A stretch of DNA of 47,311 nt from Desulfatibacillum sp. (GTDB taxonomy: Bacteria > Desulfobacterota > Desulfobacteria > Desulfobacterales > Desulfatibacillaceae), in assembly GCA_016342355.1 (NCBI GenBank), contig JAEINP010000040.1, positions 1 to 47,311 of the forward strand, in the 5' to 3' direction. A program made the translations under genes and the position numbers. Shown piece after piece: positions 1 through 47,311 of this stretch (the first letter of the stretch is position 1; each line of letters starts with the position of its first letter). The notes under the pieces are model-generated. The model saw nothing but the letters and a program-made list of their open reading frames with translations, was not told the DNA's origin and ran no database searches.

Positions 1-2932
<2,932 letters not shown>

Positions 2933-2940
2933 GAAAAATT

Positions 2941-2973
2941 GTCCGCCATAGGGTCAACTTCCCCTTGGCGGAC
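2941..2973 (+). terminator. Possible hairpin after pgi
   Basis: An 8-bp inverted repeat (GTCCGCCA at 2941-2948, TGGCGGAC at 2966-2973), with three further G-C pairs possible inside the loop, lies just after the pgi stop. No T-tract follows. It may be a weak or Rho-assisted terminator, or a processing signal between pgi and pfk. Confidence 0.35.
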
Positions 2974-3044
2974 TACCAGATAGGGAGTCTAGGCCAGTTT
3001 TCCCACAGGCCGCCCCATGACCTCGTTTTCATAAGGAGCTTACC

Positions 3045-4145
3045 GTGTCGGAAAGAATGCGTATTGCCATAAACACAGGAGGAGGCGACGCCCCGGGCCT
3101 CAATGCGGTGATCGAAGCCGTGGTCCTGAGTGCGTATAACAGGAACTGGGAGGTTTACGGCATCAAACAGGGTTACCAGGGCCTCCTGAACACCGAGGAC
3201 ATCATGCGCCTTACCCCGGAAATGGTAAGGAATATATCCAGCATCGGCGGCACCATCCTGGGCACCACTAACAAAGGCAATCCCTTTAAAATGGCCGTGG
3301 AGAATATGGCTGGCGAAGTGGAGGAAAGGGATCTTTCGGACAGGGTGGTCCAGAATTTTCACCGCCTGGGCCTGGACTGCCTCATTGCCGTGGGCGGCGA
3401 CGGAAGCCTTAAGATTGCATATGATTTTTTCAAAAAAGGCATCCCCGTCATCGGCGTGCCCAAAACCATCGACAATGACCTGGCAGGCACGGTGGTGACC
3501 TTTGGATTCGACACCGCCGTGAGCATCGCCACCGAAGCCATTGACCGCCTCCACTCCACGGCGAAATCCCACGACCGGGTCATGGTGGTGGAAGTCATGG
3601 GCCGGAATGCGGGCTGGATCGCCCTGAACAGCGGCATATCCGGCGGCGCAAAGGTCATCCTCATCCCCGAAATTCCCTTTGATATGGACATTGTGTGCGA
3701 AAAGATCATGGAAGGGGAAGTGGTGGGAGAACGATACGCCATCGTGGTGGTGGCCGAAGGAGCGGTGCCTCTGGGCGGCACTCTGGTGCATAAAGGCTCG
3801 GGCGAGGCAGGCCGTCAGGAAGTGCTTTTGGGCGGTATCGGCGCGGTGGTTGCCAAATCCATTGCCGCAAAAACAGGCAAGGATACCCGGTCCATTGTTC
3901 TGGGCCACCTTCAGCGGGGAGGCTCCCCCACCACATTTGACCGGTTGTTGGCCCTCCGGTTCGGTTCCACGGCCATCCGCCTGGTGGAAAAAGGCCTGTT
4001 CGGCCACATGGTGGCCTTATCGCCTCCCAACGTGACCTCCGTGCCTTTGGAAGTGGCTGTGGGAAGCACCAAGTGCGTGCCCCTGGATAGCGACACCCTG
4101 CTAACGGCCCGGGATATTGGTATCAGCTTCGGGCAACCCGAATGA
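3045..4145 (+). CDS. 6-phosphofructokinase (ATP- or PPi-dependent)
   Basis: Phosphorylates fructose 6-phosphate in glycolysis. GTG start at 3045 with AAGGAG six bases upstream; 366 residues, somewhat longer than the E. coli enzyme (about 320). Motifs: nucleotide-binding GGGDAPGLNAV (12-22), VGGDGS (116-121), catalytic TIDND (141-145), and MGRNAGWIA in the substrate region. The donor-selecting positions are mixed. The GGDGS glycine (Gly120, E. coli Gly104) is typical of ATP users. The residue before TIDND is Lys140 (E. coli Gly124), which is typical of pyrophosphate users. Enzymes with this Gly/Lys pair form their own subgroup, so the phosphate donor cannot be decided here and no symbol is given. 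The gene follows pgi, probably in the same operon. Confidence 0.95.
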   Translation: MSERMRIAINTGGGDAPGLNAVIEAVVLSAYNRNWEVYGIKQGYQGLLNTEDIMRLTPEMVRNISSIGGTILGTTNKGNPFKMAVENMAGEVEERDLSDRVVQNFHRLGLDCLIAVGGDGSLKIAYDFFKKGIPVIGVPKTIDNDLAGTVVTFGFDTAVSIATEAIDRLHSTAKSHDRVMVVEVMGRNAGWIALNSGISGGAKVILIPEIPFDMDIVCEKIMEGEVVGERYAIVVVAEGAVPLGGTLVHKGSGEAGRQEVLLGGIGAVVAKSIAAKTGKDTRSIVLGHLQRGGSPTTFDRLLALRFGSTAIRLVEKGLFGHMVALSPPNVTSVPLEVAVGSTKCVPLDSDTLLTARDIGISFGQPE

Positions 4146-4162
4146 TTCCTGGCGGGGAATCA
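4143..4162 (+). terminator. Short hairpin at the end of the phosphofructokinase gene
   Basis: TGATTCC (4143-4149) and GGAATCA (4156-4162) form a 7-bp stem with a 6-base loop that includes the stop codon. There is no clear T-run, so termination is uncertain. Confidence 0.3.
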
Positions 4163-4351
4163 GGGGAGACTTTGCTTAATCAAGAAATGGGACAGGCATG
4201 CCGATGCGAAAATATGGAGTTTGGCACCGATTTTTCCAAGCCTGGAATATGCAGATTTTTCGGTAGAAAATCCGAAAGAAAGGAGTTGGACTGAATAGAA
4301 TCCATCCCAAATCATCCAAACCTTTAAGGGGGGGGGCATGGGAAACAGGCC

Positions 4352-5302
4352 TTGGGTTTTGTTTTCTTCCATCAAATCGTCTGTTTTCTGATACTTTTCC
4401 TGGCTATGACTTTGGGGGTTTGCCGCGCATCTGAAATTTGCCTTGGCGTAGCATGGCAAGGACAGGCGGATATGCAGTTGAGGGTATCCCAAGGCCTGAA
4501 AGACGCCTTGTTTCATTTGGCGCCTCAAATCCAAATCGAATGGCAATCGGAACTCCCGGACTTGGCGACTTTGGAGGCGGTGGCCCAACGCTTTGAACAG
4601 GAAAAGGACGCCATGGTCCTACTCCGCTCTAACGGAGCAATATATTTGGCGGAACACCCGCCCTCCATCCCCAGTTTCATAGGCGGGTGCAACGATCCCC
4701 AAATGCTGGGCGTTATCAAGAACAAGCAAGCTCCAGAGGGCTTTATATCCGGGGTAACCTACGCCCTGGACTACAATAAGCAAATCAGGACTTTCGCCGC
4801 CATCATTCCAAATATGAACTCTGTGTTGCTAGTGTTTGACTCCAATCATCCGGCTGCGTCTGTTGAACGGAAAGGCGTCCAGGAAGCCTGCGAGCAACTG
4901 GGATTCGCCTATCATGAGCAAGGATGCTCCGACAGGGAAGAGTTGATGGCTGCAACTGCTTCATGGAAAGGAAACGTGTCTGCCATGATTCTGGGAAACC
5001 AGGCCTTGATATTTGATCGAGCCAAGCCCGTGGTAAAGGCCGCGGGAGACACTCCTGTGGTGGCCTTTTCTTTTCAGCCGGTCCAGCAGGGCGCCTTATG
5101 CGGTTTGGCCGCCAATGATATCAAGTTGGGACGCATGCTTGGGCAGTCTATTGTGGATGTTCTTGTGCATGGAAAAGCAATTCGAGACATCCCGGTCAAA
5201 ACAGATTCCAGACCAAACCTGTTTGTAAACCTGACCACAGCGGAAAGGCTTGGCATAGTGATCCCAATGCCCATTCTCAAAACCGCTCAGATTATATGGT
5301 GA
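4352..5302 (+). CDS. ABC-type periplasmic substrate-binding protein (TrpX-like family)
   Basis: About 316 residues, resembling the ABC substrate-binding family that includes TrpX-like proteins: a two-lobed periplasmic binding fold with stretches such as GVTYALDYNKQI, FDSNHPAASVERKG and LAANDIKLGRMLGQS. A hydrophobic stretch near residues 8-25 followed by CRAS looks like a cleavable signal peptide. The start is doubtful. The frame has only TTG at 4352 after an in-frame stop at 4325. A well-placed ATG at 4338, directly after a G9 run that could serve as a ribosome site, is in another frame and stops after 17 codons. The downstream neighbour is a sensor kinase, so the protein could deliver a ligand signal to it; no ABC permease or ATPase is nearby. 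The ligand is unknown. Confidence 0.75.
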   Translation: MGFVFFHQIVCFLILFLAMTLGVCRASEICLGVAWQGQADMQLRVSQGLKDALFHLAPQIQIEWQSELPDLATLEAVAQRFEQEKDAMVLLRSNGAIYLAEHPPSIPSFIGGCNDPQMLGVIKNKQAPEGFISGVTYALDYNKQIRTFAAIIPNMNSVLLVFDSNHPAASVERKGVQEACEQLGFAYHEQGCSDREELMAATASWKGNVSAMILGNQALIFDRAKPVVKAAGDTPVVAFSFQPVQQGALCGLAANDIKLGRMLGQSIVDVLVHGKAIRDIPVKTDSRPNLFVNLTTAERLGIVIPMPILKTAQIIW

Positions 5303-5352
5303 CTTTTTCAGACCGGGATTGAACACCCGCCCAAGAAGGAAGCCCATTAAGC

Positions 5353-5703
5353 ATGAAACTTCGCAGTAAAATTTATCTTTTGTCCATTGCCATTCCTTTG
5401 CTGATTTCCTGTGTTGCTGTGGTTACAGGGGGGCTTGCCATCAATGGGATTCTCCATCGTTTGAACAGAAATCTGTTATCCCGCGAGATTGTCTTTGTGA
5501 GCGCCAATATCGAAAACGAATATCAGATTCTGGTGGATGCCGCCGTGGAGACCTTTCCTCACTATGTGTCCATGGCCCAAAATACGATCATGGATAAAAT
5601 GAAGGAAGGGGAATTTCCGGTTTCAGGGACGGTATTTGTGTTTAAACTTGATGGTGCGGCAAAAAGTCGAAAATGCCTCCGTTTTCGTAACGCAACATAC
5701 TGA
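5353..5703 (+). CDS. Histidine kinase, N-terminal sensor fragment (frameshifted gene)
   Basis: Start ATG at 5353 with AAGGAAG upstream. The fragment has a transmembrane helix at about residues 7-30, then the beginning of an extracytoplasmic Cache-like sensor domain (ending near GTVFVFKLDG). The frame is lost at an A5 run (5661-5665). Removing one A moves reading to a frame giving KVENASVFVTQHTDFTRCKF, and removing one T from the T5 run near 5720 joins the frame of the kinase part. The reading-frame stop at 5701-5703 is therefore probably an artefact of two single-base insertions, or the mark of a decaying gene. The true protein would be one sensor kinase covering 5353-7367. Confidence 0.7.
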   Translation: MKLRSKIYLLSIAIPLLISCVAVVTGGLAINGILHRLNRNLLSREIVFVSANIENEYQILVDAAVETFPHYVSMAQNTIMDKMKEGEFPVSGTVFVFKLDGAAKSRKCLRFRNATY

Positions 5704-5936
5704 TTTTACAAGATGCAAATTTTTCTAAAGTACCTTTTTGCCGGGGTATCAAACTTAATGGAGAAATCCTTTATCACCCGGATCAAAAACCCGGGACTTC
5801 GGTTCCTGATGCTCTCCTGAAAGCAGCCACCCTTTCCGGAACTGGAAGCCTGACCCTGGACTGGAACGGAAAACTGGTTTTTTGCACCTTCCTTGAATAC
5901 CCAACCTGGGACTGGGTTATCGCCCAGTCCGTTCCC

Positions 5937-7367
5937 GTGGACGCCATGTATGGGGATCGCAACGAATACCTCATGACGGTAAGCCTGATCGCGGGTTCTA
6001 TCCTTTTTCTTAGCATGGTTTTTTCCTTTTTGGTTTCCCGAAAACTGGCCCAACGGGTGGAAGACTCCCGCAGCTGCCTCCGCATGGCAAGAAACGGAGA
6101 TTTGAGCGCACGCATAAAAGTGGGTAGCCTGGATGAGCTGGGCATGGTCCAGGAAGGGATCAACAGCCTCATCCACACCGTTGAGGAAGAAATCATCAAA
6201 CGCAAGCAGTTGCAAACCTTTCTTTCCAACATCGTCAATTCCATGCCATCGGTCCTGGTGGGCGTGGATCCGGACGGAAAGATCACCCAATGGAACAAGG
6301 GGGCGGAAAAGGCAACCGGCAAAATTGCCGGAGAGGTCCAGGGCAGATATCTGGTGGATATCTTTCCTCAGTTTGTCCAGGAGATGGACAAGGTCAATGA
6401 GGTCATTGCCAGACGAAAACCTTATAATGATGCCCGCATACCCACTGCCAGCAAGGGCGAAACGCGTTTTTCGGATGTGACAATCTTTCCCCTGGTGAGT
6501 AATGGCCTGGAAGGGGCGATTATACGCATCGACGATGTTACGGAACGGGTCCGTATCGAGGAAATGATGATCCAGTCGGAAAAAATGCTTTCCGTGGGAG
6601 GGCTGGCGGCGGGCATGGCACATGAGATCAACAACCCCTTGGCGGGAATCATCCAAAACGCCCAGGTTCTTGGCAATCGATTGACCAAGCATATCGAAAA
6701 GAACCTCCAGGCGGCAAGGGAATCCGGAATAACCATGGAAGCCCTGGCTTTGTATTTGGAGAAACGGGAAATCCCCCGTTTGCTTGAATCCATTACGGAG
6801 TCGGGTCTGCGGGCCGGGGGTATTGTGACCAATATGCTTAGCTTTAGCCGTCAGGGTGCTCCGGAAATGGTTTCCTGCCCACTACCGGAATTACTTGACC
6901 AGACCCTTGCCCTGGCTTCTAACGACTATGATCTGAAGAAAAATTTTGACTTTCGGCACATAGACATCGTCCGGGAATACGAACCTGACCTGCCACTGGT
7001 TCCTTGCGAAAGAGGGAAAATCCAACAGGTCATCCTTAATTTGTTGGGCAATGCGGCCCATGCCATGAGCACCCGGGAAACCACTGACTGTCCCCATAGG
7101 ATTGTTGTCCGGGCGCGCCAGGAAGGAGAGATGGTGCGTATTGAAGTGGAGGATAATGGCCCTGGCATGGATGAATCCATACGAAGGCGAGTGTTTGAGC
7201 CCTTTTTTACCACCAAGGAAGTGGGGGTGGGAACAGGTTTGGGCTTGTCGGTTTCCTATTTTATCGTGACGGAAAATCATCAGGGCGTCATGGCCGTGGA
7301 TTCGGTCCCGGGAAAAGGCGCCAAATTTTCAGTACTGCTTCCCCTAAATCGAGCATCCGAACCTTAA
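5937..7367 (+). CDS. Histidine kinase, membrane, HAMP, PAS and kinase part (frameshifted gene)
   Basis: This is the C-terminal part of the sensor kinase whose N-terminus is at 5353. The frame is open from 5691, so the GTG at 5937 is only the first convenient start; the sensor domain continues upstream through EILYHPDQ and LTLDWNGKLVF. Order: second transmembrane helix (about residues 11-33), HAMP linker, PAS domain (VLVGVDPDGKITQWN), dimerisation/phosphorylation helix with the His box AHEINNPLAGI, and the ATPase domain with N box (NLLGNAAHAM), G1 (DNGPGMD), F box (FEPFFTTK) and G2 (GTGLGLSVS). All catalytic boxes are intact. No response regulator is adjacent. The protein would autophosphorylate on His in response to a periplasmic signal, perhaps through the neighbouring binding protein. 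Function depends on whether the two frame breaks upstream are real. Confidence 0.8.
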   Translation: MDAMYGDRNEYLMTVSLIAGSILFLSMVFSFLVSRKLAQRVEDSRSCLRMARNGDLSARIKVGSLDELGMVQEGINSLIHTVEEEIIKRKQLQTFLSNIVNSMPSVLVGVDPDGKITQWNKGAEKATGKIAGEVQGRYLVDIFPQFVQEMDKVNEVIARRKPYNDARIPTASKGETRFSDVTIFPLVSNGLEGAIIRIDDVTERVRIEEMMIQSEKMLSVGGLAAGMAHEINNPLAGIIQNAQVLGNRLTKHIEKNLQAARESGITMEALALYLEKREIPRLLESITESGLRAGGIVTNMLSFSRQGAPEMVSCPLPELLDQTLALASNDYDLKKNFDFRHIDIVREYEPDLPLVPCERGKIQQVILNLLGNAAHAMSTRETTDCPHRIVVRARQEGEMVRIEVEDNGPGMDESIRRRVFEPFFTTKEVGVGTGLGLSVSYFIVTENHQGVMAVDSVPGKGAKFSVLLPLNRASEP

Positions 7368-7501
7368 GCCTCGGGATTATTTGTAATGCATTTTCTCCAT
7401 CTCCCACTTAAAAGATTGTAAGCATTTCTTGATACGAAACATTGCCCGCTATTTTTTACCATTTTAAAACCCAGCCTTTTTTTCAAGTCCCCGTGCGGAT
7501 A

Positions 7502-7587
7502 GAGGAAAAATTTTCCCTTCTACCGATGTTTAGGGAAAAAGCTGCATGCCATTTCTGCTTTCGAGGAAAAATCTTCTCTTTTCCGAT
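7502..7587 (+). promoter_or_regulatory. Pair of direct repeats, candidate enhancer for a sigma-54 activator
   Basis: Two copies of an element of the form GAGGAAAAAT-(C/T)TTC-CTT-CCGAT occupy 7502-7527 and 7563-7587. Their starts are 61 bases apart, close to six helical turns. They lie 50-135 bases upstream of the sigma-54 promoter at 7637, the usual place for NtrC/FlrC-type activator sites. The surrounding region (7368-7636) is AT-rich and holds no gene that I can see. Confidence 0.5.
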
Positions 7588-7636
7588 TATATATAACTAC
7601 CTGAAAGAATAATATATTATAAAAATGTTTTCATTG

Positions 7637-7651
7637 TGGCACGGGGGTTGC
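7637..7651 (+). promoter_or_regulatory. Sigma-54 promoter of fliK-flgD-flgE
   Basis: TGGCACGGGGGTTGC matches the -24/-12 consensus (TGGCAC-N5-TTGC) exactly. Transcription would begin near 7662, about 74 bases before the fliK ATG. This placement argues against the in-frame ATG at 7661 as the translation start. Confidence 0.9.
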
Positions 7652-7735
7652 GATTAGGCCATGCAACACCGGCAGCATGAGTGCCTGTGGGAACAAAACA
7701 ATCGTTGGATGATTTATGCCACGAAGGGAGAAGAA

Positions 7736-10700
7736 ATGATAACGCAAATGCTGGCAGCAAACGGTTTTTTGGATGGCATTGTGTCCAGCAGGGCCAGGAC
7801 TGGCAAACAAGGGGACTTCCCTGGCCAGGGCCTGTTTTCTTCGCTGCTTACCAGGGCAAAGAATTCTTTGGAGGGGCAGGCCACAGGCGCCACCAGGATC
7901 GAAAGCCAGGGACCCGGAAATGTAGAGCAACTCAAGGAAAAGATGATCCGCTCCGGGGCTCCTTTGGATGAGATTACCCTGGAACCTGAGTCCGGTAATC
8001 ATGTGCGTGCTTTGCTTTTGCTGGATGGATATTCTCCTGACCAGGTGGAAGAAATAATGACCGGGTTCGGGGAAGACGGTGTTGGCATGAAAGCCTCGGT
8101 GCTTTTTTCCCGCATTTCCCAGCAAAAACCTGCAGATGCCATTTTACAACAAGCCAGGACCCTGGAAGTGAGCGCCATTCCCCATCTGGAAACAGCCCTT
8201 TTTATGGCGGGATTGGATGCGGAACAAAGCAAAGATATTATAAATAAATCTTTAACTGAAGACGGAAAAATTTCCCTGGAAAAGCTGGTGCAGAACCTGA
8301 AGATGGTTCTGGGCGACGTGGAACAGGCCGAACCTTCCACGGAGATGGCTCTGGGCATCGTTGAGGCCCTGAATCAGGCAGGAATTTCCCTGGATGGTTT
8401 GGATACAGCCCCCACTGGCCTAAAGGATCTGGTTAAAATCCTGGAAGGCCAGGCTATGGAAGATATTCCGGGCTTGCCCAAGATCACCCGGGCCAGGTTC
8501 CTGAGTCACCTCAATGGAGTTGTGAATAATTCCGTGGTTGAGGAAGAGGAAGGGGAGGGGCTGGTTCCCTTATCCAAGCTCACCGAAAGCAAGCTCAAGT
8601 TTTTTGACGAAGAAGACTTTGAGGACGTTCCCGCAATGTATGTGGAAATGGCTCTGCGCAGGATGGGCCTGGAATCTGCCGAGGCCGGACGCATAGCATC
8701 ACAGGTTTCGGCCGGAGGCGCAGGTAAAGGGCGCGTTTTGGTAGAGAACCTGGGGGCTGCAGGGAAATTCAAGGAAAGCCTTCCTACGGAAAGTGTTCCG
8801 GCTTTTGAGCGCCTGTTGCAAGAGATGGCCAGGAACGGCAAGCTCAACGAGACCGAACTCAATGTGGCGGATTTTTCCCGGATCTTTGCCTCCATGGATC
8901 CTCATGAGGCCATGGCAGGGATTAATCTCAAGGGTTCGGACGAATTGGAAACCCTGGCCGCGCTTCTTACCCACAGCTTGCAATCGGAAACCAAGGGCGG
9001 GGCTTCCTCGGAAACAACTCCTTACCTGGAAAAAATATCGGTTCCCCAGACTCTGGTGGAACTTCAGGATTTGCTCCAGGGCTTGGCGAAAAGCGGCAAA
9101 ACCCTTCCCCGGGCCGCTGTTAAGGATCTGGCTGAAGTCCTTAAGCAGGCAGGCGCGGAGCCGACCCTGGTTGATGGACTGATTACCCAGGCCAACACGG
9201 CCCAGGGTGAGGTGGACCCCGCCAAGCTGGCCAAGAGCATAGAAAAGGTTGCCCAAAGTGTTTTGGTTCTGGCAGCCCAGGAAGCGGATGCCAAAATAGA
9301 TACGGCCGTTAAAACAGCCGAGTTATCCCACAAATTCGCCGGGATCATGCAGGTTCTTCAAAACACCCGTTCCGGATTTCTTTCGGACGACGCCACCCAG
9401 TACATTGCCAAGGCCCTGGAAGACATGGGGGTTAAATCTCATGAGATCAATCAGGCTCTTTCCCAAAACAGGTTTCCCGCAAGGGGTGTGGACCCTGTGC
9501 CTGTGATAGAGGTGGTGAAGAAGATTGCCCAGCGTATGGGCATTGATTCCAATACCATAACGGAAGCCTCTATCCGTACCGGAATCCAGGATCCTGATGC
9601 AGGAGTCGTTCGGGTGGAGTCCAAGGGACAAACATTTGGCTTTTCTGATCAGGAAACCGCCAGGCAGGGGATGGAAACAGCCATAGCTTCTTCGGCGGCC
9701 AGGAAAGGCGCGGAACAAGGAAGCAGCTCCCCTGTCCAGGTTGCGCAGTCCGGCCAAGGGAAAGCGGGCACACTGACCCTGGCTGAAGCCGTGGACACGC
9801 AGGCAACTTCTTCCCGCGGAGTTCAGGAAGCGGGAGAGGGCGTTACCGTCACGGGCGATGCGAAAGTTACCGACAAAGCCTCCAAGGCCAATGAGACCCA
9901 GGCACAGGTTGGAGCCAGTACGGCCAAGGGTATGGACAGCAAACCAGAGCCCGGCATAGTCCGCCCAGGAACAATGGGCGAGTTTGCTTCCGGGTCTCCG
10001 GTAAAAAATGCTCCGGTGAACACGGATAGTCCTGTGAATCCCCAAAATCCACCCAAGGCGCCTGAACAAATGGCTGAAGGGCGGGAAGGCATTTCTGGGT
10101 CCGCCAAGGCAAATTCCGGCGTCAAAAGACCGGAAATCGCACCTGAAGCGCAGGCAGGCGTCAAGGCGCAGGCCAACGCTAAACCAGCCCAGGGACAACC
10201 GGAAGTGGTTGTCCAGGGAGGCGAGCGTGTCCATCATCAGGGCGGTGCGGCAGCCGGAAGTAATAATGTCGGCCAAACAACCCAGGTGAAGACTGTGGAA
10301 AATGTCCAGATGGAGAATCGTGACGGCCAGCGGGTGCAGGTGAAGACCAACGAAGTGTACATCCAGGCTCAGGCTGGGGCGGATACTGCGGAAACCGTTG
10401 AGGAGGCACTGGCAGGCTTTGTAAAGGGCGCTGCAGGTCTTCAAGCGGATCTGGGCGCTTCCCAGGCCAACAGGGAAAACGCTCGCAACGCAGCCACCCG
10501 GGCCGTAAATTCCCGGAACGCCCAAGGCCAAAAGGCTGTTGAAACAGGGGACTCTGCTCGTCCTGTGACGGAAAACGCAGGTGCCAAGGCGGACCCCCAG
10601 TTTGTCGAGACCCTGGAGAAAGCGTCGGCAGGAAAGGCGGGAGTGGAAAATGCGGTTCGGTCCGGTGGGAATGAAGCGGACCTGGATGCAAAAATTAATG

Positions 10701-11308
10701 TGAAAGCCTCCATGGCCCAGGACAAGGGCTTTGAGATGGCAGAGTCCCAGGCAGCCGCTGGCAAGGGAACCGCGGCGCCCCAAGGTAATGAAACCCAGGG
10801 AACCGTTCATTCTTACCAGCAGGAAGCGGCCCAAGCGGCCCGTGCGGGAGAAACTATCCCGGAACGGCCGGTCTTGCGTCCCTTTGAAGGGCAGATGGCT
10901 CAGCAGTTAAGTGGCCAGGTGGTCCAGTCCCTGAACAAACAGGAGAATCGGATCCGTTTACAACTGCATCCCAAGCAGCTTGGGGCGGTGGACGTGAACA
11001 TGAATCTGAAACATAACGTCCTTACCGTGGGAATGAGCGCGGAGACCGAGGCCGTGAAGGAAATTCTCATGTCTCATGTGGCGGAGTTGAAAAGCGCCCT
11101 GGCTGACCAGGGAATCGTGGTGGACAAGATAGAGGTCACTGTCAAGCAAAATCCGGAACAGAATCTTGCCCAACAACAACAGGGCCAAAGGCGGGGCCAG
11201 CAACCGGGAAAACAGGGCGGCCAGGGCAACGGATCTGCATCAAAGGGTTTTGTGGGGCTTACTCCCCCGAAATATGAGGCTGAAACCGGCCTGGATTTAA
11301 TGGCATAG
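7736..11308 (+). CDS. fliK: Flagellar hook-length control protein FliK, very long form
   Basis: Controls hook length and triggers the switch of the export gate through FlhB. Start ATG at 7736 (AAGGGAG five bases upstream) gives 1190 residues, about three times the E. coli protein. The family domain is at the C-terminus (about residues 1065-1140: NRIRLQLHPKQLGAVDVNM and the following strands), followed by a Gln/Gly-rich tail. Residues 640-1060 are low-complexity and rich in Ala, Gly, Gln and Glu, as expected of a flexible ruler. The N-terminal 600 residues are unusual: at least five degenerate helical repeats of about 40 residues (near 90-130, 150-191, 303-342, 465-507 and 557-600) share the pattern AL-x3-G ... 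G-x-hydrophobic ... L-x3-I. It is first in the sigma-54 unit with flgD and flgE. Confidence 0.9.
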   Translation: MITQMLAANGFLDGIVSSRARTGKQGDFPGQGLFSSLLTRAKNSLEGQATGATRIESQGPGNVEQLKEKMIRSGAPLDEITLEPESGNHVRALLLLDGYSPDQVEEIMTGFGEDGVGMKASVLFSRISQQKPADAILQQARTLEVSAIPHLETALFMAGLDAEQSKDIINKSLTEDGKISLEKLVQNLKMVLGDVEQAEPSTEMALGIVEALNQAGISLDGLDTAPTGLKDLVKILEGQAMEDIPGLPKITRARFLSHLNGVVNNSVVEEEEGEGLVPLSKLTESKLKFFDEEDFEDVPAMYVEMALRRMGLESAEAGRIASQVSAGGAGKGRVLVENLGAAGKFKESLPTESVPAFERLLQEMARNGKLNETELNVADFSRIFASMDPHEAMAGINLKGSDELETLAALLTHSLQSETKGGASSETTPYLEKISVPQTLVELQDLLQGLAKSGKTLPRAAVKDLAEVLKQAGAEPTLVDGLITQANTAQGEVDPAKLAKSIEKVAQSVLVLAAQEADAKIDTAVKTAELSHKFAGIMQVLQNTRSGFLSDDATQYIAKALEDMGVKSHEINQALSQNRFPARGVDPVPVIEVVKKIAQRMGIDSNTITEASIRTGIQDPDAGVVRVESKGQTFGFSDQETARQGMETAIASSAARKGAEQGSSSPVQVAQSGQGKAGTLTLAEAVDTQATSSRGVQEAGEGVTVTGDAKVTDKASKANETQAQVGASTAKGMDSKPEPGIVRPGTMGEFASGSPVKNAPVNTDSPVNPQNPPKAPEQMAEGREGISGSAKANSGVKRPEIAPEAQAGVKAQANAKPAQGQPEVVVQGGERVHHQGGAAAGSNNVGQTTQVKTVENVQMENRDGQRVQVKTNEVYIQAQAGADTAETVEEALAGFVKGAAGLQADLGASQANRENARNAATRAVNSRNAQGQKAVETGDSARPVTENAGAKADPQFVETLEKASAGKAGVENAVRSGGNEADLDAKINVKASMAQDKGFEMAESQAAAGKGTAAPQGNETQGTVHSYQQEAAQAARAGETIPERPVLRPFEGQMAQQLSGQVVQSLNKQENRIRLQLHPKQLGAVDVNMNLKHNVLTVGMSAETEAVKEILMSHVAELKSALADQGIVVDKIEVTVKQNPEQNLAQQQQGQRRGQQPGKQGGQGNGSASKGFVGLTPPKYEAETGLDLMA

Positions 11309-11327
11309 AGTAAAGGGAGAAAGTGAA

Positions 11328-12044
11328 ATGACGACATCAATCAATACATGGTCAGTGAATTCCGGAGTGTACTCCAACTCCAACAATACAACCAACACTA
11401 ATAGCCTGGGACAGGATGACTTCTTGAAACTGCTTATCACCCAGATGAAAAACCAGGACCCGTTGAGCCCCATGGAAGGCACGGACTTCACGGCCCAGTT
11501 GGCCCAGTTTTCCAGCCTGGAAGAGCTATTCGGCATCGGAGATTCCCTGGAGGAAATGCTATCGGTCCAGACCAATCAGGGCACGAGTGATATTGGCTAC
11601 CTTTTGGGCAAGATGATCGTGGCGGAAGATGATTCCTTGACCGTTAACGGAGGGCTGTCCACATCGGCCAATTTTACCATAGAAGAAAATGCCACGGTGC
11701 AAATAGGTATTTTCGATTCCTTTGGCATGGAGGTGAAGACCATCAATGCCGGGTCGTTGGATGCAGGAACCTACTCCGTGGGTTGGGACGCCCGGGATAG
11801 TGCGGGATCTCCGGTGGCGGATGGAACCTATTCCTACGAGGTGACGGCCAAAAACAGTGCGGGGATTCCTGTGTCCGCATACACAGTAGTGACCGGGGAG
11901 GTTACCGGAGTAACCTACGAATATGGGGCGCCTTATCTCCTTTTGGGAGACCGGATGGTTTCATCCGGCAGCATTTTGGAAGTGCATATGCCCCAAACCG
12001 CCACTGACACCGCCACCGTCACGGACACTGGTGCGGAAAGTTAA
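11328..12044 (+). CDS. flgD: Hook cap (scaffold) protein FlgD
   Basis: Exported cap that guides hook subunit assembly and is later replaced by FlgK. 238 residues with the canonical N-terminal signature QDDFLKLLITQMKNQDP and LSPMEGTDFTAQLAQFSSLE, then a FlgD Ig-like/tudor region (VKTINAGSLDAGTYSVGWD, DGTYSYEVTA). ATG at 11328, with AAAGGGAGA upstream, lies 19 bases after fliK. Length is normal. It sits between fliK and flgE, as in most flagellar operons. Confidence 0.96.
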   Translation: MTTSINTWSVNSGVYSNSNNTTNTNSLGQDDFLKLLITQMKNQDPLSPMEGTDFTAQLAQFSSLEELFGIGDSLEEMLSVQTNQGTSDIGYLLGKMIVAEDDSLTVNGGLSTSANFTIEENATVQIGIFDSFGMEVKTINAGSLDAGTYSVGWDARDSAGSPVADGTYSYEVTAKNSAGIPVSAYTVVTGEVTGVTYEYGAPYLLLGDRMVSSGSILEVHMPQTATDTATVTDTGAES

Positions 12045-12117
12045 GAAAAACAGTTACGATCACATACAATGAACTGACGTACTAAAATGCCGTTTCGGGC
12101 AAAGCAAGGAGGCAAAC

Positions 12118-14199
12118 ATGTCTTTATCAAGCGCACTTTTTTCCGGTATCAGCGGAATGAACACTCTGGGCAATTCCATGACCGTCATCGGTGACAACAT
12201 CGCTAACGTGAGCACGGTGGGGTTTAAAGCCAGCAGGGTGACTTTCCAGGATGTATTGGCACAAACCGTCAGCACCCAGTCCGGCACCGGGCAGTTGGGC
12301 CGTGGCGCAGCCATGGGCGATATTACGGGTATTTTTTCCCAGGGGTCCCTGGAGTCCACGGACTCAGCCACAGACTTGGCCATCGGCGGGGAAGGGTTTT
12401 TCGTGGTGCGTGATCCGGAAAATATAAACCTGGAATATTACACCCGGGCAGGGGAATTCCGTTTTGATCAGGACGGCAATTTTGTCAATCCGTCCGGGTA
12501 TCTGGTGAGAGGTTGGTCCCTGGATCAGAGCGGCAACGAGGTGGGCTCCATCGGGGACATTATCCTGAATTCCTTTACTTCGCCTCCTGAGGCCACGGAC
12601 AAAGTCACCCTGATCACCAACCTGGACTCCGACGGAACGGACAACTCCCTGGACGCGGATGTGAAGTTCGCCAACCTGGGTGATGTGGCATTGGGCGGTG
12701 ACGCAGTCAACCATCCCATTTACCTGACCCTGAACAACGCCACCTCCGTGATCAAGGACGTGAGCCAGTTCCAGGTGGCATGGGATTCGGGAACAACCAC
12801 CTGGTCCATTACCCATGGCGCCACGGAATATCCTGCGGCCGTCATTGCCGGGGATGCCAGCGGGTTTACCATTGACCTGGATAACGATGGCACCACAGAC
12901 ATTACGGGGCGCACCGGTGGCAGCTTGACCGCAGACGGCACAGGGACCTTTGATGTGGAATCTCCCGGCGCTCTGGGTGTGGTGACGCAGGGCGGCGACG
13001 CGGCCAACAACAATATTTCAGTGACAGTGAGCGACAGCGAGGCCCTCAAGTCCCTGGCCTCGGGTTTTGAGGTAAGCTGGGACAATGCTGCAGGCACTTG
13101 GTCCATCACCAACGGCATTGCCAATTATCCTTCCGCCAGCATTTCCGGCGGCGCCAACAGCTTTGAAGTGGACCTGGACGGTAACGGCACCACTGACATT
13201 GCCGGAACCGTGGCGGGCGGAGGACTGACCGCCAACGCCACCGGCTCCTTTGACATTTTGCCACCCAATGGCATGCTTTCCCAGGTATGGGACGGAACCG
13301 CCACGCCTCCTTTGGGAGACGGGGACTACGAGTATCAGGCCATCCTGAAGGTTTACGATTCCCTGGGTAACACCCACGACCTCACCGTGTACTACGACAA
13401 GGGAGACGTGGAGGGGCAGTATGAGTTCATCGTAACCGTGGCTCCCGGAGAAGATAAACGGGGCGGAGGTACCACCGGATTGAATGCGGTGGACACAGCA
13501 GTAGATAATGGCGCGGGACTTTTGGCGCGGGGTGTGCTTTCTTTTACCTCTGATGGTCAGATTTCCGATGTGGATATGTGGAATTTCAACAGCGACGGAA
13601 CGGACTGGGATGTGAGCAACGCGGATAATTGGACCGCATTGAATCCGGATGATTCCAGCCATATTAGTTCCGACGGGTATTTCCTTATCAACCCGTCATT
13701 TGCCACGGACCTCACCACCCCTATGGAGTTTAACGTGGGCTTGGCATATGATGGAACCGCCTGGGCGCGTGAATCCCTGTCCACCACTCAGTACGCCTCT
13801 GCCGGCAACACCACTTTTCAGGCCACCACCGGTTACGGGGTGGGAGACCTGGACGGCATCAGCGTGAGCAGTGACGGGATTATTACGGGCAATTATTCCA
13901 ACGGGCAGATCAAACCTTTGTTTCGTATCGCCCTTGCCAAGTTCAACAATGTCCAGGGCCTGCAGAAAATGGGGCAGAACATGTTTGCTTCCACCAGGAA
14001 TTCCGGCGACGCCATCACCAACAAACCCGGCACCAACGGGCTTGGAACCATCACGTCCAATGCCCTGGAGCAAAGCAATGTGGATCTGGCCAACGAATTT
14101 GTCAAAATGATCACCACCCAGCGCGGATATCAGGCAAATTCCAAGGTCATCACGGTTACGGACCAACTCTTGCAAGAGGTGATCAACCTGAAACGTTAA
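12118..14199 (+). CDS. flgE: Flagellar hook protein FlgE, enlarged with a duplicated insert
   Basis: Builds the hook. 693 residues against about 400 in E. coli. The N-terminus (LFSGISGMNTLGNSMTVIGD, NIANVSTVGFKAS) and C-terminus (NALEQSNVDLANEFVKMITT, QRGYQANSKVI) are canonical D0/D1 helices. The extra length is in the surface-exposed middle. Residues about 193-291 and 292-390 are two copies of a 99-residue unit (12694-12990 and 12991-about 13290), each carrying a W-SIT-G strand, an (I/V)DLD-N/G-GTTDI segment and a GT/S-FD ending. These DNDG- and DGNG-type loops resemble calcium-binding repeats. ATG at 12118 with AAGGAGG six bases upstream. Confidence 0.96.
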   Translation: MSLSSALFSGISGMNTLGNSMTVIGDNIANVSTVGFKASRVTFQDVLAQTVSTQSGTGQLGRGAAMGDITGIFSQGSLESTDSATDLAIGGEGFFVVRDPENINLEYYTRAGEFRFDQDGNFVNPSGYLVRGWSLDQSGNEVGSIGDIILNSFTSPPEATDKVTLITNLDSDGTDNSLDADVKFANLGDVALGGDAVNHPIYLTLNNATSVIKDVSQFQVAWDSGTTTWSITHGATEYPAAVIAGDASGFTIDLDNDGTTDITGRTGGSLTADGTGTFDVESPGALGVVTQGGDAANNNISVTVSDSEALKSLASGFEVSWDNAAGTWSITNGIANYPSASISGGANSFEVDLDGNGTTDIAGTVAGGGLTANATGSFDILPPNGMLSQVWDGTATPPLGDGDYEYQAILKVYDSLGNTHDLTVYYDKGDVEGQYEFIVTVAPGEDKRGGGTTGLNAVDTAVDNGAGLLARGVLSFTSDGQISDVDMWNFNSDGTDWDVSNADNWTALNPDDSSHISSDGYFLINPSFATDLTTPMEFNVGLAYDGTAWARESLSTTQYASAGNTTFQATTGYGVGDLDGISVSSDGIITGNYSNGQIKPLFRIALAKFNNVQGLQKMGQNMFASTRNSGDAITNKPGTNGLGTITSNALEQSNVDLANEFVKMITTQRGYQANSKVITVTDQLLQEVINLKR

Positions 14200-14304
14200 A
14201 TTAGCTTCCTAAGCATCCGACTGCGGATGTTGTTTGCGACTGGCAGGAAGAGACCCATATTAAAATTCCTCGTTTTAACATGTCTCCTGCCTATCCCGGG
14301 AAGG

Positions 14305-14343
14305 CAGGGGGAGAGGGCTTGGCCCTTTCCCCCTGTATTTTCC
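14305..14343 (+). terminator. Strong hairpin terminator after flgE
   Basis: A 14-bp stem (14305-14318 with 14322-14335, one G-T pair, loop TTG) is followed by TATTTT. It lies about 105 bases after the flgE stop and would end the fliK-flgD-flgE transcript. A smaller stem-loop (CCTGCC/GGCAGG, 14286-14308) overlaps its left arm. From here to the sigma-54 site at 14530 I see no gene. Confidence 0.75.
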
Positions 14344-14529
14344 AAAATCCCCCCTCACACATGTCAAGCCCATGACACTTTTTCCTGTCCCTTGATGAGC
14401 GACCCTGTTCCTGTTGTTGCCTCGCTTCCTGGATAACCGACTTGTGTATTAGTTAAAGTTTTGAATTAATAGTATAAAGTATCCATATTACGCCCCTGTT
14501 TTTGCTCTGGAAAACCAATTTTCATTTTT

Positions 14530-14544
14530 TGGCACGAAGGTTGC
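14530..14544 (+). promoter_or_regulatory. Sigma-54 promoter of the motA-to-flhB2 unit
   Basis: TGGCACGAAGGTTGC is a perfect -24/-12 element. Start of transcription is expected near 14556, about 33 bases before the motA ATG. No copy of the paired repeat seen upstream of fliK was found here. Confidence 0.9.
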
Positions 14545-14588
14545 CTAAAAGAGGTCCAGACAATTTGGCATCATATGGAGATTGGTAA

Positions 14589-15350
14589 ATGGATATTGCA
14601 ACAATTGTTGGGGTGGTTGGGTCCTTTGTCCTGGTTGTCCTCGCCATCGGTGTGGGCAGCCTGCCTGCGTTTTTCAATGTTCCGTCCCTGATTATCGTTG
14701 TGGGAGGAACCATGGGCGCCACGTTGATCAACTATCCCCTCAAGGATGTGACAGGCATTGTGGGCGTGGCCATGAAAACGGTTTTCGCCAAGGAAATCTC
14801 GGCCAAGGACACCATTGCCAAGTTCATGGATTTTTCCCAAAAAGCCAGGAGGGAAGGCATATTGTCCTTGGAAGGGGACATCAAGGAATTGGATGACGAG
14901 TTCATGAAAAAAGGCATCCAGCTTGCCATTGACGGCCTGGAGCCGACCGCCATCCGGGAGATTTTGGAAACCGAGATCAATTACACCCAAAACAGACACA
15001 AATTGGGGGCGGATGTTTTCACTACCATAGGCACCTTTGCCCCGGCCCTGGGCATGGTGGGAACCCTCATCGGTTTGGTGCAAATGCTCCAGTCCATGGA
15101 AGATCCCAGCAGCATTGGCCCGGCCATGGCTGTGGCTTTGCTCACCACTTTTTACGGAGCCATTATGGCTAATATTATTTGTATGCCCATAGCGGGAAAA
15201 TTGAAAACCCGGTCCTCCCAGGAGATGGAAGTGCGGGAGTTGGTGGTGGAGGGGGTTCTTTCCCTGTCTTCCGGTGAAAACCCCCGGATTGTGGAGCAAA
15301 AGCTGGCCTGTTTCCTGCCGCCCAAGCAGCGGGAATTGTCAGAGGATTAG
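14589..15350 (+). CDS. motA: Flagellar stator protein MotA
   Basis: Inner-membrane stator subunit that, with MotB, conducts ions and drives the rotor. 253 residues with four transmembrane segments: two at the N-terminus (about 4-22 and 29-48) and two in the second half. The conserved prolines fall in FAPALGMVGTLIGL and ICMPIAGKL. The cytoplasmic loop carries the charged ARREGILSLE stretch that contacts the rotor. ATG at 14589 with GGAG upstream; only 3 bases separate it from the next gene. Which ion it uses cannot be told from sequence with certainty. Confidence 0.95.
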   Translation: MDIATIVGVVGSFVLVVLAIGVGSLPAFFNVPSLIIVVGGTMGATLINYPLKDVTGIVGVAMKTVFAKEISAKDTIAKFMDFSQKARREGILSLEGDIKELDDEFMKKGIQLAIDGLEPTAIREILETEINYTQNRHKLGADVFTTIGTFAPALGMVGTLIGLVQMLQSMEDPSSIGPAMAVALLTTFYGAIMANIICMPIAGKLKTRSSQEMEVRELVVEGVLSLSSGENPRIVEQKLACFLPPKQRELSED

Positions 15351-15353
15351 ATC

Positions 15354-16199
15354 ATGCCCAAGGAAAAACCGCCAGAGCCAAAAGACAGAAGCGCGGAGAA
15401 TGGCAACCGGACCATGAACGTTTCCCTGTTCATCATCTTGCTGGCCTTTTTTATCGTGCTCAACTCCATCGCGGTGGTGGACGAAAATGCCAAACGCGAG
15501 GCTTTGGGGTCCCTTATCGGCAGCTTTGGGATATTGCCCGGAGGCCTTTCCCCCATGGATGCTGAAGGTAAGGGGAAATCCCTCAAGCCTCCCATCCATC
15601 CTTTAATGGACGCCACCGAGGAATCGCTGCCGGATTTTGTGGGCCTGAGCGGAGAATCATCGGCCATGGTGGACATACGCTCCACCTCCAATGGCTCTTT
15701 GATAAGCATTCGGGATCAGCTTTTGTTTTCCGAAGGCTCCTACTCCATCAAACCATCTGTCCGGGAATTCCTGACCAGACTGGCTGAAATTGTCAATGGA
15801 GACAGCTTTCCCGTAGTGATAACCGGCCACACGGATGACAGGCCTGCCGAAGAAAAGGGGGTGACCTCCAATTGGGATCTTTCCGCCCGTAGGGCTATGG
15901 CCATCTACCGGTTTTTTTATGAGCAGTACCTGGAACAGATGGCTGCCAGGGAGCGGGAAAATAACCAAGGGCGAACCCCGGCCCTTTTACCAACCCAGTA
16001 CTTCAAAAGGATGGATGCGTACGGGTGTGGCTCCTATCAGCCCATTGCCAGCAATGACACCCCACAGACAAGGAAATTGAATAACCGAGTGGAGATTCTT
16101 TTGGACAAACGGGCCAATTACAAACTCCAGCGGATTTACAAGAATCAATCTTCGGGCCTTTTTGTATTCAAGAAGTTTGTATTCAGCGTGTTGGATTAG
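15354..16199 (+). CDS. MotB-like OmpA-domain protein lacking the ion-binding Asp
   Basis: 281 residues: a short charged N-terminus, one transmembrane helix (about 22-41), a linker, and an OmpA/MotB peptidoglycan-binding domain (TGHTDDRP, NWDLSARRAM, NNRVEILL). In true MotB the helix begins with an Asp that carries the ion. Aligning on the shared FF pair, that Asp corresponds to Ser24 here (helix NVSLFIILLAFFIVL), and no other acid is in the helix. The protein is therefore unlikely to conduct ions by itself. It sits between motA and a normal motB, so an accessory role at the stator or in anchoring is likely. A residual annotation as plain MotB would be misleading. Start ATG at 15354. Confidence 0.9.
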   Translation: MPKEKPPEPKDRSAENGNRTMNVSLFIILLAFFIVLNSIAVVDENAKREALGSLIGSFGILPGGLSPMDAEGKGKSLKPPIHPLMDATEESLPDFVGLSGESSAMVDIRSTSNGSLISIRDQLLFSEGSYSIKPSVREFLTRLAEIVNGDSFPVVITGHTDDRPAEEKGVTSNWDLSARRAMAIYRFFYEQYLEQMAARERENNQGRTPALLPTQYFKRMDAYGCGSYQPIASNDTPQTRKLNNRVEILLDKRANYKLQRIYKNQSSGLFVFKKFVFSVLD

Positions 16200-16210
16200 G
16201 GACAGAAGCC

Positions 16211-16990
16211 ATGGCCAAGAAACCCAAAGAAGTAGAGTCGCCCGACACCACCATGTGGATGGTCACTTTTGCGGACCTGGTAACCCTGCTCATGACTTTT
16301 TTCGTGCTGTTGCTCACTATGTCGTCCATGGACACCAAATCATTGCAGACCATGTTCACCCTGTTTGCCGGGGCTAGCGGCCCCCTGGATTTTTCTCCTT
16401 ACGGTCAGGTCACGCCCATGCCAGGGGATTCGGATATGACTCCCGGTCCATTGGATGGCATGAGCCCGGATAACGTGGACATGCTGACCACCCTGACAGA
16501 GATTCTGGATACCTCCGGTTATGTGAAGGAGCCCGAGGCCATACTAAAAAGGTTGACGGTTCGCTCCCGAGATATCGTCAAACAATTGACAGAACAATAT
16601 ACAGATCAGATCAATGTGACCGAGGATGAACGAGGGGTGGTCCTGTCCTTCGAAGAGACCGTCATGTTTGACCCGGGGAGTTCTCGGGTGCGGATGGAAA
16701 TGTATCCTTTATTGGATGTGCTGGCCGTGGTTCTCAAGGCGGTTTCGGGCAGGATTCTAATCTTGGGAAACTCGGATGACACCCCCATGCATAGCGGCGA
16801 GTATGAATCCAACTGGGATCTGAGCCTGTCCCGGGCTCTGAATGTTTTGTATTATTTTATATCCGAACACGACCTGCCGGAAGAGAGGCTGGGAGTAGGG
16901 GGGATGGGTCATACCAAGCCCATTGCGTCCAACACCACCCAAGCTGGCCGGGATAAAAACCGTCGAGTGGAAATAGTTATAACCAAATAG
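16211..16990 (+). CDS. motB: Flagellar stator protein MotB
   Basis: 259 residues. One transmembrane helix (about 18-38) with the ion-binding Asp22 in VTFADLVTLLMTFFVLL, a plug/linker region, and an OmpA-type peptidoglycan-binding domain (GNSDDTP, SNWDLSLSRAL, KNRRVEIVI). Anchors the MotA ring to the cell wall and forms the ion channel with MotA. The canonical GHTD of the wall-binding loop is GNSD here. It follows the MotB-like gene by 11 bases, and its stop overlaps the ribosome site (AGGAGG, 16989-16994) of fliL. Confidence 0.95.
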   Translation: MAKKPKEVESPDTTMWMVTFADLVTLLMTFFVLLLTMSSMDTKSLQTMFTLFAGASGPLDFSPYGQVTPMPGDSDMTPGPLDGMSPDNVDMLTTLTEILDTSGYVKEPEAILKRLTVRSRDIVKQLTEQYTDQINVTEDERGVVLSFEETVMFDPGSSRVRMEMYPLLDVLAVVLKAVSGRILILGNSDDTPMHSGEYESNWDLSLSRALNVLYYFISEHDLPEERLGVGGMGHTKPIASNTTQAGRDKNRRVEIVITK

Positions 16991-17005
16991 GAGGCCTTTC
17001 GGGAA

Positions 17006-17509
17006 ATGGCGGATGAAACGCAAGACAAAGAAAGCAAAGGCGGTGGCGGAATGAAGTGGATCCTTATAGGTCTGTTGGTGGTGGTAACCCTTGCTGCCGG
17101 GTTTTTGGGGTATATGGTCATTTCAGGAGGAAACAATCAGCCTCAACAGGCAGGCGGCGTTCAAGCGCCTGCTCCCCCTCCTCCAGGCAATTCCGGAGCG
17201 GCAGCTCCGGGTGTTATGGTGGAGATGGAGTCCTTTATAGTCAATCTGAGGGACCGTGAGGGAAAGCGTTACCTGAAAACCAAAATAAATTTTGAGGTTC
17301 CCTCGGAAGCCGTAAAAACAGAGTTCAGTACCAGAAAGGCCCAAATACGGGATGTCATCCTGATTCTTCTGAGTGCAAAATCCTTTGCGGAAATCAGCAG
17401 GCTGGAGGGGAAAATGCAACTCAAGGAAGAGCTAATGGCCCGGGTTAACCAAGTGCTTTCCTCCGGCAGGGTGACCAATGTGTTTTTCACCGAGTTTGTG
17501 GTGCAATAG
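17006..17509 (+). CDS. fliL: Flagellar basal body-associated protein FliL
   Basis: Single-pass inner-membrane protein that surrounds and supports the stator. 167 residues: cytoplasmic N-terminus, transmembrane helix at about 17-39, a Pro/Ala/Gln-rich linker, and the periplasmic FliL domain (MESFIVNLRD, RYLKTKINFEV, VFFTEFVVQ at the very end). ATG at 17006 with AGGAGG 11 bases upstream. Position between motB and fliM is standard. Confidence 0.94.
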   Translation: MADETQDKESKGGGGMKWILIGLLVVVTLAAGFLGYMVISGGNNQPQQAGGVQAPAPPPPGNSGAAAPGVMVEMESFIVNLRDREGKRYLKTKINFEVPSEAVKTEFSTRKAQIRDVILILLSAKSFAEISRLEGKMQLKEELMARVNQVLSSGRVTNVFFTEFVVQ

Positions 17510-17528
17510 CGGATAAGGGCGGACTCAG

Positions 17529-18506
17529 ATGGGTGATATTCTTTCTCAAGATGAAGTTGACAGTCTACTCCAGGGGATTTCTTCGGGGGAAATCGAAACC
17601 GAGCCAGAGGAGCTTGTCAGCGCAGACGGGGTGGCGATGTATGATTTCGCCAACCAGGACCGGGTCATCCGGGGGCGCATGCCCACCCTGGAAGTGGTGA
17701 ACAAGCGCTTGGCCCGTATGTTTTCAACCAGTTTGTCAGCCACCATGCGAGGTGCTGCCGACATATCGGTCAGGGATACCAACATGGTAAAATTTTCCGA
17801 ATTCCAGAGTTCCATTCCGGTGCCGGCAAACATACACATGTTCAAGATGGAGCCCCTTCGGGGGCATGCCCTGCTGGTGGTGGACACGCCCCTGGTTTTC
17901 CAGTTGATCGAGTATTATTTCGGCGGGACTCCCGGAGGTAATCTTCGAGTGGAAGGCCGCGATTTCACCCGGATCGAAAACCAGATTATCCGCAAGGTGG
18001 TGGGTATTTATCTCAACAATTTGGAGGAGGCCTGGGCGCCTATCTTTCCGGTAAAACCCGTCTATGTGCGGTCTGAAATGAACCCCCAGTTCGCAGTTAT
18101 CGGGCTACCGATTGACCTTATGATTATTGTCCGCTTTCAAGTGGAATTGGAAACCACGGAAGGGGGTATGACCCTGGCCATACCCTACTCCTTGTTGGAG
18201 CCCATTCGGGACAAGTTGTACTCCGGCTTTCAGAGCGACCACCTGGAAACCGATGTAAGCTGGCGCAAGCGCGTGGAAAGTCAGATACGGCAAGTTCAGG
18301 TGGAGGTTTGTGTGGAATTGGGCACAGCCTCCATCACTGCTGAAAAACTCATGGGTCTGAGAAGAGGGGATGTGATTACCTTGGAACAATACGCTGACAA
18401 TCCCCTGACCGCCAAAATCCAGGGAGTGCCCAAGATTAGCGGCAAGGCTGGGGTGGTAAAGGGCAGCAAGGCTATTGCGGTTGAGGGCAGGATAACCATC
18501 CACTGA
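17529..18506 (+). CDS. fliM: Flagellar motor switch protein FliM
   Basis: C-ring protein that binds phospho-CheY and sets rotation direction. 325 residues. The N-terminal CheY-binding peptide is ILSQDEVDSLL (residues 4-14). The middle CheC-like domain includes SLSATMRGAADISV and the GGTPGG loop, and the C-terminal SpoA domain ends the protein. The N-terminal peptide implies that a chemotaxis CheY acts on this motor, although no che gene is in the window. Confidence 0.97.
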   Translation: MGDILSQDEVDSLLQGISSGEIETEPEELVSADGVAMYDFANQDRVIRGRMPTLEVVNKRLARMFSTSLSATMRGAADISVRDTNMVKFSEFQSSIPVPANIHMFKMEPLRGHALLVVDTPLVFQLIEYYFGGTPGGNLRVEGRDFTRIENQIIRKVVGIYLNNLEEAWAPIFPVKPVYVRSEMNPQFAVIGLPIDLMIIVRFQVELETTEGGMTLAIPYSLLEPIRDKLYSGFQSDHLETDVSWRKRVESQIRQVQVEVCVELGTASITAEKLMGLRRGDVITLEQYADNPLTAKIQGVPKISGKAGVVKGSKAIAVEGRITIH

Positions 18507-18567
18507 CGGAAAAAGTCCGGGTTTTATACCATTTGGAAAACCATATCTGGTGCTGAAGGGAACGATC

Positions 18568-18927
18568 ATGGAAGAAGAAGTTTTTGACAAAGATCAGGGA
18601 AATAATCTGCCAGCGGAAAAAGGCGCGAAGAACGCTCCTGCAACAATGGATTCGGATGCCGACGGAGAAGGGGACCTGGAATTCATTCTGGACATTCCCT
18701 TGGATATCACCGTGGAACTGGGCCGGACCACCATGCGCATCAAGGATCTGTTGCAACTGGGCCAGGGGGCCGTGGTGGAGTTGACCAAACTTGCCGGGGA
18801 ACCCATGGAGATTTTTGTGAATGGCAAGTTATTTGCCCGGGGGGAAGTGGTGGTGGTCAATGAGAAATTCGGTGTGAGGCTAACCGATATCGTCAGCCCC
18901 CAGGAAAGAATTCAGAGCCTTCGATAA
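18568..18927 (+). CDS. fliN: Flagellar motor switch protein FliN
   Basis: C-ring component and export-related switch protein. Start ATG at 18568 (AAGGG seven bases upstream) gives 119 residues; an in-frame GTG at 18550 would add six and has no ribosome site. The N-terminal half is acidic and poorly conserved. The C-terminal SpoA domain has the typical LDIPLDITVELGRT, LLQLGQGAVVELTKLAGEPM and VNGKLFARGEVVVV stretches. Follows fliM by 61 bases. Confidence 0.95.
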   Translation: MEEEVFDKDQGNNLPAEKGAKNAPATMDSDADGEGDLEFILDIPLDITVELGRTTMRIKDLLQLGQGAVVELTKLAGEPMEIFVNGKLFARGEVVVVNEKFGVRLTDIVSPQERIQSLR

Positions 18928-18939
18928 AGGCCAATTTTC

Positions 18940-19353
18940 ATGAATGAAGCGACCGTTCCAAATTTTTGGATTGTGGGACTGCAAATGGTGGCCATGCTCT
19001 CTGTTGTTTTGGCCGTGCTTTTTGGCGTGCTGTTTCTGACCCGTCGCATTTCCGGCAGAATCAAGGGTCGGGACGGGCTAACCATAGATATCCTGTGCGC
19101 CCGGCAGATGGGCCCCAAAAAGCAAGTGGTGTTGCTGGAAGTTTTGGACCAGAGGATTCTGGTAGGTGTGGGACCGGACACTATTACCCGGCTGGCAAGT
19201 TTTCCTGCGCCTCCAAAAACTTTTGCGGGAGAATTGGAAAAACAAATGGTCCGGGAGGTTTGTCCTGAAACCATGGAAGACATGGCAATAGCAGATCAGA
19301 ACACCATTGAGACGCCAAAGGCGGCAAAAGATGGCGCGGAGGGCGGCCCATGA
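18940..19353 (+). CDS. fliO: Flagellar export gate assembly protein FliO
   Basis: 137 residues: a transmembrane helix at about 10-33 and a cytoplasmic domain with the FliO pattern (QMGPKKQVVLLEV, RILVGVGPDTITRLA). FliO helps assemble the FliP ring. It is weakly conserved in general; the identification rests on this pattern and on its place between fliN and fliP. Its last four bases overlap fliP (ATGA), suggesting translational coupling. Confidence 0.88.
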   Translation: MNEATVPNFWIVGLQMVAMLSVVLAVLFGVLFLTRRISGRIKGRDGLTIDILCARQMGPKKQVVLLEVLDQRILVGVGPDTITRLASFPAPPKTFAGELEKQMVREVCPETMEDMAIADQNTIETPKAAKDGAEGGP

Positions 19354-20120
19354 AAACAGCAAGAAAAACATGGGTAAAGATTTTTGCCCTTGTGGCTTTT
19401 ATTACCCTGGTTCCGGTACTGGGACATGCTGTCACCATCGCTGTCCCTTCGCTGCAAATCGGAGTGGAAGAAGCAACGGGCCCGGAGCAAGTGTCTGTTT
19501 TGCTCCAGATAGTTGCCATGCTGACAATCTTGACCCTGGCCCCGGCCATTCTCATGCTCATGACTTCCTTTACCCGGCTGGCAATCGTGTTTTCCTTTTT
19601 ACGCCATGCTCTGGGAACCCAGCAGATGCCTCCCAACCAGATTATGGTTGGGTTGGCGCTATTTCTGACAGTGTTCATCATGATGCCGGTCTGGCAGGAT
19701 ATCAACACCAATGCGCTCCAACCCTATCTGAACGAGGAAATTGCCGAGGATGTCGCCATTGAGAATGCGGTCAAGCCCCTGAGGGCATTTATGTTCAGAT
19801 ACACGAGGGAAAAGGATCTGGGCCTGTTTATCAAAATTTCCGGGGCATCAAAGCCTCAAGGTCCGGAGGATGTATCCATCTGGAGCCTGATTCCCGCCTT
19901 TGTAATCAGTGAATTGACCACAGCCTTCATGATAGGCTTTGTGATTTATGTTCCCTTTATGATTATCGACATGGTGGTGGCCAGTGTGTTGCTTTCCATG
20001 GGTATGATGATGTTGCCGCCTGTCATGATTTCCTTGCCATTCAAGCTCATGTTGTTTGTTCTGGTGGATGGCTGGAGCCTGATAGTGGGGTCCTTGGTCC
20101 AAAGTTTTGTGGGAGGGTAG
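19350..20120 (+). CDS. fliP: Flagellar export gate protein FliP
   Basis: Core of the type III export gate in the inner membrane. 256 residues: a likely cleavable signal sequence ending near GHA, then transmembrane segments with the signatures MLMTSFTRLAIVFSFLR, GTQQMPPNQIMVGLALFLT and SMGMMMLPPVMISLPFKLM. ATG at 19350 overlaps the fliO stop. Length is normal. Confidence 0.97.
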   Translation: MKTARKTWVKIFALVAFITLVPVLGHAVTIAVPSLQIGVEEATGPEQVSVLLQIVAMLTILTLAPAILMLMTSFTRLAIVFSFLRHALGTQQMPPNQIMVGLALFLTVFIMMPVWQDINTNALQPYLNEEIAEDVAIENAVKPLRAFMFRYTREKDLGLFIKISGASKPQGPEDVSIWSLIPAFVISELTTAFMIGFVIYVPFMIIDMVVASVLLSMGMMMLPPVMISLPFKLMLFVLVDGWSLIVGSLVQSFVGG

Positions 20121-20123
20121 GGC

Positions 20124-20393
20124 ATGACACCTGAATTTATAATCAGTTTTGGTCACGAAGCAATCAAGGTTACCCTCCTGGTATCTCTCCCTCTCCTTCT
20201 CTTGGGCTTGGTGGTAGGTCTGGCAGTGAGTATTTTTCAGGCCACCACACAGATTCAGGAAGTCACCCTGACCTTTGTTCCCAAAATTGTGGTGGTTCTT
20301 TTGGGGGCATTGTTTTTTGGCCCTTGGATGCTGGAAAAACTCATGGCCTTCACCCACATGTGCATCAGCCAGATCCCCACCTTTATCCGATAG
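20124..20393 (+). CDS. fliQ: Flagellar export gate protein FliQ
   Basis: 89-residue membrane protein with two transmembrane helices (about 16-38 and 52-72). The family signature VGLAVSIFQATTQIQEVTL is present. Part of the FliP-FliQ-FliR export channel. Three bases separate it from fliP. Confidence 0.96.
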   Translation: MTPEFIISFGHEAIKVTLLVSLPLLLLGLVVGLAVSIFQATTQIQEVTLTFVPKIVVVLLGALFFGPWMLEKLMAFTHMCISQIPTFIR

Positions 20394-20403
20394 GGGGTGC
20401 ACT

Positions 20404-21189
20404 ATGAACTTTCCTCCCTTGATGGACATGAACCAGGTTGCGGTGTTTGCCATGATTCTCATACGCACCAGCGTTATCCTGTTTATGTTTCCCGTATTCG
20501 GCTCCAACCTCATTCCCATGCCGGTCAAGGCCGGGTTATCTCTGTTGATGGCGCTGTTTTTAACGCCTATTGTTCCGGTGAATCCCCAGGCCTTTCCCGG
20601 CACGCTGCTGGAGGGCGGGCTCATGGTCCTTTCCGAGGCTGTTATTGGGCTCACCCTTTCCCTGGTAGTGAGTATCTTTTTTGCGGCGGTCCAGGTGGGG
20701 GGGCAACTGGTGGGTTATCAGATGGGTTTTGCCATCGCCAACGTGTTTGATCCCGTTTCAGGCGGCCAGATGTCGATCCTGTCAAATTTTGCATTCTGGA
20801 TTACTTTGGTTTTGTTCCTGGTACTTGACGGGCATCATATGTTTATCAGGGCTCTTGCCCATAGTTTCGAGATTGTCCCTGTGGGGCATTTTTATCCTGG
20901 AAAGAGCCTCATGCCTTCCATGATAGGCCTTGCATCGGGCATGTTTTCTCTGGCATTGCAGCTTGCCGGTCCGGCCATTGTGGCCCTGCTCCTGGTCAAT
21001 GCGGCTTTTGGTATTGTGGCTAAGATTGTTCCCCAGATCAATATTCTTATCGTGGCCTTTCCCATCAATGTGAGCATGGGACTTTTCTTTTTCGGGGTCT
21101 CCCTCCACCTTATCCTTGTCTCCATGAAAGCGCATTTAGGAACCTGGGAAAGACTGCTTTGGTCCATCATGATGATTTTTGGAGCATAA
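20404..21189 (+). CDS. fliR: Flagellar export gate protein FliR
   Basis: 261-residue multi-pass membrane protein completing the FliP-FliQ-FliR channel. ATG at 20404 is preceded by AGGGGGTG. The frame stays open back to 20275 inside fliQ, but that extension would overlap fliQ by more than 100 bases and is not a membrane sequence. Typical stretches: TSVILFMFPVFGSNLIP, GLTLSLVVSIFFAAVQVGGQ, GYQMGFAIANVFDP. Confidence 0.95.
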   Translation: MNFPPLMDMNQVAVFAMILIRTSVILFMFPVFGSNLIPMPVKAGLSLLMALFLTPIVPVNPQAFPGTLLEGGLMVLSEAVIGLTLSLVVSIFFAAVQVGGQLVGYQMGFAIANVFDPVSGGQMSILSNFAFWITLVLFLVLDGHHMFIRALAHSFEIVPVGHFYPGKSLMPSMIGLASGMFSLALQLAGPAIVALLLVNAAFGIVAKIVPQINILIVAFPINVSMGLFFFGVSLHLILVSMKAHLGTWERLLWSIMMIFGA

Positions 21190-21192
21190 ATC

Positions 21193-22269
21193 GTGGCTGA
21201 TTCGCCAAACGAAGACAAAACCGAAGAACCTACCCCCAAAAAGCGGGATGATGCCCGGAAGAAAGGCCAAGTGGCCAAAAGCCGGGACCTTTCCTCTGTG
21301 GTGGTGCTCATGGCCGGGCTGGGGATCATGTACATGTTCGGGCCTTACATGCATTTCCATATTGTGGGCATGATGAAGAGCATTTTCGTCCTCAATGTCG
21401 CCGCCTGGGGAGTAGAGAATGTGACGCAGCTTGGCAAGGATGTAGTGAAGGAGTTCCTTTTGATCCTCACTCCCATGTTGGTGGGGGTTTTTGTGGTGGG
21501 TTTTGCCGCTGCCGCTTCCCAGGTCGGGTTTCATTTTTCGTGGGAGGCTGCAGCCCCCAAGTTTTCCAAGATCAATCCCATATCCGGCTTTGGGCGGATG
21601 TTTTCCAAACAAGCCTTGGTGGAACTGGCCAAGTCATTGGCAAAGCTCTTCATCGTGGGCTTTATTTCCTACCTTACCATAAAAGCGGAGATGGGAAACC
21701 TTATCCTCCTGGGCCAGATGGATGTGGCAAACACACTTGTGTATGTGCTCATGACAACCCTCAGGCTATTCATGAGGGTTGGTATCATCATGGTTTTTGT
21801 GGCTGTGTTGGATTTCGCATTTCAAAAATGGGATAATGAGCAAAAACTCAAGATGACCCGTCAGGAAGTCAAGGACGAATACAAACAGACAGATGGCGAT
21901 CCCATGGTTAAGGCCCGGATACGGCGTATCCAGATGGAAGCCTCCCGGCGCAGGATGATGGAGGAAGTCCCCAAGGCGGACGTGGTGATCACCAACCCCA
22001 TCCATCTGGCCCTGGCCATAAAATATAATGCCCTCAAGATGAACGCTCCCACTATTGTGGCCAAGGGCGCCGGGCCTGTGGCGGAAAAGATTAAAGAAGT
22101 TGCCCGGGAAAATGACGTTCCTATCGTCGAAAACAAAGAGTTGGCACGGGCCTTGTATAAAGCAATAGATATCGGCGATGAAGTACCGGTCGCCCTGTAC
22201 GAGGCGGTGGCGGAAATACTGGCCTATGTGTACGGGCTTAAACAAAACCGCGGTCGTCCCTTCTCCTAA
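21193..22269 (+). CDS. flhB: Flagellar export switch protein FlhB, with NPIH cleavage site
   Basis: Controls substrate switching of the export gate. 358 residues, GTG start at 21193. N-terminus EEPTPKKRDDARKKGQVAKS is canonical, then four transmembrane helices, then the cytoplasmic domain. Self-cleavage normally occurs between Asn and Pro of NPTH; here the site reads N268-P269-I270-H271, with Thr replaced by Ile. The flanking VVITNP and ALAIKYN are conserved, so cleavage is likely, but its rate could differ. A separate gene for a second FlhB C-domain lies at 30176. Confidence 0.96.
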   Translation: MADSPNEDKTEEPTPKKRDDARKKGQVAKSRDLSSVVVLMAGLGIMYMFGPYMHFHIVGMMKSIFVLNVAAWGVENVTQLGKDVVKEFLLILTPMLVGVFVVGFAAAASQVGFHFSWEAAAPKFSKINPISGFGRMFSKQALVELAKSLAKLFIVGFISYLTIKAEMGNLILLGQMDVANTLVYVLMTTLRLFMRVGIIMVFVAVLDFAFQKWDNEQKLKMTRQEVKDEYKQTDGDPMVKARIRRIQMEASRRRMMEEVPKADVVITNPIHLALAIKYNALKMNAPTIVAKGAGPVAEKIKEVARENDVPIVENKELARALYKAIDIGDEVPVALYEAVAEILAYVYGLKQNRGRPFS

Positions 22270-22374
22270 CAAGGCCGGCTTGGGGAAATTGAAAAGGGTA
22301 CAAAAGAGTCGGAATATTGACGCTTTTCCCGAGTTTGTCAGGCCTAATGCGTAAAATGATGTAAGGATACCGAT

Positions 22375-24477
22375 ATGGCAGATAGGTCCATGGAAAATTT
22401 AAAACAAGCCATATTATCCAATTCCAGCGATGCCTTGGTCATGCTTGGGGTGATAGCCATCCTTATGGTCATGATCATTCCCCTGCCATCCTTTATATTG
22501 GACTTTCTTTTAGCCACCAATATAACCTTGTCCATCATCGTCATACTAATGGCAATGTATACGGTCAAACCTTTGGACTTTGACATTTTTCCCACCTTGT
22601 TGCTTGTAGCCACCTTGTTCCGCCTTTCTTTGAACGTAGCTTCCACGCGGCTGATCCTACTTCACGGCAGTGAGGGCGCCATGGCTGCGGGCAAGGTCAT
22701 CAAATCCTTTGGCACTTTTGTGGTGGGCGGCAATTATGTGGTTGGTTTGGTGGTTTTTGCCATATTGGTTTTAATCAATTTTGTGGTCATCACCAAAGGC
22801 GCGGGGCGTATTGCCGAAGTGGCGGCCCGGTTCACACTGGACGCCATGCCAGGTAAGCAGATGGCGATCGATGCCGACCTCAATGCCGGATTAGTGGATG
22901 AGGCAGAGGCCCGCCGCCGCAGGGAAGCAATTTCCCGGGAGGCGGAGTTCCATGGAGCCATGGACGGGGCCAGTAAGTTTGTCCGAGGCGATGCCATAGC
23001 AGGCATCATCATTACTATTATCAACATCATAGGCGGATTTGTAATCGGCGTGCTTCAGCAGGGCATGCCCATGATGGTTGCGGCTCAAAACTATACCTTG
23101 CTTACCGTGGGCGATGGTTTGGTCACCCAGATTCCCGCTCTGATCATTTCCACATCGGCCGGTATTCTGGTCAGCCGTTCGGCGTCCGAGCAAAGTATGG
23201 GCGCGGAATTTGCCGCCCAAATGGCTTCCCAGCCCAAGGCCATTATTTTAGGCGCTTTTGTGATTTTTATGTTTGGATTGATTCCCGGGTTGCCTCACAT
23301 TCCGTTTCTATTGTTGGGGACTATCGTGGGCGGCGCTGCGTGGTATATGCGTCGCACCAGCGGGGAACGGGCTTTAGTGGCCAAAGAGGAAGCAGATCTG
23401 GCCGAGCTTCCATCAGAAAAAGGTCCGGAACCCGTGGAGCATTTACTTTCTCTGGACCCCATGGAACTGGAAGTGGGTTACGGAATCATTCCCCTGGTGG
23501 ATCGGGAGCAGAACGGCGAGTTGCTGGAGCGCATTCGTTCCATCCGCAGACAGTTTGCCACAGAAATGGGCATGGTGGTTCCGCCCATTCACATTCGGGA
23601 TAACTTGAATCTCAAGCCCGCTGAATACCGCATTTTGATCAAGGGCGTGGAATCGGGCCGGTATGAACTCATGACCAACCATTTGTTGGCCATGGACCCC
23701 GGGGGAGTGCTCCATAAGGTGGAAGGGGTAAGCACCCGGGAGCCCGCCTTCGACCTAGTTGCCGTTTGGATACCCAAGGACAAGGAGGACGAGGCCAAGT
23801 TCGCCGGTTACACGGTTGTGGATAATGCAGCGGTGGTGGCGACCCATTTGACGGAGTTGATCCGCCGCCATGCGGACGACCTTTTGGGCCGTCAGGAAGT
23901 GCAGGCCCTGTTGGAGAACCTTTCCAAGACCCATCCCAAGGCTGTGGAGGAACTGGTTCCCAATCAACTGGCGGTGGGCGGCATCCAGAAGGTGCTCCAG
24001 AATCTTTTGCGGGAGAATGTTTCCATACGGGACATGTTGACTATCGTGGAAACTCTGGCGGACTATGCGCCCATGTCCAAGGATCCGGACTTGTTGACCG
24101 AATACGTACGCCAGCGTCTTGCACGGGCCATTGTGGGGCCTTATCTGGGCGAGGACCGGTCTTTGTCTGTGATCACGCTGGACTCGGAGGTGGAAGAGTC
24201 GCTTACACGGAATATCCAGCACACGGAGCATGGATCCTATTTGTCCGTGGATCCCAAAATAGCCGGGCAGATTATGACGGCGGTGAGTTCGGAGATGGAA
24301 CGGGGCATGGCCATGGGCCTGCAGCCCATTGTGTTGTGCTCTCCGGTTTTACGGCGCCACTTCAGGCGGATGGTGGAGCAGTTTGCACCGTCCCTCATGG
24401 TCATGAGTCACAGCGAGGTGGCCAATAAGGTTCAATTCAAGTCGGTAGGGAAGGTTAGCATAACACATGCGCGTTAA
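22375..24477 (+). CDS. flhA: Flagellar export protein FlhA
   Basis: Large export gate component that docks chaperone-substrate complexes. 700 residues: eight transmembrane helices in the first half, the FHIPEP-type cytoplasmic loop (AARFTLDAMPGKQMAIDADL, NAGLVDEAEARRRR), and a soluble C-terminal domain to the end (VRQRLARAIVGPYL, VLCSPVLRRHFRRMVEQF). ATG at 22375 with AAGGA upstream. The 105-base gap after flhB holds no clear promoter. It overlaps flhF by 11 bases. Confidence 0.97.
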   Translation: MADRSMENLKQAILSNSSDALVMLGVIAILMVMIIPLPSFILDFLLATNITLSIIVILMAMYTVKPLDFDIFPTLLLVATLFRLSLNVASTRLILLHGSEGAMAAGKVIKSFGTFVVGGNYVVGLVVFAILVLINFVVITKGAGRIAEVAARFTLDAMPGKQMAIDADLNAGLVDEAEARRRREAISREAEFHGAMDGASKFVRGDAIAGIIITIINIIGGFVIGVLQQGMPMMVAAQNYTLLTVGDGLVTQIPALIISTSAGILVSRSASEQSMGAEFAAQMASQPKAIILGAFVIFMFGLIPGLPHIPFLLLGTIVGGAAWYMRRTSGERALVAKEEADLAELPSEKGPEPVEHLLSLDPMELEVGYGIIPLVDREQNGELLERIRSIRRQFATEMGMVVPPIHIRDNLNLKPAEYRILIKGVESGRYELMTNHLLAMDPGGVLHKVEGVSTREPAFDLVAVWIPKDKEDEAKFAGYTVVDNAAVVATHLTELIRRHADDLLGRQEVQALLENLSKTHPKAVEELVPNQLAVGGIQKVLQNLLRENVSIRDMLTIVETLADYAPMSKDPDLLTEYVRQRLARAIVGPYLGEDRSLSVITLDSEVEESLTRNIQHTEHGSYLSVDPKIAGQIMTAVSSEMERGMAMGLQPIVLCSPVLRRHFRRMVEQFAPSLMVMSHSEVANKVQFKSVGKVSITHAR

Positions 24478-25645
24478 ACGATATCAGGCAAATTCCATCA
24501 AGGACGCCATGGCCCTGGTCAAAAAGGATTTGGGAGTAGATGCTTTGATTGTGTCTACAAAAAAAATCCCGGTTCAGGACGGGGAATGGGGGCCTGGAGT
24601 GCGTGAGCGCTTTGAGGTCACTGCCATTCCTTCCCAAAATGGGAATCCAATGCCTGCGGAGCATGCCTCAAGGGAAACCCGGGTTGAACACAAACGTATG
24701 CCCGACAGGAAAAGGCTGGAAGTAGCCCAAGGGCCGGTTGAAATGGGCCGCCTAAGAGAGTTGTTTACCCTTTTGGGCCACCGGGAAGATACTCTGGGTA
24801 TGCTTCTTACCGATCCTGCCGCGACCCAGGTATATGTGGGTTTGGTCCGCGCCGGTATTTCTACTGTGTGGGCCCGGGAATGGGTGGAACAGGCAGGCAG
24901 GGACCTATCTGCAAAGGGTCCTGGACAGCTTTTCAACCGGGTTGTGGACATGGCCCTGGACCGCTTTACATATTCCAGACCCTTTAAAAAAACGGAGAGC
25001 CAGGTGGTGTGTGCTTTTGTGGGGCCTACTGGAGTTGGTAAAACCACCACCATCGCCAAGCTGGCTGCGGACCTTAACCTGGGCAGGAAAAAAAGCGTGG
25101 GCCTGCTTTCCATTGACAATTACCGAATAGGAGCTGTGGAACAGCTCAAAACCTATGCTTCCATATTGGGGCTGCCATGCCTACAGGCATTCAACCAGAA
25201 CGATCTGCAATATGCCCTGGGGCGGCTGGCGGATAAGGATATTGTCCTTATCGATACGGCGGGCCAGAGTCAGTATGACACCCTGCGTATGCGTGAGATG
25301 GAGGCGCTTTTTGACGGGGAACGCAGGATTGACATCCATCTGGTTTTATCCGCTGTCACCTGTGAATCGGAGATGGAGGAAACCGCCAAAAGATTTGGCG
25401 GACTGGATTTTAGTTCCTATGTATTCACTAAAACAGACGAAACCAGGAAGCGGGGCGCCATTATCAATCAGGTATTGAAAAGGCCCATGCCGGTCTCATT
25501 CATCAGTACCGGACAAAAGGTGCCGGAGGATTTGTTCCGGGCGTCCCGGGAGTCCCTGAAGGAACTCCTGTTTTCCGAGTTAAAAGATGCATTTGAGGAT
25601 TGTCCGGCGGAAGGAAAGCCGGGCATCATGGGGTTATCAGTATGA
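24467..25645 (+). CDS. flhF: Flagellar placement GTPase FlhF
   Basis: SRP-type GTPase that marks the pole, or the chosen site, for flagellar assembly. 392 residues: basic N-terminal domain, then the NG region with G1 GPTGVGKTTTIAKLAADL (about 186-203), SIDNYRIGAVEQL, G3 DTAGQSQ and G4 TKTDE (usually TKLDE). It overlaps flhA upstream and flhG downstream (ATGA), so the three are likely coupled in translation. Polar or otherwise ordered flagellation is inferred from the FlhF-FlhG pair. Confidence 0.96.
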   Translation: MRVKRYQANSIKDAMALVKKDLGVDALIVSTKKIPVQDGEWGPGVRERFEVTAIPSQNGNPMPAEHASRETRVEHKRMPDRKRLEVAQGPVEMGRLRELFTLLGHREDTLGMLLTDPAATQVYVGLVRAGISTVWAREWVEQAGRDLSAKGPGQLFNRVVDMALDRFTYSRPFKKTESQVVCAFVGPTGVGKTTTIAKLAADLNLGRKKSVGLLSIDNYRIGAVEQLKTYASILGLPCLQAFNQNDLQYALGRLADKDIVLIDTAGQSQYDTLRMREMEALFDGERRIDIHLVLSAVTCESEMEETAKRFGGLDFSSYVFTKTDETRKRGAIINQVLKRPMPVSFISTGQKVPEDLFRASRESLKELLFSELKDAFEDCPAEGKPGIMGLSV

Positions 25646-26613
25646 CACAGTCCATTAACAGCGCAGGAGTTGACAAGGGGCGGGCGCATGTGCGCGGCCT
25701 AAATGAAAAGACACCGGATCAGGCCGACGGTCTGAGGCGCATGGTGAAGGACAAAATGACCAATTTGCAGGATGGAATAATTGAAAGGCCCGGTACAGTT
25801 ACCGGGAGCTTTCCCAGAGTGGTCTCTGTTACCAGCGGCAAAGGGGGCGTAGGAAAAACCAATATTGTTGGTAATTTGGCCATAGCCCTTTCCCGGATGG
25901 GAAAGCGGGTTCTGATTCTGGACGGAGATCTGGGGCTGGCCAATATTGATATCATATACGGCCTGCACCCGGAATATACCATTAAGCATGTGTTGACCGG
26001 GGAAAAGGATTTGCGGGACGTGATCGTGAAAGGCCCTGAAGGGGTTTCGGTCATTCCGGCTAGTTCGGGCCTGGCGGATCTGGTGCATCTTACCCAGGGG
26101 GAAAAGCTCAATCTGCTTTCGGAGTTTGATGGCCTGGATGACGATTACGATATCTTTTTTATCGACACGGGGGCGGGAATTTCGTCCAATATCGTGTATT
26201 TTAATGCTGCGGCCAGGGAAAGAATTGTGGTTGCCACCCCGGAACCCACATCCATTACGGATGCGTATGCTCTCATGAAGGTCATGTTTACCCGTCACGG
26301 GACGCGGACCTTCAAGTTGTTGGTGAATATGGTAAACAATGAGGCGGAAGCGGAACTGGTTTTTAAAAGCCTGAGCAATGCCCTATTAAGGTTTTTGCAG
26401 GACATTTCCCTGGAGTATTTGGGCTGCCTGCGGAAGGACGACCATGTTCCCAAGTCAGTAAGAAGACAGACCCCCCTGCTCATGCTTTACCCCTCCAGCA
26501 CGGCTGGAAAAGGCATAACAGAGTTGGCGGAAAAATTCCTGGCCAAGGGGGAAGCGGGTACGGCGGATGGCAATATCAAGTTCTTTTTTAGAAGACTGGT
26601 AGCACCCAAGTAG
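25642..26613 (+). CDS. flhG: Flagellar number regulator FlhG (FleN), MinD-like ATPase
   Basis: Limits flagellar number and stimulates the GTPase of FlhF. 323 residues from the ATG at 25642, which overlaps the flhF stop. The N-terminal activation helix DQADGLR (26-32) fits the DQAxxLR motif known to trigger FlhF. The deviant Walker A motif is SGKGGVGKT (65-73), followed by DGDLGLANIDIIYG and the DTGAGI switch. In sigma-54 flagellar systems the orthologue (FleN) also restrains the master activator; whether that applies here is inference. Confidence 0.95.
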   Translation: MTQSINSAGVDKGRAHVRGLNEKTPDQADGLRRMVKDKMTNLQDGIIERPGTVTGSFPRVVSVTSGKGGVGKTNIVGNLAIALSRMGKRVLILDGDLGLANIDIIYGLHPEYTIKHVLTGEKDLRDVIVKGPEGVSVIPASSGLADLVHLTQGEKLNLLSEFDGLDDDYDIFFIDTGAGISSNIVYFNAAARERIVVATPEPTSITDAYALMKVMFTRHGTRTFKLLVNMVNNEAEAELVFKSLSNALLRFLQDISLEYLGCLRKDDHVPKSVRRQTPLLMLYPSSTAGKGITELAEKFLAKGEAGTADGNIKFFFRRLVAPK

Positions 26614-26629
26614 GGAAAAAAGGTATTTT

Positions 26630-27421
26630 ATGCAAACCTGGATGACAGCTCAAGGGCCTGCCATGAAAAATGCAGCACACATAGCGCGTCAAAAATCTCA
26701 GGAACGATCCCGGCGTGATGAGTTGATCAAGAAGTACGCCTATCTGGCCAAACTGAGCGCGCACCGTCTGGCCATGCGTCTGCCCCCCAGCGTAAATGTG
26801 GACGATCTCATAAGCGCTGGAATTATGGGGCTTTTGGATGCCATAGACAAATTCGACGAAGGCAGGGGTGTAAAATTTAGAACCTATGCGGAGTTCCGTA
26901 TACGCGGCGCCATGTTGGATGAACTCCGGAGCATGGACTGGGTTCCCCGTTCAGTACGCAAAAAGGTCCAGGAAATTGAAAAGGCCGTCGTCAAGGTGGA
27001 AAAAAGGGAGAACAGGCCAGCTGACGCCGAGGAAATCGCCCTGGAACTGGGGGTGGACATGGAAACCTATCAAGCCATGTTGTCCAAGGCGGGCGGTATT
27101 GAGTTGGTAAGCCTTGACGAACCCCTTTGGGGTAACGACAACACCAAGGACCGGCGCCGGACCCATGTGGATTTACTACAGGATGGCGGAGATCCGAACC
27201 AGGATTTGATGCAATCAGAATTCCAACAGGTGCTGGCCCAATCAATTGGCACCCTTTCAGAAAAGGAACAACAAATTCTTTCCCTGTATTACAAGGAAGA
27301 ACTCACGCTGAAAGAAGTGGGAGAGGTCATGGGATTGACTGAATCCCGGATTTGCCAAATACACACTCAGTGCATGATCAAACTCAGGGCAAAATTAAAG
27401 GCGCAGGAAGCCAGGATGTAA
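26630..27421 (+). CDS. fliA: Flagellar sigma factor FliA (sigma-28)
   Basis: Directs transcription of late flagellar genes. 263 residues: region 2 (LPPSVNVDDLISAGIMGL, FRTYAEFRIRGAMLDELR, DWVPRSVRKK), region 3 and region 4 with the helix-turn-helix (LTLKEVGEVMGLTESRICQI). ATG at 26630; an internal ATG at residue 12 could be used instead because the first residues are not conserved. No flgM (anti-sigma) is seen in the window. Confidence 0.96.
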   Translation: MQTWMTAQGPAMKNAAHIARQKSQERSRRDELIKKYAYLAKLSAHRLAMRLPPSVNVDDLISAGIMGLLDAIDKFDEGRGVKFRTYAEFRIRGAMLDELRSMDWVPRSVRKKVQEIEKAVVKVEKRENRPADAEEIALELGVDMETYQAMLSKAGGIELVSLDEPLWGNDNTKDRRRTHVDLLQDGGDPNQDLMQSEFQQVLAQSIGTLSEKEQQILSLYYKEELTLKEVGEVMGLTESRICQIHTQCMIKLRAKLKAQEARM

Positions 27422-27425
27422 TTAC

Positions 27426-28199
27426 ATGGATGAACATGACGATACTGCCGCGCCCGATACTGTAATATTGGGCGGCGGCCCCCGTAAGGAGGAACCTCAG
27501 GAACCATGGGGCGGAGCGGTTGACGACTCTCTGGAGGCTCATTGGGGAGGCGGGAACGATCTGGACACTGATCCGGAGGCGCCTTGGGAACAGGAAAAAA
27601 ACGACGAGCAGCCCTTTGCGCCGGACCCGGCCATGTTCGAGGGGTTGGAAGATGAGGAAGCAGGTCCCGAGAAAAAGAGATTCAAATTAAACAAAAAATG
27701 GATCATGATTTCGGGTATAGCACTCATGGTTCTGGCGGTGGGTTTGGTGAGCATTTTCATGATCAAAAACACTTTGGATTCCCCTCCTGAAAAGAGTGCG
27801 GAAGTTCCTTTGGAATCTTCTGCAACTGCGGTCGCACCTGTCTCGGCCCAGGTTCCTGCCGTTTCCAACCAAACCGTGGAAAACTACCGGGGGACGACGA
27901 GTGTGCGCCTGGAATTGGAGCCTTTTGTGATCCCCTATGAGGAATCTTCAAAAAAAACCTTTTTATTCCTAAGGGTTGCCCTGGAAATTGACGAAAAAGA
28001 AACATACGCCCTGCTTGAGGCTAACAAGCCCTTGCTAAGAGGCGTCATTTACGACACGGTCCTGGAGGAAATGGAACGCGTGGGAGACAAGGATGCCTTT
28101 AACGGAGCTATGGAAAACCTGATAGCTGCAAAGCTGAAGTCGGTGTTTTCCACTTTGGGCATCAAAAAGGTTCGGTTTACCAATCACTATTCGGTATAA
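27426..28199 (+). CDS. FliL-like single-pass membrane protein with acidic, Trp-rich cytoplasmic tail
   Basis: 257 residues, starting 4 bases after fliA. Residues 1-90 are acidic and contain repeated Trp modules (EPWGG, AHWGGG, APWEQE). One transmembrane helix spans about 92-114. A Ser/Ala/Pro/Val linker leads to a periplasmic domain that aligns by eye with FliL: LEPFVIPY for MESFIVNL, FLFLRVALEI for YLKTKINFEV, LRGVIYD for IRDVILI, and VRFTNHYSV for VFFTEFVVQ. It is therefore probably a second FliL-family protein, acting near the stator or the basal body. Not a known named gene to me. Confidence 0.8.
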   Translation: MDEHDDTAAPDTVILGGGPRKEEPQEPWGGAVDDSLEAHWGGGNDLDTDPEAPWEQEKNDEQPFAPDPAMFEGLEDEEAGPEKKRFKLNKKWIMISGIALMVLAVGLVSIFMIKNTLDSPPEKSAEVPLESSATAVAPVSAQVPAVSNQTVENYRGTTSVRLELEPFVIPYEESSKKTFLFLRVALEIDEKETYALLEANKPLLRGVIYDTVLEEMERVGDKDAFNGAMENLIAAKLKSVFSTLGIKKVRFTNHYSV

Positions 28200-28247
28200 A
28201 TTCCGGCAAACACGCAGTCCACAATCCGGCAGGCAAAAGGAGGCGAA

Positions 28248-28472
28248 ATGGATATTAGATTTCGGCCAGAGCCCCCGGACGCCGTAAAAGGGGTGACGCC
28301 GGTCAAAGACCAGGGTGCGGATAGGGACAGGTGGAAGAAGAGACAGGCCAATACCGGAGAAAAAAAGGACTCCCAAGAGGAGTCCCAGACCTCCCGGGAT
28401 GAGGATGACAAGGTAAAAGCCCGACGCCCAGCCAAAGATGATACCGGCCGCATTGTGGACGTAGTAATTTGA
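28248..28472 (+). CDS. Small highly charged protein of unknown function
   Basis: 74 residues with a strong ribosome site (AAGGAGG, four bases before the ATG). Rich in Lys, Arg, Asp and Glu and lacking hydrophobic segments except a C-terminal GRIVDVVI, so probably disordered with a short C-terminal strand. Its place inside the flagellar operon points to a flagellar role. I do not recognise the family; the C-terminal strand pattern recalls small unnamed proteins in other deltaproteobacterial flagellar clusters. Confidence 0.7.
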   Translation: MDIRFRPEPPDAVKGVTPVKDQGADRDRWKKRQANTGEKKDSQEESQTSRDEDDKVKARRPAKDDTGRIVDVVI

Positions 28473-28485
28473 TCGGATAGAGACC

Positions 28486-28986
28486 ATGTTGGAAAAATTT
28501 ACCATGGAATTTTGGATGATAAGCCAAGTGGTCATGGATGTGGTGCTGATCCTGGTGGTTTTTCTGGTGTGGAGGAAAATCTCCAAAGGCCCGGAAATCC
28601 CCAAAGAGGCGGCTCTCATGGCAATTTCCCGAGTGCTGGAGCCTGTTCTGGACGAAGCCCGGAAACTGGCGGACACTTTTGACGGACACCTTAATGAAAA
28701 GCGCGCCATCATCAATAAAATCAATCATGATCTGGACTCCAGAATCATCAGCCTGAATCTTTTATTGAAGCGTGCGGAAGGCTTGATGGCCCAGCAAAAA
28801 AGTCCCGGGCAAGGGGACACGAATGTCCAGTCTGACCACGTGGTGGACCTTCAACAAAAGGTGGTGGCATTGGATGCTAAAGGCATGAAGCCAGAGGAGA
28901 TCGCCACCCGGCTGCATATGCCCAGGGGCGAGGTGGACATGGTCATCAGCCTTAAACGCAAATTCGAAAAAATGGGAGAGGCGTGA
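28486..28986 (+). CDS. Membrane-anchored DUF2802-like protein
   Basis: 166 residues: one N-terminal transmembrane helix (about 14-32), a helical and probably coiled-coil middle (about 45-105), a polar linker, and a C-terminal segment VVALDAKGMKPEEIATRLHM followed by PRGEVDMVISL that looks like a small helix-turn-helix. This layout is that of the DUF2802-type proteins often found after fliA or the motility sigma operon. Function is unknown. Thirteen bases separate it from the small charged protein upstream. Confidence 0.75.
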   Translation: MLEKFTMEFWMISQVVMDVVLILVVFLVWRKISKGPEIPKEAALMAISRVLEPVLDEARKLADTFDGHLNEKRAIINKINHDLDSRIISLNLLLKRAEGLMAQQKSPGQGDTNVQSDHVVDLQQKVVALDAKGMKPEEIATRLHMPRGEVDMVISLKRKFEKMGEA

Positions 28987-29052
28987 ACCGGTTGCCATGA
29001 TGGTATTTTTGGGAGTTGATGCATTTGGATGACAACGTAAACGAGATATGCC

Positions 29053-30162
29053 ATGGCCATTCCCGTTGATCCGGGCAAGATTCGCCGTTTTGGCCCGGAT
29101 TTTTTACAATTGCCGGATTCCAAGGTAAAGATCACCTTCAGTCCCAAGGATATCCTTTCGGCCAGGGTGCTCAAGAACGTGGGACCCGGCCAGTTTCTCC
29201 TGTCCATACGCGGAAACCAGCTCATCGCCCAATCCTCTGCCGATCTTATTCCCGGCAAAGTGTATCTAATGGAAGTCAAGGCTACCGAGCCCGTTCCCAT
29301 ACTTGCCCTGGCAAAGGATACCCAGGCAGCCGATCAGGGAAAGGTTTTGGCAAAACTTGTGGATGGGCTGCGCCAGTCTCCCCTCAAGGATCTTATGGGC
29401 TTCCTGGACTCCAAGGGCGAAATTTCCTTGCCCAAGGCGGCGAGCCGGGAGGAATTGCAAACCCTTGCCGCCCTGGTTTCCCGTCTGAGTTTGGGAAGCG
29501 GCAAACCTGTGACGGCGGCGGCGATTCGCGCCTTTGTCCAGGACTCGGGAATCATGTGGGAGAGCAAATTAGGCGCCCAGGCAAACTTGTCCAGCCCCTT
29601 TCCTGCGCCCCAGGCTCTTGTGGAAAATGACTTGAAAGCGCTTGCCCTCCATCTTCTGTTACGCCCTGAAATCCAAAATTCCGCCCAGGGGGAAAAACTG
29701 GCCTCCTTTGTGGAAAGCCTCCAGGGTCTTCAATTAGCCAATGTGACAGCCATGGAGGAAAACGGGCGCTTTTTTTTGTCCATTCCATTCATGCAAGGTG
29801 GGGAATACCGTTTTGTTCAGTTAATGGCAGACCTTTCCCGGGAATCCTCGAATAAAGACGGAAAGGATAAGGACCGTTTGATTACCGCTTCCCTGTGCCT
29901 GGATCTGAGCGCTCTTGGGCCGGTGCGTGCGGATGCAGCCCTCCTGGGGAGTTTTTTGCGGGTGGAATTCACCCTTTCGTCCAGGGAAACCGCTGATTTT
30001 CTCAAGGCCCGTGCAGGCCGTTTGGAAAAAAGACTGGCCACCCACGGCGTGGTGCTCAGAGATCTCTCCTTTCGGGTGGAGGATCGTTCCTTTCTGGAAA
30101 ACATTTCCCTGGCTGACGAACTGTTTAATGATCCCCCCAACGGCTTGGATCTGGTGATATGA
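29053..30162 (+). CDS. FliK-like flagellar hook-length control domain protein (YlqG-like)
   Basis: 369 residues, no signal or membrane segment. The C-terminal part (about 230-350) fits the FliK C-terminal fold by eye: LDLSALGPVRADAALLGSFL, VEFTLSSRETADFLKARAG, RLEKRLATHGVVLRDLSF, to be compared with the LHPKQLGAV stretch in FliK. The N-terminal part is not recognised. The next gene encodes a free FlhB C-domain, matching the Bacillus YlqG-YlqH pair. A second export switch pair beside the standard FliK and FlhB is implied. The ribosome site before the ATG at 29053 is weak, so the start is less certain; the 66 bases before it hold nothing else. Confidence 0.8.
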   Translation: MAIPVDPGKIRRFGPDFLQLPDSKVKITFSPKDILSARVLKNVGPGQFLLSIRGNQLIAQSSADLIPGKVYLMEVKATEPVPILALAKDTQAADQGKVLAKLVDGLRQSPLKDLMGFLDSKGEISLPKAASREELQTLAALVSRLSLGSGKPVTAAAIRAFVQDSGIMWESKLGAQANLSSPFPAPQALVENDLKALALHLLLRPEIQNSAQGEKLASFVESLQGLQLANVTAMEENGRFFLSIPFMQGGEYRFVQLMADLSRESSNKDGKDKDRLITASLCLDLSALGPVRADAALLGSFLRVEFTLSSRETADFLKARAGRLEKRLATHGVVLRDLSFRVEDRSFLENISLADELFNDPPNGLDLVI

Positions 30163-30175
30163 GAGGTCAAATGAG

Positions 30176-30448
30176 ATGAAAAAATTCATCAAAAAGGCAG
30201 TGGCCCTCAAATATAACGCCTTGAAGGATCATGCCCCCCGGGTAACGGCCACGGGCAAGGGGATTACTGCGGAAAAAATCATCGAAGCGGCCCGAAAGCA
30301 TGGCGTACCTGTCCAGGAGGATCCTGATTTGGTGGAGGTTCTTTCCCGTCTGGACCTGGATGCTGAAATCCCAGCCGAGCTTTACATCGTGGTGGCGGAA
30401 CTTCTTGCCTTTGTGTACCAGGCCAATAAGGCAAAAATGAGCCGCTAG
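30176..30448 (+). CDS. FlhB C-terminal-domain protein (YlqH/FlhX-like)
   Basis: 90 residues without membrane helices. It aligns with the FlhB portion after the cleavage site: KAVALKYNALKDHAPRVTA against HLALAIKYNALKMNAPTIVA of the FlhB in this window, and further along PVQEDPDLVEVLSRLDLDAE. It lacks the NP(T/I)H site, starting where cleaved FlhB would start. Such stand-alone domains (Bacillus YlqH, Rhodobacter/Geobacter-type FlhX) can take the place of the FlhB C-domain in the switch. Paired with the FliK-like gene 13 bases upstream. Last gene before the sigma-54 promoter at 30580. Confidence 0.9.
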   Translation: MKKFIKKAVALKYNALKDHAPRVTATGKGITAEKIIEAARKHGVPVQEDPDLVEVLSRLDLDAEIPAELYIVVAELLAFVYQANKAKMSR

Positions 30449-30579
30449 GCATTTTTTTCCTGGATTTGGCATGCAGTTTTTACCAACCCTCCCTCCAATT
30501 AATGCCACACAAAAAATACTCAAAAAATAAAGCTCATATAATCAGTTGGTTATATATAAAATTTCATGCTGGGTATCCT

Positions 30580-30595
30580 TGGCATTGTGGTTGCA
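30580..30595 (+). promoter_or_regulatory. Sigma-54 promoter of flgF-flgG and following genes
   Basis: TGGCATTGTGGTTGCA fits TGGCAY-N5-TTGCA. Transcription should begin near 30607, about 32 bases before the flgF ATG. The flanking region (30449-30638) is AT-rich and otherwise empty. This places the distal rod and ring genes in a third sigma-54 unit. Confidence 0.88.
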
Positions 30596-30638
30596 ATTTC
30601 ATCGTGCAACCCGAGTAAGGGCAGCCAAAGGAGAAAGC

Positions 30639-31325
30639 ATGGACATCGGAACCATATATGCGGTCAGGGGATTCAGCGAACAATTTCGTGAGTTCGAAGT
30701 TATTTCCAACAATCTGGCCAATGTATCCACCCCTGGATTTAAACGGGATTTGTACGCAGCGACCAACGCGGAGGATGGGTGCACCGTCCCCGATATGTCG
30801 GAAGGCCCGGTTCAACATACTGGCAACGATTTGGATTTTGCCATTCAGGGAGAGGGTTTTTTTGAGGTCCAGACTCCCCAGGGGCTTCGGTATACCCGCC
30901 AGGGACGTTTTCTTCTGAACTCTGAAAATGAAATTGTGAATCCCTCCGGGCATAAGCTCATGAGCGACCGGGGCGACCCCATTGTCGTTGAAGACGGTCC
31001 TATAAGTGTTGGGCCTGACGGAAAGATCATGGTGGACGGTAATGAATTGGAAACAATCGGGGTTGTGAGTTTTGCAAATCCCAAAATGCTGACCAAGGCA
31101 GGGAGCAATTATTACCTACCTGGCGCTGCAGCAGGGGAAAAGCAGGAAAGGCCAGAAGGCACAACAGTGAACCAGGGGGCTTTGGAGCAATCCAACGTGA
31201 TAGTGCCCCAGGAAATGGTGAAGATGATGGAGTCTCTGAGAACATTTGAAACATTTCAGAAATATATGAATACAGCCAGCGAAATGGACACCAAAGCCAC
31301 CAGCGAAGTAGGCATGCTGAGATAA
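30639..31325 (+). CDS. flgF: Flagellar distal rod protein FlgF
   Basis: 228 residues. ATG at 30639 with AAAGGAG six bases upstream; the open frame upstream (to 30546) spans the promoter and is not used. N-terminal rod/hook motif NNLANVSTPGFKRDLYA, middle GEGFFEVQTPQGLRYTR, C-terminal NQGALEQSNVIVPQEMVKMM. Shorter and distinct from the following FlgG. Joins the proximal rod to FlgG. Confidence 0.93.
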   Translation: MDIGTIYAVRGFSEQFREFEVISNNLANVSTPGFKRDLYAATNAEDGCTVPDMSEGPVQHTGNDLDFAIQGEGFFEVQTPQGLRYTRQGRFLLNSENEIVNPSGHKLMSDRGDPIVVEDGPISVGPDGKIMVDGNELETIGVVSFANPKMLTKAGSNYYLPGAAAGEKQERPEGTTVNQGALEQSNVIVPQEMVKMMESLRTFETFQKYMNTASEMDTKATSEVGMLR

Positions 31326-31340
31326 AAGGAGGCATAAACC

Positions 31341-32123
31341 ATGCTAAGAGCATTATGGACAGCCGCAACCGGAATGGAAGCCCAACAGCTTAATATTGAC
31401 GTTGTTTCCAATAACCTTGCCAATATCAATACCACAGCGTTCAAACGCAGCAGGCCGGACTTTCAGGACCTCATGTACCAGACTCTGCGGGTTGCAGGCG
31501 CCACCACCGCCGGTGGAACCCAGCTTCCCACTGGACTGCAGGTAGGCATGGGTTCCAAGCCCACAGGCGTACAAAAGATTTTTGTCCAGGGCGATTACAG
31601 CCAGACTGGCAACGACCTGGACTGGGCCATTGAGGGCCAAGGATTTTTCAAGGTCATCAGCAATAATGAGGAAGTATACACCCGAGCTGGCGGGTTTAAG
31701 ATGGACAGCGAGGGTTATCTTACCACGGCGGGCGGAGAGAGATTGCAGCCCGAATTTGCCGTGCCCGCGGACGCCGTGCTGATTTCGGTGGATTCCGGGG
31801 GCAAGCTCACGGCTTTTGGCCCTGCTAACGAGGAAGTAGGCACCTACGAGATCGTGCTCAACGATTTCGCCAATCCCGCAGGCCTTTTTTCCATGGGAAG
31901 AAACCTTTATAGCACTACAAGCGCTTCGGGAGAACCCGTGGAAGGCTCGCCGGGCGAAGATGGCTTCGGCACTATCGGCCAGGGGTATCTGGAAATGTCC
32001 AATGTGAATGTGGTGGAGGAAATGGTGACCATGATTGTGGCCCAGCGGGCTTATGAAGCCAATTCCAAAGCCATCCAGACTGCAGACAGCATGCTTCAGA
32101 TAGCCAACAATGTGAAGAGGTAA
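31341..32123 (+). CDS. flgG: Flagellar distal rod protein FlgG
   Basis: 260 residues, the usual length. [20 protein letters not shown] and the motif [20 protein letters not shown] at the N-terminus, and [20 protein letters not shown] at the C-terminus, are canonical FlgG. Makes up the distal rod that crosses the P and L rings. Fifteen bases after flgF. Confidence 0.97.
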
Positions 32124-32129
32124 GAACTT

Positions 32130-33110
32130 ATGAAACACCTATTCGCCCATAAGAGCATCGTTTTAATCCTGCGTATGGTTCTCTTCCTCAGCCTGGTTTT
32201 GGCGGTAAGTTCCGCCCTGGCAGGGGAGCCGGGCATCCGTGTGCCATCCGAGGCCTGGGTCAGGGGAGACGAGGTGTACTTGGGGGATATTGCGGTGATT
32301 TCAGGGTTGGAAGAGCTTTCCGAACAGATAAAAAGCATTCATGTGGGCAGTGCTCCTGCTCCTGGCAAACGCCGGGCCGTGCGGGGCGCCATGATCCAGG
32401 CCAAGTTGGACAGGCTGGATCTGCCTGCCGGCGCCAACGTGGAAGTCCCTCCCAGAATTCTGGTGCATCGCCTTTCCCAGGAAGTGGAAGACCGGGAATT
32501 TGAAACCATGCTGGCTGATTACCTCAACGGCAAGCTCTTCATGGGCAATATTGAAATTACCCGCTTTCAGGTGAATGGGAATGGGCCGGTTTCCGAGGGA
32601 ATCCTGGACGTCACCATGGAGGAACTCCGTTCAGACAAGTATTACGGCCAGGTAAGCATTCGGGGCATCATCAGTGTGGACGGCATGATAGAACGGCGCG
32701 TGAGCATCGCAGCCTGGGTGGATTACGAGGCTCCGGTGGTTGTGGCCAAGCACAACCTGGATCGCATGGATATTCTTTCAGCCCAGGATGTGACCACTGA
32801 AATGCAAAACCTTGCAAGGTTGCCTGACAGTGTGTTGACTGACCCCCGGGAAGTTAAGGGCATGAGAATCCGCCAGGGTTTGGAAGCTGGAAAAATCTTA
32901 CAGGCCAGAATGCTGGAAAAGCCGCCTCTGGTGGAAAAAGGGGATGATGTGACCATCATGGCCAGTTCCGGAAGCATGTCCATCAGTACATTAGGGACGG
33001 CCCAGGAAGCTGGCGGACTTGGCGATTCCATAGAAGTGGAAAACGTCATGAGCGAAAAAATAATCACCTGTCGTGTCACAGGCCCGGCCAAGGTGGAAGT
33101 GCGGTTTTAG
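32130..33110 (+). CDS. flgA: P-ring assembly chaperone FlgA
   Basis: Periplasmic chaperone for FlgI. 326 residues with a signal peptide (hydrophobic segment about 10-28, cleavage near SALA). The C-terminal SAF/FlgA region carries VVVAKHNLDRMDILSAQDV, GMRIRQGLEAGKILQARM and the final CRVTGPAKVEVRF. It is longer than E. coli FlgA (219) because of an N-terminal domain of about 100 extra residues. Six bases separate it from flgG. Confidence 0.92.
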   Translation: MKHLFAHKSIVLILRMVLFLSLVLAVSSALAGEPGIRVPSEAWVRGDEVYLGDIAVISGLEELSEQIKSIHVGSAPAPGKRRAVRGAMIQAKLDRLDLPAGANVEVPPRILVHRLSQEVEDREFETMLADYLNGKLFMGNIEITRFQVNGNGPVSEGILDVTMEELRSDKYYGQVSIRGIISVDGMIERRVSIAAWVDYEAPVVVAKHNLDRMDILSAQDVTTEMQNLARLPDSVLTDPREVKGMRIRQGLEAGKILQARMLEKPPLVEKGDDVTIMASSGSMSISTLGTAQEAGGLGDSIEVENVMSEKIITCRVTGPAKVEVRF

Positions 33111-33126
33111 GCAGGAGGAAAGTCAA

Positions 33127-33855
33127 ATGACAATGCGTATAGGAATCATCATGCTGGCAACTGTTTTGGTTTTTTCCATGGGATGCTCTTCCCACCGCCA
33201 GGACACTTTGTCCACACCGGCGCCCCCTTTGGCCCAGGCTTCTGAACAAATGTTGGAGCAGGCTGCTTCGACCACCTACGGCGCACCCAGGCCAGCCGAG
33301 GGGTCTTTGTGGGTAGATCCGGGCGGAACCAAGTTTTTTGGGGATATGCGGGCCAGGGAAGTGGGGGATCTGGTGACCATCAGGGTATCGGAAACACCGA
33401 CGGCCCAGTTGTCCGCCAAAACGGAAACCTCTCGCGATTCCAGTATATCCGCCGATGTGGCGGATCTTGCCGGATACATGAAATGGCTGGAAGCCGCCAA
33501 TGGCAACTTGACTGGGAAAAGCCTGCTGAACGCCAGTTACAAGCCCAGTTTTACTGGTGAAGGTAAAAATGACCGCAAAGGCAACGTGACTGCCTATATT
33601 ACCGGTCGGGTGGTTGGGGTGCTGGCTAACGGCAACCTTCAAGTTACCGGTTCCCGGGCCATCAAGGTGAATAACGAAACCCAATACATGACGATTTCGG
33701 GCATTGTGCGTCCCGAAGATATTGATCCCAGCAATGTGATTCAGTCCACGTACATTGCCGATGCCAGGATTGAGTATTATGGCAAAGGCGTAATTGCAGA
33801 TAAACAGATGCCAGGATGGGGAACCCGCCTGCTTGACCGTGCGTGGCCGTTCTAA
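33127..33855 (+). CDS. flgH: Flagellar L-ring lipoprotein FlgH
   Basis: 242 residues from the ATG at 33127 (AGGAGG nine bases upstream); an earlier in-frame start at 33073 lies inside flgA. Signal sequence with a lipobox-like FSMGC (Cys20). The L-ring core is recognisable: FFGDMRAREVGDLVTIRV, SRDSSISADVADL, GEGKNDRKGNVTAYI, GNLQVTGSRAIKVNNETQYM, SGIVRPEDIDPSN. Forms the outer-membrane ring around the rod. Confidence 0.95.
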   Translation: MTMRIGIIMLATVLVFSMGCSSHRQDTLSTPAPPLAQASEQMLEQAASTTYGAPRPAEGSLWVDPGGTKFFGDMRAREVGDLVTIRVSETPTAQLSAKTETSRDSSISADVADLAGYMKWLEAANGNLTGKSLLNASYKPSFTGEGKNDRKGNVTAYITGRVVGVLANGNLQVTGSRAIKVNNETQYMTISGIVRPEDIDPSNVIQSTYIADARIEYYGKGVIADKQMPGWGTRLLDRAWPF

Positions 33856-33875
33856 TGAAGATGGGAGGCAAGGAC

Positions 33876-35057
33876 ATGTCGATGAATAAGAAATTTGCAC
33901 TTTTAATACTGCTTGCCGCTCTGGTTTTTTGCCTGGCAGGACCCACGGCCCATGCCGCTCGAATCAAGGAACTGGCCAGCATAAAGGGCGTTCGGAGCAA
34001 CCAGCTTATCGGGTACGGTTTGGTGGTGGGTTTGAACGGAACCGGCGACAAGTCCGGCACGGAGTTTACCATCCAGGGCCTGGTGAACATGATGGAGCGC
34101 ATGGGCGTTCATGTGAGCAAGGACAGCGTAAAGGTAAAGAATGTGGCTGCGGTTATGGTTACGGCGGACATTCCGCCCTTTGCCGGAATTGGCAATAAGG
34201 TGGATGTAGTGCTTTCCTCGGTTGGCGACGCTAAAAGCCTTGTTGGCGGTACACTGCTCCTTACTCCTTTGCGTGGGGTGGACAGGAATGTGTATGCCCT
34301 GGCCCAGGGACCCCTTTCCGTAGGGGGCTTTTCCGTGGGCGGTGCAGGAGGCGGCGGTGCGGTGAAAAATCATCCTACAGTGGGCCGCATCGTGGGTGGG
34401 GCGTCCGTTGAAAGGGAAATCCCCATGCGTCTTCAGGGCAAGGAAGAGTTGACCCTGGAATTGAACGATGCTGATTTCACCACGGCTTTAAGGATGAAGG
34501 ACGCCATCAATAGCAGCCTGGGCTTGGGCGTGGCTCATGCAGTTGATTCCGGTTCGGTGGTCATTGATGTTCCCCAGGAATACCGGAGCAAAATGGTCTC
34601 CATGGTGTCCTTGGTGGAAAATCTGGAAGTACGCCCGGACACCGTGGCCAAGGTCATTGTTAATGAAAAGACGGGCACCGTGGTGGTGGGGGAAAAGGTT
34701 AGGGTGTCCACTGTGGCCGTGGCTCATGGGAACTTGAGTATCCAGATTTCGGAAAGCGCCAAGGTTTCCCAACCTGTGTCTTTCAGCCCGCCGCCTCCCC
34801 CGGATGCCGAAACCCAACAATTGGATCTGGAGAACGGTGCGGTGGTCGCCCCTGGCGGACAGACTGTGGTCACTGCCGACACCCAGGTGGTTGTGGCCGA
34901 AGAAAACAAGCAATTGATGATAGTCCCGACGGGCACCACCATTGGGGAGCTTGTGAGGGCGCTAAACGCCATTGGCGTGACCCCCAGGGATCTCATCACC
35001 ATTTTTCAAATGATAAAAGCCGCCGGCGCTCTTCAGGGCGAACTGGTCATCTTATAG
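33876..35057 (+). CDS. flgI: Flagellar P-ring protein FlgI
   Basis: 393 residues from the ATG at 33876, seven bases after GGGAGG; the ATG two codons later is also possible. Signal peptide cleaved near AHA. Canonical segments RIKELASIKGVRSNQLIGYG, VGLNGTGDKS, VKNVAAVMVTADIPPFA, GTLLLTPLRGVD and the C-terminal NAIGVTPRDLITIFQMIKAA. Forms the periplasmic ring in the peptidoglycan layer. Needs FlgA. Confidence 0.96.
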   Translation: MSMNKKFALLILLAALVFCLAGPTAHAARIKELASIKGVRSNQLIGYGLVVGLNGTGDKSGTEFTIQGLVNMMERMGVHVSKDSVKVKNVAAVMVTADIPPFAGIGNKVDVVLSSVGDAKSLVGGTLLLTPLRGVDRNVYALAQGPLSVGGFSVGGAGGGGAVKNHPTVGRIVGGASVEREIPMRLQGKEELTLELNDADFTTALRMKDAINSSLGLGVAHAVDSGSVVIDVPQEYRSKMVSMVSLVENLEVRPDTVAKVIVNEKTGTVVVGEKVRVSTVAVAHGNLSIQISESAKVSQPVSFSPPPPPDAETQQLDLENGAVVAPGGQTVVTADTQVVVAEENKQLMIVPTGTTIGELVRALNAIGVTPRDLITIFQMIKAAGALQGELVIL

Positions 35058-35068
35058 GGAGACGCATC

Positions 35069-35377
35069 ATGCAGATTGATACCTCAATGGCAGCAAAGGA
35101 AATCAGTTCTTCTGTGGAATCGGCGAAACTGCGCAAGGCATGCGGCGACTTTGAATCCCTGTTTATTTACACGCTGCTGAAAAACGGTCGCGACTCCATG
35201 CCCAAAGGCGGAATGCTGGGCAATTCCAATGAAAGTAAAATTTTTACCTCTATGCTGGATCAGACTTTGGCAGAGCAAAGTTCCAAAGGCGTCGGCCTGG
35301 GAATCGGGGAGATGCTTTACCGGCAACTCGGCGCCCAACCGGCAAGCAAGGGCAGTAACCTGGAAACTACATTTTAG
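35069..35377 (+). CDS. flgJ: FlgJ-type rod-binding protein without hydrolase domain
   Basis: 102 residues matching only the N-terminal rod-binding half of E. coli FlgJ: ACGDFESLFIYTLLKNGRDS, GMLGNSNESKIFTSMLDQTL, AEQSSKGVGLGIGEML. The C-terminal peptidoglycan hydrolase domain is missing, as in many deltaproteobacteria, so another enzyme must open the wall for the rod. Lies between flgI and flgN. Confidence 0.9.
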   Translation: MQIDTSMAAKEISSSVESAKLRKACGDFESLFIYTLLKNGRDSMPKGGMLGNSNESKIFTSMLDQTLAEQSSKGVGLGIGEMLYRQLGAQPASKGSNLETTF

Positions 35378-35400
35378 TGATCAACGATCCTATCCGATAA
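35373..35400 (+). promoter_or_regulatory. Possible sigma-28 promoter before flgN-flgK-flgL
   Basis: TCCGATAA (35393-35400) matches the FliA -10 element GCCGATAA in seven of eight positions. A poor -35 (TTTAGTGA, 35373-35380) sits 12 bases upstream. Its location before the late genes flgN, flgK and flgL fits, but the -35 match is weak. Confidence 0.35.
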
Positions 35401-35439
35401 GAATAATAGATCAAGCAATGATCTGAGGAGGGCCTGAGC

Positions 35440-35943
35440 ATGGAAGAGACCATCAGGGCATTGGAAGATATGCTGGTAAACGACAAGGAACGCCACAAGG
35501 AGCTTATTTGCTGCCTGGAAATAGAACGCCAGGCCCTGATTGAAGCGAATGTGGACGTTATCATGAAAATGGCCTGCAGAAAGCAATCTTTGGCCAACGC
35601 TCTTATCGAGTCCCGTCCTCATGTGGAAACCCAGTGGCACAAGGTTTTTCCCGGGAAAAGATCCCGGGTGTCCATCAGCCACATTGACAAGATAGTTTCC
35701 GGTGGGGACCCGGGGGTTTTTCGGACGATTCGCCAGACCCTTTTGGACCTGAATGATCTCAAGGACAGGGTCAGGGAGTTTACGGGCATAAATCGGGCTA
35801 TTGCCGAGGACTGTTTGGGCTTTTTGCGGGAGCTTTTTTCCACCATTATGGTGGGGGATTCGGGTGAACCCCCGGTTTATGGCAGGCGAGGTGAAGTCAA
35901 GAGAAAGACCGAATCCAACCTGCTCATGCACCAGGAGGTGTAG
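35440..35943 (+). CDS. flgN: Flagellar export chaperone FlgN
   Basis: 167 residues, largely alpha-helical. The pattern EDMLVNDKERHKELICCLEI, ERQALIEANVDVIMKMACRK is that of FlgN, the chaperone for FlgK and FlgL. FlgN is weakly conserved, so the assignment leans on this pattern and on the adjacent flgK (two bases away). GGAGGG lies upstream of the ATG. Confidence 0.85.
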   Translation: MEETIRALEDMLVNDKERHKELICCLEIERQALIEANVDVIMKMACRKQSLANALIESRPHVETQWHKVFPGKRSRVSISHIDKIVSGGDPGVFRTIRQTLLDLNDLKDRVREFTGINRAIAEDCLGFLRELFSTIMVGDSGEPPVYGRRGEVKRKTESNLLMHQEV

Positions 35944-35945
35944 CC

Positions 35946-37697
35946 ATGCCCGGTATCAGATCAGCCCTGGATATTGCGGTAGGGGCCATGGCCACCCATC
36001 AGTATGGCATGGATGTTGTCAGCCATAATGTGGCCAATGTGAACACGGAGGGCTATACCCTCCAGACGTCCATCAATAAAAGCAAGGAACCCCAGGCCTC
36101 AGGCGGTTTTATGTTTGGCCGGGGTGTGGAAACCTATGAAATCCGCCGCATGGTGGATGAAAATGTGGAAAAAAGGTTGCTGGAGTATAAGTCCAATCTG
36201 GCAACGGCCCAGGAAATTGAAACCTTTGGCAAGGTTCTGGACGGCTTGTTCAACGAGGTGGAAGGCAATGGACTGGGAGCCATGCTTTCGGATTTTTTCA
36301 ACACCTGGGAGGATTTGTCCCTCAATCCTGCGGGTACGGCGGAACGGTCGGTCCTCTATGAGCAGGCTTTGGGGCTTGCCCAATATATTGACGAACTGGA
36401 TGCGGCATTGACCGGGGAAGAGAAAAACCTGGGCACCAGCCTTCAGTCCGGAGTGGAGGCGGTGAACACACTCACTAAGCAGATAGCGGATCTTAACCGG
36501 CAGATCGTAGCGACTTCCCAGAACACTTCTCCCAACGATTTGTTGGATCAGCGCAATTATCTCATGTCCGAATTGGCCCAGTATGTGGATGTCAAGAGTT
36601 TTTCCCTAAATGACGGATCTGTGACGGTTTTGGGTCCCCGGGGTATCACCCTGGTGTTGGGAGCCGATAATTTTGAGTTGGCCCTGGATCAGGGGGAGAT
36701 TGTTTATGGCAAGGGAAGCCTTCGGGAACTTACCATTACCGATTATGTGGAAAAGGGACGCATGGGCGGTTGGCTGGAAATGCGGGATGGCATTGTCGGG
36801 GAGTTAAAGAGCAATTTAAATGAATTGTCCAAGGAACTGATCTGGGCGGTCAACTCCCAGCATTCCCAAGGTGTGGGGCTTACAGGCCTTACATCCACCA
36901 CGGGCTCTTACAAGGCTGCGGCCACCAATCAGCCCGTGGGATCAGCGTCTGCGGACCTGTTTTATGGTGATCGGATAACTGACGGCCAGTTTACCTTATG
37001 GGTTTATGACGCCAATGGGGATGTGGTCAATGCCGGTGGCACGAATATTGCTATAACAGCTAACGCCACCACCATGGACGACATTGCCACAGCCCTGGGT
37101 GTGGTGGATCTTAATGTGACGGCCTCCACTGTGGGCGGACAACTGAGCATCACGGCAAGTTCGGGGTATACTTTCGGGTTTACCGAGGACACGTCCGGCG
37201 CTCTGGCGGCTCTGGGAGTGAACACCTTCTTCACAGGAGAGGGAAGCTCCACTATGGGGATCCATGACACCATCTCCATGGATCGGAACATGATCGCGGC
37301 GGGAATGGCGGATTTGGCGACCGGAGATATCTCTTCAGGGAACAATGAAAACTCCTTGGGCATTGCCTCGTTGAAGAACACCAATATCGGGATCACCGAG
37401 TGGCAGGCCAACCGGATTGGGAGTGACAGTTCCATTACAACCACCACCACTCTGGAAGGGTATTACGCTTCCATGGTGAGTGCGTTGGGCGCCAGTTTGA
37501 ACTCTGCGGAACGCAACCGGGAGTTTTCTGAAAGCATGGTTCAGAATCTGGAGGCCGTGCGGGGCAGCGTGTCCGGGGTTTCCCTGGATGAGGAAATGGC
37601 CAAGTTGATCCAGCTGCAACAGTCCTATTCTGCGGCAGCCAAGCTCATCATGACCATGGACGAGATTTTTCAGACCCTCATGACCATTAAGAGCTAA
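35946..37697 (+). CDS. flgK: Hook-filament junction protein FlgK (HAP1)
   Basis: 583 residues. N-terminal ALDIAVGAMATHQYGMDVVS and HNVANVNTEGYTLQ are canonical; the C-terminus SGVSLDEEMAKLIQLQQSYS and IMTMDEIFQTLMTIKS completes the D0/D1 helices. The middle (about 340-450) is a Thr/Ala/Gly-rich variable region. Joins hook and filament after FlgD leaves. Confidence 0.96.
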   Translation: MPGIRSALDIAVGAMATHQYGMDVVSHNVANVNTEGYTLQTSINKSKEPQASGGFMFGRGVETYEIRRMVDENVEKRLLEYKSNLATAQEIETFGKVLDGLFNEVEGNGLGAMLSDFFNTWEDLSLNPAGTAERSVLYEQALGLAQYIDELDAALTGEEKNLGTSLQSGVEAVNTLTKQIADLNRQIVATSQNTSPNDLLDQRNYLMSELAQYVDVKSFSLNDGSVTVLGPRGITLVLGADNFELALDQGEIVYGKGSLRELTITDYVEKGRMGGWLEMRDGIVGELKSNLNELSKELIWAVNSQHSQGVGLTGLTSTTGSYKAAATNQPVGSASADLFYGDRITDGQFTLWVYDANGDVVNAGGTNIAITANATTMDDIATALGVVDLNVTASTVGGQLSITASSGYTFGFTEDTSGALAALGVNTFFTGEGSSTMGIHDTISMDRNMIAAGMADLATGDISSGNNENSLGIASLKNTNIGITEWQANRIGSDSSITTTTTLEGYYASMVSALGASLNSAERNREFSESMVQNLEAVRGSVSGVSLDEEMAKLIQLQQSYSAAAKLIMTMDEIFQTLMTIKS

Positions 37698-37757
37698 GGG
37701 TTCCAAAAGGAATAGTGTGGGGAGGGAATTGGCCCCAAAGGGCCAGGGAGCAGTATT

Positions 37758-38630
37758 ATGAGAGTCCCAAACAGCACCATCACAAGCAATGTAGTCTTTG
37801 GTTTGGGTCGCCTGACCACGGAACTGGACAAGGCGAATTTGCAGCTTGCCAGCCAAAGGAAAATACTGACCATGGCGGACGATCCCTCGGGCCTGTTACA
37901 GGTCATGAATCTCAGGTCTGACATGAGTTATATGGATCAGTTAAACCGGAATATCTCCCTTGGCAGAACATGGCTGACCGCCTCGGAAAGCGCTCTGACC
38001 AGCGTCCAGGACATCGTTACCGAGGCCAATCTGCTGGCAGTCCAGATGGGCTCGGATAACGTGGGCTCCGCGGAGCGTCAGGCAGCCGCCGAAGCGGTCC
38101 AGGGGTTTTTGGAAACCATGGTTACCCAAGGCAATTCCACAGTGGGCGGAAGATACATATTTGCCGGCTCTGACAACGATTCCCCAGCCTTTTCCCTGGC
38201 CGGAAGCACCGTCACTTACGATGGGGATTCCACGCCCTTTGCCGTGCGGATCAGCCGGGAGTCTTATGTGACAGTGGGGGGGGACGGGGACGCTATTTTT
38301 GGAGACCTGTTCACCACTCTATCGGATTTGAAAACCGCCCTGGAAAACAATGACGGCGCAGGGGTTCGGGACCAGATGGACAAACTGGATTCCGCTTACG
38401 ATCGGATTGACGGGAATATTTCCAGGATAGGTGGCCGTGGAGTCCGCCTGGACACCCGGGAGAGCATCCTCGCGGACATCAAACTGGCCAATACCGAAAG
38501 ACTTTCCTCTCTGGAGGACGTGGATTATGCCGAGGCTGCCGTGCATCTGGCTGCCGTTGAAACCGCTTATAAGGCTGCACTGTCGGCCGCATCTCAGGTG
38601 TTAAATGTGTCACTGGTTGATTATCTGTAA
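37758..38630 (+). CDS. flgL: Hook-filament junction protein FlgL (HAP3)
   Basis: 290 residues. MRVPNSTITSNVVFGLGRLT at the start, the flagellin-like MADDPSGLLQVMNLRSDM in the D1 region, and the C-terminal DYAEAAVHLAAVETAYKAAL helix are diagnostic. Binds FlgK and the first flagellin subunits. The 60-base gap after flgK contains GGGAGGG-type sequence but no promoter that I recognise. Confidence 0.95.
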   Translation: MRVPNSTITSNVVFGLGRLTTELDKANLQLASQRKILTMADDPSGLLQVMNLRSDMSYMDQLNRNISLGRTWLTASESALTSVQDIVTEANLLAVQMGSDNVGSAERQAAAEAVQGFLETMVTQGNSTVGGRYIFAGSDNDSPAFSLAGSTVTYDGDSTPFAVRISRESYVTVGGDGDAIFGDLFTTLSDLKTALENNDGAGVRDQMDKLDSAYDRIDGNISRIGGRGVRLDTRESILADIKLANTERLSSLEDVDYAEAAVHLAAVETAYKAALSAASQVLNVSLVDYL

Positions 38631-38657
38631 ATGATATACCATGCCACGGAGGGCTAA

Positions 38658-38906
38658 ATGCTTGTTCTGACAAGGAAGTCCGGTCAAAGAATCAGTATCG
38701 GAGACGATATTGTCTTGCATGTTCTTGAAATCAAGGGCACTCAGGTACGTATTGGGGTGGAAGCTCCAAGGGGTGTGGGGGTTCACCGTTTTGAGGTCTA
38801 CCAGCGCATTCAGGCGGAAAATCAGGTGGCTGCCTCCATGGACCAGGATGGCCTTGCGGGCGCTGCCAGTTTTTTTGATCAAATCCAGTTTAAAAAAGAG
38901 AAGTGA
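38658..38906 (+). CDS. csrA: Carbon storage/translational regulator CsrA
   Basis: RNA-binding dimer that blocks or stabilises target mRNAs by binding GGA in loops. 82 residues with the intact core [39 protein letters not shown]; the RNA-contacting Leu4 and Arg44 are present. The C-terminal tail is about 20 residues longer than in E. coli, as is common where FliW regulates CsrA. Its own ribosome site lies in CGGAGGG, so autoregulation is possible. Overlaps or abuts fliW. Confidence 0.96.
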
Positions 38907-38914
38907 GTGGGAAT

Positions 38915-39403
38915 ATGACCCAGTGTCAAAAATCTGTAGCGGAAGATGGTCGGGATATGACTGTGAAAATAGAAACCACACGATTTGGCATCCTGGAAGT
39001 CACGGAAGACAAGATTATTTCCATGCAATCGGGAATGATCGGTTTCGGGGAATATAAACGCTTCATCATTGTCCAGCACAAGGGCGACACGCCGTTTTTT
39101 TGGTTCCAGGCGGTGGATGAGCCTTCCCTGGCCTTTGTGCTTACAAATCCCAATTTTTTCTTGCCTGAGTACAATGTCTCGCCCTCTGTGGTGAAGCGGG
39201 AAACCGGTTGGGATTGCGACCCGGAAACCAGTGAAGACCTGGAACTATATGTCACGGTGCGTATTCCCCCCGATGATCCCCGGAATATGACCGCCAATCT
39301 GATCGGGCCCATTGTGGTGAACAACAAGACCATGGAAGCGGTCCAACTAGTCATAGCCAAAAGCAAATACAGCCATCGCTACAAGATAGTAAAGCAAGAA
39401 TAG
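38915..39403 (+). CDS. fliW: Flagellar assembly factor FliW
   Basis: Binds either flagellin or CsrA, so that CsrA is released when flagellin has been exported. From the ATG at 38915 the protein has 162 residues. The typical FliW start (VKIETTRFGILEV) follows the ATG at 38957, which would give 148 residues and may be the real start; a GTG at 38903 overlapping csrA is also in frame. Core motifs GMIGFGEYKRFIIVQHKGDT, FFWFQAVDEPSLAFVLTNP and the C-terminal AVQLVIAKSKYSHRY are intact. No flagellin gene is adjacent. Confidence 0.94.
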   Translation: MTQCQKSVAEDGRDMTVKIETTRFGILEVTEDKIISMQSGMIGFGEYKRFIIVQHKGDTPFFWFQAVDEPSLAFVLTNPNFFLPEYNVSPSVVKRETGWDCDPETSEDLELYVTVRIPPDDPRNMTANLIGPIVVNNKTMEAVQLVIAKSKYSHRYKIVKQE

Positions 39404-39420
39404 TCCGGCTATTTTTTTCT
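39399..39420 (+). terminator. Intrinsic terminator at the end of the flagellar cluster
   Basis: AATAG (39399-39403) and CTATT (39409-39413) form a short stem with loop TCCGG, followed by a T-run to 39418. It includes the fliW stop codon and separates fliW from the convergent gene on the - strand. Confidence 0.65.
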
Positions 39421-39594
39421 TTCCTCGAACAACAGGCAATCCTGCCCGGTTTCCCTTTTGACCTTTATCCATGGGCTTTGGCGGGATTTAAAGCCCATGG
39501 CCCGGCATCCATATGGGAATACCTTGTCCCAAGTAAGGTAATGATGCCTGCATTTCCAGCAAGGCGTTGCTCTCCCGGGTGTTTTCTCTTTCAA
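39409..39594 (-). CDS. Small Cys-rich conserved protein (often labelled uracil-DNA glycosylase)
   Basis: 61 residues with four cysteines in a CWKC ... YGCRAMGF ... GQDCLLF arrangement that could bind a metal. The strongly patterned middle (YLTWDKVFPYGCRAMGFKSR) is typical of a conserved short protein of Proteobacteria that databases, as I recall, often call uracil-DNA glycosylase; I see no glycosylase motif and do not endorse that. The start would be TTG at 39594 with AGGG six bases upstream. It is the only - strand gene in the window and converges on fliW. Identification as a real gene rests on the cysteine pattern. Confidence 0.7.
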   Translation of the reverse strand: MKEKTPGRATPCWKCRHHYLTWDKVFPYGCRAMGFKSRQSPWIKVKRETGQDCLLFEERKK

Positions 39595-39721
39595 ATCAAT
39601 CCCTGCTGCTGTCTGTGGTTTGTTTTTTGCATTCCGTTGGTATTATGGCAGTTGTCCTGTTTCATAAAAGCCCTTGCTTGCACGAGCCGTTCCAAAACCT
39701 TTGTTCGGAATGAAAAGGTTC

Positions 39722-39748
39722 TTGACCAGAAACGGGTAGATGTATACT
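39722..39748 (+). promoter_or_regulatory. Possible sigma-70 promoter of the TPR lipoprotein
   Basis: TTGACC (39722-39727) and TATACT (39743-39748) with a 15-base spacer lie 47 bases before the ATG at 39795. The spacer is short, so this is tentative. Confidence 0.35.
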
Positions 39749-39794
39749 GTTTATAGGATGTTGCAAAAATAACGAGTTTCTGCGGGAGTGGAAA

Positions 39795-40631
39795 ATGCCT
39801 CTATTAAAAATAGTCAAAAAAATGACGAGAGCTTTTATGGCGACAGCACTTGTCCTTTCCCTCACAGGGTGTAGCTGGATCAACTGGCCCTGGAGCGAGA
39901 AGATCGATCCCCAGATGGAAGCCGCCCACAGAAAGCTGGATACCATATCCACCAACACGGACATCATCAATCAGCAGGTGACTTCCGCCAATAAACGTTT
40001 GTCTGTGCTGGAACAAAGGCTGTTGAATATGGAGGGGCAGCTAGGCAGTATGGAGATGTTGCTGGAGCCCACGATGATAAAATCCATGGAAAACACCCTG
40101 AGCCGGGATGCTACCGCAGGCGCCGAAAGCGCTCCGTTGGAACCCACGCCCTATCCCATGGACCCACCAATCATAGTCCAGGTCGCCAGCAAACCTGCGC
40201 TTTCTCCGTCCAAATCTCCGGAAGACCAGTACGCTGCCGCTTACCGTTTATACCAAAACCGGGACCGGGAAAAGGCCATCAGCGCCTTTGAATCTTTTTT
40301 GCGGGACTACCCGGGTCACGACCTGGCAGATAACGCCCAGTACTGGATCGGCGAAGCCTATTACGATGGGAAGATGTACCCGGAAGCCATCCAGGCTTTT
40401 AAATCCGTAGTAAAGAACTATCCTGAAAAGGACAAGGCCCCGGCAGCCCTTCTTAAAATCGGATACTCCTACCTGGCTGTGGAAAATTTGGAACAGGCCT
40501 CCCAATACCTGAGACAGGTTGTGACGGACTATCCCTTTTCCGACCTGGTGGGCATAGCCCGCGCCAAGCTGGCGGACCTCCAGCCTGCCAAGGGGGCGTC
40601 CGACGCTTTTCCCAACGGCTCAGGCTCTTGA
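39795..40631 (+). CDS. CpoB/YbgF-like TPR lipoprotein
   Basis: 278 residues. Lipoprotein signal with lipobox SLTGC (Cys26). A coiled-coil segment (about 38-85: repeating Leu/Ile in HRKLDTISTNTDIINQQVTS onward) is followed by a linker and three tetratricopeptide units (about 150-265: AAAYRLYQNRDREKAISAFE, AQYWIGEAYYDGKMYPEAIQ, ALLKIGYSYLAVENLEQASQ). This is the layout of YbgF/CpoB, which works with the Tol-Pal system and peptidoglycan synthesis. No tol or pal gene is nearby, so the link to Tol is not shown. Followed at once by a clear terminator. Confidence 0.85.
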   Translation: MPLLKIVKKMTRAFMATALVLSLTGCSWINWPWSEKIDPQMEAAHRKLDTISTNTDIINQQVTSANKRLSVLEQRLLNMEGQLGSMEMLLEPTMIKSMENTLSRDATAGAESAPLEPTPYPMDPPIIVQVASKPALSPSKSPEDQYAAAYRLYQNRDREKAISAFESFLRDYPGHDLADNAQYWIGEAYYDGKMYPEAIQAFKSVVKNYPEKDKAPAALLKIGYSYLAVENLEQASQYLRQVVTDYPFSDLVGIARAKLADLQPAKGASDAFPNGSGS

Positions 40632-40634
40632 AAC

Positions 40635-40658
40635 CAGGGCAAGAGCGCCCTGTTTTTT
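40635..40658 (+). terminator. Intrinsic terminator after the TPR lipoprotein
   Basis: CAGGGC (40635-40640) and GCCCTG (40647-40652) form a 6-bp G-C rich stem with a 6-base loop, followed directly by six T. A textbook Rho-independent terminator. Confidence 0.9.
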
Positions 40659-40736
40659 ACACTATCACTTATGGAACGGCATGCCATTAAAGAACATGCC
40701 TGATTTCATTCTGAATAACTCTATTTTTCCTCGTTC

Positions 40737-40765
40737 TTGACAAACTCTCTAGTCAATGACATCAT
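40737..40765 (+). promoter_or_regulatory. Possible promoter and operator of the first tetR gene
   Basis: TTGACA (40737-40742) with CATCAT (40760-40765) at 17 bases could be a sigma-70 promoter. The outer parts form an inverted repeat TTGAC (40737) / GTCAA (40752-40756), a likely binding site for the TetR protein encoded at 40978. The rest of the gap (40659-40977) holds no gene that I see. Confidence 0.4.
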
Positions 40766-40977
40766 GCCCCCTTATGCTCCCTCTTAGTGAGCATATCTTT
40801 GTTAACTTTTTGAAACTAAACAGTATTAATCTAAACGGATTGCTTGTAATGCTAATCATTGAGGGACTCTTTCCTTCTGTCCGGCTTTTTCTTGACAGAG
40901 AAATACCATGCGGTATATTGTGTCAGTAAGGGAAAACAGGCTTTCCATATAACCCAGATAGGAACGGTATATTTCCC

Positions 40978-41595
40978 ATGATTTGCCACGAACTCACCAA
41001 AGCGGAAAGAACGCGCCAGTTCATCATTGAAACTGCGGCCCCCATTTTTAACAAGCAGGGTTTTGCGGGAACCTCCCTTTCTGACATCACGGATGCCACT
41101 GGGCTTACCAAGGGCAGTATTTATGGGAATTTCAAGAACAAGGACGAACTGGCTCTCCGGGTTTATGACTATAATGTAAGCCTTGTGGAGCAGGCTTTTA
41201 TAGACGAAATGGTCGGAGTGACTTCCAGCATCGAAAGGCTCATGGGCTATCCCCGTGCATATCGCAGGTTGTACAGGGACCTTTTGGATAAGGGGGGATG
41301 CCCCCTGCTCAATACCCTGGTGGAGGCGGATGACACCCACGAGAAACTCCTTAAAAGGGCAGTGGACACCATTGACAGATGGAAAAAAACCATTGCCGGA
41401 ATCATTCAAAAAGGGCTGGTCCGCGGGGAGATTCGCACCGGGACAGACCCTTTTCGCATTGCCGAGTTGATGATCTCGCTGTTCGAAGGCGGAGGCCTTC
41501 TTGCCAAGGCCACGGGCGATAAAAGTTACGCCCTGGCTGTCATGGACCACGTGGAGAGCATTATTTGTTCCCTGGACGTTAGCTACAGAGCCTGA
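40978..41595 (+). CDS. TetR-family transcriptional regulator (first copy)
   Basis: 205 residues. The N-terminal helix-turn-helix is typical: FIIETAAPIFNKQGFAGTSL, SDITDATGLTKGSIYGNFKN KDELA. The C-terminal ligand domain (about 75-200) is of the common TetR type. It lies directly upstream of a flavin oxidoreductase of the Old Yellow Enzyme family, the arrangement of the nemR-nemA pair, in which the repressor senses electrophiles. By analogy it may repress the following gene; the ligand here is unknown. ATG at 40978. Confidence 0.9.
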   Translation: MICHELTKAERTRQFIIETAAPIFNKQGFAGTSLSDITDATGLTKGSIYGNFKNKDELALRVYDYNVSLVEQAFIDEMVGVTSSIERLMGYPRAYRRLYRDLLDKGGCPLLNTLVEADDTHEKLLKRAVDTIDRWKKTIAGIIQKGLVRGEIRTGTDPFRIAELMISLFEGGGLLAKATGDKSYALAVMDHVESIICSLDVSYRA

Positions 41596-41634
41596 AATTT
41601 TCCCTGCAAGACCCGTACTCACTTAATGCTTCCC

Positions 41635-41670
41635 ATGGCCTATGGAAGGCCATCTTCCCATTTTTTTTTT
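41635..41670 (+). terminator. Terminator, or attenuator with two competing hairpins
   Basis: Hairpin A pairs ATGGCCT (41635-41641) with AGGCCAT (41647-41653). Hairpin B pairs GGAAG (41644-41648) with CTTCC (41654-41658) and is followed by CA and ten T (41661-41670). The two cannot form together. B is a normal intrinsic terminator between the regulator and the oxidoreductase. Confidence 0.6.
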
Positions 41671-41689
41671 CAGTCAGGAGCTTATTATC

Positions 41690-42793
41690 ATGAGCATCAT
41701 GTTCGAGACCACCCGCATAGGAAACCTGGAACTTGCCAACCGCTTTGTACGATCCGCCACCTGGGAAGGCATGGCTACGAAAGAGGGCGCCATGACGCCC
41801 CGGCTGCTTGCAATGAACGAAGAACTTGCCAAGGGAGGCGTGGGGCTTATCATTGCCAGCCATGCCTACGTGAGCGAGGAAGGCCAGGCTACGCCTCTGC
41901 AGACAGGCATTTATAAGGACGAACTGGTCCCCGGTCTCCGGGAGATGGTGGACCGGGTGCACAGCCATGGAGGAAAAATTGTGGCACAATTGGCCCATGG
42001 CGGGAGGTTTGCCAGCGAGGCCTTGACAGGCCAGCCCGCGTGGATGGTTTCCGAATGGGACGGCCAGGATAAAAATCCGGGTCGGGTGCTGACACCGGAT
42101 GATATCGCCATTTTGGCGGAAAAATTCGGGCAGGCTGCTTCCCGGGCCAAAGCAGCGGGTTTTGACGGCGTGCAGATTCATTCCGGTCATGGATACCTGT
42201 TGAGCCAGTTTCTCTCTCCGGTCATGAATCAGCGCACAGACCAGTACGGGGGCTCCATTGAAAACCGGAGCAAGGCCCACATGGAGGTTTATCAGGCTAT
42301 CCGGGACGCCGTAGGGCCGGACTATCCGGTGATGATCAAGCTCAATGGCAGCGATTTTTTGGAAAACGGCCTGGAGGCCGAGGATTCCCTGGTTGTGGCC
42401 CAGGCCTTGGAAAAGGCGGGATTGGACGCCCTGGAATTGACCGGGGGCATTTTGTCCAGCCGAAAGTTTTCGCCCTCCCGGGCCAACATCAACACTCCGG
42501 AAAAGGAAGCCTATTTTCGGGATCAAGCCCGTTTTTTCAAGGAAAAACTGGGAATCCCCCTTATTCTGGTAGGTGGCATGCGATCCTTTGATCTGGCGGA
42601 GCAGTTGGTCAGCCAGGGGGTAGCCGATTATGTATCCATGTCCCGGCCTTTTATCCGCGAGCCGGATTTGATCAACCGCTGGAAGTCCGGGGACAGGTCT
42701 CCGGCCAAATGCATATCCGACAATCTGTGCTTTCAGCCGGGCCGGGCCGGGGAAGGCATCCGGTGCGTCACGGCGGAGCGGGAAAAAAAATAG
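41690..42793 (+). CDS. NADH:flavin oxidoreductase (Old Yellow Enzyme family)
   Basis: 367 residues from the ATG at 41690 (AGGAG nine bases upstream); the frame extends to 41642 through a T10 run that is not coding. Single TIM-barrel FMN domain: LANRFVRSATWEG near the start, IVAQLAHGGR, GFDGVQIHSGHGYLLSQFLS, PVMNQRTDQYGG and SRPFIREPDLINRW. The C-terminal CISDNLCFQPGRAGEGIRC keeps cysteines but not the full iron-sulfur cluster pattern of 2,4-dienoyl-CoA reductases, and the protein ends after the barrel. It probably reduces activated C=C bonds or similar electrophiles. Substrate unknown. Confidence 0.92.
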   Translation: MSIMFETTRIGNLELANRFVRSATWEGMATKEGAMTPRLLAMNEELAKGGVGLIIASHAYVSEEGQATPLQTGIYKDELVPGLREMVDRVHSHGGKIVAQLAHGGRFASEALTGQPAWMVSEWDGQDKNPGRVLTPDDIAILAEKFGQAASRAKAAGFDGVQIHSGHGYLLSQFLSPVMNQRTDQYGGSIENRSKAHMEVYQAIRDAVGPDYPVMIKLNGSDFLENGLEAEDSLVVAQALEKAGLDALELTGGILSSRKFSPSRANINTPEKEAYFRDQARFFKEKLGIPLILVGGMRSFDLAEQLVSQGVADYVSMSRPFIREPDLINRWKSGDRSPAKCISDNLCFQPGRAGEGIRCVTAEREKK

Positions 42794-42801
42794 AGGGCGC
42801 C

Positions 42802-43224
42802 ATGAACCATAAACTGATTTTTTTTGCAATTCTTTGTCTTGCCATGTGGCTCGGGCCAGGTTGCGGCCCTTCCAGGCCCGTGCTTTACCCCAACGCCCAT
42901 TACACCCAGGTTGGCAAGGCCCAGGCCCAGGCTGATATAAAGGACTGTATTCGCATGGCGAAGGAAAGCGGCGTGACTCCCGGCCAGGGAAAAAAGGTCG
43001 CCAAAAATACGGCGGCAGGGTCAGCCGTAGGCGCGGTTGTGGGCGGCGCTGTGGGGTCCATGAGCGGCGACTTTGGCAGAGGCGCAGCCATTGGCGCTGT
43101 GGGCGGCGGGGCAGGGGGCTTTGCCCGGGGCGTTTTCAACTCAGGAGAGCCGAACCCTGTTTATAAAAATTTTGTAGACAGATGCCTGCGCGAAAAAGGC
43201 TATGAGCCCATGGGCTGGCAATAG
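42802..43224 (+). CDS. Glycine-zipper outer-membrane-type lipoprotein
   Basis: 140 residues from the ATG at 42802, with GAGGG upstream and overlapping the end region of the previous gene. A signal-like N-terminus ends in LGPGC (Cys21). The middle (about 72-112) is a glycine-zipper stretch, AAGSAVGAVVGGAVGSMSGD, GRGAAIGAVGGGAGGFARG. The C-terminal YKNFVDRCLREKGYEPMGW is a pattern often seen in this class. Such proteins insert in or sit at the outer membrane; the specific role is unknown. Confidence 0.85.
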   Translation: MNHKLIFFAILCLAMWLGPGCGPSRPVLYPNAHYTQVGKAQAQADIKDCIRMAKESGVTPGQGKKVAKNTAAGSAVGAVVGGAVGSMSGDFGRGAAIGAVGGGAGGFARGVFNSGEPNPVYKNFVDRCLREKGYEPMGWQ

Positions 43225-43332
43225 TTTTTTGGGGTTTGGAACACGATTTCAGGCTGGGCCGCCACAATTTGCGTGTGGACAATGTTGAACTCTTTGTGTA
43301 AACAGTTTGTTTACTAAATAGTGGAAAATGCC

Positions 43333-43362
43333 GACTAAATTGTGAAAGACGATTCTTTAGTC
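43333..43362. repeat. Inverted repeat upstream of the STAS gene
   Basis: GACTAAA (43333-43339) and TTTAGTC (43356-43362) are separated by 16 bases, 47 bases before the next ATG. It may be a regulator binding site or a leader hairpin. The rest of 43225-43408 is AT-rich and empty. Confidence 0.4.
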
Positions 43363-43408
43363 AGCCTTTCAGGCCATTGGACAGAAGGTTAAACAGCAAG
43401 GAGAACAT

Positions 43409-43786
43409 ATGCCGCTCACCATCAAACTAACTTTGAAGTCCACCGGTTATATGGTGATTCACCTGGGAGGTTCCCTGGACACCATTACCTCCACCCAACT
43501 GGAAAAAAAGGTGGATGAAGTCCTTGCAGGGGCGCCAACCATGCTGACTTTTGACATGGAAAATCTGGAGTACATGAGCAGCGCCGGTGTGCGCGTGATC
43601 CTCAAGACAGTCAAGGGATTGGAAAAAAACAAAGGTAAAACCACCTTTGTCAATCTTCAGCCCCAGATCAAGAAGGTCTTTGAAATCATACGCGCTATGC
43701 CCGATATGAGTATTTTTTCCAGCGTGGCCGAACTGGATGAATATCTGGATTCCATGCAAAAACGGGTGCTTGGCAAGGAAGATTGA
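43409..43786 (+). CDS. STAS-domain anti-sigma factor antagonist
   Basis: 125 residues of the SpoIIAA/RsbV type. The phosphorylatable serine region reads NLEYMSSAGVRVILKTVKGL (about residues 50-70), where a kinase anti-sigma factor would act. Strands before (YMVIHLGGSLDTITS) and helices after complete the single domain. AAGGAG five bases before the ATG. No partner kinase or phosphatase is nearby, so the pathway is unknown. Confidence 0.9.
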   Translation: MPLTIKLTLKSTGYMVIHLGGSLDTITSTQLEKKVDEVLAGAPTMLTFDMENLEYMSSAGVRVILKTVKGLEKNKGKTTFVNLQPQIKKVFEIIRAMPDMSIFSSVAELDEYLDSMQKRVLGKED

Positions 43787-43952
43787 TGCGAAGCAGGTGA
43801 ACAGGCGTTCCCGATGGTAACACCGGGTTAATGGCATAAAGCGTTTGAATGGCTGCTTTTAATAGGGTTTGAGCAGGTCTGCATATGACCGTGGAAGCCC
43901 TTAAGACCGCAGCCTGGATTGTCTTTTAAAAACCTTATCAGGAGTAGTTGGA

Positions 43953-44576
43953 ATGAACGTCCCATCAAGGATATTGTGCAGCATCATAGTGATTACCTTT
44001 TTGTGCCTGCCAGGCTGCACCAAGACCAAGGTTGCCTCCACCTGGAAGTCGGAAGATCTCAAACGCGGTCCCATGGAAAGGGTTCTGGTTGTGGGTATGT
44101 GTACGGACCCCTCCACCAGAGAGCTGTTTGAGAGCGTGTTTGCCCTGGAAGTATTGAAATACAAGGTGGGCGCCATCACCGGTTATGAAACGTTCCCCTC
44201 CAACCTCTGCCCCACAGTGGAAGCCATCAAGGAAAAATGCCGGGAACTGAATGTGGACAGCGTTCTGGTGGTTCGGGCCATTTCTCAGCAGGAAACGCCT
44301 ATTTATCAGCCTCCTCCCACTTTTGAGACCACTTTGGAACCCGTGCCCTTTGACGGATACCTGACCAAGTCCGCATCCATGGGAATCCAGACCGGTTCCT
44401 ATAAGCGCCGGATGAACATCCGGCTCCAGACCCGGGTGTTTGACGTGGCTACAGAAAAACAAATTTGGTCTGCCAAGACCAACACCATAAATCCTGAATC
44501 CACCTATGACCTGGTGGACAAATTCAGCGAAGAAATCATCAAGGCCCTGAAAAAAGATGGCCTCATAGGCCGTTAG
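43953..44576 (+). CDS. Lipoprotein of unknown function
   Basis: 207 residues. The signal peptide ends in a good lipobox CLPGC (Cys22). The mature part has alternating strands (VASTWKSEDL, MERVLVVGMC, DSVLVVRAIS, MNIRLQTRVFDVATEKQIWS) and a final helix, a pattern seen in DUF4136-like envelope lipoproteins. AGGAG lies upstream. I do not recognise a specific family. It follows the STAS gene by 166 bases and may be transcribed separately. Confidence 0.8.
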   Translation: MNVPSRILCSIIVITFLCLPGCTKTKVASTWKSEDLKRGPMERVLVVGMCTDPSTRELFESVFALEVLKYKVGAITGYETFPSNLCPTVEAIKEKCRELNVDSVLVVRAISQQETPIYQPPPTFETTLEPVPFDGYLTKSASMGIQTGSYKRRMNIRLQTRVFDVATEKQIWSAKTNTINPESTYDLVDKFSEEIIKALKKDGLIGR

Positions 44577-44598
44577 GGATGCCCAATACATTGAGAAA

Positions 44599-44631
44599 GA
44601 GTGGAATTTACGAAATAGGTAAATTCCACTC
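44599..44631 (+). terminator. Perfect 13-bp hairpin after the lipoprotein gene
   Basis: Positions 44599-44611 pair exactly with 44619-44631 around a 7-base loop. It lies 22 bases after the stop codon. There is no T-run, so it may be a weak terminator, an RNA-stabilising hairpin or a mobile-element relic. Confidence 0.5.
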
Positions 44632-44674
44632 CCTTCCCAATACGGGTATGGTTACGACCCCATAGGGCGGTGCG

Positions 44675-44942
44675 GTGGACCCCAAAAGTTGGACAAAGGC
44701 TAATCTATGAGTCAGATTCAATCAGGAGAATCTGACACAATGGGAAAGAAGCGCAACAGCTACAGTCCGCAGTTCAAGGCCAAGGCGGCTCTGGAAGCTC
44801 CCAGGAACGAGCAGACAGCCGCCCAACTTTCAGCCAAATACGGCTTCACACCACCATGATCAGCAGTTGGAAAAAGGCTCTCCTGGACGGTGTGTCCGAG
44901 GTTTTCACTAAAGGAAAAAAATCACCAACGCGGTTCCAGTGA
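44675..44942 (+). mobile_element. Remnant of an IS3-family insertion sequence (left end)
   Basis: The left end TGGACCCCAAAAGTTGGACA (44676-44695) is typical of IS3-family inverted repeats, followed by the start of an orfA gene (44740). Neither orfB nor a right end is present; the sequence leaves the IS pattern near 44920. A perfect 9-bp inverted repeat (GTCAGATTC 44711-44719, GAATCTGAC 44728-44736) encloses the orfA ribosome site. Confidence 0.75.
44740..44942 (+). pseudogene. IS3-family transposase OrfA fragment, frameshifted
   Basis: The ATG at 44740 starts [18 protein letters not shown], the standard opening of IS3-type OrfA with its helix-turn-helix, but meets a stop at 44857-44859. One base lost near 44847 explains this: the next frame continues [18 protein letters not shown], the expected OrfA sequence, then diverges and stops at 44942. 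It is a dead fragment. The remaining stretch to 45032 holds nothing that I recognise. Confidence 0.85.
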
Positions 44943-45032
44943 CGCTGGTTCACACCCCTTCATTCCTGTTACAAAAATCGTTTTTTGCATTTTAAAAATC
45001 TCCAACTCCAAAAAATTATATCGAAAAATCGG

Positions 45033-45087
45033 TTGACACCCCACTCAAATCGTTATACTAACCATTTAGTTTAACCAAACGGTTAGT
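45033..45087 (+). promoter_or_regulatory. Promoter with palindromic TetR-type operator before the second tetR gene
   Basis: TTGACA (45033-45038) and TATACT (45054-45059) form a promoter with a 15-base spacer. An inverted repeat ACTAACC (45057-45063) / GGTTAGT (45081-45087) covers the -10, and a tighter one, TAACC (45072-45076) / GGTTA (45081-45085), is nested inside it. This arrangement fits autorepression by the TetR protein at 45221. Confidence 0.7.
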
Positions 45088-45220
45088 TAAATAGCGGCCA
45101 TAAGGGCCCGCATCAAGCACAGCCCGGCCGCCGACCTTCACAAAATGCAATTCGACTCGTTTTCACTTCAGTTTCATGCTCTATTTCAGGTTTTACAATT
45201 TTTTTACATAGGAGTCCTTT

Positions 45221-45874
45221 ATGCGGGGTAATGGCGGAAAACGGCCAAACGATACGGTCCAGCGCATCATTGAAGGCGCAACCCAGGCGTTCGCCGCAGG
45301 CGGTTTCGCCGGGGCAAGCGTGGATGAAATCGCCAAAACTGCGGGCGTCAACAAGGCCAGCATCTACTATCATGTGGGGGACAAGGAATCCCTGTACGGG
45401 CTGGTTCTCCATGAAATCATTCAGGCCACTTTGGGGAGAATCAATGATCGGTTGAGGCCGGATCAAAGTCCCGAAGAAAAGCTCAAATCCTATATTTTAG
45501 GCATTGCTGAAACCGTGGAGGAACATCCTCCCCTGCCTGCGGTTATGATGTGGGCCGTGTCCTCCGGGGGCCAGGGTTTGCCTGAAATGGTGGTGGGAGA
45601 TCTGGTTCAGATTTACGGATTACTAGTGGCTATTCTGGACGAAGGGGTGGAGGCCGGAATTTTTGAACGAGTGGATGGATTAATCCTCTATCTCATGATT
45701 TTATGTTCCCTGGCAATCCACAAAAACGTAGAAGCCGCCTGGGGGGAAGCCAGGGAATTCGCGGGTCTTTTTCAAAAGCTGGACGGAACCCTGTTTAATC
45801 TGGTAGGGCAGAGCCTGGAGGGGGGAGTGGCTGGCGACGTGCTAAAAATTGTGTTAAAGGCCATTAAAAAATAG
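45221..45874 (+). CDS. TetR-family transcriptional regulator (second copy)
   Basis: 217 residues. N-terminal DNA-binding helices GATQAFAAGGFAGASVDEIA, KTAGVNKASIYYHVGDKESL are canonical. The C-terminal half is hydrophobic and helical, as for a lipophilic ligand. AGGAG before the ATG. The gene lies 88 bases upstream of, and in the same direction as, a PfaA-like polyketide synthase, so it probably controls that lipid pathway as well as itself; this is inferred from position. Confidence 0.9.
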   Translation: MRGNGGKRPNDTVQRIIEGATQAFAAGGFAGASVDEIAKTAGVNKASIYYHVGDKESLYGLVLHEIIQATLGRINDRLRPDQSPEEKLKSYILGIAETVEEHPPLPAVMMWAVSSGGQGLPEMVVGDLVQIYGLLVAILDEGVEAGIFERVDGLILYLMILCSLAIHKNVEAAWGEAREFAGLFQKLDGTLFNLVGQSLEGGVAGDVLKIVLKAIKK

Positions 45875-45876
45875 TC

Positions 45877-45896
45877 ACGGACCGTGTGAAAATAAT
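45877..45896. repeat. Small palindrome between tetR and the polyketide synthase
   Basis: CACGG-A-CCGTG with matching flanks lies just after the tetR stop and about 70 bases before the synthase ATG. It could be a second operator half-site or a hairpin. Weak evidence. Confidence 0.25.
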
Positions 45897-45962
45897 CTGT
45901 TCTTAACATGGCCGTGAGAGAGCTAGTAATTTAAACCTTAACCCGGCAAAGAGGATTTGATT

Positions 45963-47311
45963 ATGCCTGGGGTAAAGCCCGAAATTGGGGAAATTCAGTC
46001 CCTGCTCCAAAAGCACCCTATCGCGGTCATCGGCATGGCTTCTGTTTTTCCAGGCGCCGCCAACCTGTCCCAATATTGGGAAAATATTCTACATGAAATT
46101 GATTCCATTACGGCGGTTCCCGAGGATCGGTGGAAGATCAACGACTATTACGACCCCGACCCCGGAGCCCCGGACAAAACATACAGCCGGGTAGGGGGAT
46201 TCATCCCCGAAATCGACTTTGACCCCATGGAGTTCGGCCTGCCTCCCAACATCCTGGAAGTGACGGACGTGTCCCAGCTTTTGGCTTTGATAGTAGCCCG
46301 GGACGTGATGGCCGACGCCGGTTACAACAACGGTCAGGACCGTTCACGGGTGGGCGTCACCCTGGGCGTGGGCGGAGGGCAAAAGCTGTACCTGCCTCTG
46401 ACCTCCAGGCTCCAATATCCCGTATGGAAGGAAGTTCTGGTAAAAAGCGGGCTTTCCGAAGACGAGTCCCAGTCCATTGTGGAGAAAATCAAGAAAGCCT
46501 ACATACCGTGGGAGGAAAATTCTTTTCCCGGCATGCTTGGCAATGTGATAGCCGGACGGGTTGCCAACCGCCTGGATTTGGGCGGCGTCAACTGTGTGTT
46601 GGACGCGGCTTGCGGCGGGTCCCTGGCTGCAATGAAAATGGCGGTGAGCGAGTTGGTGGAAGGCCGGAGCGATATGATGATCACCGGCGGTGTGGACACG
46701 GACAACTCCCCGTTCATGTATCTGTGTTTCGCCAAGACTCCGGCCATGAGCAAGAAGGAATATTGCTCGCCTTTTGACGAAGGCTCGGACGGCATTCTCA
46801 TCGGCGAAGGCGTGGGCATGGTTCTGTTAAAGCGTCTGGAAGACGCCCAGAGGGACAAGGACCGTATTTACGCCGTGATTAAAGGTGTGGGAACCTCCAG
46901 CGACGGGCGTTTTAAAAGCATTTATGCACCCAGACCCGAAGGCCAGGAGCGGGCGTTGAAGCGGGCTTACCGGGATGCGGGATTCGCCCCGTCCACGGTG
47001 GGACTGGTGGAGGCCCATGCCACAGGCACGGTAGCCGGGGACATGGCGGAATTCACAGCCCTGAAAACCGTGTTCGGGGAGGATAATCCCCAAAAGGAAT
47101 ATATCGCCATTGGCAGTGTCAAGTCCCAGATTGGCCATACAAAAAGCGCTGCCGGCGCTGCCGGTTTCATTAAGGCGGCTTTGGCGCTCCACCACAAGGT
47201 ATTGCCTCCCACCATCAACGTGAAAAAACCCAATCCCAAGCTGGGAATGGACGAGTCTCCCTTTTATGTGAACACCACGGCCCGGCCCTGGGTGTTGTCC
47301 AACGGGACGCC
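45963..47311 (+). CDS. PfaA-like polyketide/polyunsaturated fatty acid synthase, 5' part
   Basis: The gene runs off the window; 449 residues are seen, nearly all of a beta-ketoacyl synthase domain. ATG at 45963 with AAGAGGA upstream. Motifs: PIAVIGMASVFPGAANL at the N-terminus, active-site Cys217 in DAACGGSLAA, His352 in EAHATGT and His392 in SQIGHTKSAAG, so the condensing triad is complete. The sequence around the Cys (usually DAACAGSLAA in PfaA) points to the omega-3 fatty acid synthase/PfaA group and not to ordinary type I modules. It probably starts a pfa-type or related long-chain lipid cluster. The product cannot be read from one domain. Confidence 0.9.
   Translation, partial: MPGVKPEIGEIQSLLQKHPIAVIGMASVFPGAANLSQYWENILHEIDSITAVPEDRWKINDYYDPDPGAPDKTYSRVGGFIPEIDFDPMEFGLPPNILEVTDVSQLLALIVARDVMADAGYNNGQDRSRVGVTLGVGGGQKLYLPLTSRLQYPVWKEVLVKSGLSEDESQSIVEKIKKAYIPWEENSFPGMLGNVIAGRVANRLDLGGVNCVLDAACGGSLAAMKMAVSELVEGRSDMMITGGVDTDNSPFMYLCFAKTPAMSKKEYCSPFDEGSDGILIGEGVGMVLLKRLEDAQRDKDRIYAVIKGVGTSSDGRFKSIYAPRPEGQERALKRAYRDAGFAPSTVGLVEAHATGTVAGDMAEFTALKTVFGEDNPQKEYIAIGSVKSQIGHTKSAAGAAGFIKAALALHHKVLPPTINVKKPNPKLGMDESPFYVNTTARPWVLSNGT

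What the first reader, a model, noticed from the sequence alone, without database searches (positions are those of the whole stretch)
29053..30448. Second FliK-like / FlhB-C-domain pair inside the flagellar operon
Seen directly: a 369-residue protein whose C-terminal part fits the FliK switch domain, followed 13 bases later by a 90-residue free FlhB C-domain that starts just where self-cleaved FlhB would start. Both standard partners (FliK at 7736, FlhB at 21193) are also present. Bacillus YlqG/YlqH is a known comparable pair, and YlqH can work in place of the FlhB C-domain. Inference: the organism has a spare or staged export-specificity switch, perhaps tied to its very long FliK. A dedicated partner pair with the NPIH-type FlhB is possible.
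Basis: partly seen in the sequence, partly recalled or inferred. Interest (0 to 1): 0.72.

Follow-up and report, generated by a model that had tools for sequence, protein, structure and literature searches.

The report
Second flagellar export-switch gene pair (FliK2–FlhX)
Beside its normal flagellum export switch, this bacterium carries a second, smaller pair of switch proteins, and the same pair recurs side by side in many kinds of bacteria, which suggests a poorly studied second lock and key for building flagella.

Summary
Window 29053-30162 encodes a 369-aa protein with a FliK switch domain (Pfam Flg_hook, 37.0 bits, cut-off 29.8). Thirteen bases later, 30176-30448 encodes a 90-aa stand-alone FlhB C-domain (FlhX; flhB_rel, 112.9 bits, just under the 117.35 cut-off). 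Normal FliK and FlhB are also present.

The pair is not peculiar to this genome. Among 40 sampled genomes (window's own and relatives), 13 of the 16 with FlhB-type hits carry both genes adjacent; the other 3 have one FlhB and one FliK. In a wider set, 60 of 69 stand-alone FlhX loci have a FliK-like gene directly upstream, against 0 of 11 full-length FlhB loci (one without upstream DNA). FlhX without FliK2 also occurs.

AlphaFold shows FliK2 as compact: OB-like barrel, helices, switch domain. FlhX keeps the FlhB pocket for early substrates but forms its own branch.

Best reading, inferred: FlhX is a second, replaceable FlhB lock and FliK2 its dedicated key. Links to NPIH or to a very long FliK fail. 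It is the YlqG/YlqH, flhX-fliK kind: known parts, barely studied as a unit.

The parts
29053..30162 (+). FliK2: FliK-like protein, 369 aa (OB-like barrel, helical middle, T3S4 switch domain, hydrophobic C-terminal tail)
   Evidence: PF02120 37.0 bits; AlphaFold mean pLDDT 82.7; Foldseek 5cuk and 2rrl, probability 1.00
29152..29310 (+). N-terminal OB-like beta barrel of FliK2, residues 34-86
   Evidence: AlphaFold strands; OB-fold proteins such as aIF1A and IF1 in Foldseek; VIA-align Z 5.6-7.2 over about residues 25-97, below 8 and so common-fold level only
29767..30078 (+). C-terminal beta region of FliK2, residues 239-342, containing the T3S4 switch domain (Pfam match 272-344)
30145..30159 (+). 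Last five residues of FliK2 (LDLVI), same pattern as the end of the standard FliK
   Evidence: pattern in 13 of 13 FliK2 and 16 of 16 FliK1 of the 40-genome sample, 33 of 60 in the wider set, 7 of 269 predicted neighbour genes; pattern chosen after seeing the tails
30176..30448 (+). FlhX: stand-alone FlhB C-terminal domain, 90 aa
   Evidence: PF01312 C-terminal part and TIGR00789; FlhB chains in the PDB
30233..30238 (+). FlhX A20-P21, equivalent to Salmonella FlhB A286-P287 (early-substrate pocket)
   Evidence: alignment to 36hu chain numbering; conservation; pocket from passages of PMC9307174
30395..30406 (+). FlhX A74 to L77, equivalent to FlhB A341 to L344 (early-substrate pocket)
28486..28986 (+). 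DUF6115-like protein directly upstream of FliK2; recurrent neighbour of the pair
   Evidence: PF19610 28.4 bits, cut-off 27; DUF6115 in 12 of 46 upstream genes scanned
21193..22269 (+). Full-length FlhB (cleavage motif NPIH)
   Evidence: PF01312 E 2.1e-132
7736..11308 (+). Standard long FliK (longest ORF starts at 7661)
   Evidence: PF02120 66.7 bits; start choice
30580..30594 (+). Sigma-54-type promoter-like site between FlhX and the following rod-type gene; if real, the pair ends a transcription unit
   Evidence: pattern search, 4 matches in the window against 0.41 expected; consensus recalled, function not shown

Best explanation
[quoted passage not shown] Shown by sequence and model: FlhX is a free FlhB C-domain from its own branch that keeps the early-substrate pocket; FliK2 has a T3S4 switch domain and a FliK-like C-terminal tail on a compact predicted body; the two genes are usually adjacent. 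Inferred: FlhX docks on the membrane-bound FlhB stub in place of the native cleaved C-domain (which FliK ejects at the switch in Salmonella, PMC13344023) and so acts as a replacement lock that restores or holds early-substrate export. FliK2 is the dedicated key that engages FlhX through its T3S4 domain and tail and removes it, probably without measuring hook length.
For: Adjacency: 13 of 13 stand-alone FlhX in the 40-genome sample, while the 3 FlhB genomes without FlhX have one FliK each. 60 of 69 stand-alone FlhX loci of the wider set by profile (E <= 0.01) against 0 of 11 full FlhB loci, one of which (L141) has no upstream DNA. Phylum sample of 296: two FlhB-type hits go with two FliK-type hits, Fisher p 9e-20, not corrected for kinship. 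FlhX and FlhB C-domains separate fully, 82 against 27, support 0.934. Pocket positions A286/P287/A341/L344: 88/100/100/100% of 82 FlhX (pocket in passages of PMC9307174). Tail pattern 13 of 13 and 33 of 60 against 7 of 269; PMC13344023, section 14, proposes that FliK's last five residues act on the FlhB C-domain. The same order of domains is modelled in a Bacillus FliK2. Whole-protein distances: FliK2-FlhX r 0.78, FliK1-FlhB 0.76, crossed 0.50-0.60. 36 of 41 genomes checked (of the 69 loci) also have an FlhB-type ORF of at least 345 aa.
Against: FlhX occurs without FliK2: 3 of 69 loci, and 15 of 24 fetched discordant phylum genomes. One genome (G223) has FliK2 without FlhX. FlhX lacks Pro-Thr-His and differs from FlhB at other surface positions, so docking may fail. 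The tail match is only 33 of 60 in the wider set and the pattern was chosen after viewing. Correlated divergence (n = 13, linked genes): using only the switch domain, FliK2-FlhX is 0.68 against 0.67 with full FlhB, FliK1-FliK2 is 0.79, and the crossed partial FliK2-FlhB C is 0.44. No ruler FliK was folded as control, and 271 residues precede the Pfam-matched switch domain, so a ruler is not excluded. FliK2 is 350 to 850 aa long among the 13. The lock-removal model is from Salmonella, which was not searched here for the pair.
Confidence: 0.4

Rival explanations
1. Passive spare part: FlhX only backs up a lost or damaged FlhB C-domain, and FliK2 is a FliK paralogue kept for redundancy, with no separate stage or partner specificity.
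For: The title of Wand et al. 2006, seen in reference lists only, calls HP1575 a 'spare part'. FlhX keeps the substrate pocket. FlhX stands without FliK2 in several lineages. The switch domain of FliK2 follows FlhX and full FlhB equally (0.68 and 0.67).
Against: A branch distinct from FlhB in many kinds of bacteria, tight adjacency, and an OB-like domain in FliK2 in two distant lineages.
Confidence: 0.26
2. Early-stage checkpoint or decoy: soluble FlhX binds the recognition motif of early subunits (rod, hook) in the cytoplasm and FliK2 releases them, timing rod or hook export instead of replacing the C-domain at the gate.
For: FlhX keeps the pocket positions and is made without a membrane part. 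11 of 33 downstream genes scanned match the FlgE/F/G D1 domain.
Against: In the window a sigma-54-type site separates FlhX from the rod-type gene. In 9 of 46 loci the upstream gene is RNase HII, not a flagellar gene. No binding data.
Confidence: 0.17
3. FliK2 acts on both FlhX and the native FlhB C-domain as a second, length-blind FliK, for example to limit the time of hook growth.
For: Same T3S4 family and tail pattern as FliK1; partial correlation of FliK2 with the FlhB C-domain 0.44, and FliK1-FliK2 switch-domain correlation 0.79.
Against: FlhX and FlhB differ consistently at some positions, e.g. K/R in 92% of FlhB against I/L/V in 93% of FlhX; whole FliK2 follows FlhX (0.78) more than the FlhB C-domain (0.50).
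Confidence: 0.12
4. FliK2 binds RNA through its OB-like barrel and FlhX is its partner in translation control, with only a distant link to the flagellum.
For: OB folds of IF1/S1 type are the main structural neighbours of the N-terminal domain; RNase HII and UPF0102 neighbours in part of the loci.
Against: Z below 8 shows only a common fold. 36 of 41 genomes checked have a full-size FlhB-type ORF, and here the pair lies among flagellar genes. A shared fold does not show RNA binding.
Confidence: 0.05

Closest known systems
Bacillus YlqG/YlqH (names and locus recalled)
   Same: Adjacent FliK-like and FlhB-C genes; a Bacillus marasmi FliK2 is modelled with the same order OB barrel, helices, T3S4 domain at lower confidence; RNase HII is the upstream gene in 9 of 46 scanned loci
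   Different: In the window the pair lies among flagellar genes, after a DUF6115-like gene and before a FlgF/G-type gene
FlhX / HP1575 'spare part' of Helicobacter pylori
   Same: Stand-alone FlhB C-domain homologue (title of Wand et al. 2006)
   Different: I saw only the title in reference lists; its neighbour genes were not examined
flhX-fliK of Nitratiruptor (Campylobacterota), PMC9321776
   Same: Names the two genes together, apart from the main flagellar cluster (passage)
   Different: No function or second-FliK reading in the passages seen
NCBIfam TIGR00789 flhB_rel
   Same: Best NCBIfam match of FlhX, residues 5-85
   Different: 112.9 bits, below the curated cut-off of 117.35
Salmonella FliK / FlhB-CCD switch (PMC13344023)
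   Same: T3S4 domain, last-five-residue tail, early-substrate pocket
   Different: There one FliK acts on the self-cleaved C-domain of FlhB; here FlhX is made as a free protein with its own FliK-like neighbour

Membership tests
FliK / Flg_hook (T3S4) family | C-terminal switch domain | tested here: met
   PF02120 37.0 bits, cut-off 29.8; 5cuk and 2rrl, probability 1.00
FliK / Flg_hook (T3S4) family | Hydrophobic last five residues as in FliK | tested here: met
   LDLVI; 13 of 13 FliK2, 16 of 16 FliK1, 7 of 269 neighbours
FliK ruler protein (hook length) | Long flexible N-terminal ruler and linker | tested here: inconclusive
   Compact model, only residues 1-23 and 362-369 in runs below pLDDT 50, but no ruler FliK was folded as control and 271 residues precede the Pfam match
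FliK ruler protein (hook length) | Secreted during hook growth | not testable with these tools
   No secretion assay
FlhX / TIGR00789 flhB_rel | Stand-alone FlhB C-domain without membrane part | tested here: met
   90 aa, PF01312 positions 262-335 of 335 only
FlhX / TIGR00789 flhB_rel | Score above the curated cut-off | tested here: not met
   112.9 against 117.35 bits; 0 of 296 phylum genomes and 0 of 50 genomes pass, 2 of 14 control genomes do
FlhB (full protein) | Membrane domain and NPTH self-cleavage site | tested here: not met
   FlhX has neither
FlhB C-domain (FlhB-CC) | Early-substrate pocket A286, P287, A341, L344 | tested here: met
   A20, P21, A74, L77; 88-100% conserved in 82 FlhX
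FlhB C-domain (FlhB-CC) | Docks on the FlhB membrane stub | not testable with these tools
   No complex prediction or assay
YlqG/YlqH-type pair | Adjacent FliK-like gene then FlhX, same strand | tested here: met
   Window; 60 of 69 loci

The most novel reading that the evidence does not exclude
Many kinds of flagellated bacteria carry a second, self-contained export lock and key: FlhX is a re-loadable FlhB C-domain that can reset the export gate to early mode after the native lock has been thrown out, and FliK2 is a ruler-less key specific to it. The switch, described as irreversible in Salmonella (PMC13344023), would then be reversible or two-staged in these bacteria, for example to repair or restart a hook.
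Probability: 0.2. Interest if true: 0.8.

Novelty: new member of a known kind. Interest (0 to 1): 0.5.

Why it matters
PMC13344023 (2026) describes the Salmonella switch as irreversible removal of the FlhB C-domain by FliK. If FlhX is a second, free C-domain with its own key, many bacteria would have a resettable or two-stage form, and FlhX would give a simple handle to test whether the mere presence of a C-domain at the gate sets early export. In the papers I could search the pair is named only in passing (flhX-fliK, PMC9321776, passage); no study of it as a unit turned up. The library holds open-licence papers only, so this is weak evidence of absence.

Tried and rejected
A link with the NPIH FlhB: rejected, because the genus-mate with the same pair has NPTH. 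A link with very long FliK: rejected. Recent duplication of the local FlhB: rejected, as all 82 FlhX separate from 27 FlhB C-domains (86 columns, support 0.934, FlhB sampling modest). Nine stand-alone FlhX loci had no first-pass FliK hit: L121 (E 4e-19) and L133 (8.5e-5, E-values for a set of six sequences; PF02120 E 3.8e-10 at that place) are FliK2; four Alicyclobacillus ORFs are only likely (pairwise hhalign, probability 68%, E 4.8e-5); L083, L110 and L136 have none. Mixed FliK2/FlhX alignments put the FliK2 rows in the wrong place when seven or more FlhX rows were used. A complex prediction was not obtained. VIA-align listed no FliK C-domain among its 50 rows, most of them over residues 25-97. 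In the Foldseek list of the Bacillus model the best E-values are unrelated proteins of low probability; 2rrl (probability 1.00, E 0.086) and 5cuk (0.98, E 0.025) are lower in the list.

Rows dropped or not given: two of the 26 discordant phylum genomes (G237, G311) were not fetched, as their places were not listed; searches had 41 of the 69 stand-alone loci and 9 of the 11 full FlhB loci; the fold alignment has 38 locus FliK2 of the 60; neighbour scans had 46 upstream and 33 downstream genes on the same strand within a size range. In 8 of the 46 no FliK2 had been recognised, so the gene scanned is the one next to FlhX, and family counts can overlap. FliK1 sequences are cut by the locus edge; only their last 150 residues were used for distances.

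Full report
Observation. FliK2, 369 aa, matches Flg_hook at residues 272-344 (37.0 bits, cut-off 29.8) and no NCBIfam model at E <= 1. FlhX, 90 aa, matches only the C-terminal part of the FlhB family (E 1.1e-18) and TIGR00789 flhB_rel (112.9 bits, just under 117.35); FlhB chains are its best sequence matches in the PDB. The own genome has two matches of each family and no third at E <= 0.001.

Relatives. In a sample of 40 genomes (own included), 16 have FlhB-type hits. Thirteen of these have a stand-alone FlhX, and all 13 have a second FliK-type gene directly upstream on the same strand, with spacings from -8 to 113 bases; three of these second FliK hits (G010, G021, G024) are under the Pfam cut-off. 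The other 3 genomes (G032, G036, G038) have one FlhB and one FliK. Two further relatives (G006, G007) have a weak sub-cut-off Flg_hook hit and no FlhB-type hit.

Phylum sample. Of 296 genomes, 188 have FlhB-type hits: 93 have two or more of both types, 26 two FlhB-type and one FliK-type, 4 one and two, 51 one and one, 13 one and none, 1 two and none (Fisher p 9e-20). A second FlhB-type hit was not in each case checked to be stand-alone, and kinship is not corrected for. Of the 26 discordant genomes 24 were fetched: 8 have a divergent FliK2 directly upstream of FlhX, 1 has one about 1.1 kb upstream, 15 have none. Of the four reverse cases, G171 and G211 appear to hold the adjacent pair and lack a recognised full FlhB, in G118 the contig ends just after FliK2, and G223 has FliK2 with no FlhX downstream.

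Wider set. A FliK-like ORF lies directly upstream in 60 of 69 by an iterated profile at E <= 0.01 (55 of 60 within 30 bases, median 1.5, all within 150) and in 0 of 11 full FlhB, of which L141 has no upstream DNA. Of the nine misses two are FliK2, four likely, three lack it. Record titles name, among others, Desulfobacula, Brevibacillus, Heliobacterium, Hydrogenedentota, Nitrospirae, Chloroflexota, Planctomycetota, Margulisiibacteriota, Shewanella and Vogesella. The scan was seeded with FlhX, so it does not measure how common the pair is. For 41 of the 69 loci the whole genome was searched: 36 have an FlhB-type ORF of at least 345 aa; the five without are MAG records by their titles.

What the proteins look like. 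The AlphaFold model of FliK2 (39 sequences, mean pLDDT 82.7, pTM 0.71) has a low-confidence start (1-23), an OB-like barrel (34-86), helices (92-237), a C-terminal beta region with the T3S4 domain (239-342) and a low-confidence tail. Foldseek finds the PscP switch domain and the FliK C-domain with probability 1.00 but modest E-values (2.4e-3, 0.12), and OB folds such as aIF1A and IF1. A Bacillus marasmi FliK2 gives the same order of parts at lower confidence (mean pLDDT 70.4, pTM 0.43). No ruler FliK was folded as control; 271 residues precede the Pfam match, and members of up to 850 aa exist, so 'ruler-less' is a reading, not a result. For comparison, passages of PMC6972891 give Salmonella FliK 405 residues, with a ruler domain and flexible linker.

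Tail and pocket. The last five residues follow phi-x-phi-x-[AVIG] in 13 of 13 FliK2 and 16 of 16 FliK1 of the 40-genome sample, in 33 of 60 FliK2 of the wider set, and in 7 of 269 predicted neighbouring genes; the pattern was chosen after seeing the tails. In that sample FliK1 ends in Ala in 16 of 16 and FliK2 in Val or Ile in 11 of 13. PMC13344023 (abstract, passages and sections 7 and 14 seen) proposes that FliK's last five residues engage the FlhB C-domain and eject it, and reports that without the C-domain hook protein is not exported. FlhX positions equal to FlhB A286, P287, A341 and L344 are kept in 88, 100, 100 and 100% of 82 FlhX (pocket from passages of PMC9307174). Elsewhere FlhX differs from FlhB: a K/R position (92% of FlhB) is I/L/V in 93% of FlhX, and the LAR..Y[KR] stretch is changed.

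Descent. On a tree of 109 C-domains all 27 FlhB fall on one side and all 82 FlhX on the other (support 0.934, 86 columns), so FlhX is not a recent copy of the local FlhB. In 13 genomes whole FliK2 follows FlhX (r 0.78) more than full FlhB (0.60) or its C-domain (0.50), and the FliK1 end follows full FlhB (0.76) more than the FlhB C-domain (0.57) or FlhX (0.51). With the FliK2 switch domain alone the difference vanishes (0.68 FlhX, 0.67 full FlhB), and the FliK1 and FliK2 switch domains follow each other at 0.79. Partial correlations: FliK2-FlhX 0.65, FliK1-FlhB C 0.54, FliK2-FlhB C 0.44, FliK1-FlhX 0.26. Gene linkage could produce part of this; I take it as weak support only.

Setting. Upstream genes in 46 scanned loci: DUF6115 12, RNase HII 9, DUF2802 6, PilZ 4 (counts can overlap); downstream in 33: FlgE/F/G-type D1 domain 11, UPF0102 5. 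In the window the upstream gene is DUF6115-like (28.4 bits, cut-off 27), the gene after FlhX is of the FlgE/F/G family, and a sigma-54-type site (30580-30594) lies between.

Mechanism and literature. Shown: conservation, frequent adjacency, predicted fold, pocket. Inferred: FlhX replaces the ejected FlhB C-domain and FliK2 removes it. flhX-fliK is named in one Campylobacterota paper (passage); FlhX is listed in an Actinobacteria paper (passages); searches for ylqG/ylqH and for FlhX with FliK gave no functional study. The library is open-licence only. Wand et al. 2006 could not be read; only its title was seen.

Noticed in passing
window 28486-28986: A DUF6115-like gene sits directly upstream of FliK2; DUF6115 occurs in 12 and DUF2802 in 6 of 46 scanned upstream genes (counts can overlap), so it may be a third member of the module.
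   Followed up: partly
L029, L019, L017 (full FlhB of G022, G016, G032); L015 (G036): The FlhB cleavage motif reads NPTR instead of NPTH in three of 16 genomes, two of which carry the pair; NPVH in a fourth.
   Followed up: no
L184 (G223): A FliK2 gene with no FlhX downstream in a 1.7 Mb genome rated 100% complete.
   Followed up: partly
L153, L154, L156-L159, L161-L163, L166, L168-L170, L174, L175: Fifteen phylum genomes with stand-alone FlhX but no FliK2 found in the 2.2 kb upstream; in L163, L168 and L170 a gene of about 550 aa of another kind is there.
   Followed up: partly
window 7637-7651, 14530-14544, 37037-37051: Further sigma-54-type sites; four in the window against 0.41 expected. 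The first lies before the long FliK and favours its start at 7736; the last lies inside the 35946-37697 ORF.
   Followed up: partly
window 7736-11308: Very long standard FliK (about 1190 aa; genus-mate open frame 1256, the other 11 pair genomes 437-792), which would predict an unusually long hook.
   Followed up: no
window 29152-29310: The N-terminal barrel of FliK2 resembles OB folds of IF1/S1 type; its role in a switch protein is unexplained.
   Followed up: partly
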